Shown: positions 1-56,116 of the stretch, piece by piece
Layout: the number at the start of each line of letters is the position of its first letter
Numbering within the stretch: position 1 is the stretch's first letter
NCBI GenBank assembly: GCA_009786455.1
Contig: WQTD01000007.1
Location: forward strand, 1 to 56,116
Reading direction: 5' to 3'
Length of the DNA stretch: 56,116 bases
DNA from: Treponema sp.
GTDB taxonomy: Bacteria; Spirochaetota; Spirochaetia; Treponematales; Breznakiellaceae
Made by a program: the position numbers and the translations under genes
The notes under the pieces: generated by a model
Databases searched by the model: none
Seen by the model: the letters and a program-made list of their open reading frames with translations, nothing else
Told to the model about the DNA's origin: nothing

Positions 1-1
1 A

Positions 2-127
2 ACGAGAAAACGCTGGACTTATAACTGTTATTCAAATCCATACACAGCTCCATATAAAGAGGATTTGACCTTCAGAAAAGAAAGTCATACCCCTATATGG
101 GTGCGGACATGGATTACGCTTTACTGA
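2..127 (+). CDS. 3' end of an unidentified protein (partial)
   Basis: The frame is open from the window edge for 41 codons and stops at 125-127. The peptide is rich in Tyr, Trp and Thr and ends in an alternating aromatic stretch (WVRTWITLY), which would fit the last strand of an outer-membrane beta barrel, but too little is visible to name a family. Its last 40 bases lie inside the left arm of the long inverted repeat, so the natural C-terminus may have been replaced by repeat sequence. It could also be a chance open frame; a shorter frame ending at 24 is the alternative. Confidence 0.3.
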   Translation, partial: TRKRWTYNCYSNPYTAPYKEDLTFRKESHTPIWVRTWITLY

Positions 128-335
128 TATTGAAATTAATCTGAGATTTTTCACACGGCGGAATGAGAGGGGGTTGAGGATTTTCACACAGCGGTGCAGA
201 GGCATGGCGGTTTTTTATGTTGTTTTGTTCGTAACTAACTCCGCGCCGCTGTGTGAGACAATTTCGAAAAAGTTGTTAAGGATTAGCCGTTATACTAATT
301 CCTTATGTAATAAAGAATTAGCTCTCTTTTTATTT
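88..335. repeat. Left arm of a long imperfect inverted repeat
   Basis: Read as its reverse complement, this stretch matches 1190-1456 closely over about 160 bases (176-335 against 1190-1365), and again at its outer end where CCCATATAGGG occurs in both arms. The arm has smaller palindromes: TCACACAGCGG near 185 pairs with CCGCTGTGTGA near 246, and AAGGATTAG near 278 nearly pairs with CTAATTCCTT near 294. That makes it a folded, REP- or MITE-like unit. Relative to the other arm it has an extra stretch of about 30 bases around 145-175. The first 385 bases hold no convincing complete gene; the plus-strand frame at 174-389 is repeat DNA. Confidence 0.8.
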
Positions 336-385
336 TATAAACTGAATAAAACAGGACATCAGACAGTTATAATTAAAATAAAACT

Positions 386-1102
386 CTAATAAACATCGGC
401 ATCTGACGAGCCAGTTCTAATAATCAGGTTTGGTCTCAGTAAGGCTCTTAATTCTTCAGGAATGCTGTTTGCAAGGAGCTCATCATCAAAAAATGACGCT
501 ATATCTTCCGCCTGCGCTTTTGTGAGATATATGAATTTTTCACCGCTGGTCATTCCGTCTTTTTCATATGGTTTTCTGTATACTGCTTCACCCTGAGTTA
601 TTGTAAAGAAAGGCGATCTGCTTTTAAATTGATATCCAAGTATAATATCCATATTGGAGTTCGCCTGTTCGGTAAATCTAAATTCCTGCCAAATTAAAAA
701 ACCAAGAATCGTCCCATAAAGATTTTTTGTTTTTGAGTTTCTTCTGACTAAAGCTTGTGAGTTAAACTCTTCGTTGTAACTATTCACCGCTTTGTTAAAC
801 AAATCGCGGGCATCTTTTGTCCAAAATTGATAAAAGTTGATACTATTTATCTTATAGTTAAGGCAAACACAATCCTCGAGAGGGTAATAAATAACATTCA
901 CCGCAGCTTTTTTTAAATTTGCAAAAGGAACAGGATTATCAAATTGCGCTTCAGTTATCCCTATGGGAATTTGAGGTGAGTTATAACTGACCTTGAATGT
1001 TTCAGGTTTAACAGGAGGACTAAAGACACTTTTAATAAACGCACAGGAACTTAGCGAAAAAATCAGAAAAATAAAAATAGCTTTAACGCAAACATTTTTC
1101 AT
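386..1102 (-). CDS. Putative lipoprotein of unknown function
   Basis: The product from the ATG at 1102 is about 238 residues. It opens with a charged MKN, a hydrophobic segment and a lipobox ending SLSSC, so it should be exported and lipidated at that cysteine. I recognise no domain in the mature part; it is a mixed, aromatic-rich soluble sequence with an acidic C-terminus. A longer frame back to a TTG at 1138 is open, but the lipoprotein signal fits the 1102 start best. No Shine-Dalgarno precedes that ATG. A TATAAT lies on this strand at 1118-1123, which would give a very short leader. The gene sits alone between two inverted repeat arms with no partner gene, and looks like the cargo of that structure. 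Confidence 0.65.
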   Translation of the reverse strand: MKNVCVKAIFIFLIFSLSSCAFIKSVFSPPVKPETFKVSYNSPQIPIGITEAQFDNPVPFANLKKAAVNVIYYPLEDCVCLNYKINSINFYQFWTKDARDLFNKAVNSYNEEFNSQALVRRNSKTKNLYGTILGFLIWQEFRFTEQANSNMDIILGYQFKSRSPFFTITQGEAVYRKPYEKDGMTSGEKFIYLTKAQAEDIASFFDDELLANSIPEELRALLRPNLIIRTGSSDADVY

Positions 1103-1189
1103 GGAGGTAATCATATAATTATAATGAGTTCTGGTCAAGAAAGGTTACACCCCTCAAACTGATGTCTTGGTTAGTTTGATTTGTGAAAT

Positions 1190-1456
1190 TATAAAGAGCT
1201 AATTCTTTATCACATAAGGAATTAGTATAACGTCTAATCCTTAACAGCTTGTTCGAAATTATCTCACACAGCGGCACAGCGAAATGGAGTTAGTTACGAA
1301 CAAAACAACATAAAAAACCGCCATGCCACCGTGTCCGCTGCGCCGCTGTGTGAAAATCCTCAGATAATTTCAATAATGGCAGCTCAATTATTACAGGAAG
1401 TAAGTCAGGACGAATCAGTAAAGCAAAACTGCAAGCCCGCACCCATATAGGGTATG
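1190..1456. repeat. Right arm of the long imperfect inverted repeat
   Basis: This is the inverted counterpart of 88-335, with the same internal palindromes (CACACAGCGG near 1264, CGCCGCTGTGTG near 1341). Beyond the core the two arms keep matching: TTTCAATA and TCAGTAAAGC are adjacent in the left arm but here are separated by exactly 39 bases, 1376-1414. Those 39 bases are identical to 2141-2179 inside the rpn gene. The stretch 1139-1498, between the lipoprotein gene and rpn, holds only this arm and the rpn ribosome-binding site. Confidence 0.8.
1376..1414 (+). repeat. 39-bp exact copy of an internal rpn segment
   Basis: The 39 bases are identical to 2141-2179 and the match breaks at both edges. 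In rpn they are 13 whole codons beginning at the internal ATG (MAAQLLQEVSQDE). Here they interrupt the otherwise continuous repeat arm. No target-site duplication is visible. In this position they open a frame of 24 codons that ends with TAG at 1448-1450 and has no Shine-Dalgarno. Confidence 0.9.
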
Positions 1457-1498
1457 AAAAACATTCAGCATATTAAAAAACCCCAAGGAGACAGGCAG

Positions 1499-2359
1499 AT
1501 GAGTAAATTTCCAATGGACGCGGATATCCTTCCGCCTTCTGACGACCGTATTTTCAAAACGCTTCTGACACACCCTGACGCAAAACAGGTTTTAATTGAC
1601 GTAGTATCAACGGTAATCGAACGAAAAGTCGTTGACGTTCAACTGCGGAATAATGAGGTTCCGCCAATGAATACAGATGAAAAACATGAGCGTTTTGATG
1701 TTAACTGTACCATTGACACAGGCGATCAGGTTGATGTTGAAATGCACTGCTTAAAAAGAGAAGAAATAGGAGAAAAACATACAAATTTTATCAACAAATA
1801 TGTCTACTACCTCACTGATCTCCATTCGTCACAAAAATCCAAAGGAATAGAATATTCCGACTTAGTGAGGACGTACCAGATTACATTCTGTACAACGGCG
1901 GTTTTCCCTGCGCAAGTTGATTATGTCAGCAGATTCTCGCTGAGGACTCAGGACGGCAGACAGCTCACTGATCAAATCAACATGGTAATAATCGAGTTAA
2001 GCAAGTTAAGTGATACTTTAAAAAAGCCAGCAGGTAAATTAACAACGCTTGAAATGTGGGCTGTATTTTTTGGTTACGCATCCGATCCCGTGCACAGAAA
2101 TCTGATTAATGGTATAATTGACGAAAAGGAGGAGATTGACATGGCAGCTCAATTATTACAGGAAGTAAGTCAGGACGAACGTGAAAAAGCCATCCAGAGA
2201 AGCCGGCGAATGGCAGAGACTGACAGGATCTCTGACCTGCTTACCGCCGAGAGAAGAGGTAAAATCGAGGGTATGCAGCAAGAACGTGAAAAAGTCCTCT
2301 CCCTCTTTGAACAGGGTCTCTCTCTGGAAGAAGTAAAACAATACCTTAAAAACAACTGA
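1499..2359 (+). CDS. Rpn family PD-(D/E)XK nuclease / putative transposase
   Basis: The product is 286 residues from the ATG at 1499, chosen because AAGGAG sits just upstream; the frame is open back to 1454, but that ATG lies in repeat DNA without a ribosome-binding site. The N-terminal part has the family pattern: an opening around DDRIFKTLLTH (residues 15-25), then D67 and the VDVEMHC stretch with E81, the PD-(D/E)XK core. The usual E-x-Q reads E-M-H here. Family members are DNA endonucleases first described as recombination-promoting (RpnA of E. coli) and later tied to phage defence. The C-terminal third is charged and helical and ends in a short LSLEEVKQYL-type motif. An internal start at codon 215 is annotated separately. 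It stands alone between the inverted-repeat region and a terminator. Confidence 0.85.
   Translation: MSKFPMDADILPPSDDRIFKTLLTHPDAKQVLIDVVSTVIERKVVDVQLRNNEVPPMNTDEKHERFDVNCTIDTGDQVDVEMHCLKREEIGEKHTNFINKYVYYLTDLHSSQKSKGIEYSDLVRTYQITFCTTAVFPAQVDYVSRFSLRTQDGRQLTDQINMVIIELSKLSDTLKKPAGKLTTLEMWAVFFGYASDPVHRNLINGIIDEKEEIDMAAQLLQEVSQDEREKAIQRSRRMAETDRISDLLTAERRGKIEGMQQEREKVLSLFEQGLSLEEVKQYLKNN
2091..2134 (+). promoter_or_regulatory. Putative internal promoter and Shine-Dalgarno inside rpn
   Basis: A perfect TATAAT at 2113-2118 is preceded by TGCACA (2091-2096, 4 of 6 matches to TTGACA) at 16 bases. The expected transcript start is about 2124-2125, directly before AAAGGAGGAG (2125-2134), which stands 6-8 bases before an in-frame ATG at 2141. 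A strong SD and TATAAT together inside a coding region is unlikely to be chance, but transcription is inferred. Confidence 0.6.
2141..2359 (+). CDS. Possible intragenic small Rpn C-terminal protein (RpnS-like, 72 aa)
   Basis: In-frame initiation at the ATG at 2141 would make a 72-residue protein, MAAQLLQEVSQDE to the rpn stop, rich in Glu, Arg and Gln and predicted helical. It lacks the nuclease core. In enterobacterial Rpn genes a small C-terminal protein made from an internal promoter and start inhibits the full-length toxic nuclease, so an antitoxin role is the natural hypothesis. The evidence here is the TATAAT and AAGGAGG placed correctly in front of it. That it is expressed is inference. 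Confidence 0.55.
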   Translation: MAAQLLQEVSQDEREKAIQRSRRMAETDRISDLLTAERRGKIEGMQQEREKVLSLFEQGLSLEEVKQYLKNN

Positions 2360-2360
2360 G

Positions 2361-2448
2361 GCGTCATCAGACGCTATTTCCCGCTTCAACGCAATGTGGT
2401 ACGTTGCGTTATTCCCCGCTTTAACCGCTCTGTAAGGCGTTTAGCGCC
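2361..2448 (+). other. Three successive small hairpins after rpn
   Basis: GCGTC/GACGC (2361-2374), AACGCAA/TTGCGTT (2388-2410) and GGCG/CGCC (2436-2448) follow the rpn stop. The first two are each followed by near-identical spacers (TTCCCGCTTCAAC and TTCCCCGCTTTAAC), so the array looks like a degenerate tandem repeat. None has a proper T run; it may stabilise or weakly terminate the transcript. Confidence 0.45.
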
Positions 2449-2550
2449 GTTTTCTACAGCAAATAGTACCCAGACACACCTTTCTCGTATTTGAACCCCT
2501 CTAAAAGGCGCCTGGCGCTGTTTCCAGCCATAAAACCCCCTCACCCAATA

Positions 2551-2578
2551 AAAAAACCCGGCTTGCGCCGGGTTTTTT
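2551..2578. terminator. Bidirectional rho-independent terminator
   Basis: AAAAAACCCGGC and GCCGGGTTTTTT form a perfect 12-bp stem with a TTGC loop. T runs on both strands serve the rpn gene from the left and the outer-membrane gene from the right. Confidence 0.9.
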
Positions 2579-2601
2579 TACGTGAAATCTGTCAGATCAG
2601 A

Positions 2602-3957
2602 TTAGAAGTTCCACCTGAAAGTGATGTTTGCTTCGTTGTAGTTGTTTAAATCTTCTATTGCGCCATACGGTTTATAAAGTACATAATGAAGACCAATTCC
2701 GGTTCCCCAGTCGCCTGCTCCGGTTCCTTTGAAGTTCCAGAGAATGCCTGGTACAAATCTCCAGCCAAATCCTTCCTCGCCGAACATGAAATCAGAAGCG
2801 ACATTTACTTGTAAATATGCAGGAAGTACATTGAACCATACGCTCGGAGCAACACCGACGATTCCGCCGTTTCCGGCGTCTGACCTTGCCTGAATTTCCG
2901 CATCAAAGTAATACCCTGCTTTAATGGAAACGCCGAATACGTCAGCGCCATAATTCAGACTTGCGCCAAATACAGCTTTTGTGTCCAGGATGGTATTGGT
3001 ATCTTCTTCCTTAAATACACCAGCGAAACTCAAGCCAGCGCTAATTGCGTCTGTGAAAGCCCAATTTAAGCCGACATAAGCGCCGAATTTATCAACATTG
3101 AACTGAGCTGCGACCTCAATTGGATAGAAATCAAATTTCATACCAAGGATTAATGTTGACAGAACATCATTAACTAGATCAAATTCATTAGGTCTATATC
3201 CAGCATCATTTTTATCCATGGCATTGCGTCCGTCTTCCCAGAAAAAGCGAGTACCTGTATTATCAGGGGTACTTCTGAGCATTGCACCGAAGCTGATACC
3301 GGAGAAGTTAAAATTAGCCATAATACCGCTCCTGCAGCAGAAATTCGCCCAAACATGTGATTGTTCTTTAATTGGGAATGAACCCGGAGTACCAGAATCA
3401 CCCTGGAAATCGAAAGTACCCCATTCATTATACTTTGTTCCGCCAATATATTTATCACCGCGGAAAATGCCAAATGACATATCAGATCTCCAAGGATCGG
3501 AAATCCAGTTATTTACACCTACTCTCAAGTCTACCAAACCATTAAGCATTTTGTAATTGCCCCATAGCTCTAAATCATTCCATATGCTAATTGCACCATC
3601 GTTAGCAGTATTAAAGAGCGTTGACAGTAAATATACACGACCACCGAAGCCATAGTTTTCACCATAATACGACACGGTAGCTCTAAGAGCATCCCAGGTT
3701 CTGAATAATAAACCAGCATTAAATCCTTCATTACCGTATTTTAATTCTACAGCTGCCCTGTTTACGCCGCCATCATCACCCCATGCAGCAAAATCCAATG
3801 CGTTAAACCCTGGTCCATCTGTTTCAGGAAACTGACCCGCATTGTTAAAATCCATTGTCGCGCCAAGTTCCACCTTACCGCCAAGATTCCAGTTACCCTG
3901 TGCGAAAACTCCTCCTGCTACCGCAAGGATTAATAAAACCACGAGAATTTTTTTCAT
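2602..3957 (-). CDS. Outer-membrane beta-barrel-like protein, paralogue 1
   Basis: The product is 451 residues with a clear signal peptide (MKKILVVLLILAVAGGVFAQ, cleavage likely after residue 19). The mature part is Gly/aromatic-rich with alternating hydrophobic strands and ends ANITFRWNF, a terminal aromatic beta-strand suited to barrel insertion. That points to a porin-like outer-membrane protein, though no named family is assigned. The start is fixed by a TCCTCCT complement (GGAGG) at 3966-3972. It is closely similar to the gene at 4636-5973: signal peptide, N- and C-terminal strands are nearly identical and internal stretches, probably loops, differ. The pair likely arose by tandem duplication; each copy has its own terminator and leader. 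Confidence 0.75.
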   Translation of the reverse strand: MKKILVVLLILAVAGGVFAQGNWNLGGKVELGATMDFNNAGQFPETDGPGFNALDFAAWGDDGGVNRAAVELKYGNEGFNAGLLFRTWDALRATVSYYGENYGFGGRVYLLSTLFNTANDGAISIWNDLELWGNYKMLNGLVDLRVGVNNWISDPWRSDMSFGIFRGDKYIGGTKYNEWGTFDFQGDSGTPGSFPIKEQSHVWANFCCRSGIMANFNFSGISFGAMLRSTPDNTGTRFFWEDGRNAMDKNDAGYRPNEFDLVNDVLSTLILGMKFDFYPIEVAAQFNVDKFGAYVGLNWAFTDAISAGLSFAGVFKEEDTNTILDTKAVFGASLNYGADVFGVSIKAGYYFDAEIQARSDAGNGGIVGVAPSVWFNVLPAYLQVNVASDFMFGEEGFGWRFVPGILWNFKGTGAGDWGTGIGLHYVLYKPYGAIEDLNNYNEANITFRWNF

Positions 3958-4003
3958 TCTTGTAATCCTCCTATATTTGACAAGGGGTAATAACCTACGG
4001 TTA
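3958..4003 (-). promoter_or_regulatory. Conserved 5' leader of outer-membrane paralogue 1
   Basis: The 46 bases before this start codon match those before paralogue 2 (5974-6019) with a single difference, then similarity stops sharply. The leader contains the GGAGG site and a GTA-centred AACC/GGTT palindrome. Confidence 0.6.
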
Positions 4004-4200
4004 ATTGTATAAAATTAATATTTAGGAGTTTATTTATAGTATATGATAAATCATTTGAAAACTGGAAAAAGAAGCGCATGATGTGACTTCAGGTTAAAAG
4101 ATTTGTTTTTGCTAATTTTTTATTATTGACATCAACAGCAACATAAAGTTAACATATCAATAAAGAGGATAATTGTGATCGAACGAACTGCCTTACCTTA

Positions 4201-4368
4201 ATGGAAGAAATAAACTCTCTTCCCCTCCGCTATTATAACGAAATAGTAAATTTTGTAGACTACATAAAAGAAAAAAAAGTCAGGGAATATAATACATTGG
4301 AAAAAGCAGCAGAAATAGCTGCTGAGGAATACCGCAACGATAAAGAATTAATATCATTTTCTGTCTGA
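4201..4368 (+). CDS. Antitoxin-like small protein (probably a remnant)
   Basis: ATG at 4201 opens 55 codons reading MEEINSLPLRYYNEIVNFVD, then a Lys/Glu-rich helix, and stops at 4366-4368. The pattern of a short SLP step followed by a hydrophobic EIVNFVDYIK helix resembles the DUF2281-type antitoxin partners of toxin genes. No Shine-Dalgarno precedes the ATG, and the frame is open upstream to 4153, so the true start may be lost. It is followed directly by the tail of a MazF/PemK-like toxin frame, which supports the identification. The gap 3958-4635 otherwise holds the leader above and the terminator at 4575-4603. Confidence 0.45.
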   Translation: MEEINSLPLRYYNEIVNFVDYIKEKKVREYNTLEKAAEIAAEEYRNDKELISFSV

Positions 4369-4369
4369 A

Positions 4370-4519
4370 CAAAATAATCTTTTAAAAATTTCTGCCGCAG
4401 ATTGTTTTCAAATACGAAGCGTTTCTGTTGATCGTTTTATAAATAATATTGGAACTGTAGAATCAAAAATATTTAATAATGCTCAGGAAGCTATTATAAA
4501 AATCATTAGTGTTATGTAA
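4370..4519 (+). pseudogene. C-terminal remnant of a MazF/PemK-like toxin
   Basis: An open frame of 49 codons without a start reads ADCFQIRSVSVDRFINNIG and continues into an amphipathic helix ending KIISVM. FQIRSVSVDRF followed by IG matches the typical C-terminal region of PemK/MazF endoribonuclease toxins (FQIRTISKERF type). The N-terminal catalytic half is absent, the antitoxin-like gene ending immediately upstream. It reads as a toxin-antitoxin pair that lost the toxin's 5' part by deletion. Confidence 0.5.
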
Positions 4520-4574
4520 AATATAGCTTTTATTTGCTTCGTATAACACGATACTTTATAAAATCGTTAAATGT

Positions 4575-4603
4575 AAAAAAAACCCGGCGCTTTTTACGCC
4601 GGG
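4575..4603 (-). terminator. Rho-independent terminator of outer-membrane paralogue 2
   Basis: On the minus strand CCCGGCG and CGCCGGG pair over a 7-base loop and run into eight T residues (complement of 4575-4582), 30 bases beyond the stop codon at 4636. Confidence 0.85.
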
Positions 4604-4635
4604 CTTTTCATTAAGTTTTAACTTAATCAGTCAGA

Positions 4636-5973
4636 TTAGAAGTTCCACCTGAAAGTGATGTTTGCTTCGTTGTAGTTGTCGGAATCTAACTGTGCGCCAT
4701 ACGGTTTGAAAAGCGCATAGTGGAGACCAATACCTGTTGACCAGTCGCCAGCTCCGGTTCCTTTGAAGTTCCAGAGAATGCCTGGTACAAATCTCCAGCC
4801 AAATCCTTCGTCGCCGAACATGAAATCAGAAGCGACATTCACCTGTAAGTGTGACGGAATTACATTGAACCATACGCTTGGTGCAATACCGACGATCCCG
4901 CCGTTTCCGGTTTCTGATGTTTCCTGAATGTTCGCATCGAAGTAGTATCCTGCCTTGAGGGCAACGCCGAATACGTCAGCGGAATAATTCAAACTGGCAC
5001 CGAATACAGCCAACGTGTCCTGAATGTCATTGGTATCCAATTCCTTAAATGTGCCGAGGAAGCTCAAGCCTGCGCTGATTGCGTCTGTGAATGTCCAATT
5101 TAAACCGACATAAGCGCCGAATTTTTCAACATTGAACTGAGCTGCGACCTGGATCGGATAGAAATCAAATTTCATACCGAGGATTAATGTTGACAAAACA
5201 CCTTCAATCAAATCAAGCTCATTATGGGAATTATCGCCTTCCTTGTCTGATTTACTATCCCAGAAAAACGGAACACCACCACCCCAGTTTTCAGGAGTGC
5301 TTCTGAGCATAGCGCCGAAACTGATACCGCTAAAGTTAAAATTAGCCATTATACCGCTTCTGCAGCAGAGATTCGCCCAAATATGTGACTGCTCTTTTAT
5401 TGGATAAGAACCGGGAGAACCGGAATCACCCTGTAAATCAAAACTACCCCATCTGTTATATTTATTTCCGCTAATAAATTTATCTCCGCGGAAAATACCA
5501 AATGATAAGTCAGAAGACCAAGGATCCGAAATCCATTTGTTTACGCCAACCAATAAGTCGACCATGCCGTTAAGCATTGAATAATTACCCCACGCTTGTA
5601 ATTCATTACCTACACCACCAGACCAATTGTATAAAAACGCATTGAATAAGTGTCCCTGAGCTCCTAAGCTGTAATTATCACCATAATACGCAATGTCTCC
5701 AATAATTTGGTTGAAGGTTGAAAATTTTAAACCGGCTGAAAACCCATCACGACCGTATGACAATCCCAACTGCGCCCTGTTTACGCCGCCGTCATCACCC
5801 CATTTCGCAAAATCTTTAGCATTGAACCCTGGACGATCTCCCTCAAACTGACCTGCATTGTTAAAATCCATTGTTGCGCCAAGTTCTACTAAACCGCTAA
5901 GACTCCAGTTACCCTGTGCGAAAACTCCTCCTGCTACCGCAAGGATTAATAAAACCACGAGAATTTTTTTCAT
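4636..5973 (-). CDS. Outer-membrane beta-barrel-like protein, paralogue 2
   Basis: The product is 445 residues from the ATG at 5973, preceded by a GGAGG complement at 5982-5988; the frame runs further upstream but only through the leader. The signal peptide equals that of paralogue 1 (MKKILVVLLILAVAGGVFAQ). The mature protein starts GNWSLSGLVELGATMDF and ends ANITFRWNF. Both paralogues share the central KEQSH(V/I)WAN.CCRSGIMANF region, which contains an adjacent Cys pair, unusual for a barrel. Differences from paralogue 1 concentrate between conserved strands. An outer-membrane pore or adhesin role is inferred from this pattern only. Confidence 0.75.
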   Translation of the reverse strand: MKKILVVLLILAVAGGVFAQGNWSLSGLVELGATMDFNNAGQFEGDRPGFNAKDFAKWGDDGGVNRAQLGLSYGRDGFSAGLKFSTFNQIIGDIAYYGDNYSLGAQGHLFNAFLYNWSGGVGNELQAWGNYSMLNGMVDLLVGVNKWISDPWSSDLSFGIFRGDKFISGNKYNRWGSFDLQGDSGSPGSYPIKEQSHIWANLCCRSGIMANFNFSGISFGAMLRSTPENWGGGVPFFWDSKSDKEGDNSHNELDLIEGVLSTLILGMKFDFYPIQVAAQFNVEKFGAYVGLNWTFTDAISAGLSFLGTFKELDTNDIQDTLAVFGASLNYSADVFGVALKAGYYFDANIQETSETGNGGIVGIAPSVWFNVIPSHLQVNVASDFMFGDEGFGWRFVPGILWNFKGTGAGDWSTGIGLHYALFKPYGAQLDSDNYNEANITFRWNF

Positions 5974-6019
5974 TCTTGTAATCCTCCTATATTTGACAAG
6001 GGGTAACAACCTACGGTTA
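5974..6019 (-). promoter_or_regulatory. Conserved 5' leader of outer-membrane paralogue 2
   Basis: This is the same leader as at 3958-4003, with one substitution. Upstream (6020-6060) is a run of TTAATTAATTAAA-type AT-rich sequence that could hold the promoter, but no clear -35/-10 pair is seen. Confidence 0.55.
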
Positions 6020-6173
6020 CTTTAATTATTTAATTAATTAAAAAAATCCGATAATTCATAAGTGCATAAATCATTACAGGATAAAGAATTATTATTTTTA
6101 TAGAATATATTTGTTTATTTGGTTTTGGGCTATGTAAGCAGTTGTGTTTGCATTAAGCCGTCAGGAGGACATA

Positions 6174-7340
6174 ATGAGATACAAAGAATTATTTACGATT
6201 TATCCAAGAAAATTAAAAACGGTAACAGTTTATTACTACCAATGTTACGACAGCGGCGGAAAAAGAATTTGCGGTCATTCAACAGGACAACGCACAAAAA
6301 CCGCCGCCAAATTATATTGCATGGAATTATTCAGGAAAGGCAAATTAATTCCAAGTGATAAGCCTGTCATTTTTGAGGAATTCGCCAAAGGCTGGTTTGA
6401 TATTAATACATGTAAATATCTTGAATGGCGGCAGATGCAAAACCCTCTCGCGTTATCAACAATCGATCATTACAAAACCGCTCTTGATATACAAATCAAA
6501 CCATACTTCGGTAAAATGAAAATTTCTTCCATCACACCGGAAATAGTTCAGAAATGGATCCTGAAACTTTCACATGACGGATATAATAATTCTTCGATCA
6601 ATATGAAAATGGCAACATTGAAAGTAATGATGAAGGAAGCTTTTCGCCTTAAACTTATTCCGACCAACCCGATGGATAAAATAAAAAAATTAAAATTTGA
6701 CAACAAGGAAGTAAAAATTCTCAAGAATGACGAGGTGCAAAAATTGTTTCCGTCTGACTGGAAGGAAATCTGGAACAGTTATGAAGTATACCTGATTAAT
6801 AAACTGGCGGCTTTTACAGGCATGAGGTTAAGCGAGATTATCGGTCTGCAGGGCGAGCATGTTCATGAAGATCATATCCATGTGTGCGTACAATATTCAA
6901 AAAAGTACAAAATTATGCCGCTTAAAACAAAAGATTCAAGAAATATCCCCATCACAACAGCCCTTTACAGCGAACTTTCGGTATTAATCAATAAACACGG
7001 CAGCGGTTTTTTATTTACAAAATACGCCGGCATAGTTCCGATTACGCCCAACAGAATATACAGGGAAACAAAAAAGGCGTTTGACAGAATCGGCATTAAC
7101 AGCGAAGAACGCAAAAAACGCGGACTTGTTCTGCATCACTGGCGTCATTTTTTAAATACCGCGCTTTTAATGGCGAATGTGAATACCCTGAAAGTGCAAA
7201 AAGTAACAGGGCACAAAACCATGTCCATGACAAAGCATTATGCCCACTTTGACAGCCGTGATTTTACGGAAGTGCTGGATGTTCAGAACAATTTGATAGC
7301 GGAAAGTAATAATTCTGCTGTCATATCTGCTGTCACTTGA
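6174..7340 (+). CDS. Tyrosine recombinase / integrase
   Basis: The product is 388 residues from the ATG at 6174, which has AGGAGG at 6162-6167; earlier in-frame ATGs lack one. The N-terminal 55 residues resemble an arm-binding domain, residues about 60-170 the SAM-like core-binding domain, and the rest the catalytic domain. R218 (TGMRLSEI), H321-x-x-R324 (HHWRH), H347 (TGHKTMS) and the nucleophile Y356 (HYAH) are present, so it should be active. This fits an integrase of a genomic island or prophage, yet no phage structural genes or excisionase accompany it. It is divergent from the outer-membrane genes, and its 3' end overlaps a cluster of short direct repeats. Confidence 0.9.
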   Translation: MRYKELFTIYPRKLKTVTVYYYQCYDSGGKRICGHSTGQRTKTAAKLYCMELFRKGKLIPSDKPVIFEEFAKGWFDINTCKYLEWRQMQNPLALSTIDHYKTALDIQIKPYFGKMKISSITPEIVQKWILKLSHDGYNNSSINMKMATLKVMMKEAFRLKLIPTNPMDKIKKLKFDNKEVKILKNDEVQKLFPSDWKEIWNSYEVYLINKLAAFTGMRLSEIIGLQGEHVHEDHIHVCVQYSKKYKIMPLKTKDSRNIPITTALYSELSVLINKHGSGFLFTKYAGIVPITPNRIYRETKKAFDRIGINSEERKKRGLVLHHWRHFLNTALLMANVNTLKVQKVTGHKTMSMTKHYAHFDSRDFTEVLDVQNNLIAESNNSAVISAVT

Positions 7341-7411
7341 AATAAAATACCAATATATGCAATAAAACTGATATAAAATTGATAATAATCCTGCTGTCAT
7401 ATCTGCTGTCA
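7315..7411 (+). repeat. Paired CTGCTGTCA iterons at the integrase 3' end
   Basis: The 9-mer CTGCTGTCA occurs at 7315, 7327, 7391 and 7403: two pairs with 12-base periodicity inside two copies of a roughly 30-base repeat 76 bases apart. The first pair is within the integrase C-terminal codons. ATTTGGCAATGG also repeats at 7411-7422 and 7460-7471. They are candidate integrase arm sites or att remnants. Confidence 0.6.
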
Positions 7412-7487
7412 TTTGGCAATGGCGCTGTACAAAATTTCAGCGATTTTAAAGTCTCGACTATTTGGCAATGGGTAGTTAAAATAAGGA

Positions 7488-8477
7488 ATGATATTAAAAG
7501 AAAACCTTGAAAAAGCCGGATTTCTGCTGGAAACCTGCAGAAAACAGATGGCGAAGCGCATAACAGGCCAGAAAGAGATGATAGACGGTCTTTTAACCGC
7601 GCTGATAGCAGGCGGGCATATCCTGCTTGAAGGGGTGCCGGGGCTTGCCAAAACCCTAGCTGTTAAAAGCCTCGCCGAGATAACCGCGCTGGAATTTAAA
7701 AGAATTCAGTTTACCCCCGATTTGCTGCCCGCAGACCTGACAGGAACCATGATTTGGGAACAGGCAAAGGGGAGCTTTTCTGTCAGAAGGGGACCAATTT
7801 TCGCGAATATAATCCTTGCCGATGAAATCAACCGCGCGCCTGCAAAAGTGCAGTCCGCCCTCCTTGAAGCAATGGAAGAAAAACAGGTGACAATCGGGGA
7901 AACAAGCTATCCCCTGCCCGACCCCTTCTTTGTTCTGGCGACTGAAAATCCCATTGAACATGAAGGCACCTATTCGCTGCCTGAAGCCGAGCTTGACCGC
8001 TTTCTAATGAAACTGCTGATTGTATACCCCAAGCCCCTGGAAGAGCTTGATATTGTAAAAAACAGCCTGCCGCTGTCAACAAATACCCGTAACAGTCATA
8101 TACCCCTGGAGCCGGTTTTGGGAAATGAAGAGCTGGCTTTCCTGCGCAGTACAGCCGATTCAGTTCATATTGATGAAGAAATCATGAAATATATTGTTTC
8201 CATCGTATCCGCTACACGGCCTGCCGCAGGACAGGCGGAAGGCGTGTATAAGTATGTTACATTCGGCGCGTCTGTACGCGCTTCAATTGCGCTTCATAAA
8301 TGCTCAAAAATTTTATCGATGTTCAGGGGAAATACATTTGTCACGCCGGAAGATGTCAAGACAGCCGCTCTTCCGGTACTGCGTCACCGCATTGTCCTTT
8401 CTTACGAAGCTGAAGCCGAAGATATGAATGCAGACGCAATAATTGCAAGAATCCTCAGTCACATTCCGGTTCCTTGA
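7488..8477 (+). CDS. moxR: MoxR-family AAA+ ATPase
   Basis: The product is 329 residues. Walker A is GVPGLAKT at residues 49-56 and Walker B is ILADEINR near 107-114, followed by the family stretch ALLEAMEEKQVTIG and an arginine-rich C-terminal lid. MoxR ATPases act as chaperones that help assemble or activate complexes, often with von Willebrand A proteins encoded beside them, as here. A short AAGGA precedes the ATG at 4 bases. It heads a tight seven-gene plus-strand operon to 14166 in which most genes overlap by 1-4 bases, so co-transcription is very likely. Substrate unknown. Confidence 0.92.
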   Translation: MILKENLEKAGFLLETCRKQMAKRITGQKEMIDGLLTALIAGGHILLEGVPGLAKTLAVKSLAEITALEFKRIQFTPDLLPADLTGTMIWEQAKGSFSVRRGPIFANIILADEINRAPAKVQSALLEAMEEKQVTIGETSYPLPDPFFVLATENPIEHEGTYSLPEAELDRFLMKLLIVYPKPLEELDIVKNSLPLSTNTRNSHIPLEPVLGNEELAFLRSTADSVHIDEEIMKYIVSIVSATRPAAGQAEGVYKYVTFGASVRASIALHKCSKILSMFRGNTFVTPEDVKTAALPVLRHRIVLSYEAEAEDMNADAIIARILSHIPVP

Positions 8478-8480
8478 TCT

Positions 8481-9392
8481 ATGGAAACAGACGAACTCTT
8501 ACGGTACATTACAACCCTTCCCGTTATTTCAGGTAGTCTTGCCGAGGAAATGCTTGCCGGAAATTTCAGATCGATATTTAAGGGACAGGGAATGGAATTT
8601 GACGAAGCGCGTCATTATGAAGCAGGCGACGATATCCGCTCAATCGACTGGAATGCAAGCGCGCGTTTCGGCACGCCCTATGTAAAAATGTACAGGGAAG
8701 AAAGAGAGCTGACTATATTGATACTGCTTGATGTGTCTCCGTCAATGCACAGGGGATATATCGCAAGAAAGGGATTAAGCCCTTACGAACAGGCTCTTGT
8801 TTGCGCTGCGCTTATCGCTTTTTCCACCGAACGCACAGGCCAGCAGGCAGGCTCAATTTTTTTTGACAGGGAGATAGAAAACGTTTTTCCGCCCCGAAGG
8901 GGAAAGCGGCATTTAATGACGTTTATATCAGCGGCGCTTCAGTATCAAAAGGATGTTTATAACCGTAAATTTAAAAACGGCAGCAATCTTGCGGCGGCTT
9001 TATCAGGCGCACAGAAATTTTTAAAAAAACGTTCTCTTGTAATCGTAATTTCGGATTTTTACAGCATTAACTGGGAACACGAGATGACCAATCTCTGCCG
9101 CAAACATGATTGCATCGCGCTGCGTATAAGCGATCCGCCGGAAATAAATTATCCCGGGCTTTTAACCCTCGAAGACCCCGAAACAGGAATACGAATTGAA
9201 GCTCCGGTAAACATGGATTCATTCAAGGAAAACTGGACTCAATGGCAGTTTGAAAGAACAGCGTTATGGGAAGCGCTTTGCAAACGCAGCGGCGCTTCAC
9301 ATCTGGAAATATCAACAGAAGAAGACGCGCCTTCTTCACTGATAAAATTTTTCGGCAGCCGGAATCTTCTTAAAGACAGGAAGAAAAAATGA
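8481..9392 (+). CDS. DUF58 domain protein
   Basis: The product is 303 residues and starts 3 bases after moxR. It has the DUF58 hallmark HYEAGDDIRSIDWNASAR (about residues 45-62), then a VWA-like fold with LLDVSPSM, a MIDAS-type metal-binding motif. No signal peptide or transmembrane segment is evident, so it should be cytoplasmic or membrane-associated. In Bat operons this protein always sits between the MoxR ATPase and the membrane VWA proteins and is taken as a partner of the ATPase; its molecular role is unknown. Its last codons overlap the next gene by 4 bases (ATGA). Confidence 0.9.
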   Translation: METDELLRYITTLPVISGSLAEEMLAGNFRSIFKGQGMEFDEARHYEAGDDIRSIDWNASARFGTPYVKMYREERELTILILLDVSPSMHRGYIARKGLSPYEQALVCAALIAFSTERTGQQAGSIFFDREIENVFPPRRGKRHLMTFISAALQYQKDVYNRKFKNGSNLAAALSGAQKFLKKRSLVIVISDFYSINWEHEMTNLCRKHDCIALRISDPPEINYPGLLTLEDPETGIRIEAPVNMDSFKENWTQWQFERTALWEALCKRSGASHLEISTEEDAPSSLIKFFGSRNLLKDRKKK

Positions 9393-10270
9393 AAAAATAT
9401 CCTGTTATTTTTCTGCTGCTTTTAACCGGAACATTGTTTGCGCAGAACTACAATGTAAATATAATACCGAGGCAAATTTATGTAGGCGATCAGGCTGTTA
9501 TGATTGTACAGCTCCCCGGAACAGATCAAAACAAACCTGATATCATCCTTGATGTATTCTCGCCCGGTTTTCCGTCGCATGAACTGATTGATTTTCACAG
9601 AATAGCGCTTGAGCAGCGCACAGGAGGAAGCAGGCTTCTGATTGAGTTCACCGCTTTTGCTCCGGGCATTATGGAATTCCCCGTTATAGAAGCGGGCGGA
9701 AATTATTACGCCGATCTTACAGTCACAATAAGTTCTTTGATAAAAAACCGCTCTTCGCTCATGCTTTCAGGTTATGCTCCCGCTCTTGCCATGCCGGGAA
9801 CCGCCCTGTTGCTTTACGGAATAATCGCAATTTTAGTAATAATGATTCTGTTCACTGCATGGTTTATTTTAAAAGGGCGTACATTTCTGAAAAAATTGGG
9901 AGAAAAATTAAAATATTACAGGCTGATATTATCAATCAAGATCATGGAAAAGCAGGTTTATTTATCCATATTGAGGGGAGGAGAACCGAGAAACATTCTT
10001 GATAAATTTTCGCAGCAGTTTCGCGTAATACTTTCTTCCCTTACGGGTAAAAACTGCCTGTCAATGACCGCCAATGAATTTGAAAATCAGGAATACAATC
10101 CTGTAATTCTGGGAAAATTTTTCCGCAGATGCGATGAACTTCGTTTTTCCGGCATCAAAATTGATTCGTACGAGATTCTTGGTTTATTGGACGATCTTCG
10201 CAGCTTTTTAAGAGCGTTAAAGGAAATCGCGGCTTTAAAAAACGCAAAACCTGCATTGGCGGCGGAATGA
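9389..10270 (+). CDS. Exported membrane protein of the Bat operon (BatD/DUF4381-like)
   Basis: The product is 293 residues. A signal peptide covers residues 1-19 (LLLTGTLFAQ), then comes a beta-rich periplasmic part beginning NVNIIPRQIYVGDQAVM, like the first domain of BatD proteins. One transmembrane segment lies near 132-157, and a helical cytoplasmic tail follows with a TANEF..RRCDELRFSG stretch resembling the DUF4381 C-terminus. Position between DUF58 and BatA is typical. I cannot say whether it is a truncated BatD or a distinct family. It overlaps both neighbours by 4 bases. Confidence 0.6.
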   Translation: MKKYPVIFLLLLTGTLFAQNYNVNIIPRQIYVGDQAVMIVQLPGTDQNKPDIILDVFSPGFPSHELIDFHRIALEQRTGGSRLLIEFTAFAPGIMEFPVIEAGGNYYADLTVTISSLIKNRSSLMLSGYAPALAMPGTALLLYGIIAILVIMILFTAWFILKGRTFLKKLGEKLKYYRLILSIKIMEKQVYLSILRGGEPRNILDKFSQQFRVILSSLTGKNCLSMTANEFENQEYNPVILGKFFRRCDELRFSGIKIDSYEILGLLDDLRSFLRALKEIAALKNAKPALAAE

Positions 10271-11265
10271 ATTTCAATTTTGAAAACCAGTTGATTGCCA
10301 TAGCTGCCTTCATGTTTATTCCCGTTACGGTATTGATTTATTCAAAGCTAAGAAATCCTTTTGTCGCGTCGGTTCCGTTGGGCGCGCCCGGCGGCATTCC
10401 TTTTAAAAATTCACAAATAAACATTTTAATTAAAATATTCAAATGTCTTGAGATAGCGGGCATTTCTCTGCTCTTTCTCGCCGCCGCAGGTCCTTCATTA
10501 AAAACATCAGAAACTGTATGGATGAACCGCGGCGCGGATATTATTTTTATTCTTGATGTCAGTCCAAGCATGGCGGCAATCGACATGGACGGCAGAAACC
10601 GTTTTACTGCGGCAAAAACCCTGCTGTCAGATTTCGTGTCACAGCGTCCTTCTGACAATATCGGACTTGTCGCAACAGGCGAAGACGCCGCGCTTCTCCT
10701 TCCCCCGACTTCTGACAGGGAAGCGCTGCTTCTCCGCCTTGAACAACTGCGGATCGGCGAGTTTGGAGACGGAACCGCGCTCGGCATGGGGATCGCCGTC
10801 GCCGCGTATCATTTGGAAAAATCCGGCGCAAAACGCAAAGCGGCGATCATTATTACCGACGGAGAAAATAACGCCGGCGCAATTCATCCTGAAACCGCCG
10901 CCGCCATGCTTTTGGATATCGGAGCGTCTTTTTATGTTATTGCGGCAGGTTCAGCAGGAGAAGTGCCGATTGATTACACCGATCCTTTTACGCGAATACG
11001 GCGGACAGGCATATTCGATTCCCGTTTTGACGCGGAATCTTTGCGCCGTTTAAGCGCGTCAGGAGGAGGAACTTTTATTTCCGCTCCTTCCCTGGATGCG
11101 TTCGCCGCCGCTTTTTCCAGGATCGATGACGAAGAAATGACTGTTTTAAGATCACGCGTCTTTTATAAAAAATATTCGTTGTTCTTTCATTTCCTGACAG
11201 CCGCCGCGGTAATTCTTGTCAGCATCAGATTTTTCAAGAATTTTCTTCTGAGGGCTGTTTTATGA
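10267..11265 (+). CDS. batA: BatA-like von Willebrand A membrane protein
   Basis: The product is 332 residues. Two N-terminal membrane segments (about 9-28 and 55-74) precede a VWA domain with an intact MIDAS start (FILDVSPSMAA), a T in the ATGEDAALLLPPTSDREAL region and D in IIITDGENNAG, so it can bind a divalent ion. A third membrane helix is at the C-terminus (FLTAAAVILVSIRFF). This is the classic BatA layout: VWA domain held on the periplasmic side by flanking helices. Bat proteins have been linked to stress tolerance and envelope homeostasis in Bacteroides and Leptospira; the mechanism is not settled. Confidence 0.88.
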   Translation: MNFNFENQLIAIAAFMFIPVTVLIYSKLRNPFVASVPLGAPGGIPFKNSQINILIKIFKCLEIAGISLLFLAAAGPSLKTSETVWMNRGADIIFILDVSPSMAAIDMDGRNRFTAAKTLLSDFVSQRPSDNIGLVATGEDAALLLPPTSDREALLLRLEQLRIGEFGDGTALGMGIAVAAYHLEKSGAKRKAAIIITDGENNAGAIHPETAAAMLLDIGASFYVIAAGSAGEVPIDYTDPFTRIRRTGIFDSRFDAESLRRLSASGGGTFISAPSLDAFAAAFSRIDDEEMTVLRSRVFYKKYSLFFHFLTAAAVILVSIRFFKNFLLRAVL

Positions 11266-12776
11266 ACGCGATAAAATTTGATCATCCGTATGTATTATAC
11301 GCGTTTTTAATTTTCATTCCGGTATTGATATTTGAAATAATGGCGCATAACAGAAAAAGCGTACTTAAACTGCCTGAGGAGCTAAACAGAAAATTGATGC
11401 TTTCAGCGCTGTTTTTTAATTTGTTTCTCGTATTCTCAATCATCGCGCTCTGCGGTCCGCGCTGGGGAACAGGCTATTCTTCATCCGGATATTACCGCGG
11501 TCTGGATGTGATCTTTGCTTTTGACGTATCGCGCAGCATGGATATCCGTGACGCTCATGCAGGCGAATCCCGCCTTGAACGCGGTATTTCCATTGTAAGC
11601 GAGTGCGCTGTTTCTGTTACCGGCGCGCGGTTTGCCGCCGTTCTGGGGCGCAGCAGAGGATATCAGGCTGTCCCGCTGACATTCGACAATGAAACTGTAA
11701 TAAACTTTTTTTCGGCTCTTGATATTTCTTCAATGACAGGCAGAAGCACAAATCTGGAAGCTCTTCTGGACGCCGCAGCCGATTCCTTCAGCGGCAATAC
11801 TCCTTCCAGAAAAATAATAATTCTTGTTTCAGACGGAGAGTCTCATCACGGAATGCTGAGAAACGCGCTTAACCGCTGCGCCAGGGAAAGCATCATGATT
11901 GCCTCCGTTGCGGTCGGCAGCGACGAGGGAATGCCGGTTCCCGGGACAGAGGCGTTTTCGCGGAGGAACGCTTCTGTTATGCGCACAGCAGCGGAAAGAA
12001 CCGGCGGCGTTTATATTGACGGCGGCAGTGACAGCGCTTCTTCGGATTTATTATCGTATCTTGCCTCTTTTACAGCCGCAGCGGGATTTGGAAGCGGCGG
12101 CTCCGAACCAAAACAGAGGCATGCACTTTTCATCATTCTTGCGTTATGTGCATACGCGATCTCAAAATTCCTGCCGCTTTTGCCTGCAGGAAAAACCTTA
12201 AGAAAAAGCCTGATATTGATAGCCGCCTTAATTTTTACATCGTGCTCGGAAGGCAGGCTTCTTCTTCTTGAAGCGAATTATTTATTTTCGCGTGAAAGAT
12301 ATGAAGAAGCGGTTGTTCCCTATCAAAAAGCCCTGCAATACGAAGATTCTGCTCCTTATGCGGAATACGGTCTTGGACTGACGCTGTATCTGCTTGATGA
12401 GGAAAATTCCGCGCTTGGAAGGTTTATCAACTCAAAAAAAATCCTTGATACCCTTTCTGTTAACGAACACCGCGAACTGCGGTACAGGAATTTTTATAAC
12501 TCAGGCATTATTTATTTTGAAGAAGAAAATTATGCGTCTGCGGCGGAAGCCTTCAAGGAAGCTTTAAGGATAAATCCTGGAAGAATTGACGCAAAACGCA
12601 ATCTTGAAATTACCATCATGTCCATTAACATGGAACCAAAACAGGAAACTCCGGCGGACGGCGGACGAAACGAAACAAGGGAAATTCTTTTTGATTACAT
12701 AAAGCAGCAGGAACAACAGCGCTGGAAAAGCGGAGAGTGGCTGCAGGAAGAACAATTTATGGAATTTGATTATTAA
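11262..12776 (+). CDS. batB: BatB-TPR fusion (BatB/BatC in one chain)
   Basis: The product is 504 residues. Residues 1-300 follow the BatB plan: two N-terminal membrane helices, a VWA domain with MIDAS (FAFDVSRSMDI) and SDGESHHG, and then a helix (HALFIILALCAYAI). About residue 316 begins a second hydrophobic stretch, SLILIAALIFTSCSEGR, that looks like a lipoprotein signal with its cysteine. After it come TPR-type repeats (YEEAVVPYQKAL, ASAAEAFKEALRINPGRIDA) and a Gln/Glu-rich end. That second half is what a separate BatC would look like, so this is probably a BatB-BatC fusion. It overlaps batA by 4 bases and the next gene by 1 base. Confidence 0.85.
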   Translation: MNAIKFDHPYVLYAFLIFIPVLIFEIMAHNRKSVLKLPEELNRKLMLSALFFNLFLVFSIIALCGPRWGTGYSSSGYYRGLDVIFAFDVSRSMDIRDAHAGESRLERGISIVSECAVSVTGARFAAVLGRSRGYQAVPLTFDNETVINFFSALDISSMTGRSTNLEALLDAAADSFSGNTPSRKIIILVSDGESHHGMLRNALNRCARESIMIASVAVGSDEGMPVPGTEAFSRRNASVMRTAAERTGGVYIDGGSDSASSDLLSYLASFTAAAGFGSGGSEPKQRHALFIILALCAYAISKFLPLLPAGKTLRKSLILIAALIFTSCSEGRLLLLEANYLFSRERYEEAVVPYQKALQYEDSAPYAEYGLGLTLYLLDEENSALGRFINSKKILDTLSVNEHRELRYRNFYNSGIIYFEEENYASAAEAFKEALRINPGRIDAKRNLEITIMSINMEPKQETPADGGRNETREILFDYIKQQEQQRWKSGEWLQEEQFMEFDY

Positions 12777-13747
12777 TGAAAAATAACCAAAAAAGAATAT
12801 TTATTTTTGCAGTTTTCCTGTTTGCCCTTGCGTCAGCATTGCATGCGCAAAGCAGAAATCAATCTTTCGGCGTTACAATTAATACTGATATGCCCGTTGT
12901 CGGCAAACCGTGGATATTGACTTTTCTTATTGATTATCCCGATCCTGATGATGTTTCTTTAACAATGCCTTCGCTGCAGCAAACTGGTATAAAAGACGGG
13001 GAAATTACTTTAGACCGCATTTTAAAGTTAACAAGGAACGACAATGAAAACATCCAGACAATCGTTGAATACAGATTTAATGTTTTAAAAAGCGGCCGTT
13101 TGTATCTTGAAAAATTTATAATTGAATGTCCCGGCGGCATTGTGGAGACAAACCCGCTTTTACTGGAAATACAGCCGGCGGCGGAAACGCCGATCATCGT
13201 AATTGAAAGACCTGTCGTTGTTAGGCTTGTCTGGGAAATAAACATTCCCCAGGCAGGAACCGCATGGCAGATGGAAAAGGGACAGCGGGCTGTTCTTTCC
13301 CTTCGCAGGCTTCCTTCAAATTCCGGCTCATACGGGGAAATCCATCCGCCGCCTGCATTTTTTCTGCCCGAAGTGCCGCCGGGTGTTATAATTTCATTAT
13401 CGGAGATTCCCGCAGACGGACAATTTGCAGCTAACATTACGTTCATTCCTGCGGAAACGGGCGTTTTCAGCCTTGCAGCAAGAACACTTCAGTACGAAAA
13501 CACTGAATTTCAAATTCCTGCCTTGCGGATCAATATAAGGGAAAGCGCAGGGGAATTGTCCTCTGAAAACCGTCATGAAGCGGCTGTACAGGAAGAAGAA
13601 ACTCCCGCTTTTAGTTTCCCTGATACGCAGGAAGGCGCAGACAGACTGCCGAGAACTCTGGTTTTTACACTATATATTTTTGTTTTTTTCATTTTATTTT
13701 TTTCATTGATTATTTTTTATTCGCATTTAAGGAAAAGAACAAAATGA
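12776..13747 (+). CDS. batD: BatD-like exported protein
   Basis: The product is 323 residues: signal peptide 1-25 (FALASALHAQ), beta-sandwich periplasmic region starting with a NTDMPVVGKPWILTF stretch, and one C-terminal membrane helix (LVFTLYIFVFFILFFSLIIF) with a short basic tail. The layout and its place right after the BatB/TPR gene match BatD of other Bat operons. It is shorter than typical BatD proteins, which may be because part of that role is carried by the gene at 9389. It overlaps the Smr gene by 4 bases. Confidence 0.7.
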   Translation: MKNNQKRIFIFAVFLFALASALHAQSRNQSFGVTINTDMPVVGKPWILTFLIDYPDPDDVSLTMPSLQQTGIKDGEITLDRILKLTRNDNENIQTIVEYRFNVLKSGRLYLEKFIIECPGGIVETNPLLLEIQPAAETPIIVIERPVVVRLVWEINIPQAGTAWQMEKGQRAVLSLRRLPSNSGSYGEIHPPPAFFLPEVPPGVIISLSEIPADGQFAANITFIPAETGVFSLAARTLQYENTEFQIPALRINIRESAGELSSENRHEAAVQEEETPAFSFPDTQEGADRLPRTLVFTLYIFVFFILFFSLIIFYSHLRKRTK

Positions 13748-14166
13748 GTTTCGCGGATATCCTTGACAAATGGGAGCGTATCTCAGACACCTCTCCAAAA
13801 AATGAACTTGAAGAATGGCTGCGTAAAAATGAAACCATTGACAAGGATTCAGATCGCGAAAAAATAAAAACACACAGTGAAAAACGAATGTACCTGCGCC
13901 GGAAAAAACCTGACGATATTCTTGACATTCACGGTCTTACAGGCGATAAAGCATGGATATCTCTCGATCTTTTTTTTTCCGGCGCAAAGGACAAGAGATA
14001 TAAAAAACTGCGCATAATTCACGGGAAAGGGAATAAATCGCAGGGAGACGCTGTCCTGACGCATACTGTACGCAGGTTTCTGGAGAAATGCCCCTATGCC
14101 GGTGAAAACGGCTTTGAAAAAGCAGCTAACGGCGGGACTGGCGCCACCTGGGTATTTTTAAAATAA
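13744..14166 (+). CDS. Smr domain protein
   Basis: The product is 140 residues. The first 50 are charged linker; the Smr domain follows with DILDIHGLTGDKA (about 59-71), the conserved LRIIHGKGN (about 93-101) and a GATWVFLK end. Smr domains nick or bind nucleic acid and occur in MutS2 or as small stand-alone proteins. The usual histidine of the first motif (DIHG) and the HGKG loop are intact. It closes the Bat operon, with the ATG overlapping batD; a functional link is not obvious. No clear terminator follows before the convergent gene. Confidence 0.85.
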   Translation: MSFADILDKWERISDTSPKNELEEWLRKNETIDKDSDREKIKTHSEKRMYLRRKKPDDILDIHGLTGDKAWISLDLFFSGAKDKRYKKLRIIHGKGNKSQGDAVLTHTVRRFLEKCPYAGENGFEKAANGGTGATWVFLK

Positions 14167-14190
14167 CCGGCGGCAGCGCGGAATTTCATG

Positions 14191-15048
14191 TTATTGTTTC
14201 CTGACAGCCCTTATTATCATAACATCACCGAACCCAAAACGTTTGGCGAGAAAATCGGCGGTTTTTTTCAGGCGCGCAGGAGCAGTTCCCGCCGCAAGAC
14301 CTCCCCATGTTGAAATTTTTTCTGTTCTAAACCCTGTTCTTTTCATCATCGCTTTTAATGTGTTTAATGAAAAAAGATAAAGGTGATCAAAAATGGCGGA
14401 ACGCCATTTTTTCCCGAAAAGGTGCGCCTGAAATCCTTTTATATTGGGAGTGGTAATAAACACCCTGCCGTTTTCTTTCAGGATGCGGTGAACTTCGGTT
14501 AAAAAAGAAAAGGGATTATTCAAATGCTCAATAAGGTGCGACGCAAGCACAGCGTCAAAACTGCAATCAGGGAATTTATTCTCTTCCAGAGGGAGGCTCT
14601 TTATATCCAGGGAACGTGTGTTACGCGCATACTCTCCTGCGGGAGAGATTTCCACGCCTGTTACGCGCCAGTTTCGGCTGCGCAGAAACGCCGGAAGCGC
14701 TCCTGTCGCGCAGCCTATGTCCAGAACAGACGGCTGTGCGTGCAGCATCAATTCTTTTTCAAGATCATAAAACCCTGAGTCTTTTAAGGCAAGCTGCTGA
14801 AGATGCAGAAAATTTTCCTCATTTTCAAGTTCATAGGAAAGATAGTCGCTCCCCGATGAGCCGCTGTAACGATCAATCACTTCATCCTTGACCGGCTGGG
14901 GGTTTTGCTGCACAAGACTGCACCTTTTGCAGCTAACATACCCAAATCCTCCGCAGACAAGGGCGGTTTTAAAGGACAAAGAGCCGCAAAGGCAGCAAGG
15001 AACAGCCGCGTTTTTTTCTTCACGGACAGGAGTTGACCATGTTTTCAT
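14191..15048 (-). CDS. Class I SAM-dependent methyltransferase with zinc-ribbon start
   Basis: The product is 285 residues. The first 50 hold two CxxC-type pairs (CCLCG and CKRC), a zinc-binding head common in sugar or cell-surface methyltransferases. SAM motif I is VLDIGCATGA (about 111-120), followed by VTGVEIS, the acidic residue that holds the ribose. FDAVLASHLIEHL is motif IV. A substrate cannot be named; members of this group often modify lipid-linked or surface glycans, or small metabolites. It lies 2 bases after the upstream minus-strand gene and so probably ends that operon. Confidence 0.82.
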   Translation of the reverse strand: MKTWSTPVREEKNAAVPCCLCGSLSFKTALVCGGFGYVSCKRCSLVQQNPQPVKDEVIDRYSGSSGSDYLSYELENEENFLHLQQLALKDSGFYDLEKELMLHAQPSVLDIGCATGALPAFLRSRNWRVTGVEISPAGEYARNTRSLDIKSLPLEENKFPDCSFDAVLASHLIEHLNNPFSFLTEVHRILKENGRVFITTPNIKGFQAHLFGKKWRSAIFDHLYLFSLNTLKAMMKRTGFRTEKISTWGGLAAGTAPARLKKTADFLAKRFGFGDVMIIRAVRKQ

Positions 15049-15050
15049 GG

Positions 15051-15962
15051 TTAATTAACAATGATCCTGGCTGCAAGCGTACTGGAAAGACCGTTTATAT
15101 CCTGCACTATAATTTCCAGATTTGCCTGCCCGCGCGTAAAAAAAATCTCCGCCGCTTCAAACGCGGGAGAGGAAGAATAAACTTGTTTTGCGGGAACAAG
15201 CCCGTTGCGGTAAACCATCAAAACGCCGTCTCTTGCGGAAATCGCTTCAAAATTCAGCGACGCGGCTTCGGCTCCATTTACAAAACAGATTATTTTTTGA
15301 GGAGCGAGAAGAACTCCGGGATTAATTACAGGACTTACTGCGTTTACAAGAACAGTGTAGCGTCCCTGAATTAAAACGCGCGAGGGTTCTGTCTGCCCCT
15401 GCGAATTTTTAAAATTAACTGAAAGTATCTGCGGAGGACGGACAGATGCCGGCTGGACGCCCGGCGCCTGAGCAGGCGTAATAATCATTGCGGGATTTAT
15501 CCACTGCCTCTCCCTTCTGTCGTAAACAGTAAAATAAAAACCGTCCTGCGCCGACCATCCAGAACTCCCCGAAGAAGCTAAAATATCCGTTTTGCCAAGC
15601 TGTACAAAGGACTCATGCCGGCTGATCGCGGTATTATCATCAGCATAACGGCTGTAAATACTGATCAATCCGTCTTCATGATCGACAGCGGTCCATGCGC
15701 CCAGTGGGGAAGGAAGCCGCGATGCCGTATCGCCGCTGTTCCTTGAAAAAATAATCTCTCCGTTTTCGGCGGCAAGTATATTTGTTCCTCCGCTGAATAA
15801 CATTCCAAGAACCGGCTTGCCGTTGTCATTTGAACCGAAATTCCGGATCAAAGCCGCGTCTTCGCTTGGCCAGCTCATCGCATCCGTTTTATCAGAAATG
15901 GAAGCTGAAAACAACAAAACAAGAAAAACCGCCGATAATGTGATCTTAAATAATTTTCCCAT
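15051..15962 (-). CDS. Exported M23/LytM-like protein without zinc ligands
   Basis: The product is 303 residues from the ATG at 15962, which has GGAGG upstream. Residues 1-29 form a signal peptide. The first half follows the outline of a LytM/M23 peptidase: GTNILAAENGEIIFSR is the strand pair after the first metal motif and HEDGLISIYSRYAD the HxH strand. The expected HxxxD is absent from the GMLFSGG region, and the HxH reads YSR, so the zinc site is lost. It is probably a non-catalytic peptidoglycan-binding or regulatory protein, as in EnvC/NlpD relatives. The second half is beta-rich and unassigned. Its start lies right after the stop of the beta-propeller gene. Confidence 0.6.
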   Translation of the reverse strand: MGKLFKITLSAVFLVLLFSASISDKTDAMSWPSEDAALIRNFGSNDNGKPVLGMLFSGGTNILAAENGEIIFSRNSGDTASRLPSPLGAWTAVDHEDGLISIYSRYADDNTAISRHESFVQLGKTDILASSGSSGWSAQDGFYFTVYDRRERQWINPAMIITPAQAPGVQPASVRPPQILSVNFKNSQGQTEPSRVLIQGRYTVLVNAVSPVINPGVLLAPQKIICFVNGAEAASLNFEAISARDGVLMVYRNGLVPAKQVYSSSPAFEAAEIFFTRGQANLEIIVQDINGLSSTLAARIIVN

Positions 15963-15963
15963 T

Positions 15964-17079
15964 TTATTTTTCCTCCATCTCAAAAGAAACAAGGAGATTG
16001 CCGCCTCCCGCGACAAGCATTGAACCTGTTCTTCCCAGAAAGATGTGCTCGCTCCTGAAAGGAGCTCTCATAAAAATATTATTGCGCATATCACTGGAAA
16101 CAAGCCTGTCGTGCGGAATTTTAACGCCGATGAGTTCATTGCGCTGCATTGAACGCGAAGTTATTAAAAACAATACACCGCCTGAACCCAAATCATCAAC
16201 GGCGGCAACTTTCCCTTCAAGCGGAATAGTCATCAAACGTCTTGACCTTATGCTGTAACAGCCAATCCCGCCTTCGCGCTCAAAAACAATACGGCTGTCC
16301 TCGTCAATAAAAGATATATGAACAGGCCGTCTGAAACCGGCGTCAAGATATTCATGATAAACAACCTTGTATTCTCTGTCGTTTCCAAAGCGTTCAAGCA
16401 GAATAAAGCGCTGCCTGTCAATGCCGCATATTATCCCAAGATACGAACCGTTACGCGAAATGGAACAGCCCAGAATCACCTCATAACGCGAACCGCCGGG
16501 CCGGAAATAATATACGCGGTTTCCTTCTGAATCAAGTATTTCAATAATGCCGTCCAGAGAACCTGTCAATACAAGACCGGAAGCGGCGTCAATACAGGTA
16601 AGAAGAGCGCCGTATTCATAAGTCCATAAAACGCTGCCGTCAGGACCGATTTCAGACAATTCATTCTGATCATTGCCGAAAATAAATATTCTGTCGTCAA
16701 GCAGAACAGGATATCCTTTTACATTTTCAAGGTTTATAACTGTTTCCTGTTTAATGTTTTTAATTTCAATTCTATCAGGCGTACTTATAAATTCCGTCCA
16801 TAATTTATCGCTGAGGTAAATATTGGCTTCTTTAATTTTGTTAACTGCAAATTTTCCCGACGTATCAACATAACCAAAACGTGGACCCAAAATGAAAGGA
16901 AGCATCTTTCCCGATTCCTCAGAACTGCTGATAATTAAAGGAGCTTCTGATTCAAGGGAACTAATCCATCTGGGAGCAAGAACTGTTTCTGGGAGAATGG
17001 ACCTGGAAGCAGATAAAAAATAAACAATGAAAACCAGAAAAATAATAATGATTAAACGGATTGATTTTTTGTTCGGCAT
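15964..17079 (-). CDS. Membrane-anchored beta-propeller protein
   Basis: The product is 371 residues from the ATG at 17079 (GGGGAG upstream). An N-terminal hydrophobic segment (IRLIIIIFLVFIVYFLSA) acts as signal or anchor. After it come repeating blades of about 40 residues with patterns such as GSVLWTYEYGALLTCIDA and SGLVLTGSLDGIIEILDSEG, typical of PQQ/WD-like propellers. No enzyme motifs are seen; a scaffold or envelope assembly role is the usual guess. It is the first gene of a three-gene minus-strand unit with the M23-like protein and the methyltransferase. Confidence 0.6.
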   Translation of the reverse strand: MPNKKSIRLIIIIFLVFIVYFLSASRSILPETVLAPRWISSLESEAPLIISSSEESGKMLPFILGPRFGYVDTSGKFAVNKIKEANIYLSDKLWTEFISTPDRIEIKNIKQETVINLENVKGYPVLLDDRIFIFGNDQNELSEIGPDGSVLWTYEYGALLTCIDAASGLVLTGSLDGIIEILDSEGNRVYYFRPGGSRYEVILGCSISRNGSYLGIICGIDRQRFILLERFGNDREYKVVYHEYLDAGFRRPVHISFIDEDSRIVFEREGGIGCYSIRSRRLMTIPLEGKVAAVDDLGSGGVLFLITSRSMQRNELIGVKIPHDRLVSSDMRNNIFMRAPFRSEHIFLGRTGSMLVAGGGNLLVSFEMEEK

Positions 17080-17141
17080 CCTGCTCCCCTCTACCGGACT
17101 GTCAGGAACCATTGTATAATAAATGTTTCAGGGAGGCAAGT

Positions 17142-17549
17142 ATGGCTGATATTATGGACACATTAATGCAGGAAGCGCAAAAAATTTCCAGTTCCGCTTA
17201 TGCTCCTTATTCAAAGTTCCGCGTCGGAGCGGCTCTGTTATGCGAAGACGGAACAATTGTAAAGGGCGTTAATGTGGAAAACCGTTCATTTGGATTAACC
17301 ACCTGTGCGGAAAGGAATGCCGTAACCGCGGCTGTAATGATGGGGCATCGTAAATTCACCGCGCTTGCAATCTCTACGCCGGATTCGGCGGAACCTGTGG
17401 GTCCATGCGGCGCATGCCGTCAGGTCTTGGGTGAATTTATGAAAGCGGACGCTCCTGTTCGTTTTGCAGGAAGCGGACCGCAGCAGGTCAATACGACAAT
17501 CGGCAGTCTCCTTCCCATGGATTCCCTTCATGAACTGCGTAATAAATAG
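17142..17549 (+). CDS. cdd: Cytidine deaminase
   Basis: The product is 135 residues from the ATG at 17142, which has GGGAGG at the right distance; the longer frame overlaps the divergent gene and is not supported. SAYAPYSKFRVGAAL, ENRSFGLTTCAERNAV with the catalytic Glu in CAE, and GPCGACRQ with the two zinc cysteines are all present. The enzyme deaminates cytidine and deoxycytidine to uridine forms in pyrimidine salvage and is a homotetramer in this size class. The C-terminus (GSLLPMDSLHEL) has the usual LLP motif. Confidence 0.95.
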   Translation: MADIMDTLMQEAQKISSSAYAPYSKFRVGAALLCEDGTIVKGVNVENRSFGLTTCAERNAVTAAVMMGHRKFTALAISTPDSAEPVGPCGACRQVLGEFMKADAPVRFAGSGPQQVNTTIGSLLPMDSLHELRNK

Positions 17550-17580
17550 AACGGAAAATACTGTCTTTTAATCGAATCTC

Positions 17581-17610
17581 TTGACATTTATTGCCATATC
17601 ATGCGATACT
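17581..17610 (+). promoter_or_regulatory. Promoter of the HTH-EIIA gene, apparently leaderless
   Basis: TTGACA (17581-17586) and GATACT (17605-17610) are 18 bases apart. The expected start of transcription is at about 17617, and the gene's ATG is at 17618. No Shine-Dalgarno lies between. Confidence 0.65.
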
Positions 17611-17617
17611 CTACAGC

Positions 17618-18265
17618 ATGAATGATGATGATATCCTAACTCTTGAAGAAGTAGCCAAATATCTGCGTATCTCGGAACGCACTGTTTATGATTGCGCCCA
17701 AAAGGGGGAAATTCCGGCGGGAAAGATCAGAACAGCATGGCGTTTTAAAAAATCAGAAATTGACAAATGGGTTAACGACAGACTTTCATCATCAAATTTG
17801 ACAATTCAGGTAAACCCGATACACGCGCAGTCAATTTTATCACCGCACAGGATTCTTTTTCTTAACTGTTCAAGGAAAAGGGATGCGCTTATAACTCTTG
17901 CGGAAAACCTCGCAGCCGCGCCCCAGATAAAGAACAGGCAGGAACTGTCGGCGGAAATTTTAAAGCGCGAAGAATTGATGAGCACCGCAATCGGATGCGG
18001 CATTGCAATTCCTCATGTCCGCCTTTCATCGGTAACTGATCTTGTTGTTTCCGCGGGTATCAGCCGGTTTGATATTGTAGATTTCCATCCGCTGGATGAC
18101 GAGCCTGTAAGGCTGATTTTTATGATAGCGGCGGCTCATAATCAACATTCATATTATCTGCACACGCTTTCATGGTTCAGCACAAAATTGAAAAACAAGG
18201 ATCTGCGCAGTGCGCTTTTACAGACAAAAACCGAACAGGAAGCGTACGACCTTCTGACTGCGTAA
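17618..18265 (+). CDS. HTH domain fused to a PTS EIIA (fructose/nitrogen type) domain
   Basis: The product is 215 residues from the ATG at 17618. Residues 1-55 are an excisionase/MerR-type helix-turn-helix (LTLEEVAKYLRISERTVYD, then AWRFKKSEIDKW). Residues 70-215 are an EIIA domain of the PtsN/FruA type with the phosphorylation site H133 in GCGIAIPHVRL. EIIA domains take phosphate from HPr; fused to a DNA-binding domain this suggests transcription control by PTS phosphorylation. HPr and HPr kinase are encoded at 32692-33956. The start is preferred over an upstream ATG in the same frame because a promoter lies across that region. Confidence 0.85.
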   Translation: MNDDDILTLEEVAKYLRISERTVYDCAQKGEIPAGKIRTAWRFKKSEIDKWVNDRLSSSNLTIQVNPIHAQSILSPHRILFLNCSRKRDALITLAENLAAAPQIKNRQELSAEILKREELMSTAIGCGIAIPHVRLSSVTDLVVSAGISRFDIVDFHPLDDEPVRLIFMIAAAHNQHSYYLHTLSWFSTKLKNKDLRSALLQTKTEQEAYDLLTA

Positions 18266-18287
18266 AGTCCGCGGTCTGTCCGCAAAG

Positions 18288-18310
18288 TAACCGAGTTTTG
18301 GAAAAGGCTC
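18288..18310 (+). repeat. 23-bp repeat, copy 1
   Basis: The sequence, centred on CCGAGTTTTGGAAAAGGC, is identical over 23 bases to 32597-32619. Here it lies in the 47-base gap between two convergent genes, and is only one arm of the hairpin seen at the second site. Confidence 0.75.
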
Positions 18311-18312
18311 AC

Positions 18313-19425
18313 TTAATCAAAAGTTATTCCCAGCCAGTGCTTCGGATCGCTTACACCCTGTTCAATGAGTCCGAGATCGACATCATCGGTCGTTTCAGCG
18401 ACAAGCCAGTTGGTTCCGTGACTTTCAAAACGCGCGCCTGCGCCTTCGATATCGACAAGCCCCATGGCATGACTGTAATGAGTCGAAACCATCATCCCGG
18501 CGCGGATATTAGCCTGCGCGAGTATTATCGCCCAAAGCATGGCGCGGCTGTCGCAGTCGCCGCGTCCGTGAACAACTGTTGTTACAAGATTTAAGAAGTC
18601 GCTTTTGCCTGAGCCGCGTTCGTAAATAAAAGACTGAACATGATCCAAAGCCTTTTGGGTAAATACCCGCTTTGCTTCAAGCGTATTCGCCCTGCTGCTT
18701 CCCATGTTAACGGCAAGAGCGGAAACAGGATTTAAAATCCGATCCCATGAATCACGGTAAATAAAACGGTAATAACGCTGCCATGCTTCCTGCAGAAGAC
18801 TTGTATTGATATAATATGTGCAAATGGTATATTCGCGTTCAATTAAAACCTGCGAAGCTTCCGCGTCATTTTCCCTTATGTTCGTTTTTATTCCGCCTGA
18901 CAGAGTTACAGCCTGCGTTTTTCCGCGGGGATAACTGTACTCCATTATGGGACCCGGATAAAACCGCTCTTCAATTGTGGGACAAATTGAATCAAGAGCG
19001 GAAATATGCATCAAATCCAGATCGGCAGTATCCGCAGGTCCGTAAGCGAGAGCAAACAGAAACGTCTTTTTACACTGCGTTTTTAAATCAAAGCAAAGAG
19101 CCCATCCCCTGTAATTACGGAAATCAAGCACTGTAATGGCAGCGTCTTTATCGTTGTATTTGAAAGAATCAGAATTGCCCCGGTTTTCCAGTTTCCCGTT
19201 TACGTCAGCGAGAAGTTCATTTATCGAACCGTAAGCGCCGCTATAAACAACCAGATCAAACATCACTCCGGCAGGACCTGAAAATGAAAACCTGTCTCTT
19301 GCATTCCCGTCTACATATTCATAACCTGCGGGAAGATCGATATAAAATCCCCATGTGGATGAAAACAACGCTTCCGAGTAAGCAAAAAACGGGAGGAACA
19401 GCAGTAATAATAAACAGCGTTTCAT
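18313..19425 (-). CDS. Exported transglutaminase-like protein
   Basis: The product is 370 residues from the ATG at 19425, where a signal peptide begins (MKRCLLLLLFLPFFAYS); the longer frame overlaps the divergent gene. The core has VVHGRGDCDSRAMLWAII, with the candidate catalytic Cys, and THYSHAMGLVDI with the His, as in transglutaminase-like cysteine proteases/transferases; an acidic third member could be in the ESHGTNWLVAETTDD region. It may be a peptidase or amidase on the envelope side; the substrate is unknown. Its start codon and that of the divergent pseudouridine synthase share the palindrome CATG. Confidence 0.65.
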   Translation of the reverse strand: MKRCLLLLLFLPFFAYSEALFSSTWGFYIDLPAGYEYVDGNARDRFSFSGPAGVMFDLVVYSGAYGSINELLADVNGKLENRGNSDSFKYNDKDAAITVLDFRNYRGWALCFDLKTQCKKTFLFALAYGPADTADLDLMHISALDSICPTIEERFYPGPIMEYSYPRGKTQAVTLSGGIKTNIRENDAEASQVLIEREYTICTYYINTSLLQEAWQRYYRFIYRDSWDRILNPVSALAVNMGSSRANTLEAKRVFTQKALDHVQSFIYERGSGKSDFLNLVTTVVHGRGDCDSRAMLWAIILAQANIRAGMMVSTHYSHAMGLVDIEGAGARFESHGTNWLVAETTDDVDLGLIEQGVSDPKHWLGITFD

Positions 19426-20074
19426 GCTACTATTATCGGGTATTGTGAAGAATATACAAATACTATATGAAGATGATTTTTTATTAATTTTGAATAAACC
19501 GGCAGGTCTTGCTGTACAGGGCGGAGAGGGCATAAAATCATCCATTGATAAAATTTTGGCTGAAATCCGCACTCCTCCTCCGCTTTTGGTTCACAGACTC
19601 GACATGGATACTTCCGGCATACTGCTCACAGCGAAGGGACACGAAGCGGCTTCCCGTCTGTCGAGACTTTTTGCAGGCAGCGGAAAAGTTACCAAGCAGT
19701 ACACCGCGGTTTGCTCCGGATGCCCGGAAAAAAAAGAAGGCAGCATTTTGCAGGAGCTTAATATCCGGGGCAGCGTAAAAAATTGCGAAACAAGATATAA
19801 ACTTGTGAAAAAGGGAATTTTTTCAGAACATGAATATTCTGTTTTGGAGATTGAACCTGAAACGGGAAGAATGCATCAAATCCGCCGCCACCTTGCAATG
19901 ATTGGTAATCCCATAATGGGAGACGATAAATACGGCGATTTTTCGCTTAATAAAAAATTGCGCAAAGCCGGCGTGAAGCGTCTGCTGCTTCACGCGTCAA
20001 GGTTAATAATAAACGAAGAATTTAAACTTAATATAATTTCTCCGATGCCTGATTATTTTCACCCCTTTACATAA
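19424..20074 (+). CDS. RluA-family RNA pseudouridine synthase
   Basis: The product is 216 residues from the ATG at 19424, or 209 from the GTG at 19445; neither has a strong ribosome-binding site. The sequence shows the family start LYEDDFLLILNKPAGLAV, the catalytic Asp in VHRLDMDTSGILL, then SRLFAGSGKVTKQYTA and TGRMHQIRRHL. It lacks an S4 domain, so it is a compact RluA type like RluC/RluD relatives without that domain, isomerising uridine in rRNA or tRNA; the target cannot be read from sequence. Confidence 0.88.
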   Translation: MLLLSGIVKNIQILYEDDFLLILNKPAGLAVQGGEGIKSSIDKILAEIRTPPPLLVHRLDMDTSGILLTAKGHEAASRLSRLFAGSGKVTKQYTAVCSGCPEKKEGSILQELNIRGSVKNCETRYKLVKKGIFSEHEYSVLEIEPETGRMHQIRRHLAMIGNPIMGDDKYGDFSLNKKLRKAGVKRLLLHASRLIINEEFKLNIISPMPDYFHPFT

Positions 20075-20104
20075 ATCAATATTTTTTCCACAATTAGGCG
20101 AATT

Positions 20105-20782
20105 ATGGCAAAAGATACTCATGAAGCTTTATCACGTACCAGACTGGAAACCTTGAGTACAGATGAGCTCTTAAAACTCTCTGACAGTTACGGCATGGAT
20201 ATTCCGGACGGGCTTGAAAGAATTTTCATCATTGAAGAATTACTGGAATGTTCCAATTATGAAAATCAGGAAACTGTGGACGATATGACCATCGATCTTT
20301 CATATCCTGAAACTGCGGCTCTTCCGAAACAGTATAATATTTCATTTATCGAAGTGATAATCAGGGATCCCTTATGGGTTTTTGTTTATTGGGAAATAAA
20401 GAGCCATGACAGGGAAATACACGAAAAAGCGAATAACTTTAACGGTTACTGCCTGCGCATTGTATCGCTTGACGAAGAAGAAGGAAATAATGAAAGCGAA
20501 AATTCCTTTACAGTGCCGGTTGGTGCGCAGGATTGCGCAAGATACATCGGGCTGGCGGAACACTCTCCGCAGACACAGGGACGCTATATAATAAAACTTG
20601 AAGCGGTACACAGTGATTCAAAAATACAGGTTGCAGCTTCCTCTTCCTTTTGCCTGCCGAAACTTATCGAGAATGAAAATATCAACAGCATGAAAGAAAA
20701 TCCGCTGCTGCGTCTTTCTGCGGTAGCAGACCTTTCGATAATTAAAAATATTGATCGTCAGGCCAGAAATAAAAGGCTGTAA
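20105..20782 (+). CDS. DUF4912 domain protein
   Basis: The product is 225 residues. The domain signature is IRDPLWVFVYWEIKSHD at about 83-99, followed by beta strands (YCLRIVSL, RYIIKLEAVHSDSKIQVAAS). The N-terminal region has a SAP-like or Rho-N-like helical motif (LETLSTDELLKLSDSYGMDI). DUF4912 has no assigned reaction; it is often encoded beside GH57/DUF1957 proteins, as here, only 2 bases upstream. A carbohydrate-related role is therefore plausible. Confidence 0.75.
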   Translation: MAKDTHEALSRTRLETLSTDELLKLSDSYGMDIPDGLERIFIIEELLECSNYENQETVDDMTIDLSYPETAALPKQYNISFIEVIIRDPLWVFVYWEIKSHDREIHEKANNFNGYCLRIVSLDEEEGNNESENSFTVPVGAQDCARYIGLAEHSPQTQGRYIIKLEAVHSDSKIQVAASSSFCLPKLIENENINSMKENPLLRLSAVADLSIIKNIDRQARNKRL

Positions 20783-20784
20783 GC

Positions 20785-22383
20785 ATGGAGTTCCGTTACG
20801 CGATATCGCTTGTTTTTGAAGCTCATCTTCCGTTCATAAGGGAATCTGTTTCTGGCTGGAGTCAGAACAAGGAAGAGAATCTCCTGCAGACCGGCGAGGA
20901 AATCCGGGTTTTTGAATATATTTCCGAAACGCTTCTGCCCCTGCTCGAAGTAATGGACAGACTGGAAGCTGATCATGTTCCTTTCAATATCGCAGTGGCA
21001 ATTTCGCCTGTCCTGTGCCACATGCTCACTGATGATCTTCTGCAAAAAAAATATCTTTATTATCTTGATAATCAGATTGAATTCGGCAGGCAGGAACTTG
21101 AACGCACAAGCGGGAATGGCGAATTAAATAAACTGGCGCAGCTTTACTACGACAAACTGGTAGAAAACAGAATTGCGTATACGGAAAGATACGAAAAAAA
21201 TCTGATTAAAGCGCTGGAATTTTTCAAACGCAGGGGAAAGGTCGAAATTCTCGCAACATGCGCGACGCATGCGTTTCTTCCGTTTATCCGGCATAACCCC
21301 GAATCAATACAGGCGCAAATGGAGATTCCCGCTTCCATATACCGCCGTCATTTCGGCAGCAGCCAGCACGGTTTCTGGCTGCCCGCGCTTGGGTGGACTT
21401 CGGCAATAGAGCCGTATTTACGCGCCTATAATTACAGCTACACAATTGTAGACACGCACGGTTTATTGTTCGGAAATCCCATGCCGGAAAAGGGAACATT
21501 CTATCCTGTAAAAACGCCGGACGGAACATTCATTCTGGGAAGGGATTTTCTCTCTGTCTATGATATTGAAAAATTATCGAATGATGATATATACCGAAAC
21601 AACGATCGCGATGTGGGTTATGAACTTCCGCCGGAGATTATCAAAAATTTTTTAAGCGCGGAAGGAGAACGGCACAGGACGGGATACAAGTATTGGACAT
21701 GCGGAAACGGAATATATAATCCGAAAATCGCTTCAGAAAAAGCCGCCGAACATGCGAGGTTTTTTCTGGAAAAGACGATCTCAAGACTGGAAGAAGCGTC
21801 AAAACACATGAACGAAGCGCCCCTGTGCCTGTATGCACATAACGCTGATAATTCAGGCAAATTATGGTACGAATGTCCGCAGTTTATTGAAGCATTATTC
21901 CGCATGGCGGGCGGCTACAGGGATTTCAAATTTATAACCCCAAGCGAGTATTTATTTAAACAGAATAATTCTTCCATACAGATTACCGCTCCTGAGTTTT
22001 CATCCTGCGGCGTTAACGGCTTTGCGGAAACATGGCTGGATGTATCAAATGACTGGATATACCGCCATCTTATGCGCTCCATGGAACGAATGACAGAACT
22101 TGCAGAACGCTTCCCCGATGATACAGGTCTTAAAGAACGGGCTTTAAATCAAGCGGCGCGCGAAATACTTTTATCTCAGTCATCCGACTGGCCGTATCTG
22201 CTGTACAGGCAGGAATCAACTGAATATGCGCGTAACCAGGCTGAAGGAGCGCTAAGAAATTTCACCACGATTTACGAAGCGCTTGGAAGCAACTACATCA
22301 GCACTGAATGGCTGACGTCTCTTGAACGAAGGCACAATATTTTCCCGAACATAAACTACCGCGTATTCCGCCGAAAAAAGTAA
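20785..22383 (+). CDS. GH57-family (DUF1957-like) protein, both catalytic residues replaced
   Basis: The product is 532 residues. It follows the GH57 branching-enzyme plan: EAHLPFIRES (region 1, H14), ATCATHAFLPFI (region 2), HGFWLPALGW (region 3) and AHNADNSGKLWYECPQF (region 4), then the C-terminal helical part. In active GH57 branching enzymes region 3 reads WLPEC with the Glu nucleophile, and region 4 begins with the Asp acid before the GHWW-type tetrad. Here those positions are A201 and N353. The fold should be kept while glucan transfer is likely lost. It may now bind glucan or act as a partner of the DUF4912 protein. No frameshift or stop is seen, so the gene is maintained. Confidence 0.75.
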   Translation: MEFRYAISLVFEAHLPFIRESVSGWSQNKEENLLQTGEEIRVFEYISETLLPLLEVMDRLEADHVPFNIAVAISPVLCHMLTDDLLQKKYLYYLDNQIEFGRQELERTSGNGELNKLAQLYYDKLVENRIAYTERYEKNLIKALEFFKRRGKVEILATCATHAFLPFIRHNPESIQAQMEIPASIYRRHFGSSQHGFWLPALGWTSAIEPYLRAYNYSYTIVDTHGLLFGNPMPEKGTFYPVKTPDGTFILGRDFLSVYDIEKLSNDDIYRNNDRDVGYELPPEIIKNFLSAEGERHRTGYKYWTCGNGIYNPKIASEKAAEHARFFLEKTISRLEEASKHMNEAPLCLYAHNADNSGKLWYECPQFIEALFRMAGGYRDFKFITPSEYLFKQNNSSIQITAPEFSSCGVNGFAETWLDVSNDWIYRHLMRSMERMTELAERFPDDTGLKERALNQAAREILLSQSSDWPYLLYRQESTEYARNQAEGALRNFTTIYEALGSNYISTEWLTSLERRHNIFPNINYRVFRRKK

Positions 22384-22400
22384 TAGAATGGAGACTTTTA

Positions 22401-24083
22401 TTGACAATACAGGATTTTGTAATTAATCCGGCTGCTTTGCTTGCGATTGTACTGGCGGCATTCTTCATTCTTGGAATACTGGCTGCAATCAAAGGTATCG
22501 GCGGAAATATTACAGAAAAAACGGCGATCAGGCAGAAGGCGCTTGCGATCTTTACAGGAGATTTGGCGCTAAAGAAAAAAAAACAAAAAACAGCGGGAAT
22601 GCAAAAAAGAGGAAAAGGTCTTCGTTTTAAACTCAGCGCGTTTACAATCGGGCTTGCTCTTTTGACAGTCATAAGCATTTCTGCGCCCATGTATCACATG
22701 ATGACTGCGATGCAAAGGGAAACCCTTCTGCGCACAATTTTAATTACATCCCTTGCCGCGCTTTTAATCGGAATTGCCGGCGCTCTCATCCTCTCAACAT
22801 TAATTATAAAGCCAATAAAAAAACTGACAAATCATATCGAAATAATCCGCGATACGGAAGACAAGAAAAAACTTGCAGGCATCGACATTAACATCAAAAC
22901 CAAAGATGAAATTGCAATACTTGGCAGCACAATCAACGATATGACGCACGGGCTTGTCAAGGCGGCGCTCGCGGCTTCCGATCTTTTAATCGGGAAAGAA
23001 ATCCAGAAAAAGTTTATTCCGCTTGACCTTGACTCAAGCGGGAATAAGCAAACAAGCGGCTTTAAAAACACAGAAGACCTGGACTTCTTTGGATATTACG
23101 AGGGCGCAAAGGGTGTATCTGGAGATTATTTTGATTTTAAAGATTTGGACGGGCGTTTTTATGCTGTCATAAAATGCGATGTCGCCGGAAAGGGAATTCC
23201 TGCGGCTTTTATCATGATTCAGGTTGCGACAATGTTTATTAACCACTTTAAACAATGGAAACCTGATGCCAGAGGAATGCACATAGAGGAAGTAGTTTAT
23301 CATATCAATGATTTTATTGAAGTGCTTGGCTTTAAGGGACGGTTTGCAGCCTTCACCCTTTGTATTTTCGATTCCAAAACCGGAGTTGTCCGCTTCTGCA
23401 ACGCAGGCGATAATATTGTTCATCTTTACGACGCTTCGGAAGGCAGGGTAAAAACAATAACGCTGCCCGAGACTCCAGCCGCGGGCGCACTTCCCAATTC
23501 CATGATAGAAGCAACCTGCGGATATTCAGTGCAGACCATTACAATTGATCACGGCGATATCCTTCTACTCTACACTGACGGCATTGAAGAAGCAAAACGC
23601 AAATTCCGGGACAGTGAATTCAGGGAAATAAACTGCACTGAAGGTTCTGTTGACACTCCGCATGAAAACCATCAAAGCGGACAAGCCAATGAAGAAATGA
23701 CACCGCAGCGCGTAGAAGACATAATAAACGCGGTAATGGCAAAGGATATTTATACATTGAAGAAGCACCATAATCCGGAAGGAGAAGCGGAACTTCAGTT
23801 TGATTTTTCTACCTGCGAAGGAAAAGTAGAGGAAGTAATTATGGCGATGGTATCGGCGGAAAAAATGTTCCGCTGTTATAAAAACCCTAAAGCAGACGAA
23901 GAAGCCCGTTTTCTGGTGGATAAAAAAGTCGATACATTCCTGAAAAACCACTTTCAACAGTACAGAAGATATTGTTCAAATACCGCAGAATATCCTGATA
24001 ATGACGCGTATATGTATTATACTCATGTTAATGAAGATGAGCAGTACGATGATCTGACCATCCTGGGAATAAAAAGAAAATAG
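22401..24083 (+). CDS. Membrane SpoIIE-type PP2C serine phosphatase with HAMP
   Basis: The product is 560 residues from a TTG at 22401, supported by GGAG at 22390; the ATG at 22388 is in another frame and stops after 12 codons. Membrane segments lie near 9-28, 73-95 and 112-133, followed by HAMP (LIIKPIKKLTNHIE) and a PP2C phosphatase domain with GDYFDF, KCDVAGKGIPAAF and LLYTDGIEEAK carrying the metal-binding aspartates. A long insertion of about 100 residues before the final LTILGIKRK strand is unusual. Such proteins dephosphorylate anti-sigma-factor antagonists in partner-switching; no such partner is seen nearby. Confidence 0.85.
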   Translation: MTIQDFVINPAALLAIVLAAFFILGILAAIKGIGGNITEKTAIRQKALAIFTGDLALKKKKQKTAGMQKRGKGLRFKLSAFTIGLALLTVISISAPMYHMMTAMQRETLLRTILITSLAALLIGIAGALILSTLIIKPIKKLTNHIEIIRDTEDKKKLAGIDINIKTKDEIAILGSTINDMTHGLVKAALAASDLLIGKEIQKKFIPLDLDSSGNKQTSGFKNTEDLDFFGYYEGAKGVSGDYFDFKDLDGRFYAVIKCDVAGKGIPAAFIMIQVATMFINHFKQWKPDARGMHIEEVVYHINDFIEVLGFKGRFAAFTLCIFDSKTGVVRFCNAGDNIVHLYDASEGRVKTITLPETPAAGALPNSMIEATCGYSVQTITIDHGDILLLYTDGIEEAKRKFRDSEFREINCTEGSVDTPHENHQSGQANEEMTPQRVEDIINAVMAKDIYTLKKHHNPEGEAELQFDFSTCEGKVEEVIMAMVSAEKMFRCYKNPKADEEARFLVDKKVDTFLKNHFQQYRRYCSNTAEYPDNDAYMYYTHVNEDEQYDDLTILGIKRK

Positions 24084-24094
24084 GAGGAGTGATT

Positions 24095-24415
24095 ATGACT
24101 TTTGGCGAGAGTATGAAAGAAAAACTGGAACAGGGCTGGAGCGCGTCCAAAGACCTAGCTGCCAAAGCGGGAGCTAAAGCGCAGGATCTCAGTGAGCGTG
24201 GTATTCTAATGTGGGACATAAAACAACTTGAAGGTCAGGCGCAGAAACTTCTGACCCGCCTTGGCAACGAAGTCTATATTTTATTCGCAGACAAGAATCA
24301 AGAAGTTATCAGCCGCGAAACAACTGAAATAAGAACCTTATATGACGAACTTGCCGCCATAAAGGATCAAATCGAAAAGAAAGAAAATGATTTAAAAAAC
24401 AGATCGGCTGTATAG
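24095..24415 (+). CDS. Small helical, coiled-coil protein
   Basis: The product is 106 residues from the ATG at 24095 with AGGAGGAG directly upstream; a GTG at 24089 lies inside that site and is not used. The sequence is Lys/Glu/Ala-rich and helical (MKEKLEQGWSASKDLAAKAG, later YDELAAIKDQIEKKENDLKN), without signal peptide or membrane segment. Neighbours of this kind are often annotated as hypothetical. It follows the SpoIIE phosphatase by 11 bases, so it shares its transcript and might be a partner of that pathway. Confidence 0.65.
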   Translation: MTFGESMKEKLEQGWSASKDLAAKAGAKAQDLSERGILMWDIKQLEGQAQKLLTRLGNEVYILFADKNQEVISRETTEIRTLYDELAAIKDQIEKKENDLKNRSAV

Positions 24416-24459
24416 GGACATTTTTCTCCGGAACACTGTTGCTTTTTAAAAATTAAATG

Positions 24460-24525
24460 TATAATGAAACGCTGAAAAAATGCTATCAAAGCAGCGTCCT
24501 GTGAGGACATTCAAACGTTGTTTGA
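24460..24525 (+). promoter_or_regulatory. Probable promoter region with two small palindromes
   Basis: TATAAT at 24460-24465 has TTGCTT 15 bases before it, a short spacer. Downstream are a GTCCT/AGGAC hairpin (24496-24508) and the palindrome TCAAACGTTGTTTGA (24511-24525), which is operator-like. All lie ahead of the sugar-binding protein gene; control by a LacI-type repressor is only a guess. Confidence 0.4.
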
Positions 24526-24572
24526 TTTTGTTTTGGGCATTGGTTATTTCCATGTCTTTTTAGGAGGGAAAA

Positions 24573-25841
24573 ATGAAAAAAATTCTTTTGATTGGCTTGA
24601 TTTTAATAGCCGCATCATTTGCGTTTGCCGGCGGCGGCAAGGAGACTATTGAAATCTGGCATTGTCAAGCCGAAGGGGATGGTCCTGCGATATTCAACCG
24701 TGCGAAAGCCCGTTTTGAAAAAGCCAATCCTGATATCAAGATCAATGTTGTAACTGTTATGAACGATACATACAAACAGAGGCTTGCGGTGGCTATGGCT
24801 GCGGGAAAAGCTCCTGACCTGTTTTTTTCATGGACAGGCGGACCAATGTTTGAATATGTAAATAATAACCAAATTGTTGATCTTACTTCCTACATGAACG
24901 CAAATCCGGCATTCAGGGATAAATTACTGCCGGCGGGGGTTGCCCAGGGTACATACAATGGAAAAAATTATGGTGTCCCTACAACAAATATCGCCCTTGC
25001 AACCATATATTACAATAAGGAGATATTCCAGAGATTAAACCTGCGTGTTCCGACAACAATCCGCGAACTTGAAACAGTATGCGATACCTTATTACGCAAC
25101 AACATAACTCCGTTCAGCTTAGCCAACCTTACCAGGTGGACAGGTTCAATGTATTTCATGTATCTGGCAACCCGTTACGGCGGAACCCAGCCTTTCATTA
25201 AAGCGGTTGACGGTTCTGGCAACTTTACCGATCCTGCGTTCATTTATGCGGGACGAAAGATTTCGGAATGGGCTGGCAAAAACTACTTTATTCAGGGCTT
25301 TAACGGTCTTGATTGGGATGCCGCTCAGGCACGCACGCCTCTGTACAGGGGAGAAGCGGCAATGCTCCTGATGGGAAGCTGGTTCGTCTCACAGGCACAA
25401 AGTGAAAGCCCCGATTTTTATGCGAAGATGGGAATTTTTTCATTCCCGCGTGTTGAAGAAGGCACAGGAAATCCTGCATCAGTGGTTGGTTCAGTAGGCG
25501 ATAACTTCTATCACGTTAGCGCTTCATCTAAAAATCCCGCCAAAGCGTTTGAATTTCTTACCTTCCTGTTGGATGACCAGGGTGTAAAGGAAATGATTGC
25601 TGACGGGAAAATCCCGCCGGTTAAAGGCGTACAGGTCACTAATCCGATATCCCAGGATATTTTGAATCAGGTCAATAACGCGCCGGATGTACAACTCTGG
25701 TATGACCAGTCCCTGTCGCCGGAAGTAGCTCAGGTCCATTTGATAACCAGCCAGGAACTCTTTGCCCGCACCAAAACTCCTGAAGCCGCAGCCCAGGAAC
25801 TCCAGACTGCGCAGCAGGCTTACCTGAGAAGGAACAGATAG
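24573..25841 (+). CDS. Sugar ABC transporter substrate-binding protein (CUT1)
   Basis: The product is 422 residues with a signal peptide (MKKILLIGLILIAASFAFA) and AGGAGGG ahead of the ATG. It begins IEIWHCQAEGDGP and ARFEKANPDIKINVV, the pattern of family 1 extracellular sugar-binding proteins, and keeps the later GEAAMLLMGSW motif. No lipobox Cys follows the signal, so it may be periplasmic. It is followed by two permeases and no ATPase. Ligand unknown. Confidence 0.88.
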   Translation: MKKILLIGLILIAASFAFAGGGKETIEIWHCQAEGDGPAIFNRAKARFEKANPDIKINVVTVMNDTYKQRLAVAMAAGKAPDLFFSWTGGPMFEYVNNNQIVDLTSYMNANPAFRDKLLPAGVAQGTYNGKNYGVPTTNIALATIYYNKEIFQRLNLRVPTTIRELETVCDTLLRNNITPFSLANLTRWTGSMYFMYLATRYGGTQPFIKAVDGSGNFTDPAFIYAGRKISEWAGKNYFIQGFNGLDWDAAQARTPLYRGEAAMLLMGSWFVSQAQSESPDFYAKMGIFSFPRVEEGTGNPASVVGSVGDNFYHVSASSKNPAKAFEFLTFLLDDQGVKEMIADGKIPPVKGVQVTNPISQDILNQVNNAPDVQLWYDQSLSPEVAQVHLITSQELFARTKTPEAAAQELQTAQQAYLRRNR

Positions 25842-25845
25842 GCTA

Positions 25846-26754
25846 ATGGCTGGCAGTAAAATTCGTTCGCTGCACAGCGCCAGGCAATACTCAGTTCGTA
25901 TTGCGGCGACAGTTTTTTTACTGCCGGCTTTGCTTATCATGGTTGTTTACATCCTCTATCCCATCATCAATTCTTTTATCAACAGTACTATGGATTGGAG
26001 AAGCATGGGGCGAAACAAAACCTTTACCGGTCTTGCCAACTGGATTACATTGATTAAGGACATAAATTTCTGGCAATCTTTTTTTAATAATGTAAAAATC
26101 ATGCTTTTGTCCCTTGTTTTCCAGATTCCTTTTGCCATGCTGTTGGCTACATTCCTTGACTTCCACGGGAAAAAAGCCGTTTTATTTAAGATTTTATGGT
26201 TTTTTCCGTACCTGCTTTCCGCTGTAGTAATCGGTATTCTTTTTAAATTTTCTTTGGATTCGCATTACGGCATATTTGGTTCAATATCCAAACTTTTAGG
26301 CGGAGGCGCAGTAGATCTTTTTGGAAACCCGAAAGCCGCCCTTTACACAGTCATCGGAATTGTCTGTTGGCAGTATATTCCTTTCTATATGGTTCTCTAC
26401 CTTGCGGCATACGGAACAATACCGGAAGAACTTTATGAGGCTGCCAGCATAGACGGCGCTACGCAGGATCAGTATTTTTGGCGGATATCTCTGCCACTGC
26501 TGCGTCCAACAATTATTACGGGAATGACGCTCTCCATTATCGGCTCATTGAAATATTTTGACCTTGTCTGGGTTATGACACGCGGCGGTCCCGGAGTCGC
26601 GACAGAAGTTATGGCGACTTACATGTACAAAGCGTCTTTTGTCAGTTTTAATATGGGGTATGGTTCCACAGTCGCTTCGGGGATGTTTATTTTAATCACA
26701 ATAATAGCCCTTGTCGTGATCACCGTACTAAATCAAAAAGCGAATGATTATTAA
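25846..26754 (+). CDS. Sugar ABC permease, MalF/UgpA type
   Basis: The product is 302 residues with about six membrane helices; the first is VFLLPALLIMVVYILYPII. The EAA loop that docks the ATPase reads YEAASIDGATQDQYFWRISL. It sits 4 bases after the binding protein and 3 before the second permease. Confidence 0.9.
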   Translation: MAGSKIRSLHSARQYSVRIAATVFLLPALLIMVVYILYPIINSFINSTMDWRSMGRNKTFTGLANWITLIKDINFWQSFFNNVKIMLLSLVFQIPFAMLLATFLDFHGKKAVLFKILWFFPYLLSAVVIGILFKFSLDSHYGIFGSISKLLGGGAVDLFGNPKAALYTVIGIVCWQYIPFYMVLYLAAYGTIPEELYEAASIDGATQDQYFWRISLPLLRPTIITGMTLSIIGSLKYFDLVWVMTRGGPGVATEVMATYMYKASFVSFNMGYGSTVASGMFILITIIALVVITVLNQKANDY

Positions 26755-26757
26755 TTT

Positions 26758-27588
26758 ATGAAAAGAAAATTATCATTATTCAGGATATTAATTTTTATTT
26801 TTGCCGTTATTTGGCTTATTATCGCCGTTGCGCCGTTTATCTTTCAGATTTTCACTACTTTTAAGTCTCAGGGTGAATTTATAATGGGCAGTCTTTTTAA
26901 GCTTCCCGAACGAATACATTTCTCCAATTATATAAATGTATTAACCAGCGGATTCCATAATTACTTTATAAACAGCGTTTTGGTTATCATCATTTCATTG
27001 ACTTTGCTGCTTATGTTCAGTTCTTTTGCCGCATATCCCCTTTCAAGAATGCGTTTTAAATTCAACAGATTAATATACAGCGCCATCGTTGCCGCGATGT
27101 CAATTCCCATTCATATTACCCTGATTCCTGTATTCGTTATGTCAATAAATTTCCGCATATACGATTCAATATTCGCTCTCATAGGACCCAATGTTGCCTT
27201 TAATTTGCCGATATCGGTATTTATATTAACAAGTTTTATGCAGACGATTTCCCGGGAAATGGAAGAAGCTGCCGAAATAGACGGCTGCGGAAAATTTTCA
27301 ACATTTTTCAAAATTATTCTACCTCTGTCAAAACCAGGGCTTGCGACTCTGGCAATATACAACGGCGTAATGATATGGAATGAATTTGTTTTTGCCATGA
27401 CCCTTACCCAAAGCACACGCTCCTATACCCTGCCTCTGGCTGTTTGGCAGTATCAGGGACAATACGGCATAAACATACCGTTGATTATGACCCTGCTTTT
27501 CCTTACCTCCCTGCCGATAATTCTACTTTACATTATCGGTCAGGATAAACTTATTAAGGGCATGATGGCGGGAGCGGTCAAAGGTTAA
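26758..27588 (+). CDS. Sugar ABC permease, MalG/UgpE type
   Basis: The product is 276 residues with six membrane helices and the EAA loop EEAAEIDGCGKFSTFFKIIL. It ends KGMMAGAVKG, typical for the second CUT1 permease. No ATPase gene follows; the next features are a tRNA and an EIIA gene. The complex probably borrows a shared MsmX-type ATPase from elsewhere. Confidence 0.9.
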   Translation: MKRKLSLFRILIFIFAVIWLIIAVAPFIFQIFTTFKSQGEFIMGSLFKLPERIHFSNYINVLTSGFHNYFINSVLVIIISLTLLLMFSSFAAYPLSRMRFKFNRLIYSAIVAAMSIPIHITLIPVFVMSINFRIYDSIFALIGPNVAFNLPISVFILTSFMQTISREMEEAAEIDGCGKFSTFFKIILPLSKPGLATLAIYNGVMIWNEFVFAMTLTQSTRSYTLPLAVWQYQGQYGINIPLIMTLLFLTSLPIILLYIIGQDKLIKGMMAGAVKG

Positions 27589-27671
27589 GCTCCTTATCGT
27601 CAGCCTCTTGATTTTTTTTGATAATTTTTATATATCTTACATATTCTGATCGGTTTTTATGGATCAGATTT

Positions 27672-27744
27672 GGGCCGCTAGCTCAGTCGGTAGAGCATCG
27701 CCCTTTTAAGGCGGTGGTCGGAGGTTCGAATCCTGCGCGGCTCA
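27672..27744 (+). tRNA. tRNA-Lys (anticodon TTT)
   Basis: The sequence folds into a full cloverleaf: acceptor GGGCCGC with GCGGCTC, D stem GCTC/GAGC, anticodon stem TCGCC/GGCGG around CTTTTAA (anticodon TTT at 27705-27707), variable loop TGGTC, T loop TTCGAAT. The T stem GGAGG/CCTGC has one G-G mismatch. No CCA is encoded; the base after the discriminator A is A. Confidence 0.93.
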
Positions 27745-27830
27745 ATTTATTTAAAAGAAATACAAAGCCTCGTTATTTTCCTGGACGGCTCATTGACTTT
27801 ATAAAATTTTCAAGGTAAGATTCCAATATT

Positions 27831-28277
27831 ATGAACCTTAAGACAGTACTTGATACGGAAACAATAAATCTAAATTTGAAAGGCGTTACAAAGAATGAAA
27901 TAATAAACGAACTCCTTGATATTCTTGTAAGCGCCGGGAAAATAAATGACAGGGGAGCCGCGTTAAGCGCGGTAATGGACAGGGAAGAAAAAATGTCCAC
28001 CGGTATGAAACACGGTATCGCAATCCCGCACGGTAAATGCCCTTCGATTCAGGATTTAGTGGCATGTATCGGCGTCTCTGAAAAACCCGTAGATTTTGAT
28101 TCGCTTGATCACCAGCCGTGCAGAATCTTCATCATGACTCTTTCTCCTGTGGAAAAAACAGGTCCGCATCTTCAATTCCTTGCCGAAGTCAGTTTGTTGT
28201 TCAAAAGCTCCGAAAAACGCGAAGAAATACTTAAAGCGAAAACGCCTGAGGAAGTCCTTAAAATTCTGGCGGAATAA
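27831..28277 (+). CDS. PTS EIIA protein, fructose/nitrogen (PtsN) type
   Basis: The product is 148 residues, all one EIIA domain, starting MNLKTVLDTETINLNL. H67 in MKHGIAIPHGKC is the phosphorylation site; PHLQFLAEVSLLF is the next conserved stretch. No EIIB or EIIC lies nearby, so it is likely a regulatory EIIA (EIIA-Ntr-like) that takes phosphate from HPr (33690-33956). It follows the tRNA by 86 bases and precedes a glycoside hydrolase by 21 bases, which may be co-transcribed. Confidence 0.85.
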   Translation: MNLKTVLDTETINLNLKGVTKNEIINELLDILVSAGKINDRGAALSAVMDREEKMSTGMKHGIAIPHGKCPSIQDLVACIGVSEKPVDFDSLDHQPCRIFIMTLSPVEKTGPHLQFLAEVSLLFKSSEKREEILKAKTPEEVLKILAE

Positions 28278-28298
28278 TCCCTGCTTAAAGGGGTATAA

Positions 28299-30188
28299 AT
28301 GCAAATAAAAAACAATATCATTACAGACGATGAAGGAAGGGAGTTAATCCTGCGCGGGGTGAATCTGGGTGGAGATTCAAAAATTCCCCTTTGTAAAAAC
28401 GGCGAAGAAATCCTTCCCTCCTTTCTGGACAGAAAAAATAATGTTTCGTTTATCGGCAGACCTTTCCCTCTGGAAGAAGCGGAAAACCATTTTAAACGCC
28501 TGAAAAAATCGGGAATGACATTCCTGCGGCTTCTTGTAACATGGGAAGCAGTTGAACACGAAGGCCCCGGAATTTACGATGAGGCTTATCTTGCGTATCT
28601 GAGAAAAATTTTACTTGCTGCGGAAAAAGAAGGGATTTCCGTGTTTATCGATCCCCATCAGGATGTCTGGAGCAGATGGACAGGCGGCGACGGCGCGCCT
28701 GCGTGGACAATGGAAAAACTGGGGATGGATTTGGACATGATGGACTCCAGCGGAGCCGCCATTACCCGCCAGCGTTACAGCATGCACAATAAAAGCAAAA
28801 AATACCCTGAAGGAAAACCATACCCGAAAATGATATGGCCAAGCAACTACAACCGTTATGCGGCGGCGGTGATGTTCAGTTTATTTTACGCAGGGCGCGC
28901 ATTCGCTCCCGATTTGCAAGTGGAAGGAGAAAATGTCCAGGACTGGCTGCAAAACCGTTATACGGCAGCTTTCTGCCATGTAAAACGCCGCCTTAAGAAC
29001 TGCGCGGCAATTGCCGGATGGGGAACAATGAATGAACCGCATAACGGTTTAATCGGACACCAAAATCTTAAAAATCCGGAAAATGTTTTAATACCGTCAG
29101 GGCAAAGACCATCTCCCTGGCAGTCAATTCTTGCAACTTCAGGTTATACGCAAAAAATTCCTGTTTACACTTTAAGTTCGTACGGTAGGTTTGTCAGTCA
29201 TTATGAAATAATTAACGAAAAAGGCATTTCACTTTTTAGGGAAGGTTATTGCTGCCCGTGGAAACAGGCGGGAGTTTGGCAGGACGGCGGAGGAAAGCCA
29301 GAACTTTTAAAACCGGATCACTTCGCCAAATACAGGGGACAAAGAGTTATTTTCGCGGATGATTTCCTCAAGCCGTTCCTTGTAAAATACATAAGCGCCA
29401 TGAAAGATACTGAAGAACGCTCGTTTTTTTTTATTGAAGGTCTGCCGGACTGCGCAAAGGAAGAATCGCATCCTTCATGGAACAGGGAGGATCCATCCAA
29501 TACGTTAAACGCATTTCACTGGTACGACGGGTTTTCGCTTTTTACAAAAAGTTTTCGTTCATGGTTTACGATCAATGTAGATACAAGAAAACCTGTATTC
29601 GGAGAAAAAAAAGCTGTCAAATGTTTTACTGAAAATCTCGCAAAAGGGATTGGCTGGACAAATAAAAAGATGGGAAACATGCCCTGCCTTCTTGGGGAAT
29701 TCGGACTTGCCTTTGACATCAATAACCGCAAAGGCTTTAAAAACGGCGATTATTCGCTTCACGAAAAAGCGCTTTCAATGTATTACGACGCAGTTGACGC
29801 TAACCTGCTTCATTCGACAATCTGGAATTACACCGTAGGCAATACAAACAGAAGCGGAGATAACTGGAATGATGAAGACCTCTCTATTTTTTCCGAAGGC
29901 AAAGAAAGAGCCGCCGCCGGCTGGAAGCGTCCGTACCCGATGGCAACCGCAGGCAAGCTTCTGTCTTTTAACTGGGACAGAAAGCGGAAAATTTTTTCCT
30001 TTTGCTTCAGCGCGGATAAACAAATCAAAGCGCCGAGCGTCATCTATCTGCCTTCAGAAACATTCGGCGATTCGCCTGTCGCCGAAACTGCATTACGCTG
30101 TGAATACAGCAAGGAAGAACAACTCTTGTTGATTTACAATGACAATCAAAGCGGAGAAACAGAAATTAAAGTCCGGCTGAACAGATAG
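28299..30188 (+). CDS. Glycoside hydrolase, GH5 clan A type (glucosylceramidase-like)
   Basis: The product is 629 residues, with AAAGGGG before the ATG. It has the clan A pattern: ELILRGVNLGGDS, FLRLLVTWEAVEHEGPG, FIDPHQDVWSRWTGGDGAP, then GWGTMNEPHNGLIG with acid/base E246, and LLGEFGLAFD with nucleophile E467. The FIDPHQD...GDGAPAW stretch resembles GH5_12 (fungal EGCrP/steryl glucosidase) and endoglycoceramidase-like proteins; the subfamily call is inference. No signal peptide, so it would act on imported glucosides inside the cell. The C-terminal 120 residues look like a beta-sandwich. Confidence 0.78.
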   Translation: MQIKNNIITDDEGRELILRGVNLGGDSKIPLCKNGEEILPSFLDRKNNVSFIGRPFPLEEAENHFKRLKKSGMTFLRLLVTWEAVEHEGPGIYDEAYLAYLRKILLAAEKEGISVFIDPHQDVWSRWTGGDGAPAWTMEKLGMDLDMMDSSGAAITRQRYSMHNKSKKYPEGKPYPKMIWPSNYNRYAAAVMFSLFYAGRAFAPDLQVEGENVQDWLQNRYTAAFCHVKRRLKNCAAIAGWGTMNEPHNGLIGHQNLKNPENVLIPSGQRPSPWQSILATSGYTQKIPVYTLSSYGRFVSHYEIINEKGISLFREGYCCPWKQAGVWQDGGGKPELLKPDHFAKYRGQRVIFADDFLKPFLVKYISAMKDTEERSFFFIEGLPDCAKEESHPSWNREDPSNTLNAFHWYDGFSLFTKSFRSWFTINVDTRKPVFGEKKAVKCFTENLAKGIGWTNKKMGNMPCLLGEFGLAFDINNRKGFKNGDYSLHEKALSMYYDAVDANLLHSTIWNYTVGNTNRSGDNWNDEDLSIFSEGKERAAAGWKRPYPMATAGKLLSFNWDRKRKIFSFCFSADKQIKAPSVIYLPSETFGDSPVAETALRCEYSKEEQLLLIYNDNQSGETEIKVRLNR

Positions 30189-30195
30189 AAAAAAT

Positions 30196-31362
30196 TTATT
30201 TTCCGACCGCTCTGACTCTGATAATTCCGTCTACTTTCCGTATTTGTTCCATCACAGAATCAGAAATTTGATGTTCAGTGTCAATAATGTTAAAGCCGTA
30301 ATCTTCACGGTGATGGTTGATCAAATCCATGATATTTATACCCGCCTTCGCAAGATTGGTTGTTATCTGTCCGACCATATTGGGGATATTCCTGTTTACA
30401 ACCAGCAGTCTGTGCGCAGCCCGCCGTTCCAGTTTACAACGCGGAAAATTAACCGAATTGCGCACTGTTCCGGTTTCCAGAAAATCCATAACCTGTTTAA
30501 CCGCCATTACCGCGCAGTTATCTTCGGCTTCAGGAGTCGATGCGCCAAGATGAGGAATACCGACTACTTTTTTACATGACAAAAGCTCTCCATTCGGAAA
30601 ATCGGTGACATAAACGCTCAGCCTTTCGCTGTTTAACGCCTCAATTATATCCTTATCCTTGACAAGGGCCGCGCGGGAAAAGTTTATTATACGCGCGCCT
30701 TTTTTCATGATTCGGAATTTATCCGCATCAAGAAGACCCTTTGTCGCGTCGCCAAGCGGAAGATGCAGCGTAACATAATCGGCTTTTGTTAACAGACTTT
30801 CCAGAGTGTCAGCGCGGGCAACAGAGCTTGAAAGATGCCATGCCGCATCAACAGAGATGTAAGGATCAAATCCTGTTACTTTCATGCCAAGAGATATCGC
30901 GTCATTTGCGACCATAACCCCGATGGAACCAAGACCGATAACGCCGAGGGTTTTACCCTGCAATTCAGGACCTGTAAATTTCGATTTCTCTTTCTCTACA
31001 AGATCAGGAACGTCGTTTTTTCCCGCCAATGAAGAAGCCCAGTTCACCCCGCCGACAATGTCACGGGAAGCCATTAAAAGCGCGGCAAGTGTCAACTCCT
31101 TGACAGCGTTGGCGTTCGCTCCCGGAGTATTGAACACCACTATTCCGTTCTCGCTGCAGCGAGAAACGGGAATGTTATTGTATCCCGCTCCGGCTCTCGC
31201 AATCGCAAACACAGAAGACGGAATATCCATGCTGTTCATGTCCGCGCTGCGGACAAGAATGGCGTCAGGATTTGCCATATCGCTTGAAACTTCGTATTTA
31301 TCACGCGGAAAAAGATCAAGTCCTATAGACGCAATTTTATTTAATGTTTGAATGCGAAACAT
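30196..31362 (-). CDS. serA: D-3-phosphoglycerate dehydrogenase
   Basis: The product is 388 residues. The NAD-binding loop is LGVIGLGSIGVMVAND (about 143-158), with the catalytic set including the Arg, Glu and His of the D-2-hydroxyacid dehydrogenase family (GIPHLGASTPEAEDN). A C-terminal ACT domain (NIPNMVGQITTNLAKAGINI) would sense serine. It makes 3-phosphohydroxypyruvate, the first step of serine synthesis. It follows serC on the minus strand by 11 bases, so the two form an operon. Confidence 0.93.
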   Translation of the reverse strand: MFRIQTLNKIASIGLDLFPRDKYEVSSDMANPDAILVRSADMNSMDIPSSVFAIARAGAGYNNIPVSRCSENGIVVFNTPGANANAVKELTLAALLMASRDIVGGVNWASSLAGKNDVPDLVEKEKSKFTGPELQGKTLGVIGLGSIGVMVANDAISLGMKVTGFDPYISVDAAWHLSSSVARADTLESLLTKADYVTLHLPLGDATKGLLDADKFRIMKKGARIINFSRAALVKDKDIIEALNSERLSVYVTDFPNGELLSCKKVVGIPHLGASTPEAEDNCAVMAVKQVMDFLETGTVRNSVNFPRCKLERRAAHRLLVVNRNIPNMVGQITTNLAKAGINIMDLINHHREDYGFNIIDTEHQISDSVMEQIRKVDGIIRVRAVGK

Positions 31363-31373
31363 ATTTTACCTTT

Positions 31374-32471
31374 TTAACCTTCAAATTTTTTCATGAAATC
31401 AATCAACGCCTTTACGCCTTCAATGGGCATTGCGTTGTATATGCTTGCCCTCATGCCGCCGACAAGACGGTGACCTGCAAGATTGACAAGACCTGCCGCC
31501 GCCGCTTCTTTTACAAAACGGGTTTCAAGTCCGCTCTTTTTCGCTTCATCCCGCTCTCTTGTAACAAAAGGGATATTCATAAGGCTGCGGAATTTTTTGT
31601 CGACAGGAGAGTAAAACATTCTGGAATTATCAAGGTAATAATAAAAAAGGTCAGCTTTCTCGCGGTTTAATTTTCCGATTTGCTCAACGCCGCCAAGATT
31701 TTTTAACCATTCAAGAACAAGCCCGATTATATAAATGCCGTAGCAGGGCGGCGTGTTGTACATCGAACCTTCGTCTGCATGGATGTCATAACGCAGCAGT
31801 GCAGGCGTCCAGTCAGGCGCTTTACCAATCAAATTTTCGCGGATAATTACAACTGTTGTTCCCGCAGGACCAAGGTTCTTCTGCGCGCCGGCGTAGAGAA
31901 TGCCGAATTTGCCTACGTCCATCGGCTCTGAGAGAATACAGCTTGAAATATCCGAAACAAGAGGGACATCTCCTGTATCGGGAATTGAATCCCATTTGGT
32001 GCCGACAATCGTGTTGTTAAATGTAATATGATAATAAGCGTCATCGCCCGCCGGCGCTGGAGCGGACGGGATATAAGCGTAGGCTTTATCTTTGGAACTT
32101 GCTCTGACTTCCGCATGAGCGTATTTTTTTGCTTCTTTAAAGGCTTTATCAGCCCAAATACCGGTATCAATATAGGCGGCTTTCTTTCCTACGCCGGGTT
32201 TATCGCCTGCGGCGAGGTTAAGGGGAACCATGGAAAACTGAAGCGACGCTCCGCCCTGTAAAAATAAAACTTTATAGTTGGTGGGTATTCCCATTAATTC
32301 CCTGAGAAGTGATTCCGTTTTTTCAAAAACAGGTTTGAAATCCCCGGAACGATGGCTCATCTCCATTACCGACTGACCTGTACCGTTTACATCCGGCATT
32401 TCAGAAGCTGCCTTTTCAAGAACAGGAAGCGGAAGAGCCGAAGGTCCGGGTGAAAAATTAAAAACACGCAT
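31374..32471 (-). CDS. serC: Phosphoserine aminotransferase
   Basis: The product is 365 residues, starting MRVFNFSPGPSALPLPVLEK, the usual SerC opening. The PLP lysine is in YAGAQKNLGPAG and MYNTPPCYGIYI is also typical. It converts 3-phosphohydroxypyruvate and glutamate to phosphoserine and 2-oxoglutarate. The upstream 220 bases hold a set of hairpins (32503-32616) that could affect its leader. Confidence 0.95.
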   Translation of the reverse strand: MRVFNFSPGPSALPLPVLEKAASEMPDVNGTGQSVMEMSHRSGDFKPVFEKTESLLRELMGIPTNYKVLFLQGGASLQFSMVPLNLAAGDKPGVGKKAAYIDTGIWADKAFKEAKKYAHAEVRASSKDKAYAYIPSAPAPAGDDAYYHITFNNTIVGTKWDSIPDTGDVPLVSDISSCILSEPMDVGKFGILYAGAQKNLGPAGTTVVIIRENLIGKAPDWTPALLRYDIHADEGSMYNTPPCYGIYIIGLVLEWLKNLGGVEQIGKLNREKADLFYYYLDNSRMFYSPVDKKFRSLMNIPFVTRERDEAKKSGLETRFVKEAAAAGLVNLAGHRLVGGMRASIYNAMPIEGVKALIDFMKKFEG

Positions 32472-32502
32472 AATTTCTCCAAAATAGGTTTTGTCTTCTG
32501 AG

Positions 32503-32619
32503 GCTTTTCCAAAACTTCAGTTTTTGGAAAAGCTTCCTTAGATTTAAATGAAAAACTGTCTTTATAAGACAGTTTTTCCAAAACCTTTTCCAAAACTAAC
32601 CGAGTTTTGGAAAAGGCTC
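32503..32619. repeat. Three nested hairpins built on TTTTCCAAAACT
   Basis: Hairpin A pairs GCTTTTCCAAAACT (32503-32516) with 32519-32533; hairpin B pairs AAAAACTGTCTT (32551-32562) with 32566-32577 around TAT; hairpin C pairs CCTTTTCCAAAACT (32584-32597) with 32603-32616. Arms of A and C are the same sequence, and 32597-32619 repeats exactly at 18288-18310. It looks like a dispersed palindromic element lying between the divergent serC and hprK genes. The whole region lies upstream of both starts. Confidence 0.75.
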
Positions 32620-32656
32620 TTCTAACTATATGAAAAAATCGCGATAATGCCAACCG

Positions 32657-32685
32657 TTGCACAGCATGAAAATATCCTGTAAAAT
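32657..32685 (+). promoter_or_regulatory. Promoter of hprK, apparently leaderless
   Basis: TTGCAC (32657-32662) and TAAAAT (32680-32685) are 17 bases apart. The expected transcript start is about 32692, which is the A of the hprK ATG. GGAGG lies at 32686-32690, one base from the ATG, too close to serve as a Shine-Dalgarno. Confidence 0.55.
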
Positions 32686-32691
32686 GGAGGC

Positions 32692-33681
32692 ATGGCGGAC
32701 AGGGCTTTTACTGTACTCGACCTTATTGATCTTGATTTGAAGGAACACAATTCCCTAAATTTGCGCTGCATAGGCGGCAGAAAGGGTCTTGGAAGAGTAG
32801 TTGATATACCGGATTTAAACAGACCGATGGGCGCCATTATGGGATTTTTTGAGGATTTCGCATATCAGCGCATTCAACTCTTTGGAAGGGGAGAAGCCGC
32901 GTTTTTAAGACGGCTGGAAAATGAAGGAAAAACCGATACCATCGAAGAAATGTTCAGTTATGCGATGCCCTGCTGCATATTTACACATAACCTGACTCCG
33001 CATAAGGATTTTTTTGAAATAGCGGAAAACGCCCATTGCCCGATTTTACAAACCGAACTTGGTTCGGCGGATTTTTCCGCGAGAATAATGAGGATTTTAT
33101 CAAGAATTTTTTCTCCGCGCCAAATTATCCACGGAGTGCTTGTAGAAGTTTTCGGACTTGGCATTTTGATTCAGGGGGATTCAGGGGTTGGAAAAAGCGA
33201 AACAGCCCTTGAACTAATCCACCGCGGCCACCGGCTTATCGCTGATGATGTTGTTGAAATTAACTGCATATACGGAAATACGCTGATGGGAGCAGGGGCA
33301 AACAAAATTATAGGGCATCATATGGAAATCCGCGGGCTGGGAATCATCAATATTACCCACCTTTTCGGGGTAAGGGCAATCAGGGATCGCAACGAAATAC
33401 AGCTTGTAGTCGAACTTGAAGAATGGGATTCCAGCATGAATTACAATCGTTTTGGAACGGAGGATCAAACAACCGAGTTATTGGGTGTCAATATTCCAAA
33501 ATTATTAATACCGGTGAAACCCGGCAGAAACATCCCAATAATAATCGAAACAGCCGCTATGAATGAAAGGTTGAAATCCATGGGTTATCATGCAGGCAAG
33601 GAATTCAACAGGAATATCCTTAAGTGGATTGAAAGCGACGCCGCCCGCTCGGTCTTTTTCGGACAGGATGACGTCATATAG
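32692..33681 (+). CDS. hprK: HPr kinase/phosphorylase
   Basis: The product is 329 residues. N-terminal domain about 1-135, then the kinase core with Walker A GDSGVGKS (162-169) and the family motif MEIRGLGIINITHLFG. It phosphorylates Ser46 of HPr with ATP or PPi and reverses this with phosphate. HPr is encoded 8 bases downstream. Since no sugar EII genes are seen, the pair likely serves regulation, as in alpha-proteobacteria and other spirochetes. Confidence 0.95.
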   Translation: MADRAFTVLDLIDLDLKEHNSLNLRCIGGRKGLGRVVDIPDLNRPMGAIMGFFEDFAYQRIQLFGRGEAAFLRRLENEGKTDTIEEMFSYAMPCCIFTHNLTPHKDFFEIAENAHCPILQTELGSADFSARIMRILSRIFSPRQIIHGVLVEVFGLGILIQGDSGVGKSETALELIHRGHRLIADDVVEINCIYGNTLMGAGANKIIGHHMEIRGLGIINITHLFGVRAIRDRNEIQLVVELEEWDSSMNYNRFGTEDQTTELLGVNIPKLLIPVKPGRNIPIIIETAAMNERLKSMGYHAGKEFNRNILKWIESDAARSVFFGQDDVI

Positions 33682-33689
33682 GATGAAAA

Positions 33690-33956
33690 ATGACTGAAAG
33701 AACAATTACAGTAATCAACAGAGCAGGCATTCATGCGCGTCCTTCAGCGCTTCTGGTGCAGACAACAAAAAATTTCAGGTCGAATATTTATATAAAAAAA
33801 AACAACGACATGATAAACGCTAAATCCATCATGGGTATTATTACTCTAGGCGCATCTTACGGAACGGAATTAAAAGTAATCGCGGAAGGAGAAGACGAAG
33901 AAGCGGCAGTCGAAGCGATAGCCAGATTATTTGAATCCAAATTCGAAGAAGAGTGA
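33690..33956 (+). CDS. ptsH: Phosphocarrier protein HPr
   Basis: The product is 88 residues. H15 in NRAGIHARPS accepts phosphate from Enzyme I, and S46 in NAKSIMGI is the HprK target. No Enzyme I gene is in the window. The C-terminus (ARLFESKFEEE) is acidic. The two EIIA proteins at 17618 and 27831 are its likely acceptors. Confidence 0.95.
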   Translation: MTERTITVINRAGIHARPSALLVQTTKNFRSNIYIKKNNDMINAKSIMGIITLGASYGTELKVIAEGEDEEAAVEAIARLFESKFEEE

Positions 33957-34017
33957 TTAAAACAGAAAAAATTATTATGGAAATAAAAATTAAGCCAATA
34001 AAATTATCGGGTGCCGG

Positions 34018-35742
34018 ATGAAAACAAGCAAAACACGCCCTGAATATTCAATAATTAAAGTGCGGGTTCTGATACTCATCTATTCGCTTTTATGCGTTCT
34101 TACAGTTCTTTTCTCGCGGAATTTTTTTATTGACACTCTTCAGAACGGACAGGTGCCGGGTCAGCTTAACCTTATAGTATTCTTTACAATCCCGGCTGTT
34201 TTATTTATTATTCTGGGGATTTCCGTATTTTCACTCTTCACAGATATTATACTGCGCCGCCCGGGAAGCAAATTCAACGCAAGGCTGTTGGCTTATTTTA
34301 TTGTTATTGTTCTTTTTTCAACAACTCCGATCACGCTGATAACAACAACCGCGTTAAATCAAATTGTCCGTTTCTGGAACAGCATTGACAGTAGTTCCTC
34401 AACAAGAGCGGCAAACAGTTTTGTCGCTGACAACTATTCGCTTCACATGGAGCATTTTGAAAATATCCTCCGGCAGAACGATTTTTCCCGCATCGGCGCG
34501 CGGCTGCCGCAAAAAATCTCCGCTGTTCAGGAATTCCGTCATTCAGGCGATGACTGGATGGAGACGCTCTTTACAGGTGATGAACAAATGCACCTTCCCT
34601 CCCTGCTTTCTCCTGAAAGCGGATTTCCGCCGAGAGAACTGCCGCGCGACGACAATACAATCCGTTATGTGCAAAGACCGACGCAGGTTACTGCCCGCGT
34701 AATCAGTTACGATTTGGGTGGTGATTTTGACTGGGGAAAAGACGTTCTGGAAAATCAGGCGCTACGGTTTGAAAAAATAAACCTGTTAAGGGAACATATA
34801 AGATCGCTTCTTTTATATTACTACGTGGTATTCCTCCTTCCAACCCTGCTGATGACGGTTATCATTGCGATTTCATTCACGCGGCGGATTACCCACCCCA
34901 TCATTGAATTGACTGAAGCGACGCGCAGGGTTGCAGAAGGCAATTTTTCAATCCAGATACTCTCGCGCCGCAATGATGAACTCGGGCTTTTGATACGGTC
35001 GTTTAACGCAATGGTTCAGGATTTGGAAAAGTCGCGCGCAGCTCTTGTTAAAAGCGAAAAAATATCAATCTGGCAAAATATGGCGCAGCAGCTTGCGCAT
35101 GAAATAAAAAATCCGCTGACGCCGATTAAGCTTTCGGCTGAACGGATCCTGCGCAGGTGGCAGAATGAACCGGAAAGAATCGGAGAAATTCTGGAAAGTT
35201 CCATGATGGCAATCATTCAGGAAACCGAAGGACTTTCAAATTTGCTTAACGAATTCAGAACATTGTCAAAACCGGTGGAACCTTCAAAAAGCTGGACGAC
35301 CCTGAAAGAACCGATTGAAGAAGTGATAAACACATATTCAAATTCATATCCTGCGGTTAATTTCAATTTTGAATATGTGGAATCAAATTTCCTGATTAAA
35401 ATAGATAAAAACAGGCTTTTGCAGATTCTCACAAACCTTGTAATAAACGCGATTGACGCAATGAATGGTTCAGGATTAATTGAAATCCGCACAGACCTTG
35501 TAAAAAAACGCGAAATTAATTACTGCAGAATCAGCATAAAAGATTCGGGGAAAGGCATAAACGAAGAAGAGAGCCACTTCGTTTTCACTCCCTACTTTAC
35601 GACAAAGGAATCCGGAACGGGACTCGGGCTGCCGATTGTTGAACGAATTGTAAACGATCACGGCGGCGCAATCTGGTTTGATTCAGCGGAAGGCATGGGT
35701 ACAATTTTTTACATAGACTTGCCGGCTGAGATGGCGGAATGA
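34018..35742 (+). CDS. ntrY: NtrY-like membrane histidine kinase
   Basis: The product is 574 residues. Membrane helices lie near 15-38, 50-78, 86-111 and 262-285, enclosing an extracytoplasmic domain of about 150 residues. HAMP follows (ITHPIIELTEATRRVAEG), then HisKA with H361 in QLAHEIKNPLTPIKLS and an HATPase domain with NLVINAIDAMNG and GTGLGLPIV. The H-box and membrane plan match NtrY. It overlaps its response regulator by 4 bases. It is 61 bases downstream of ptsH with no terminator seen, so it may be read through from hprK. Confidence 0.85.
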   Translation: MKTSKTRPEYSIIKVRVLILIYSLLCVLTVLFSRNFFIDTLQNGQVPGQLNLIVFFTIPAVLFIILGISVFSLFTDIILRRPGSKFNARLLAYFIVIVLFSTTPITLITTTALNQIVRFWNSIDSSSSTRAANSFVADNYSLHMEHFENILRQNDFSRIGARLPQKISAVQEFRHSGDDWMETLFTGDEQMHLPSLLSPESGFPPRELPRDDNTIRYVQRPTQVTARVISYDLGGDFDWGKDVLENQALRFEKINLLREHIRSLLLYYYVVFLLPTLLMTVIIAISFTRRITHPIIELTEATRRVAEGNFSIQILSRRNDELGLLIRSFNAMVQDLEKSRAALVKSEKISIWQNMAQQLAHEIKNPLTPIKLSAERILRRWQNEPERIGEILESSMMAIIQETEGLSNLLNEFRTLSKPVEPSKSWTTLKEPIEEVINTYSNSYPAVNFNFEYVESNFLIKIDKNRLLQILTNLVINAIDAMNGSGLIEIRTDLVKKREINYCRISIKDSGKGINEEESHFVFTPYFTTKESGTGLGLPIVERIVNDHGGAIWFDSAEGMGTIFYIDLPAEMAE

Positions 35743-37130
35743 TGTCTGCAATACTAATAATCGATGACGAGCCTGGAATAAGGCATACTCTTGCCTCAAT
35801 CCTTGAAGATGAAAAATATAAAGTTTTCACGGCGGAAGACGCTGTTACAGGCATCGAACTTCTTAACAATGAAATAATAGATATTGTTTTTCTTGATGTA
35901 CTGCTGCCAAGGCTTGGCGGCATTGAAGCTCTGGAAAAAATCAGAAAGGAATGGCCGGCAATTGAAATAATAATGATATCAGGACATGCGAATATTGATA
36001 TGGCAGTCAGGGCTGTTAAACTCGGAGTTTTCGATTTTCTTGAGAAACCTCTTTCTCTTGACAGAATCCTGACAATATGCAGAAACGCGATCGCAATTAA
36101 AAAATTAAAGGAAGAAAATAAAAAGTTAAGAAAATGCAGCAAATTTACAGATGATAATTTAATCGGCAGCAGCGCGGCAATAAGAAATATACGCGAACTT
36201 GTAAAGCAGGCGGCTGAAAGCGACGCCCGTATCATGATTACAGGCGAAAACGGAGCCGGAAAAGAAGTTATTGCAAGGGCAATTCACCAGCGTTCAGGGC
36301 GTTTTGATAATCCGTTTGTGGATGTTAACTGCGCCGCAATACCGGATGCGTTAATAGAAAGCGAACTTTTCGGACATGAAAAAGGCGCTTTTACAGACGC
36401 GGTTTCATCGCGCAAAGGACGCTTTGAACTGGCTCACAGGGGAACTTTATTTCTTGATGAAATCGGAGATATGAGTCTTTCAGCGCAGGCAAAAGTTCTG
36501 CGCGTTATTCAGGAACAAAAGATAGAAAGGCTGGGCGGCGAAAAAACGATAGATACCGATGTGCGTATCATTGCCGCAACCAATCAGGACCTTGAAAAAG
36601 CGTGCGAGGAAGGGAGATTCAGGCGGGATTTATTTTTCAGGTTAAATGTAATTAATATACATGTTCCGCCGCTGAGGGAAAGGCTTGAGGACATTCCGCT
36701 TTTACTGCACCATTTCCTTGAACAGCTTAAAAAAGAAATAACTCTGGGTGAAGGCGCCCATGAATTTTTAATGTCCCATGACTGGCCGGGAAACGTTAGA
36801 GAGCTGAAAAATCTGGCTGAACGCATTAATGTAATGCATCAGGGAAATGTTATTACAGTGGACGATTTGGAAAAATTACTTGACAAAAAAAGCAAAAAAA
36901 CTTCAAATACTGAACATGCCGGTTTTAATGAAAACCTCAATAACTTGAATTTTAATGAAGCAAGGGAAAATTTTGAAAAGAATTATTTAGAGTTCCAACT
37001 TTCAAAAAACAATGGTATAATTTCCAGAACAGCTGAGGCTATCGGCATTTATCCAAGTAACCTCCATGCCAAACTGAAGAAATATAATATACCTGTGTTA
37101 TCAAAAAAGAGCAGCAAACAGGAGCCATGA
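35739..37130 (+). CDS. ntrX: NtrX-like sigma-54-type response regulator
   Basis: The product is 463 residues. A receiver domain has D53 (IVFLDVLLP). The AAA+ domain has Walker A GENGAGKE (169-176), the loop GAFTDA (216-221) and LFLDEIGDM. A Fis-type HTH ends the protein (ISRTAEAIGIYPSNLHAKLK). Sigma-54 activators normally read GAFTGA; the Gly to Asp change is in the loop that contacts sigma-54, so it may not activate sigma-54 in the usual way. The pair with the NtrY-like kinase at 34018 is clear from the overlap. Confidence 0.85.
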   Translation: MMSAILIIDDEPGIRHTLASILEDEKYKVFTAEDAVTGIELLNNEIIDIVFLDVLLPRLGGIEALEKIRKEWPAIEIIMISGHANIDMAVRAVKLGVFDFLEKPLSLDRILTICRNAIAIKKLKEENKKLRKCSKFTDDNLIGSSAAIRNIRELVKQAAESDARIMITGENGAGKEVIARAIHQRSGRFDNPFVDVNCAAIPDALIESELFGHEKGAFTDAVSSRKGRFELAHRGTLFLDEIGDMSLSAQAKVLRVIQEQKIERLGGEKTIDTDVRIIAATNQDLEKACEEGRFRRDLFFRLNVINIHVPPLRERLEDIPLLLHHFLEQLKKEITLGEGAHEFLMSHDWPGNVRELKNLAERINVMHQGNVITVDDLEKLLDKKSKKTSNTEHAGFNENLNNLNFNEARENFEKNYLEFQLSKNNGIISRTAEAIGIYPSNLHAKLKKYNIPVLSKKSSKQEP

Positions 37131-37135
37131 ATAAA

Positions 37136-37155
37136 TTTCCGGCGAAAACCGGAAA
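37136..37155. promoter_or_regulatory. Palindrome upstream of lexA
   Basis: TTTCCGG and CCGGAAA flank CGAAAA, 15 bases before the lexA ATG. It could be the LexA self-operator or a small hairpin; no promoter is seen in the 39-base gap. Confidence 0.4.
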
Positions 37156-37169
37156 GAACAGGAGTGAAC

Positions 37170-37775
37170 ATGAAAGAACTGACAGAACGCCAGAAGGATG
37201 TCCTTTCCTTTATTTCGGATTATATCAAGAAGAATTCATATCCGCCGACCATAAGGGAAATTGCCGATAATTATTCCATTTCTGTCAAGGGAGCCCATGA
37301 TCACATTACAGCGCTGCGGAAAAAAGGTTTTCTCAAACATGCAGACAAGCGCCCGCGTACAATGGGATTAACCCATGTAATTCCGGAGGAATCTTCGCAA
37401 ATGGTGGAAATTCCACTTCTTGGGAGCGTTGCCGCAGGTATTCCGGTTATGGCGGAAGAAAATTTTGACGGAAATATTATTATGCATCGTTCCCTCTTGC
37501 GGAAAAACAGAAAGTATTTCGCTCTTAAAGTAAGGGGAGATTCAATGTCGGGAGCCGGAATACTTGAAGGCGATACCGCGATAATTGAAAAGCAAAACAC
37601 TGTCCGTAACGGAGAGATAGCGGTCGCCGTAATTGACGAAGCCGTAACACTGAAACGTTTCTTCAGGGAAAGTACAAGAATCAGATTACAGGCGGAAAAT
37701 CCTTCATATAAGCCAATATACAGTCAGGATGTAAAAATTATCGGACGGCTGTCCGGAATAATCCGTAATTATTGA
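37170..37775 (+). CDS. lexA: LexA SOS repressor
   Basis: The product is 201 residues from the ATG at 37170 with AGGAG upstream. A winged HTH fills the N-terminus (MKELTERQKDVLSFISDYIK, YPPTIREIADN). The self-cleavage site is A89-G90 in GSVAAGIPV; catalytic S125 (RGDSMSGAGI) and K162 (AVTLKRFF) are intact, so it should respond to RecA. T. pallidum is known to lack LexA, so presence here points to a free-living or gut relative. It is 1 base upstream of holA. Confidence 0.93.
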   Translation: MKELTERQKDVLSFISDYIKKNSYPPTIREIADNYSISVKGAHDHITALRKKGFLKHADKRPRTMGLTHVIPEESSQMVEIPLLGSVAAGIPVMAEENFDGNIIMHRSLLRKNRKYFALKVRGDSMSGAGILEGDTAIIEKQNTVRNGEIAVAVIDEAVTLKRFFRESTRIRLQAENPSYKPIYSQDVKIIGRLSGIIRNY

Positions 37776-37776
37776 A

Positions 37777-38772
37777 ATGGCTTCCGTCCAAAAAAACGTA
37801 TTTATTTTTCTGGGTCCTGAATTGGGGAAAAAACAGGACGCGCTCGATTCTGCAGAAAAAAAATTTAAGGGCGCGGAAAAATTCAATTTTTACGCAAATG
37901 AAACCCCTGCCGGCACAATAGCCGATACTTTGCAGAACATGAACCTTTTTAACGAAAAACGCATTGTTATCGTAAAAAACGCGGAGTTTATAAAGAAAAA
38001 AGACGAAATGGAAATTCTTTCTTCCTGCGTAAAAAACATGGAAGAAAGCGCAGCTCTTGTTTTTATTTCCGATGAAAATAAGCTTGCTTCAGGACTTGAA
38101 GACGCCTTAATGAAAGCGGGAGTTCCGAAAACAAACAAACAGGTTTTTTATGAACTGTTTGAAAGGGAAAAAAACGAATGGGTGCGGCAATTTTTTAAAA
38201 ACGAAGGTTATGAAATTGACAGGGACGGCATCAGCGTAATTCTTGAACTGGTAGAGAATAACACATCAGCGTTAAGACAGGAGTGTTCGCGTCTTATCGG
38301 CTTTCTGCCGAAAGACAGACCTGTAAATCCCAAGGACATAGACAGATGGATTTCGCATAACAGGGAAGAATCCGCTTTTACACTTTTTTCCAGGATCGCC
38401 TCGGGAGATATGACAAAATCCCTTGAATCCATGTCCGTAATGCTCATGTCAAAGGAAAGCTCCCAGAGTATCTTTGCAGGTCTAGCATGGAGTTTCAGAA
38501 AGCTCGGCGATTATATTGCATTGTCTGAAGAATCGGGAAATCCCGATTCTTTTGAATTAAAAAAAATAGGCATTTTATCTCCAATGCAAAAGGATAATTA
38601 CGCCGCAGCCGCCAAACGCTACACAGCAGAAGATGCGGAAAAATGTCTTGCCCTTACAGCGGAATATTCCATATTGATGAGATCTCAAGCCGCTGCTTTG
38701 GAAAATATTTTAATGGATAAATATATTATTTCTATCTTTAAATCTGCTTCAAATAATCATCAATTGATTTGA
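37777..38772 (+). CDS. holA: DNA polymerase III delta subunit
   Basis: The product is 331 residues. It shows the delta-subunit pattern: an N-terminal nucleotide-binding-like fold (VFIFLGPELGKKQDALD), LQNMNLFNEKRIVIVKNAEF, the central helical domain with NTSALRQECSRLIGF, and the C-terminal collar domain. It loads the sliding clamp. Its 3' end overlaps the convergent histidine kinase gene by 35 bases. Confidence 0.85.
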   Translation: MASVQKNVFIFLGPELGKKQDALDSAEKKFKGAEKFNFYANETPAGTIADTLQNMNLFNEKRIVIVKNAEFIKKKDEMEILSSCVKNMEESAALVFISDENKLASGLEDALMKAGVPKTNKQVFYELFEREKNEWVRQFFKNEGYEIDRDGISVILELVENNTSALRQECSRLIGFLPKDRPVNPKDIDRWISHNREESAFTLFSRIASGDMTKSLESMSVMLMSKESSQSIFAGLAWSFRKLGDYIALSEESGNPDSFELKKIGILSPMQKDNYAAAAKRYTAEDAEKCLALTAEYSILMRSQAAALENILMDKYIISIFKSASNNHQLI

Positions 38773-41700
38773 CAGCTTCATCGAACTCGCTGTGAAGCAG
38801 GAATTCGGCTATATCGCTTAATTGTTTTTTTGTTTTAAAAGACCATTTCATCTGCCTTGTTTCCTTAAGTATGTCTTTTGCGCTTTTTTTGTCCAGCAGC
38901 TCACACGCTTTTTTAATGGAAAGAAGATTTTCCTTTAAATATTGATTGTTTCCCGAAACAGTGTTTTCAGTGACAGCTTCATCCATTGGTTCAAGCCTGT
39001 CAATTATCAAACCTAAAAGCTCAAGAAAAGAAGGCAGCTCGTTCAAAACCATATTGACATTCTGTTCCCTTCCCGCCTGTTCAAGCCTTAACGCATCTGC
39101 GGCAAGATTCTCTTCTCCGATATTTGCAAGAGCGCTTTTCATGGAATGAATATTAATAATAAATACGGATAAATCGTCAGCCCTGCGGCACTTGTTGCAA
39201 TAAATCGCTTCCAGCACATCAAGGGATTTTCTGGCGTCCCTTACAAAAACTTCCGCCAATTGATGATCAACAATATGTTTCTTTTCATTATGGGTAAGCA
39301 TATTGTTTTTAATTCTGCTTGCCATTTCAAGCACTTCGGACGGGTATTTATCGCGGATAAATTTATTAAGCACAAGATTTAACTGACGAAGATCAATTGG
39401 TTTGGAAATAAAATCATCAAAGCCGTTATCCAGAAATATTTGAGATTGCCCGGTCAGGGCATTTGCAGTTAACGCAATAATAGGCTGCGTATATCCAAGG
39501 TTCCGGATGATTTTTACAGCTTCGATGCCGTCCATTCTCGGCATCATGTGATCCATAAAAATTATATCATATTGGGAACCTTCCCTGATTTTATCAATGG
39601 CGTCAAAGCCGCTGACCACTGTTTCTATTGATAACCCGTAAGGAGCCATAAGACCCCTTGCAACATAAAGATTTGTCTCCACATCATCTACAATTAAAAC
39701 GCGCCCATAAGGCATGTATTCCCTTTTCATCTGCAGGGAATGAATCCGCAGTTTGTTGTCAAGATTTAACTGCATCAAATTGTCCGCAAGCTCCGCGCCG
39801 ATGATCGAAGAACCGATAAATTGCTGTGGCAGACAAATAGTAAAAACAGAACCTTTTCCCGGAGTACTGTCAACTGAAAAACTTCCATTCATCAGATGAA
39901 TCAGGTTTTGGGTGATATTCATTCCAAGCCCCGCGCCTTCTGTATTGCGGTTTGCTTCCATATTGAAACGCGCGTATTCAGTGCCAAGCTTTTTTATCTG
40001 TTCCTGCGTCATTCCCTGGCCTGTATCCCGGATAATAAATATTAAATTTACAATTGAATTATTGTCCGTATCTGAAAGAGATTCCGGGTAAACCGAAAGC
40101 GTAACAGTTCCTTCCTGGGTGTATTTAAACGCATTGGAAAGAATATTATTTAAAATCTGTTTAATGCGAAGTTCATCGCCGATAAGAGTCAGCGGAATAT
40201 TTTCATTAACCTTTAAAACAAATTCGATGGGCTTGCTTTCGTACCGCATGATGATCAACTGGACACTGTCATGAATAAGGCTGGCAATGTCATATTTAAC
40301 CGGATTTAAAATAAGCTTGCCCGCTTCTATCTTGGACAGATCAAGAATATCATTAATAATTCCGAGCAGGAGGCTGCCTGAACTGTAAATTCGCTCGAAC
40401 GCTTCATGGGTTATCTGCGGATGCGTCTCGTCCTGAAGCTGAATTTCTGTGATGCCGAGTATCGCGTTCATGGGCGTGCGGATTTCATGGCTCATTCTTG
40501 CAAGGAAATCGCTCTTCGCCTTGCTGCTTTCTTCGGCGATTTCCGCCTTCCGCATTTCCTTCACCATTGCTTTCTGTTCGCGCAAGTCCCTGATATATTC
40601 GGTAACTGTAAATTCTCCCTTGTATTTAACGCGGATACAGGTGATATCCGCCGGAATCGGAACGCCGTCTTCTTTCTGGTGCATCCATTCAAAACGGGAA
40701 TAACCTTCATCAAGCGCTTTTCTTATGAGCATTGAACCTTTTTCCCCGGATGGAATTCCGTCAGGCTGGAACTCAGGAGAAAGCGTAATAAACTTTTCCA
40801 ATAGTTCATTTTTACCTGAAAGACCGAACATATTGACCGCTTCCTGATTACAGTCAATAAGTTTTAAACTGCTATCCCAGAAAATTGTGCATAACGGAGC
40901 GGCGTCAAGCATGATCTGCGTACGTTCTTCCGACTCGCGCATCTTTACAGTCTGCATATTCCGGTTAACGGCGCTGCTCATCATCAATCCCGCAGATGTC
41001 AGTATGCTGATTTCCTCATCTGATAATTTCCGCTCTTTACGGCAGTCGCAAATGCTGAAAAATCCCCAAAATTCACCAGCCAGAAACATCGGCAGAATAA
41101 CGATAGTTTTTATATTATATTGATTCAAAAAAGACTGATTATCCTGCGGCAGTTCTCTGACAAGAGCGTTTATATATTTACCGCGAAGAAAATGAATTCC
41201 CCATTTTTTTTTCATCATGCGGGGGAAATCAAGATCGCCGGGTATTGAATTACACTCTTTTCCGTAATCGCTGAGCCATTCATAACCCAGAATAAAATGC
41301 GGCTCTTTATCAATTATTTCATTACGCCAAATTTGCACCCTGTCAATATCAAGACAATGTCCGATAAGATCAAAACATTTTAAGAGCGCCGTTTCAAATT
41401 CTTCCCGATCATCATTTGTAAGAAGAATGGCGGCAGCTTTATTTACCGTATCCAACAGCCGCGAATGCTGCTCGTTTACAATTTTTATCTGCCTGTCAAG
41501 CCTGTCTTTTTCCCTTGCATAGCGAAAAAGCATCAGTATTAAAAGAAACGCAAAAAAAACTCCCAATGCAGCAAGAATAAAAAATATTGTTCTTGAACTT
41601 TCAAAATAATCATCTCTGGGCGTTACAAGTCCCATAAACCACCCATTCTGAAGTTCCTTAAAGAAAGTTATGGAGTTGTCGCCGTTGTAATTAGTCGTTG

Positions 41701-42478
41701 TCGCTTCAGTAACATAACCTGTCTTCATAAACTCATCAAACTGCAGGAAAATACCGTTGTTTGCTTCCTTGAAGGGCACACCCATAAAGCCGGAATTCGG
41801 GTGAGCGATAATATCATAATTGTCATTTACCAAAAATCCATAACCGGATTCAGTTAATCGCGCGTCAACAGCCTGCTGTGTGATTTTATCCAGTTTTAAT
41901 TCATAGCAGATAATACCCAGAGCGGTTCCGTCTCCGTTAAAAATCCGGCGGGAGATAGTAATGGAAGTCCTGCCGGTGTATGCGCTTATATAAGGGTCTG
42001 AAACGGCAATTGAGCCTGCCGCGCTGACCGCGCCTGAATACCACGGGCGGTTTACAGGATTAAAACCGTCAGGCATTTCCCAGTCATCCGATCCGGTAAG
42101 AAAAGCCCCGTTATAAACATCAAAAAAACCGTAAAAGGCAACAGCTCCCGACAGATCCTCTCCGTTATTATTCTGCACATAATTATTGATAAAACCAAGG
42201 AAATTACCAACAGCATCGCTGCTCTCGCCCAGTATTACCATTGAGCGTATTGTTTCGGAAATACCGCCCAATAATGTTCTGGCTTCCTGTATTTTCATTA
42301 TTATATTGGTTTCAGCAAAAAGAATTGCGTTATATGCCTCTCTTCTCAGGTGGCTTCGCTCTGCTCTGCTTACATAATAATAACTGGAGGCAACCATCAG
42401 TGCGAATACAATTAAAACCAGAAGCGCTTGTGCATATCCCGAAAAAAATTTATGCAATTTCCGAAAAAAAAAGCGCAC
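38738..42478 (-). CDS. Hybrid sensor histidine kinase (Cache-GAF-PAS-HisKA-HATPase-REC-HPt)
   Basis: The product is 1246 residues. A membrane helix near 15-33, a Cache sensor (about 35-300) with FYGFFDVYNGAFLTG, and a second helix near 305-325 are followed by a GAF domain (about 345-515), PAS (about 525-640) and HisKA with H664 (MSHEIRTPMNAI). HATPase has GAGLGMNITQ; REC has D976 (IIFMDHMMPRMDG); HPt has H1111 (NIHSMKSALANIG). All phosphorelay residues are present. It lies 2 bases after the HD-GYP regulator gene and is probably its partner. The extracellular signal is unknown; Cache domains often bind small molecules. Confidence 0.9.
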   Translation of the reverse strand: MRFFFRKLHKFFSGYAQALLVLIVFALMVASSYYYVSRAERSHLRREAYNAILFAETNIIMKIQEARTLLGGISETIRSMVILGESSDAVGNFLGFINNYVQNNNGEDLSGAVAFYGFFDVYNGAFLTGSDDWEMPDGFNPVNRPWYSGAVSAAGSIAVSDPYISAYTGRTSITISRRIFNGDGTALGIICYELKLDKITQQAVDARLTESGYGFLVNDNYDIIAHPNSGFMGVPFKEANNGIFLQFDEFMKTGYVTEATTTNYNGDNSITFFKELQNGWFMGLVTPRDDYFESSRTIFFILAALGVFFAFLLILMLFRYAREKDRLDRQIKIVNEQHSRLLDTVNKAAAILLTNDDREEFETALLKCFDLIGHCLDIDRVQIWRNEIIDKEPHFILGYEWLSDYGKECNSIPGDLDFPRMMKKKWGIHFLRGKYINALVRELPQDNQSFLNQYNIKTIVILPMFLAGEFWGFFSICDCRKERKLSDEEISILTSAGLMMSSAVNRNMQTVKMRESEERTQIMLDAAPLCTIFWDSSLKLIDCNQEAVNMFGLSGKNELLEKFITLSPEFQPDGIPSGEKGSMLIRKALDEGYSRFEWMHQKEDGVPIPADITCIRVKYKGEFTVTEYIRDLREQKAMVKEMRKAEIAEESSKAKSDFLARMSHEIRTPMNAILGITEIQLQDETHPQITHEAFERIYSSGSLLLGIINDILDLSKIEAGKLILNPVKYDIASLIHDSVQLIIMRYESKPIEFVLKVNENIPLTLIGDELRIKQILNNILSNAFKYTQEGTVTLSVYPESLSDTDNNSIVNLIFIIRDTGQGMTQEQIKKLGTEYARFNMEANRNTEGAGLGMNITQNLIHLMNGSFSVDSTPGKGSVFTICLPQQFIGSSIIGAELADNLMQLNLDNKLRIHSLQMKREYMPYGRVLIVDDVETNLYVARGLMAPYGLSIETVVSGFDAIDKIREGSQYDIIFMDHMMPRMDGIEAVKIIRNLGYTQPIIALTANALTGQSQIFLDNGFDDFISKPIDLRQLNLVLNKFIRDKYPSEVLEMASRIKNNMLTHNEKKHIVDHQLAEVFVRDARKSLDVLEAIYCNKCRRADDLSVFIINIHSMKSALANIGEENLAADALRLEQAGREQNVNMVLNELPSFLELLGLIIDRLEPMDEAVTENTVSGNNQYLKENLLSIKKACELLDKKSAKDILKETRQMKWSFKTKKQLSDIAEFLLHSEFDEAVKSIDDYLKQI

Positions 42479-42480
42479 GA

Positions 42481-43500
42481 TTAGATATGCTCCCTGACCA
42501 TCCTGAAAAGATCTCTTGATTCGTAAAAAACCTGCGCAATTTTAGGATCGTAATGTGTACCCGCATTCTGCATTATAATTGATACCGCTTCTTCATCGGT
42601 AAACGCTTTTTTATATGAGCGCTCGGAAACAAGCGCGTCATAAACGTCAACAATTGCCATTATGCGTCCCTGCAGCGGAATTTCATCGCCTTTATAACCA
42701 TGCGGGTAACCTTTTCCGTCCCAGCGCTCATGATGGCACCCTGCAAAAAGCCTCGCGTTGCGCAGGAATTCTCCTTCGCCGGTTTGAGCGATGATTTCAT
42801 CAATAATCCGCTCTCCTTCCTGCGCGTGGGTTTTCATGACTTCATATTCATCGTCTGTCAATTTCCCGGGTTTATTTACAATAACATCAGTGATGGAAAT
42901 TTTGCCGAGATCATGCATACGCGCGGATGAAATAATTTTTTCATCATCCCAGTCATAAATATCATCAGTATAAACGCCGCGTTCTCTCATTTGGCTTATC
43001 AGTATTTTTATATACGCTGAAGTTCTTTCAATGTGACCGCCTGTTCCCTTGTCCCTGTTTTCGACCATATTCGCCAAAACAGAAACAATGCTGTTTTGCA
43101 GCCTGTGAAGCTGCGCTGTCCGCGCGCGGATTATTTCATCAATATCAAGATGAGATTTGATCCTGTTTAAAAGAACAGGAGCGGAAAAAGGTTTTGTGAC
43201 AAAATCAATCGCTCCAAGCTCAAAACCAAGAACTTCCACGGCGGCGTCAGTGCGGCCGGTCAGAAACATTACAGGAATGCTCGCCCATATATCGCGGGAC
43301 TTTAATTGTTTAAGCGCCTGAAATCCGTCTGTTTCGGGCATTTCAATATCAAGAAGGATCAAATCAGGCATTATTTTTTCAAGAAGCAGAAACATTTTGG
43401 CGGCGGAAGGCATTGTCATAACACGGTATTGGTCTTCCAGCGCCGCCTCAGCCATTGACAAATTGGTGTCACTGTCATCAACAACAAAAATCGTTTTCAT
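42481..43500 (-). CDS. Response regulator with HD-GYP phosphodiesterase domain
   Basis: The product is 339 residues. Receiver domain with D51 (LILLDIEMPETDG), then an HD-GYP domain with MHDLGKIS (HD pair), HHERWDGKGYPHGYKG (GYP) and VDVYDALVSER. HD-GYP domains hydrolyse cyclic di-GMP, with metal bound by the conserved His and Asp residues, all present. It is first in the two-gene unit with the hybrid kinase, which likely phosphorylates it. Confidence 0.93.
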   Translation of the reverse strand: MKTIFVVDDSDTNLSMAEAALEDQYRVMTMPSAAKMFLLLEKIMPDLILLDIEMPETDGFQALKQLKSRDIWASIPVMFLTGRTDAAVEVLGFELGAIDFVTKPFSAPVLLNRIKSHLDIDEIIRARTAQLHRLQNSIVSVLANMVENRDKGTGGHIERTSAYIKILISQMRERGVYTDDIYDWDDEKIISSARMHDLGKISITDVIVNKPGKLTDDEYEVMKTHAQEGERIIDEIIAQTGEGEFLRNARLFAGCHHERWDGKGYPHGYKGDEIPLQGRIMAIVDVYDALVSERSYKKAFTDEEAVSIIMQNAGTHYDPKIAQVFYESRDLFRMVREHI

Positions 43501-43687
43501 ATCCAGATAATCCTGTAAAAATTTTAATTTTTATTGGATTTATTCAAAAACCGGAGTTTCAGAACAATTCAAACGCATACGCCATAATTTTAAACGATAT
43601 TAAGCGGCAAGTCTACTAAAATCAGCCAATAATCAAACTGGATATTTTCAAAATAATACTGTATAAACTTTGTAATCGGGAAAATTT

Positions 43688-43698
43688 ACAACGGTTGT
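43688..43698. promoter_or_regulatory. Small palindrome upstream of the GH31 gene
   Basis: ACAAC and GTTGT flank a central G, 39 bases before the GH31 start, with a TATAAA (43671-43676) nearby upstream. It could be a repressor operator. The rest of the 236-base gap 43501-43736 shows no other clear element. Confidence 0.3.
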
Positions 43699-43736
43699 TA
43701 TAAAATTGATGTTAAAACAGCTTCAGGGAGATAAAA

Positions 43737-45761
43737 ATGAAATTTACCAACGGTTATTGGATGATAAAAGAGGACATAGAAGCTCATTTTGCCGTGTGCG
43801 TTTATGAAGCGCAGCAGCAGGGAAATGAACTTGTTGTTTATGCTCCGGAAAAACCCATTAGCCACAGGGGAGATACGTTAAACGCCCAGCTTCTCACAAT
43901 AAGATATTCAAGTCCCATGTCAAATATAATAAAGGTGAGAGTTTCCCATTTTGAGGGAGGCGCTGATAATATAAAAAGGTTCCAGCTTGAAACTGATCCG
44001 GGTTTAAAGCCTGTAATTAACATAACGGATAAAGAAGCCTCGCTTAAAAGCGGGGAATTAACAGTTACTGCCGGAATAAATCAAAACTGGAATCCTGTTT
44101 TTGAAGGAAGAGGAAAAGTCCTGACAAAAAACCTGTTTCGCTCCACCGGATACATGATCAGGCGCGAAAAAGGTCCGTATAAAACTCAAACCCCGTATAT
44201 CAAAGACGAATTATCCCTGGCTGTCGGCGAACTGGTTTACGGGCTTGGCGAACGTTTCGGACCGTTTGTGAAAAACGGACAAACCGTTGACATCTGGAAC
44301 GCGGACGGAGGCACCGCAAGCGAGCAGGCGTACAAAAACATTCCTTTTTACATGACAAACAAGGGTTACGGCGTCTTTATTAACGACCCGGGAAGGGTAT
44401 CGCTGGAAATCGGAAGCGAGAAAACGGCGCGCGTTCAGTTCTGCGTAAGCGGTGAAATCCTGGAATATTTTATCATATACGGACCCGATCCAAAAACAAT
44501 ACTTGAGCGTTATACAGCGCTGACAGGAAGACCGGCAATGCCGCCTGAATGGAGTTTCGGTCTGTGGCTCTCAACATCGTTTACAACATCATACGATGAA
44601 AAAACCGTAATGAGTTTTATTGACGGTATGGAAGAGAGGAAAATACCGCTTTCAGTTTTTCACTTTGACTGTTTCTGGATGAAGGGATTTAACTGGTGCG
44701 ATTTCACATGGGATAGGGAAACATTCCCTGATCCAAAAGGAATGCTGTCGCGGATAAAAGCAAAGGGAATAAAAATCTGCGTATGGATTAATCCATACAT
44801 CGCCCAACGTTCAATTCTTTTTGAAGAAGGGAAAAAAAACGGATACTTTCTGAAGAACAGAGACGGCAGCGTTTACCAGACAGATCTGTGGCAGGCGGGA
44901 ATGGCAATCACGGACTTCACAAATCCGGACGCGGTAAGGTGGTACAGCGGTTATCTTGAAAAATTGATGGAAATGGGAGTTGATTGCTTCAAGACAGATT
45001 TCGGCGAAAGAATTCCGGAAGACGCTGTATATTTTGACGGAGGGGATCCGCAAAGGCATCATAATTTATATTCATATTTATACAATAAAGCGGTATTCGA
45101 ACTTTTGGAGAGAAAATATGGAAAGGGCGAAGCGGTATTGTTCGCGCGTTCGGCAACAACAGGCGGACAGCGCTTCCCGCTTCACTGGGGCGGAGACTGC
45201 GAATCAACTTTCGAAGCGATGGCGGAAACATTGCGCGGCGGTTTATCGCTGTGCCTTTCCGGTTTTGGTTTCTGGAGCCATGACATCGGCGGATTTGAAG
45301 GCATCCCCAATGCCGCCCTGTTTAAACGCTGGCTCGCATTCGGTTTGCTGTCGTCTCATTCACGACTGCACGGCAGCAGCTCCTACCGCGTACCGTGGAG
45401 CGTTGACGAAGAATCCGCTGATGTCTGCCGTTTTTTTACGGAATTGAAAATACGCATAATGCCGTACATTATAAAGACGTCCAAAGAAGCGCATGAAAAG
45501 GGCATTCCTGTGTTACGTGCAATGTTCCTTGAATTCCCTGATGATCCTGCCTGCGCGTACATTGACCGCCAGTATATGCTGGGACCGGATTTGCTTGTAG
45601 CGCCTGTTTTCAGCGAGGATAATGAAGTAACCTACTATCTGCCGGAAGGAGAATGGAAACAGCTTATAACAGGAGAGACAGTAAAGGGCGGACGGTGGAT
45701 AACGGAAAAACACGGGTTTTTAAGCATACCGGTTTTGGTCAGGCCCGGTAAAACGCTTTAA
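43737..45761 (+). CDS. GH31 alpha-xylosidase (YicI-like), short at the C-terminus
   Basis: The product is 674 residues, with AGGGAG upstream of the ATG. It begins MKFTNGYWMIKEDIEAHF, as YicI does. The catalytic nucleophile is D421 (FKTDFGERI) and the acid/base D487 (HWGGDCESTFEAM). YicI of E. coli is 772 residues; this one stops right after IPVLVRPGKTL, without the last beta-sandwich domain of about 90 residues. It removes xylose from xyloglucan-type oligosaccharides. The stop lies on the TTAA shared with the convergent GH127 gene, and truncation by a deletion at this junction is possible. Confidence 0.88.
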   Translation: MKFTNGYWMIKEDIEAHFAVCVYEAQQQGNELVVYAPEKPISHRGDTLNAQLLTIRYSSPMSNIIKVRVSHFEGGADNIKRFQLETDPGLKPVINITDKEASLKSGELTVTAGINQNWNPVFEGRGKVLTKNLFRSTGYMIRREKGPYKTQTPYIKDELSLAVGELVYGLGERFGPFVKNGQTVDIWNADGGTASEQAYKNIPFYMTNKGYGVFINDPGRVSLEIGSEKTARVQFCVSGEILEYFIIYGPDPKTILERYTALTGRPAMPPEWSFGLWLSTSFTTSYDEKTVMSFIDGMEERKIPLSVFHFDCFWMKGFNWCDFTWDRETFPDPKGMLSRIKAKGIKICVWINPYIAQRSILFEEGKKNGYFLKNRDGSVYQTDLWQAGMAITDFTNPDAVRWYSGYLEKLMEMGVDCFKTDFGERIPEDAVYFDGGDPQRHHNLYSYLYNKAVFELLERKYGKGEAVLFARSATTGGQRFPLHWGGDCESTFEAMAETLRGGLSLCLSGFGFWSHDIGGFEGIPNAALFKRWLAFGLLSSHSRLHGSSSYRVPWSVDEESADVCRFFTELKIRIMPYIIKTSKEAHEKGIPVLRAMFLEFPDDPACAYIDRQYMLGPDLLVAPVFSEDNEVTYYLPEGEWKQLITGETVKGGRWITEKHGFLSIPVLVRPGKTL

Positions 45762-47689
45762 ATTGACATTGCCCTTATCCATACCAGCATTTCACCGGGC
45801 GAGCGGTTGCACCAGAACCCGTAAGGAACAGCGGTAATATCAGCATCCTGAAACTGCGGAAAAAAATTTTCCGAGAACGAAGAAGGATCATCCGGCGTTA
45901 TTTGTTTCTTCCCTTTTGCCTTTATGGTCATAATTCCACCCAATAAATCTTCACGCCAGCATTCAACTAACGGTTTTTCTGTGTCAAGTGAAAGGGAAGT
46001 TAAGTCTTCACTGTTGTCGCATTCTTCCAGACAAAAAATTTCAGGACCACGGGCAATCGCTACTTTTCCGCAGTTATAATGCACTTTCGGATTGGCGAAA
46101 ATGAGACGCGGCTTGACGGAAAACATAACAGATATTTCATCATCATTTTTAACATTAACTAAACGGTAATAATTATTTCTTCTTTCTCCCGGCGCGGCGC
46201 TGCCGTTTACTTTTACTGCATAGTCGGAGGCAAAAGAGGGAATTCTGATATTCAGCGTTATAACGGTATCATCAGCTTTGACTTTGATTTTTACATTGCC
46301 GCTTTTTGGATAATCGGTTGTAAGATAAAGACTTGCCTTTTTTCCGCTGACTTCAAAAGAAACTTCGTTTTGAATAAAAATATTGATAAATATTTCATCA
46401 CGTTCCATAAAATAGATGTACTGTCCAAGGCTTGTAAAAGTCCGCGCCACATTTGTCGGACAGCAGGCGCAGTCAAACCATTTCTGGCGCACGGGTTTAA
46501 TATGCGATTTTGAAACATGATCGATGCAGACTTCCGGCCAGACCTCCATCGGGTTAACATAAAAATATTTATCACCGTCAAGCGATATTCCGCTTCTGAC
46601 AGAATTGTAAAGGGCAAGTTCCACTGTATCAAAAAAAGATGCGTCTCCTGTCGTTTTTGCCATTCGCTGTCCGAACATTGCAAGGGCGATTGAGGCGCAT
46701 GTCTCTGAATAATTTGAATCGTTAGGCAGATCATAATCGACTGTGAAACGTTCCAGATGACCCGATGATCCGACGCTTCCTGTAACATACATTCGTTTTT
46801 CCACAATATTGTTCCAGAGTATACGGCAGCGTTCAAGAAGCTCTGAGTCATTGTATTCATCAGCCAAATCCGCCATCGCGCAGTATAAATACAGGGCGCG
46901 AACGGCATGACCTTCAGCAGTATCCTGCTGCCGCACTGGAAGATGCGACTGGAAGTATCTCGGTTCAAAACCAAATGAATCTCCGAAGATATGTTTAAAG
47001 CCGGGACGTTTTTTTTCTTCCAGAAAATAATTCGGCTGCCCTCCCCTCGTCTCAACAAAATATTTTGACATTTCAAGATATTTTTTTTCGCCTGTTACAC
47101 GGTATAGCCTGACAAGCGCAAGTTCAATTTCAGGATGTCCCGGATAACCATGTATCTGCCCTTCAGCTTCTCCGAATGTTTTACAGATAAGGTCTGCGAA
47201 ACGGCGCGCAATATCGAGAAGAGGTCTTTTTCCTGTCGTTTCAAAATAAGCGGCAGCGGCTTCGATCAAATGCCCGGCGCAGTAAAGTTCATGACCTTCT
47301 GTAAGGTTTTGCCATTTATCTTCAGGACAGTTAAGGGTAAAGTAAGTATTGAAATATCCGTCTTCTCCCTGAGCGCGGCCAATGAGCGCAATCAATTCAT
47401 CGGCGGTTTTTTCAAGTTTGGGGTCGGGATGGTTTGCAAGGCTGTATGCCGCGGCTTCCAGCCATTTAGCGGCGTCAGAATCTTGAAAAACCATTCCCTG
47501 ATGTCTGCCTTTCCCTTCGCCGGCGGCAATACGGAAATTTTTTATGCAGTAACTGGGAACAGCTCCGCTCTGACGGTCATTCAAAACTTCCCATTGATAC
47601 GGAATAACCTTCTGCGGAATTAATTGGATATATCTGTCCCAATAAGAATCATTTATCCTGATAGAAGAAAGAGGTATCGATTGCTTCAT
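45758..47689 (-). CDS. GH127 beta-L-arabinofuranosidase-like protein (DUF1680)
   Basis: The product is 643 residues. It starts IPLSSIRINDSYWDRY, typical of the family. The zinc and nucleophile cysteines are in SETCASIALA and DCACCPTNVART (C409-C410), matching E338/C340 and C417/C418 of HypBA1. The enzyme would release L-arabinofuranose from plant hydroxyproline-rich glycans or arabinans. No signal peptide; it works on imported oligosaccharide. It lies downstream of the CUT1 transporter genes and likely shares their transcript. Confidence 0.88.
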   Translation of the reverse strand: MKQSIPLSSIRINDSYWDRYIQLIPQKVIPYQWEVLNDRQSGAVPSYCIKNFRIAAGEGKGRHQGMVFQDSDAAKWLEAAAYSLANHPDPKLEKTADELIALIGRAQGEDGYFNTYFTLNCPEDKWQNLTEGHELYCAGHLIEAAAAYFETTGKRPLLDIARRFADLICKTFGEAEGQIHGYPGHPEIELALVRLYRVTGEKKYLEMSKYFVETRGGQPNYFLEEKKRPGFKHIFGDSFGFEPRYFQSHLPVRQQDTAEGHAVRALYLYCAMADLADEYNDSELLERCRILWNNIVEKRMYVTGSVGSSGHLERFTVDYDLPNDSNYSETCASIALAMFGQRMAKTTGDASFFDTVELALYNSVRSGISLDGDKYFYVNPMEVWPEVCIDHVSKSHIKPVRQKWFDCACCPTNVARTFTSLGQYIYFMERDEIFINIFIQNEVSFEVSGKKASLYLTTDYPKSGNVKIKVKADDTVITLNIRIPSFASDYAVKVNGSAAPGERRNNYYRLVNVKNDDEISVMFSVKPRLIFANPKVHYNCGKVAIARGPEIFCLEECDNSEDLTSLSLDTEKPLVECWREDLLGGIMTIKAKGKKQITPDDPSSFSENFFPQFQDADITAVPYGFWCNRSPGEMLVWIRAMSI

Positions 47690-47716
47690 TGTTAAACTCC
47701 CTGTTGATCCTTAAAT

Positions 47717-48568
47717 TTAACTTTTCATTCCGGTTAAAACAATACCTTCTATGAAATATTTTTGTCCAATTAAAAAGAAAACAATTCCCGGAATAAAAGC
47801 CATACAGGTTGCGCACATAAGCATTACCCAGTCCTGCATTAATGCGCCTTTAAACTGGGTTAAACCAATAGCGATAGTAAATTTTTCTACAGATTGTATA
47901 TAAATTGTCTGCTGTAAAAGATCATTCCACAAAATTATAAATAAAAGCAAAGCTACTACAATCATCGCCGGTTTTACTGACGGTAAAATGATCCTGACCA
48001 GTATTGTCCAGTATCCGGCTCCGTCAATTATTGCCGCTTCGTCAAGTTCCCTTGGAATGGTTCGCATAAATTGTCTGATAAGAAAAATATTAAAGGCGCC
48101 GCCGCCGCAAAGGTACGGCAGAATTAACGGCCAGTATGTACCTATAAACGGAGTTCTTGACCACATAACATAAATCGGTATCAAAGTCACCATGCTGGGC
48201 AGCAGCATCGAACCAACGCACAGAGAGAAAAGTATCTTTTTATACGGAAACCTTAATCGGGCGAACGCGTAACCGCAGAATGTTGCGGTGATTGTTCCGA
48301 ATGTAACGGAAGGCGTTATTATTATCATTGTATTGACGAAATAACGGAAAAAAGGAAAAAAACCGAGAGCCTTGGGATAATTTGAAAAGCGCCAAAACGG
48401 CGGAACAAGATAGGGAGGCAGACTATACAATTCCGCGTTATTCATCAGGCTTGAGCGGATTATCCACCAGATTGGAAACAAAACAAGAACTGCAATTACA
48501 ATGGTAGCTGCCAGGGCAAGGATATTGAATATTTTTTTTCGTATCAGTTGATTCCGGAAAGCACTCAT
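47717..48568 (-). CDS. Sugar ABC permease, MalG type
   Basis: The product is 283 residues with six membrane helices. The EAA loop is LDEAAIIDGAGYWTILVRII and it ends with a VLTGMKS tail. It overlaps the other permease by 4 bases. Confidence 0.9.
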   Translation of the reverse strand: MSAFRNQLIRKKIFNILALAATIVIAVLVLFPIWWIIRSSLMNNAELYSLPPYLVPPFWRFSNYPKALGFFPFFRYFVNTMIIITPSVTFGTITATFCGYAFARLRFPYKKILFSLCVGSMLLPSMVTLIPIYVMWSRTPFIGTYWPLILPYLCGGGAFNIFLIRQFMRTIPRELDEAAIIDGAGYWTILVRIILPSVKPAMIVVALLLFIILWNDLLQQTIYIQSVEKFTIAIGLTQFKGALMQDWVMLMCATCMAFIPGIVFFLIGQKYFIEGIVLTGMKS

Positions 48569-49473
48569 TTATCTCCCTCATAAAACACCCATTCCCTGGA
48601 TGTTATAAATATAATCGCTGTAAAAACCGCGACAATTATAAAAAATATAAATGATATTGCGCTGGCATAGCCAAGCTGACCTTCAATAAAGGCGTTGCGG
48701 TACATGAGAAATGTCATAAACATGGATGAGTTTCCGGGACCACCGCGGGTTAATGCGAGCGCAGGCGTTACAACCTGCATATTGGTTACTATAGCCATTA
48801 ATAAATTATAAAAAATTATCGGCGACATGCCCGGAATGGTAACATGCAAAAATCTCTGCCATGAACTGGCACCGTCAATCTCCGCGGCTTCGTAATAAAC
48901 GCGGGGAACATTCTGCAATCCGGCAAGGAATATAACAATAAGATTTCCGGACAGCCATACTGCGATTATTGCAAGCGAAGGCACTACAAATCTTGTATCC
49001 GCGATAAAATGCACTGTATCAATATTTAATACGCTTAAAATAAAATTAAACAAACCGAAATTGCTGTCGTAAAGCCATGACCATCCTATATATACAGCAA
49101 CCGCAGGCAATACATAAGGAACATAAAAAACAGCGCGGAAAAACCCTCTGGCAGGTATCTTTCGGTTAAGAAGCATTGCCACAGCCAGCGAATAAATCAT
49201 GGAACCGATAACGGAAATGAAAGTAAAATACGCCGTTACCTTAATTGAATCAACAAAAAAATGATCTTCTGTAAAAAGACGTATATAATTTTCCAATCCA
49301 TTAAAAATTGGTTCAGGAGCGCCGGCTCTCCATCTGGAAAAACTTAATGCCAATACCACAAGAAGAGGACCGTAAGTCAGAATTGTAAGACCAAGAAACG
49401 CCGGTATCAGAAAAAAATACGCGGCGCGGGCTTCCTGAGCCGCTGCTCTGGATATAACCTGCATTTTCTTCAT
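48565..49473 (-). CDS. Sugar ABC permease, MalF type
   Basis: The product is 302 residues from the ATG at 49473, which has GGAG at the right distance; the upstream ATG at 49485 overlaps that site. Six helices, with EAA loop YEAAEIDGASSWQRFLHVTI. Likely to pair with the permease that follows and with the binding protein at 49525. Confidence 0.9.
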   Translation of the reverse strand: MKKMQVISRAAAQEARAAYFFLIPAFLGLTILTYGPLLVVLALSFSRWRAGAPEPIFNGLENYIRLFTEDHFFVDSIKVTAYFTFISVIGSMIYSLAVAMLLNRKIPARGFFRAVFYVPYVLPAVAVYIGWSWLYDSNFGLFNFILSVLNIDTVHFIADTRFVVPSLAIIAVWLSGNLIVIFLAGLQNVPRVYYEAAEIDGASSWQRFLHVTIPGMSPIIFYNLLMAIVTNMQVVTPALALTRGGPGNSSMFMTFLMYRNAFIEGQLGYASAISFIFFIIVAVFTAIIFITSREWVFYEGDK

Positions 49474-49524
49474 AATGTTCTCCATTGGCGCCAGTCACAA
49501 TGAATGACGCCAATTTAAAAACTG

Positions 49525-50865
49525 TTACCTGCCCGCATGCGCATTTCGCAGCGCAGTTAAATTGTTGGTGATAGCCGCTCTTGCAGTCTGCTGACCTGTC
49601 CAGACGGGACCTAAAATTGATGAAAGGATATTGTTAACAGAAGCAGTGTTTGGAGTATAGTACCAGGCGGTCGGCCGCGCGTACCTAACAGCGTAATCAA
49701 CAACAGCCGATTTATATTCGGCATAAGGCGGAAAAGCGGGATTATTAACCCATTTTCTTGTATCAGCTTCGTTAGTGTAAAATTTTGACAGTACAGGCAT
49801 CCAAATGCCGCTTTCAATAAGACCCCATGAATTTTCTTCCATTGCGTACCATTTAAGAAATTCCATCGCGGCAGCCTTGTTTCTTGATTGCGCAAACACA
49901 ACGTTCGCGCCCCCGGTATTAATTGTGACTTTTTCCTTCATGTACGGAAGAACCGCAACACCGTAATCGTTATTTGGACTGCTTTCACGCCATGTATGCA
50001 AAGCAGTGCCGACATTCCACTGTCCGCCTGTAGCCATTGCGACATTGCCGGCGATTATCGAACGTTGAATGCCGTCGTCGCTGAGACCGGGAGAAAGAGG
50101 AGCGACATTGTGAACCAGATGAAGGTCAGCGACTCTCTGAATGGCTTCAATTGTTTCATTTCTGTTAAGCCAGACTTCCTTGCCGTCAGGGCTGTAAAAT
50201 CCGCCGCCGTTACTGAGCACCCAGACTTCAAGCTGCCAGTTCAATGTATCAACCATTGCTCCGTATTGCACAATCCTGCTGCGATCAAAACCTGCCTGTC
50301 CTGGATTCCTCCCTGCAGAATCAACTGTCAGCCTTCTTGCGGCATCAACAAACTGATCCCATGTCCATGCATTATTCGCGGATGCCGGCGGATAGGCGAT
50401 TCCCGCTTTATCGAACATTCCCCTGTTGTAATAGAGAAGAAGGATTTCGTTTGCGACAGAGTAAGCTACGATTTTTTTGTCAGGACTTCTGAACGCAAGA
50501 CTGTCAAGCGGTTTTGATTCATTGGCACCGTACATTCCCGATACGTCAGCCAGCAAACCATCATTTGCAAACTGTAAAATTACGCCTTCTGCAAGAATCC
50601 CGCAGTCAGGCATCGTTCCCGATACAGCCATTGTAGTAAGGGTTGCTTCATAGGTATCACGCGGAATCTGCCGGACAGTAACCTGTATTCTGTCCTGCTG
50701 TCTGTTAAACCTGTCAGCAACTGTCTGCACTTCTTTTGCTTCATCGGGAGTTCCCCAGAATGAATAAGTGATTTGAATTCTTTCCTTGTCTGAGCTGCCG
50801 GCTGCAAAAACCATGAAACCGCAGATCAGAAACAGAATCAATCCTATTCCCATCGATTTTTTCAT
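49525..50865 (-). CDS. Sugar ABC transporter substrate-binding protein (CUT1)
   Basis: The product is 446 residues with a signal peptide (IGLILFLICGFMVFAAG). The beginning of the mature part, ITYSFWGTPDEAKEVQTVAD, is that of family 1 sugar-binding proteins. Cys15 is inside the hydrophobic core without a proper lipobox. It is the first gene of the set 49525 to 45758. The ligand is probably an arabinose- or xylose-containing oligosaccharide, by neighbourhood only. Confidence 0.88.
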   Translation of the reverse strand: MKKSMGIGLILFLICGFMVFAAGSSDKERIQITYSFWGTPDEAKEVQTVADRFNRQQDRIQVTVRQIPRDTYEATLTTMAVSGTMPDCGILAEGVILQFANDGLLADVSGMYGANESKPLDSLAFRSPDKKIVAYSVANEILLLYYNRGMFDKAGIAYPPASANNAWTWDQFVDAARRLTVDSAGRNPGQAGFDRSRIVQYGAMVDTLNWQLEVWVLSNGGGFYSPDGKEVWLNRNETIEAIQRVADLHLVHNVAPLSPGLSDDGIQRSIIAGNVAMATGGQWNVGTALHTWRESSPNNDYGVAVLPYMKEKVTINTGGANVVFAQSRNKAAAMEFLKWYAMEENSWGLIESGIWMPVLSKFYTNEADTRKWVNNPAFPPYAEYKSAVVDYAVRYARPTAWYYTPNTASVNNILSSILGPVWTGQQTARAAITNNLTALRNAHAGR

Positions 50866-51010
50866 AATTTCCCTCCGTAAAAATAATTAATGCGCCGCTG
50901 AAGTTTCAGCTAACACAATGATAAATAGTAACAGTATGTTTCATTATCTTTAGAGAAGAAAATTCAGATTTATGGTGATATTAAAGGAAATTGCGCGTAC
51001 TGCCGGAATT

Positions 51011-52093
51011 TTATTCCGGAACGTCAGCCTTTTTTGTTATCTTTTTATTTTTGAAACTGCCATTACCGCGGTACGAGAGAATCATGCTTTGCAGCACAAG
51101 CGCAAGGAAAAGTATTACTCCTGTTGTTACATCCTGCAGCCATATCCTGCCGCCGGCAGTTATCCCTGAACCTCTGACAATGGTTTCAATCGTCATTAAC
51201 ACCAAAACGCCAATAGGTGAACCTACAATATTACCGACACCGCCGGTTAACATAGTGCCGCCGATTATGGACGCGGCAATAGCCCTCATTTCGAAAATCA
51301 TGGCATGTTGCGAATAACCGGAGCCTGCTTTTAAAAGAAAAACATACCCTGCAACACCTGCAAGCAATCCGCAGACTACATAGGAATAGAACCTGGTACG
51401 TCTGACATTAATACCAAGCATCAGCGCGCTTTGGCTGTTACCGCCGACAGCATATAAATTGCGCCCAAACCTCGTCCACTTTAAAACGACGGCGATAATC
51501 ACCACCAGAAATAACGCGATAAAAACCCCTATGTCAATTGTTGCGGGAATTAAATTGCCGTTTCTGGCGACATAACCCAGAGAATTTATTTCCAGCCTGA
51601 TACTTCTAAGCTGAACAAAACTTTCCAGTTTAACCGTATGTGAGTTTGCCGTAATAACAGTTGCCATTCCCCTGGCAAAAAACATGCCGGCTAAAGTTAT
51701 AATAAACGGCTGCACATTCATATATGCTACCAAAAAACCCTGAACCAGCCCGAATGTCAAACCGATACCCAAAGCAATACAAACAGACACAAAAATATTA
51801 CCTGAACCGGAGTCAAGATAAACCGCGCATGCTGCGGTAATCAGGGCAACAACACCGCCGACAGAGATATCAATGCCGCCTCCCACCATTACGATACTTA
51901 GAGCGCAGGCAAGGATGAGCAGAGACGCATTGTTATTGAATAAATCAAATAACCCCTGGAATCTGGCAAAGCTGCCGCCGAAAAAAAACATTGCGGACAC
52001 ATATAAAATAATGAAAATGGAAATTGCAATCATCAGGAGAAGATTGGAATCTGTAAGCTGGCTGATTTTACTGGAAGAAGAATTATTTTGCAT
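51011..52093 (-). CDS. Sugar ABC permease (YjfF-like, CUT2)
   Basis: The product is 360 residues with about nine helices, in the BPD_transp_2 family: GGGIDISVGGVVALITAACA near the N-terminal third and a late AIAASIIGGTMLTGGVGNI stretch. It is the last gene of the four-gene CUT2 set and 1 base after its partner permease. Confidence 0.88.
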   Translation of the reverse strand: MQNNSSSSKISQLTDSNLLLMIAISIFIILYVSAMFFFGGSFARFQGLFDLFNNNASLLILACALSIVMVGGGIDISVGGVVALITAACAVYLDSGSGNIFVSVCIALGIGLTFGLVQGFLVAYMNVQPFIITLAGMFFARGMATVITANSHTVKLESFVQLRSIRLEINSLGYVARNGNLIPATIDIGVFIALFLVVIIAVVLKWTRFGRNLYAVGGNSQSALMLGINVRRTRFYSYVVCGLLAGVAGYVFLLKAGSGYSQHAMIFEMRAIAASIIGGTMLTGGVGNIVGSPIGVLVLMTIETIVRGSGITAGGRIWLQDVTTGVILFLALVLQSMILSYRGNGSFKNKKITKKADVPE

Positions 52094-52094
52094 A

Positions 52095-53204
52095 TTAATT
52101 CTCCTCCTTTATGACAGAACCGTGTTTTGCGCTTAAGCTGTTCCACATTTGGGTAATAAAACTTTTAACAACAGGCGAACTTAAGACCATAAGCAATATG
52201 ATGAATGTCGCTTTGTAAACCTTAATCGGTTCGGGTAAAACTCCAAGCCTGAGCAGCGTTACGTTTAAAGTTTCGATTGTGTAAGCGCCGAATAAAGAGC
52301 CTATTATGCTGAATTTTCCGCCGCTCAATAAATTCCCGCCGATTGCGACCGCCAAAATCGCATCCATTTCGATGCCGCCTAGTATTGCCAGATGATCCAC
52401 CCTTTGCATTCTGCAGGCATTTATAACTCCCGCGCCTGCGACACAAAACCCGACAATGACAAAAGTCAGTATTTTTATCGCGACAGGATTTATCCCGTTC
52501 AGGTAAGCGGACTTTTCATTAATACCTATCGACTGTACATACAGCCGCAGGTTCGTAAACTTAAAGATCAGGAAAAATATTAAACCATACAGCAGCACTA
52601 TAAATATCGGGGTTGGAACAGGAACACCGTGAATGAAGCCGCCGATTTGTAAAGTAATGTCATCAAAAACCTTTGGAGACGCTCCGCCGTTAATTGCATA
52701 GGCTATTGAACGACCGGATGTAAACATGATCAGAGTCGCTATCATTGGCTGTATTTTAAACCTGGCAACCAATGTACCGTTAAACAAGCCGCAAAGCATA
52801 GCGGCGGCGGCACATGCCGCAAAAGCAAGAAGCACCCAAAGCAGCGTAACATCTGAATTCAACCGGACTACATATACGAAAACACTCGCCGCGATAGCCG
52901 CAACAGCACCGACACCAATATCCTGTCCGCGCGAAGAGGCGGTTACAAGCGTCATCCCGATCGAGATAATCGCAAGTTCGGATGCAAGGTTTAAAATACT
53001 GATAAGATTTCCGCCCAGTACCCGGTAACCAAGAGTATTCAATTTAAAATCAATCACGAAGAAGTTAAAAGCGTTAGGCAATCCAAGCCTTATAATATCC
53101 GCAATTATATTGATTCCCAGTAACAGCAGTAAAACGGCTGCGGGCATGAGTATAAAATTAAATCTCGCGCCAATTTTTATTATAACACTCCGGGACTTAC
53201 TCAT
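52095..53204 (-). CDS. Sugar ABC permease (YtfT-like, CUT2)
   Basis: The product is 369 residues from the ATG at 53204 with GGAGG upstream. It has the same family plan as its neighbour (GMTLVTASSRGQDIGVGAVA and AILAVAIGGNLLSGGKFSI). It overlaps the ATPase gene by 8 bases. Two different permeases are typical for YtfT/YjfF-type importers. Confidence 0.88.
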   Translation of the reverse strand: MSKSRSVIIKIGARFNFILMPAAVLLLLLGINIIADIIRLGLPNAFNFFVIDFKLNTLGYRVLGGNLISILNLASELAIISIGMTLVTASSRGQDIGVGAVAAIAASVFVYVVRLNSDVTLLWVLLAFAACAAAAMLCGLFNGTLVARFKIQPMIATLIMFTSGRSIAYAINGGASPKVFDDITLQIGGFIHGVPVPTPIFIVLLYGLIFFLIFKFTNLRLYVQSIGINEKSAYLNGINPVAIKILTFVIVGFCVAGAGVINACRMQRVDHLAILGGIEMDAILAVAIGGNLLSGGKFSIIGSLFGAYTIETLNVTLLRLGVLPEPIKVYKATFIILLMVLSSPVVKSFITQMWNSLSAKHGSVIKEEN

Positions 53205-54711
53205 TATATGCGCCCTCCGTACCGGCAATAGTATGCATTATATTATCCTGCGTTATCTGTTTGCCTGCCAGTCCGCCTACTACATTACGATCCCTCATGA
53301 CAATCAAACGGGAGCAGGTGCGCACCATCTCTTCAATTTCGGATGAAATGAAAGTAATGCTCATGCCTTCTTCAGCAAGTTTAAGCACCAGTTTTTGTAT
53401 ATCTACTTTGGTGCCAACATCAATGCCGCGTGTAGGCTCGTCCAGAATTAAGTATTCAGGATGCGTCAGAAGCCATCTTGCCAATATGACCTTTTGCTGG
53501 TTTCCTCCTGATAATGAGCCAATCGGTGTATTTGTTGAAGCGGTTTTTATGCCTAAAAGTTTAATATACTCATCAGCAAAAGCTTCCGCCTCGGATTTGG
53601 GAATTGGTCTGAAAAAACCTTTCATTACCTGAAGGGCAAGAATAATATTATCACGAACAGATAAATCACCGATTATGCCGTCGATTTTGCGATCTTCGGA
53701 AAGATAACCAATTCCCTGCTTCATGGCATTAATGGGCTTTGTTATACTGACAGATTTTCCGTTTATGCTCACCTTGCCGCCGGTTACCTTGTCCGCGCCG
53801 AAAATCGCGCGTACGCTTTCGCTGCGTCCTGACCCGAGGAGTCCGGCAAATCCGTTTACTTCACCCTTGTAGACTTTGATGTCATAAGGCTTAACGCCGG
53901 CTGCGCTGGCAAGTCCCGCCGCGGCGTAAAAAGGTAAACCGCTCTCTTTACTGTCTTTCTTGTGCAGTTCTGATAAATCGTTCAGAGCCTTTCCCATCAT
54001 TTTGGCAATAAGTTCTACAGGAGGCAGATCCTTCGTTGTATAATTCCCGACAAGCTCGCCGCTCCGCAGTACTGTAATTGTGTCGCATATCTTGTATACC
54101 TGTTCCAGAAAATGCGTGACAAATATAATGCCGACTCCGCGCGCCTTGAGATCGCGCATAAGCGAAAAAAGTTTTGCTACTTCCTGTTCGTCAAGTGAAG
54201 ATGTGGGTTCATCCAGTATCAGAACTTTACATTCCATGTCGACAGCACGGGCAATCGCAACCATTTGCTGCACTGCCAATGAACAATTTGAGAGCTGCTG
54301 CTTCGGTTTTGCAGGAATACCAAGACTATCCAGTAATTCCTTAGCCTTCTTTTCCATAACGCGCCAATTTACAAAATTGTAATTACCCCGTCCGATAAAC
54401 ATATTCTCTGCTACAGTAATATTGGGGCAGAGCGTTATCTCCTGATAAACTGTACTGATACCCATATTCTGGGCTTCATGCGGAGACTTTATTGTTATAG
54501 GTCTATTTATTCCTTCTATATTAATTTGACCGGAATCCCTATGGTAAACACCGGTCAAAACTTTAATCAAGGTTGATTTGCCGGCTCCGTTTTCGCCCAT
54601 CAGAGCGCAAATTTCGCCTTTACGAAGCGTAAAATCTACATTTGTCAATGCCTTTACCCCGGGAAATTCTTTGCTGATATTCCGCATGGACAGGATAAAA
54701 TCATTTTCCAT
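53197..54711 (-). CDS. Sugar ABC transporter ATPase, two-domain (YtfR-like)
   Basis: The product is 504 residues with two ATPase domains. First: Walker A GENGAGKST and VLILDEPTSSLDE. Second: LSGGNQQKVILARWL and LILDEPTRGIDVG, but its P-loop reads GLLGSGRSES without the Lys, as usual for the second half of this family. It powers the CUT2 permeases. Confidence 0.93.
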   Translation of the reverse strand: MENDFILSMRNISKEFPGVKALTNVDFTLRKGEICALMGENGAGKSTLIKVLTGVYHRDSGQINIEGINRPITIKSPHEAQNMGISTVYQEITLCPNITVAENMFIGRGNYNFVNWRVMEKKAKELLDSLGIPAKPKQQLSNCSLAVQQMVAIARAVDMECKVLILDEPTSSLDEQEVAKLFSLMRDLKARGVGIIFVTHFLEQVYKICDTITVLRSGELVGNYTTKDLPPVELIAKMMGKALNDLSELHKKDSKESGLPFYAAAGLASAAGVKPYDIKVYKGEVNGFAGLLGSGRSESVRAIFGADKVTGGKVSINGKSVSITKPINAMKQGIGYLSEDRKIDGIIGDLSVRDNIILALQVMKGFFRPIPKSEAEAFADEYIKLLGIKTASTNTPIGSLSGGNQQKVILARWLLTHPEYLILDEPTRGIDVGTKVDIQKLVLKLAEEGMSITFISSEIEEMVRTCSRLIVMRDRNVVGGLAGKQITQDNIMHTIAGTEGAYNE

Positions 54712-54752
54712 TAAACATTGCCGCCTTTATTATTCATAATCCATACAATCAA

Positions 54753-54783
54753 ACGGTGCAGGGTATGCGTTACTCTGCACCGT
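54753..54783 (-). other. Intercistronic hairpin after the sugar-binding protein gene
   Basis: On the transcript ACGGTGCAG and CTGCACCGT pair perfectly over a 13-base loop, between the binding-protein gene and the ATPase gene. No T run follows directly, so it is more likely a message-stabilising element or a leaky attenuator that keeps the binding protein in excess. Confidence 0.6.
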
Positions 54784-54844
54784 CAGATTTTAACATTCAA
54801 ATTCTTAAATATGGTTCACAATTACCAAAATAGTTTTAGCAACT

Positions 54845-55852
54845 TCAGTCACCAAGTCCGTATTGATTAATAAAAGCCTGGTTGATTCTTGCGTTGTCAA
54901 TGACGATTTCAGGATTGACGAAAACATTGTTATAAGTTCTGCCAAAAGCCTGCCAATTGGTGGAGGAAATATGCAGCGGGCGGCCTGCACGCAGTGTCTT
55001 GATGTACCCATCAATTACATCTGCCTGGAAAGGACTGCACTGACCGTTAAAATTCCATGCGCCGCTCATAACATACCTGAGGGCGAATTTATTAAAGTCA
55101 AAGCCCATTATCCAGACATCACCGTTTACACCATGTGATCTGCCGGCTTCCTGCAGCGCTCTCATTGCGCCTTCAGCCATGCCGTCATTCTCCGCATAGA
55201 TGATATTGAAGTTCTCTCTTGCGGCGATTGCAGCTGATACAATCCTCTTCGCTTCGTCTGCACTCCATGTGTCACCGCCTGTACCGCGGCGTACAAGCGA
55301 CCAGTTGGCGTGTCTTGCAATCGCCGCATCCAAAGGCTGAGTTCTGCCGATCTGGGCTGCGGAACCGATCTGACCCTGGATATGAAGAATTCTGTATCCT
55401 CCGGAACGATTTTGGGCTTCCATCCATGCAACAGCGTTTCTCCCCTGATTCTGCATATCAGAGATAACAGCGGCTGTAAAATTTTCCGGGGCTGTGTTAA
55501 TCATACGGTCAAACAGGAACACGGGGATGCCGGCTCTTTTGGCATCGGCGAGAACTGAATCCCAGCCATTGGCGTCAGCGGCTGAAATCAATAAATAGTC
55601 TACTCCGTCGTTAATAAACTGCCTGGCAGCGTCAAGCTGTTCATTAAGCGTGTTGTAATTGGCTTTAAACGCCTGATAACCGTTTGCTGAGGTAAAGACT
55701 TTATCCATATCTTTCACATTCGCCTCACGATAACCGGATTCGGATGGATGCAGATTAACAATACCAACTTTGATCAAGGCTTCCCTGCTGCCGCCGGCGA
55801 AAACCGCTGATGCTACCAGGAGCATCAGTAAAACTACTAAAAACTTCTTCAT
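54845..55852 (-). CDS. Sugar ABC binding protein, YtfQ (galactofuranose) type
   Basis: The product is 335 residues from the ATG at 55852 with GGAGGAAAG upstream. Signal peptide MKKFLVVLLMLLVASAVFAG. The mature part shows SESGYREANVKDMDKVF and ADANGWDSVLADAKRAGIPV, close to YtfQ, which binds galactofuranose. Given the GH127 gene nearby, arabinofuranose is another candidate; inference only. It is the first gene of the CUT2 set. Confidence 0.88.
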   Translation of the reverse strand: MKKFLVVLLMLLVASAVFAGGSREALIKVGIVNLHPSESGYREANVKDMDKVFTSANGYQAFKANYNTLNEQLDAARQFINDGVDYLLISAADANGWDSVLADAKRAGIPVFLFDRMINTAPENFTAAVISDMQNQGRNAVAWMEAQNRSGGYRILHIQGQIGSAAQIGRTQPLDAAIARHANWSLVRRGTGGDTWSADEAKRIVSAAIAARENFNIIYAENDGMAEGAMRALQEAGRSHGVNGDVWIMGFDFNKFALRYVMSGAWNFNGQCSPFQADVIDGYIKTLRAGRPLHISSTNWQAFGRTYNNVFVNPEIVIDNARINQAFINQYGLGD

Positions 55853-55945
55853 ACTTTCCTCCATGAATAAAATTTATATAGGCAATGGTATGAAGGGATC
55901 CCGTATTTCGTACATGAATTATTTTACGCACTTAAGTTAAATTTT

Positions 55946-56116
55946 TTACGATTGGAAAGACGGGCGGGACACAGTAAGGCGGTATTCTTTCGGCGATATA
56001 CCTACGTTTTTTTTGAAAATATGGCTGAAATAATGAGGATCGTTAAAACCTGTTTCATAAGCAATGTCGGAACTTTTCATGTCCGTGTTCTGCAGAAGCA
56101 GCTTTGCCTTTTCCAG
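55946..56116 (-). CDS. AraC-family regulator, C-terminal end (partial)
   Basis: The last 56 residues of a gene that continues beyond the window: LEKAKLLLQNTDMKSSDIAY, then GFNDPHYFSHIFKKNVGISP, the second helix-turn-helix of an AraC/XylS domain. It lies directly upstream of the CUT2 transporter, on the same strand, and may be its activator or the output of a two-component pair. Confidence 0.88.
   Translation of the reverse strand: MEKAKLLLQNTDMKSSDIAYETGFNDPHYFSHIFKKNVGISPKEYRLTVSRPSFQS

Follow-up and report, generated by a model that had tools for sequence, protein, structure and literature searches.

The closest described systems are the Rpn nucleases of Escherichia coli, in which a full-length protein, RpnL, and a small C-terminal protein, RpnS, come from a single gene. 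Each of the five E. coli rpn genes contains an internal start as well as an internal transcription start (Zhong et al. 2023, PMC10327210), and in E. coli rpnA an AAGGAG precedes M244, the same layout as in the spirochaete gene described here. When the Clostridioides difficile rpn gene is expressed in E. coli, an RpnS is seen which is lost on mutating the predicted ribosome-binding site (RBS) and internal start; variation of RpnS repeats has been reported in Leptospira interrogans, itself a spirochaete, and COG5464 has been found in 34 bacterial phyla (PMC10327210). An earlier note on this DNA proposed an intragenic antitoxin within an rpn gene, with the enterobacterial genes as precedent. The note also expected a spirochaete case to carry the design far outside its known range, which was overstated in view of the 34 phyla, the C. 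difficile RpnS and Leptospira. The design itself is already known, and what is new, on our comparison of homologous genes, is evidence of selection on the internal signals across spirochaetes; no later paper on RpnS in spirochaetes turned up in literature searches.

The window, 56,116 nucleotides long, is contig C7 of an 85-contig, 2.35 Mb Treponema sp. genome. The nearest named relatives of this genome are the Treponema sp. MAGs Pal332_bin4, Emb289P3bin69 and Co191P3bin16, which we take from their names to be termite-gut isolates. The features of the rpn locus are collected in Table 1. The longest open reading frame of rpnL begins at 1454; the true start is probably the ATG at 1499, which is kept together with its Shine–Dalgarno sequence (SD) in both full rpn paralogues of the same genome (L002 and L003, 81-83% identity). 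RpnL matches the family models PF12784 (E = 4.3e-30, 105.6 bits; curated cut-off 27.4) and TIGR01784 (E = 5.4e-21, 75.6 bits; curated cut-off 52.1). Its residues D16, D67 and E81 (286-aa numbering), which correspond to D11, D63 and E82 of RpnA, are invariant in an alignment of 16 homologues. The catalytic residues of RpnA are D11, D63, E82 and Q84 (PMC5350276), and the position of Q84 is occupied by a histidine (H83) in RpnL and most of its close homologues and by a glutamine in the L021 group. Since the Q84A mutant of RpnA still lowered viability, whereas Q84K lost all phenotypes (PMC5350276), the activity of RpnL with a histidine at this position is not predictable from the RpnA data, and RpnL is not certain to be an active nuclease. 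The AlphaFold2 model of RpnL, built from four sequences, is poor (mean pLDDT of 51.6). Upstream of the gene, the leader element reads TTTCRGTCAAGC...CCATATATAG in relatives and is flanked by DNA that diverges in the aligned upstream regions of close homologues; it is probably the promoter or operator of rpnL, a function that we infer.

Table 1. Features of the rpn locus (window coordinates)
Feature	Position	Strand	Remarks
Leader element TCAGTAAAGC...GCACCCATATAGGG	1415-1455	+	About 45 bp, upstream of rpnL; kept in close homologues across genomes
SD of rpnL, AAGGAG	1485-1490	+	8 nt before ATG 1499; -8.3 kcal/mol
rpnL	1499-2359	+	Full-length Rpn-family PD-(D/E)XK nuclease, 286 aa from ATG 1499
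-35-like TGCACA (weak, 4/6)	2091-2096	+	16-base spacer to TATAAT
Extended -10 TGGTATAAT of the proposed internal promoter	2110-2118	+	8/8 match in 16/16 close homologues
TATAAT	2113-2118	+	Core of the extended -10 TGGTATAAT
Internal SD AAAGGAGGAG	2125-2134	+	6 nt before ATG 2141; -12.8 kcal/mol
rpnS, proposed antitoxin	2141-2359	+	In-frame internal ORF, start ATG 2141, stop at 2359; 72 aa, predicted all-helical

The positions that the earlier note gave for the internal elements (4/6 -35, spacer, TATAAT, SD, ATG and length of the product) are all exact. Homologues were searched for in 60 genomes, with matches in 32. In nearly all close homologues the codon matching ATG 2141 is likewise an ATG and has GGAGG, or a sequence close to it, in front; its methionine is invariant in the 16-homologue alignment, which reaches down to 28% identity. 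In a divergent subgroup (L030, L032, L034, L036, L071, L075 and L076) the methionine stands one codon upstream, still after the SD, the junction reading EEGI-M-RAE versus EEGIA-M-A elsewhere, a pattern that fits conservation of the start better than conservation of the residue. The apparent absence of this methionine from other spirochaete families, judged from the exact M230 column of a phylum-wide alignment, was overturned by a mechanical search for the best SD and ATG, which places a GGAGG and ATG 10-14 residues upstream of that column, still at the junction of nuclease and tail. The best C-terminal methionine has an SD of -8.5 kcal/mol or below in 12/12 close homologues (one per genome), compared with 1/75 other internal methionines; the corresponding values are 19/23 and 2/125 for distant genes of the same genus, and 13/17 and 4/86 for genes of other spirochaete families with a candidate methionine. 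This methionine was picked by energy and not by hand, which entails some bias towards the best one, but not of these margins. The strong internal SD is therefore kept in all the close and most of the other genes counted, so that the finding named in the earlier note as counting against an internal start, homologues without the SD/ATG, does not hold. To judge from this conservation, it is almost certain that a small C-terminal protein is made from the second start.

We also asked whether tail-only loci might be stand-alone rpnS genes comparable to E. coli ypaA, but rejected this reading. Away from contig ends, five of these loci (L037, L054, L058, L060 and L079) keep the SD, start and frame, and two (L055 and L078) are decayed; they are weak evidence for stand-alone rpnS genes because N-terminal-only remnants are about equally common.

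We may wonder at this stage whether the SD, the ATG and TATAAT are simply by-products of the protein sequence (NDII...KEEI.MA), carrying no signal. A GGAG arises easily from KEE codons, and per-gene codon shuffling in close homologues is only modestly significant (p of 0.003-0.37). In the window rpn gene itself, synonymous-codon shuffling gives p = 0.01 for the internal SD and p = 0.04 for the extended -10. A generic promoter scan alone is uninformative, because it returns 18 promoter-like sites in 5 kb versus 13.6 expected. The arrangement TATAAT-N6-18-GGAGG-N4-9-ATG, on the other hand, occurs three times in the 56 kb window versus 0.01 times in shuffles, and the other two occurrences are genuine gene starts, those of the ORFs at 17142 and 53204 (going by their translations, presumably a cytidine deaminase-like and an ABC permease-like protein, respectively). 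Among 344 internal in-frame ATGs in 37 other genes of the window, none reaches the anti-SD energy of ATG 2141 and four reach -8.5 kcal/mol. This energy is stronger than that of rpnL's own start, a difference that predicts an excess of RpnS. Moreover, the GAG codon of E226 (P0001 numbering), which lies in the SD, is invariant wherever a glutamate is present, although only 32% of the Glu codons of these genes are GAG. Together with the shifted methionine that keeps its SD, the other families that reach the same design through different residues, and a synonymous constraint that peaks exactly over the stretch from the -10 to early rpnS, these observations make a mere by-product very unlikely.

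Indeed, in the scan for synonymous conservation the top 14 of 207-241 nine-codon windows all fall within codons 212-244 (numbered one higher than in P0001), which hold the -10, the SD, the start and the first rpnS codons. The Asn, Asp/Gly and Ile codons that spell aaTGNTATAat are 100% synonymously identical in 11 genomes, compared with about 50% expected; ATA accounts for 38% of Ile codons in these genes. When the best window is sought at any position by look-elsewhere permutation, p is 0.09, 0.19 and 0.037 for windows of 9, 15 and 25 codons, respectively; the test errs on the side of caution for a region named beforehand but is made on non-independent homologues. Every one of the 16 intact genes in the closest clade has the extended -10 (L013 and L040 were left out of these extended -10 and synonymous counts, as the genes carry stops and their values are misplaced). 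Neither the L021/L043-045 group nor the distant homologues keep it, which suggests that the internal promoter is clade-specific, whereas the internal start is general, and makes the promoter the less certain of the two. The -35-like hexamer is not conserved among homologues and was given no weight.

These data bear on whether the internal RBS alone is used, RpnS being translated off the full-length mRNA and TATAAT being coding sequence devoid of promoter activity. Such an arrangement would fit the distant homologues, which keep the SD and ATG without the -10, as well as the weak -35 and the shortness of the predicted leader (some 16 nt), which would begin with the SD. It would leave unexplained the synonymous invariance of the three codons spelling the -10, and it would depart from E. 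coli, in which every rpn gene has an internal transcription start (PMC10327210). We regard it as possible but doubtful, and RpnS is probably fed as well by a short transcript that starts from the extended -10 within the gene.

The AlphaFold2 model of the 72-aa RpnS (mean pLDDT of 90.5) is all-helical, with helices at 2-57 and 62-71, that is, two helices versus the three-helix bundle of 7TH0. When a profile of Treponema Rpn tails was compared with the PDB, E. coli RpnA_S (7TH0) was the only significant natural match (E = 1.8e-5); 8vd6, a repeat protein that looks designed, scores above it. A tail profile also matches the RpnA_S sequence, at 34 bits. By this profile comparison, Treponema Rpn tails are homologous to RpnA_S. 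For the window's own tail, a shorter variant of the QGLSLEEI type without the TGL motif, the homology is indirect, the match being obtained only through relatives with TGL tails.

A conserved start is silent on inhibition, and the C-terminal protein could be a structural subunit or assembly partner rather than an inhibitor, in the manner of Cas11d made from within cas10d, which has been cited as a precedent for complementary function (PMC10327210). The tail is predicted as a long helix and could assemble RpnL. Against this, RpnS inhibits in every characterised Rpn case (RpnA, RpnB and RpnP2, with repeat specificity in RpnC; PMC10327210), and the tails studied here have both homology and repeat variation in common with RpnA_S; a purely structural role therefore seems improbable. 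By analogy with RpnA, RpnB, RpnP2 and RpnC, RpnS probably restrains the RpnL toxin.

Our preferred reading, to which we give a probability of roughly 0.76, is that the window gene is a spirochaetal RpnL/RpnS toxin–antitoxin gene-within-gene in which RpnS holds the nuclease inactive. The full-length RpnL would be a PD-(D/E)XK endonuclease that ends in a helical tail, and the internal RBS and ATG would make the tail alone, as RpnS. RpnS would then pair with the tail of RpnL, which is identical to it, and keep the nuclease inactive until a trigger such as phage infection releases it. PADLOC gave no significant match for an anti-phage defence system, and no relative encoded on viral contigs was found with either query. 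The reading of an intragenic RpnS, the putative antitoxin proposed previously, is well supported by comparison: the SD and start are conserved, these and the -10 are under synonymous constraint, the tails are homologous to RpnA_S, and they vary by 4-residue repeats as described below.

The tails vary in length. Compared with the window gene, that of L002 is longer by 24 nt and that of L003 by 12 nt, and 12-nt arrays are found in the tails of L002 and L043; on these sequences, the variation in L002, L003 and L043 is the 4-residue hypervariability described by Zhong et al. Coil-type Rpn tails also occur, and differ by 7 residues between copies within the same genome (L018/L046, L015/L042 and L049/L050); in that of L048 a 21-nt unit is repeated about six times, versus the 12-nt units of the other tails. 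This second, coiled-coil tail type varying by 7 residues is possibly new. In L051 and L053, both from one genome and both at contig ends, the rpn ends are 98-100% identical through the end of the rpnS core and then continue into unrelated tails, which suggests tail swapping. Tentatively, and with considerable reserve, Treponema antitoxin tails might be exchangeable modules, either RpnA_S-like (4-residue/12-nt units) or coiled-coil (heptad, 7-residue/21-nt units), each with its own specificity code and expressed from the conserved internal start (plus the internal promoter in the closest clade), so that toxin and antitoxin would change partner specificity jointly through slippage of repeat units or tail swapping.

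The surroundings of the rpn loci are also rich in repeats. Just upstream of the rpnL leader element, positions 1376-1414 are an exact 39-nt copy of 2141-2179, the first 13 codons of rpnS from its ATG. The segment is absent from an inverted copy of the surroundings (the reverse complement of approximately 86-150), where TTTCAATA directly adjoins TCAGTAAAGC, so that it looks like a precise templated insertion; it may also be an assembly error. Next to the three rpn loci of this genome, and nowhere else in it, lie copies of a dispersed repeat of some 120 bp that has inverted ends (CACACAGCGGC...GCCGCTGTGTG): at 1240-1375 and, inverted, at 175-280 in the window; at 48643-48756 and 49752-49868 on contig C13, as direct copies flanking the rpn gene; and at 70982-71075 and 71924-72021 on contig C9. 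Between two such copies, L003 2700-3362 holds a VapBC-like toxin–antitoxin pair, recognised by eye and with an apparently broken toxin frame, and a second, detached rpn tail fragment. Finally, it should be noted that a phage-type integrase gene (PF00589) lies at 6144-7340 of the window, 4 kb downstream of rpn, and that the interval contains tandem paralogous genes with signal-peptide-like N-termini (2602-3957, which has no Pfam match, and 4636-6009).

PF12784-type Rpn genes are present in 82 of the 247 sampled spirochaete genomes, often in ten or more copies. If the preferred reading is true, these genes are likely to encode self-inhibited nucleases and not transposases, as they are commonly annotated, and each would encode a second protein missed by gene finders. 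RpnS starts could then be predicted from sequence, by the conserved internal -10, SD and start, with no need for ribosome profiling, and with so many tail variants in nature the relation between repeat number and toxin–antitoxin specificity would be directly testable.

Compared with known systems, the gene belongs to the same protein family as TIGR01784 (T_den_put_tspse; NCBIfam description 'Rpn family recombination-promoting nuclease/putative transposase'), a family model that says nothing about an internal start; the C. difficile rpn gene is that of a Firmicute. The closest likeness is to E. coli RpnL/RpnS (RpnA-E and RpnP2; 7TH0), with which it shares a PD-(D/E)XK gene containing an internal SD and start in frame, a small C-terminal protein that is helical (by prediction here), a putative internal promoter signal (here in the closest clade), 4-residue (12-nt) tail repeats and a C-terminal domain that is homologous at the profile level. 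The two differ in that the nuclease domain is PF12784 (PDDEXK_2) here and YhgA-like PF04754 in E. coli, that the position of the catalytic Q84 holds a histidine, and that RpnS begins here at the nuclease/tail junction and has 72 residues versus 49. Some relatives, moreover, carry coiled-coil tails with 21-nt (heptad) repeats, unlike the E. coli proteins.
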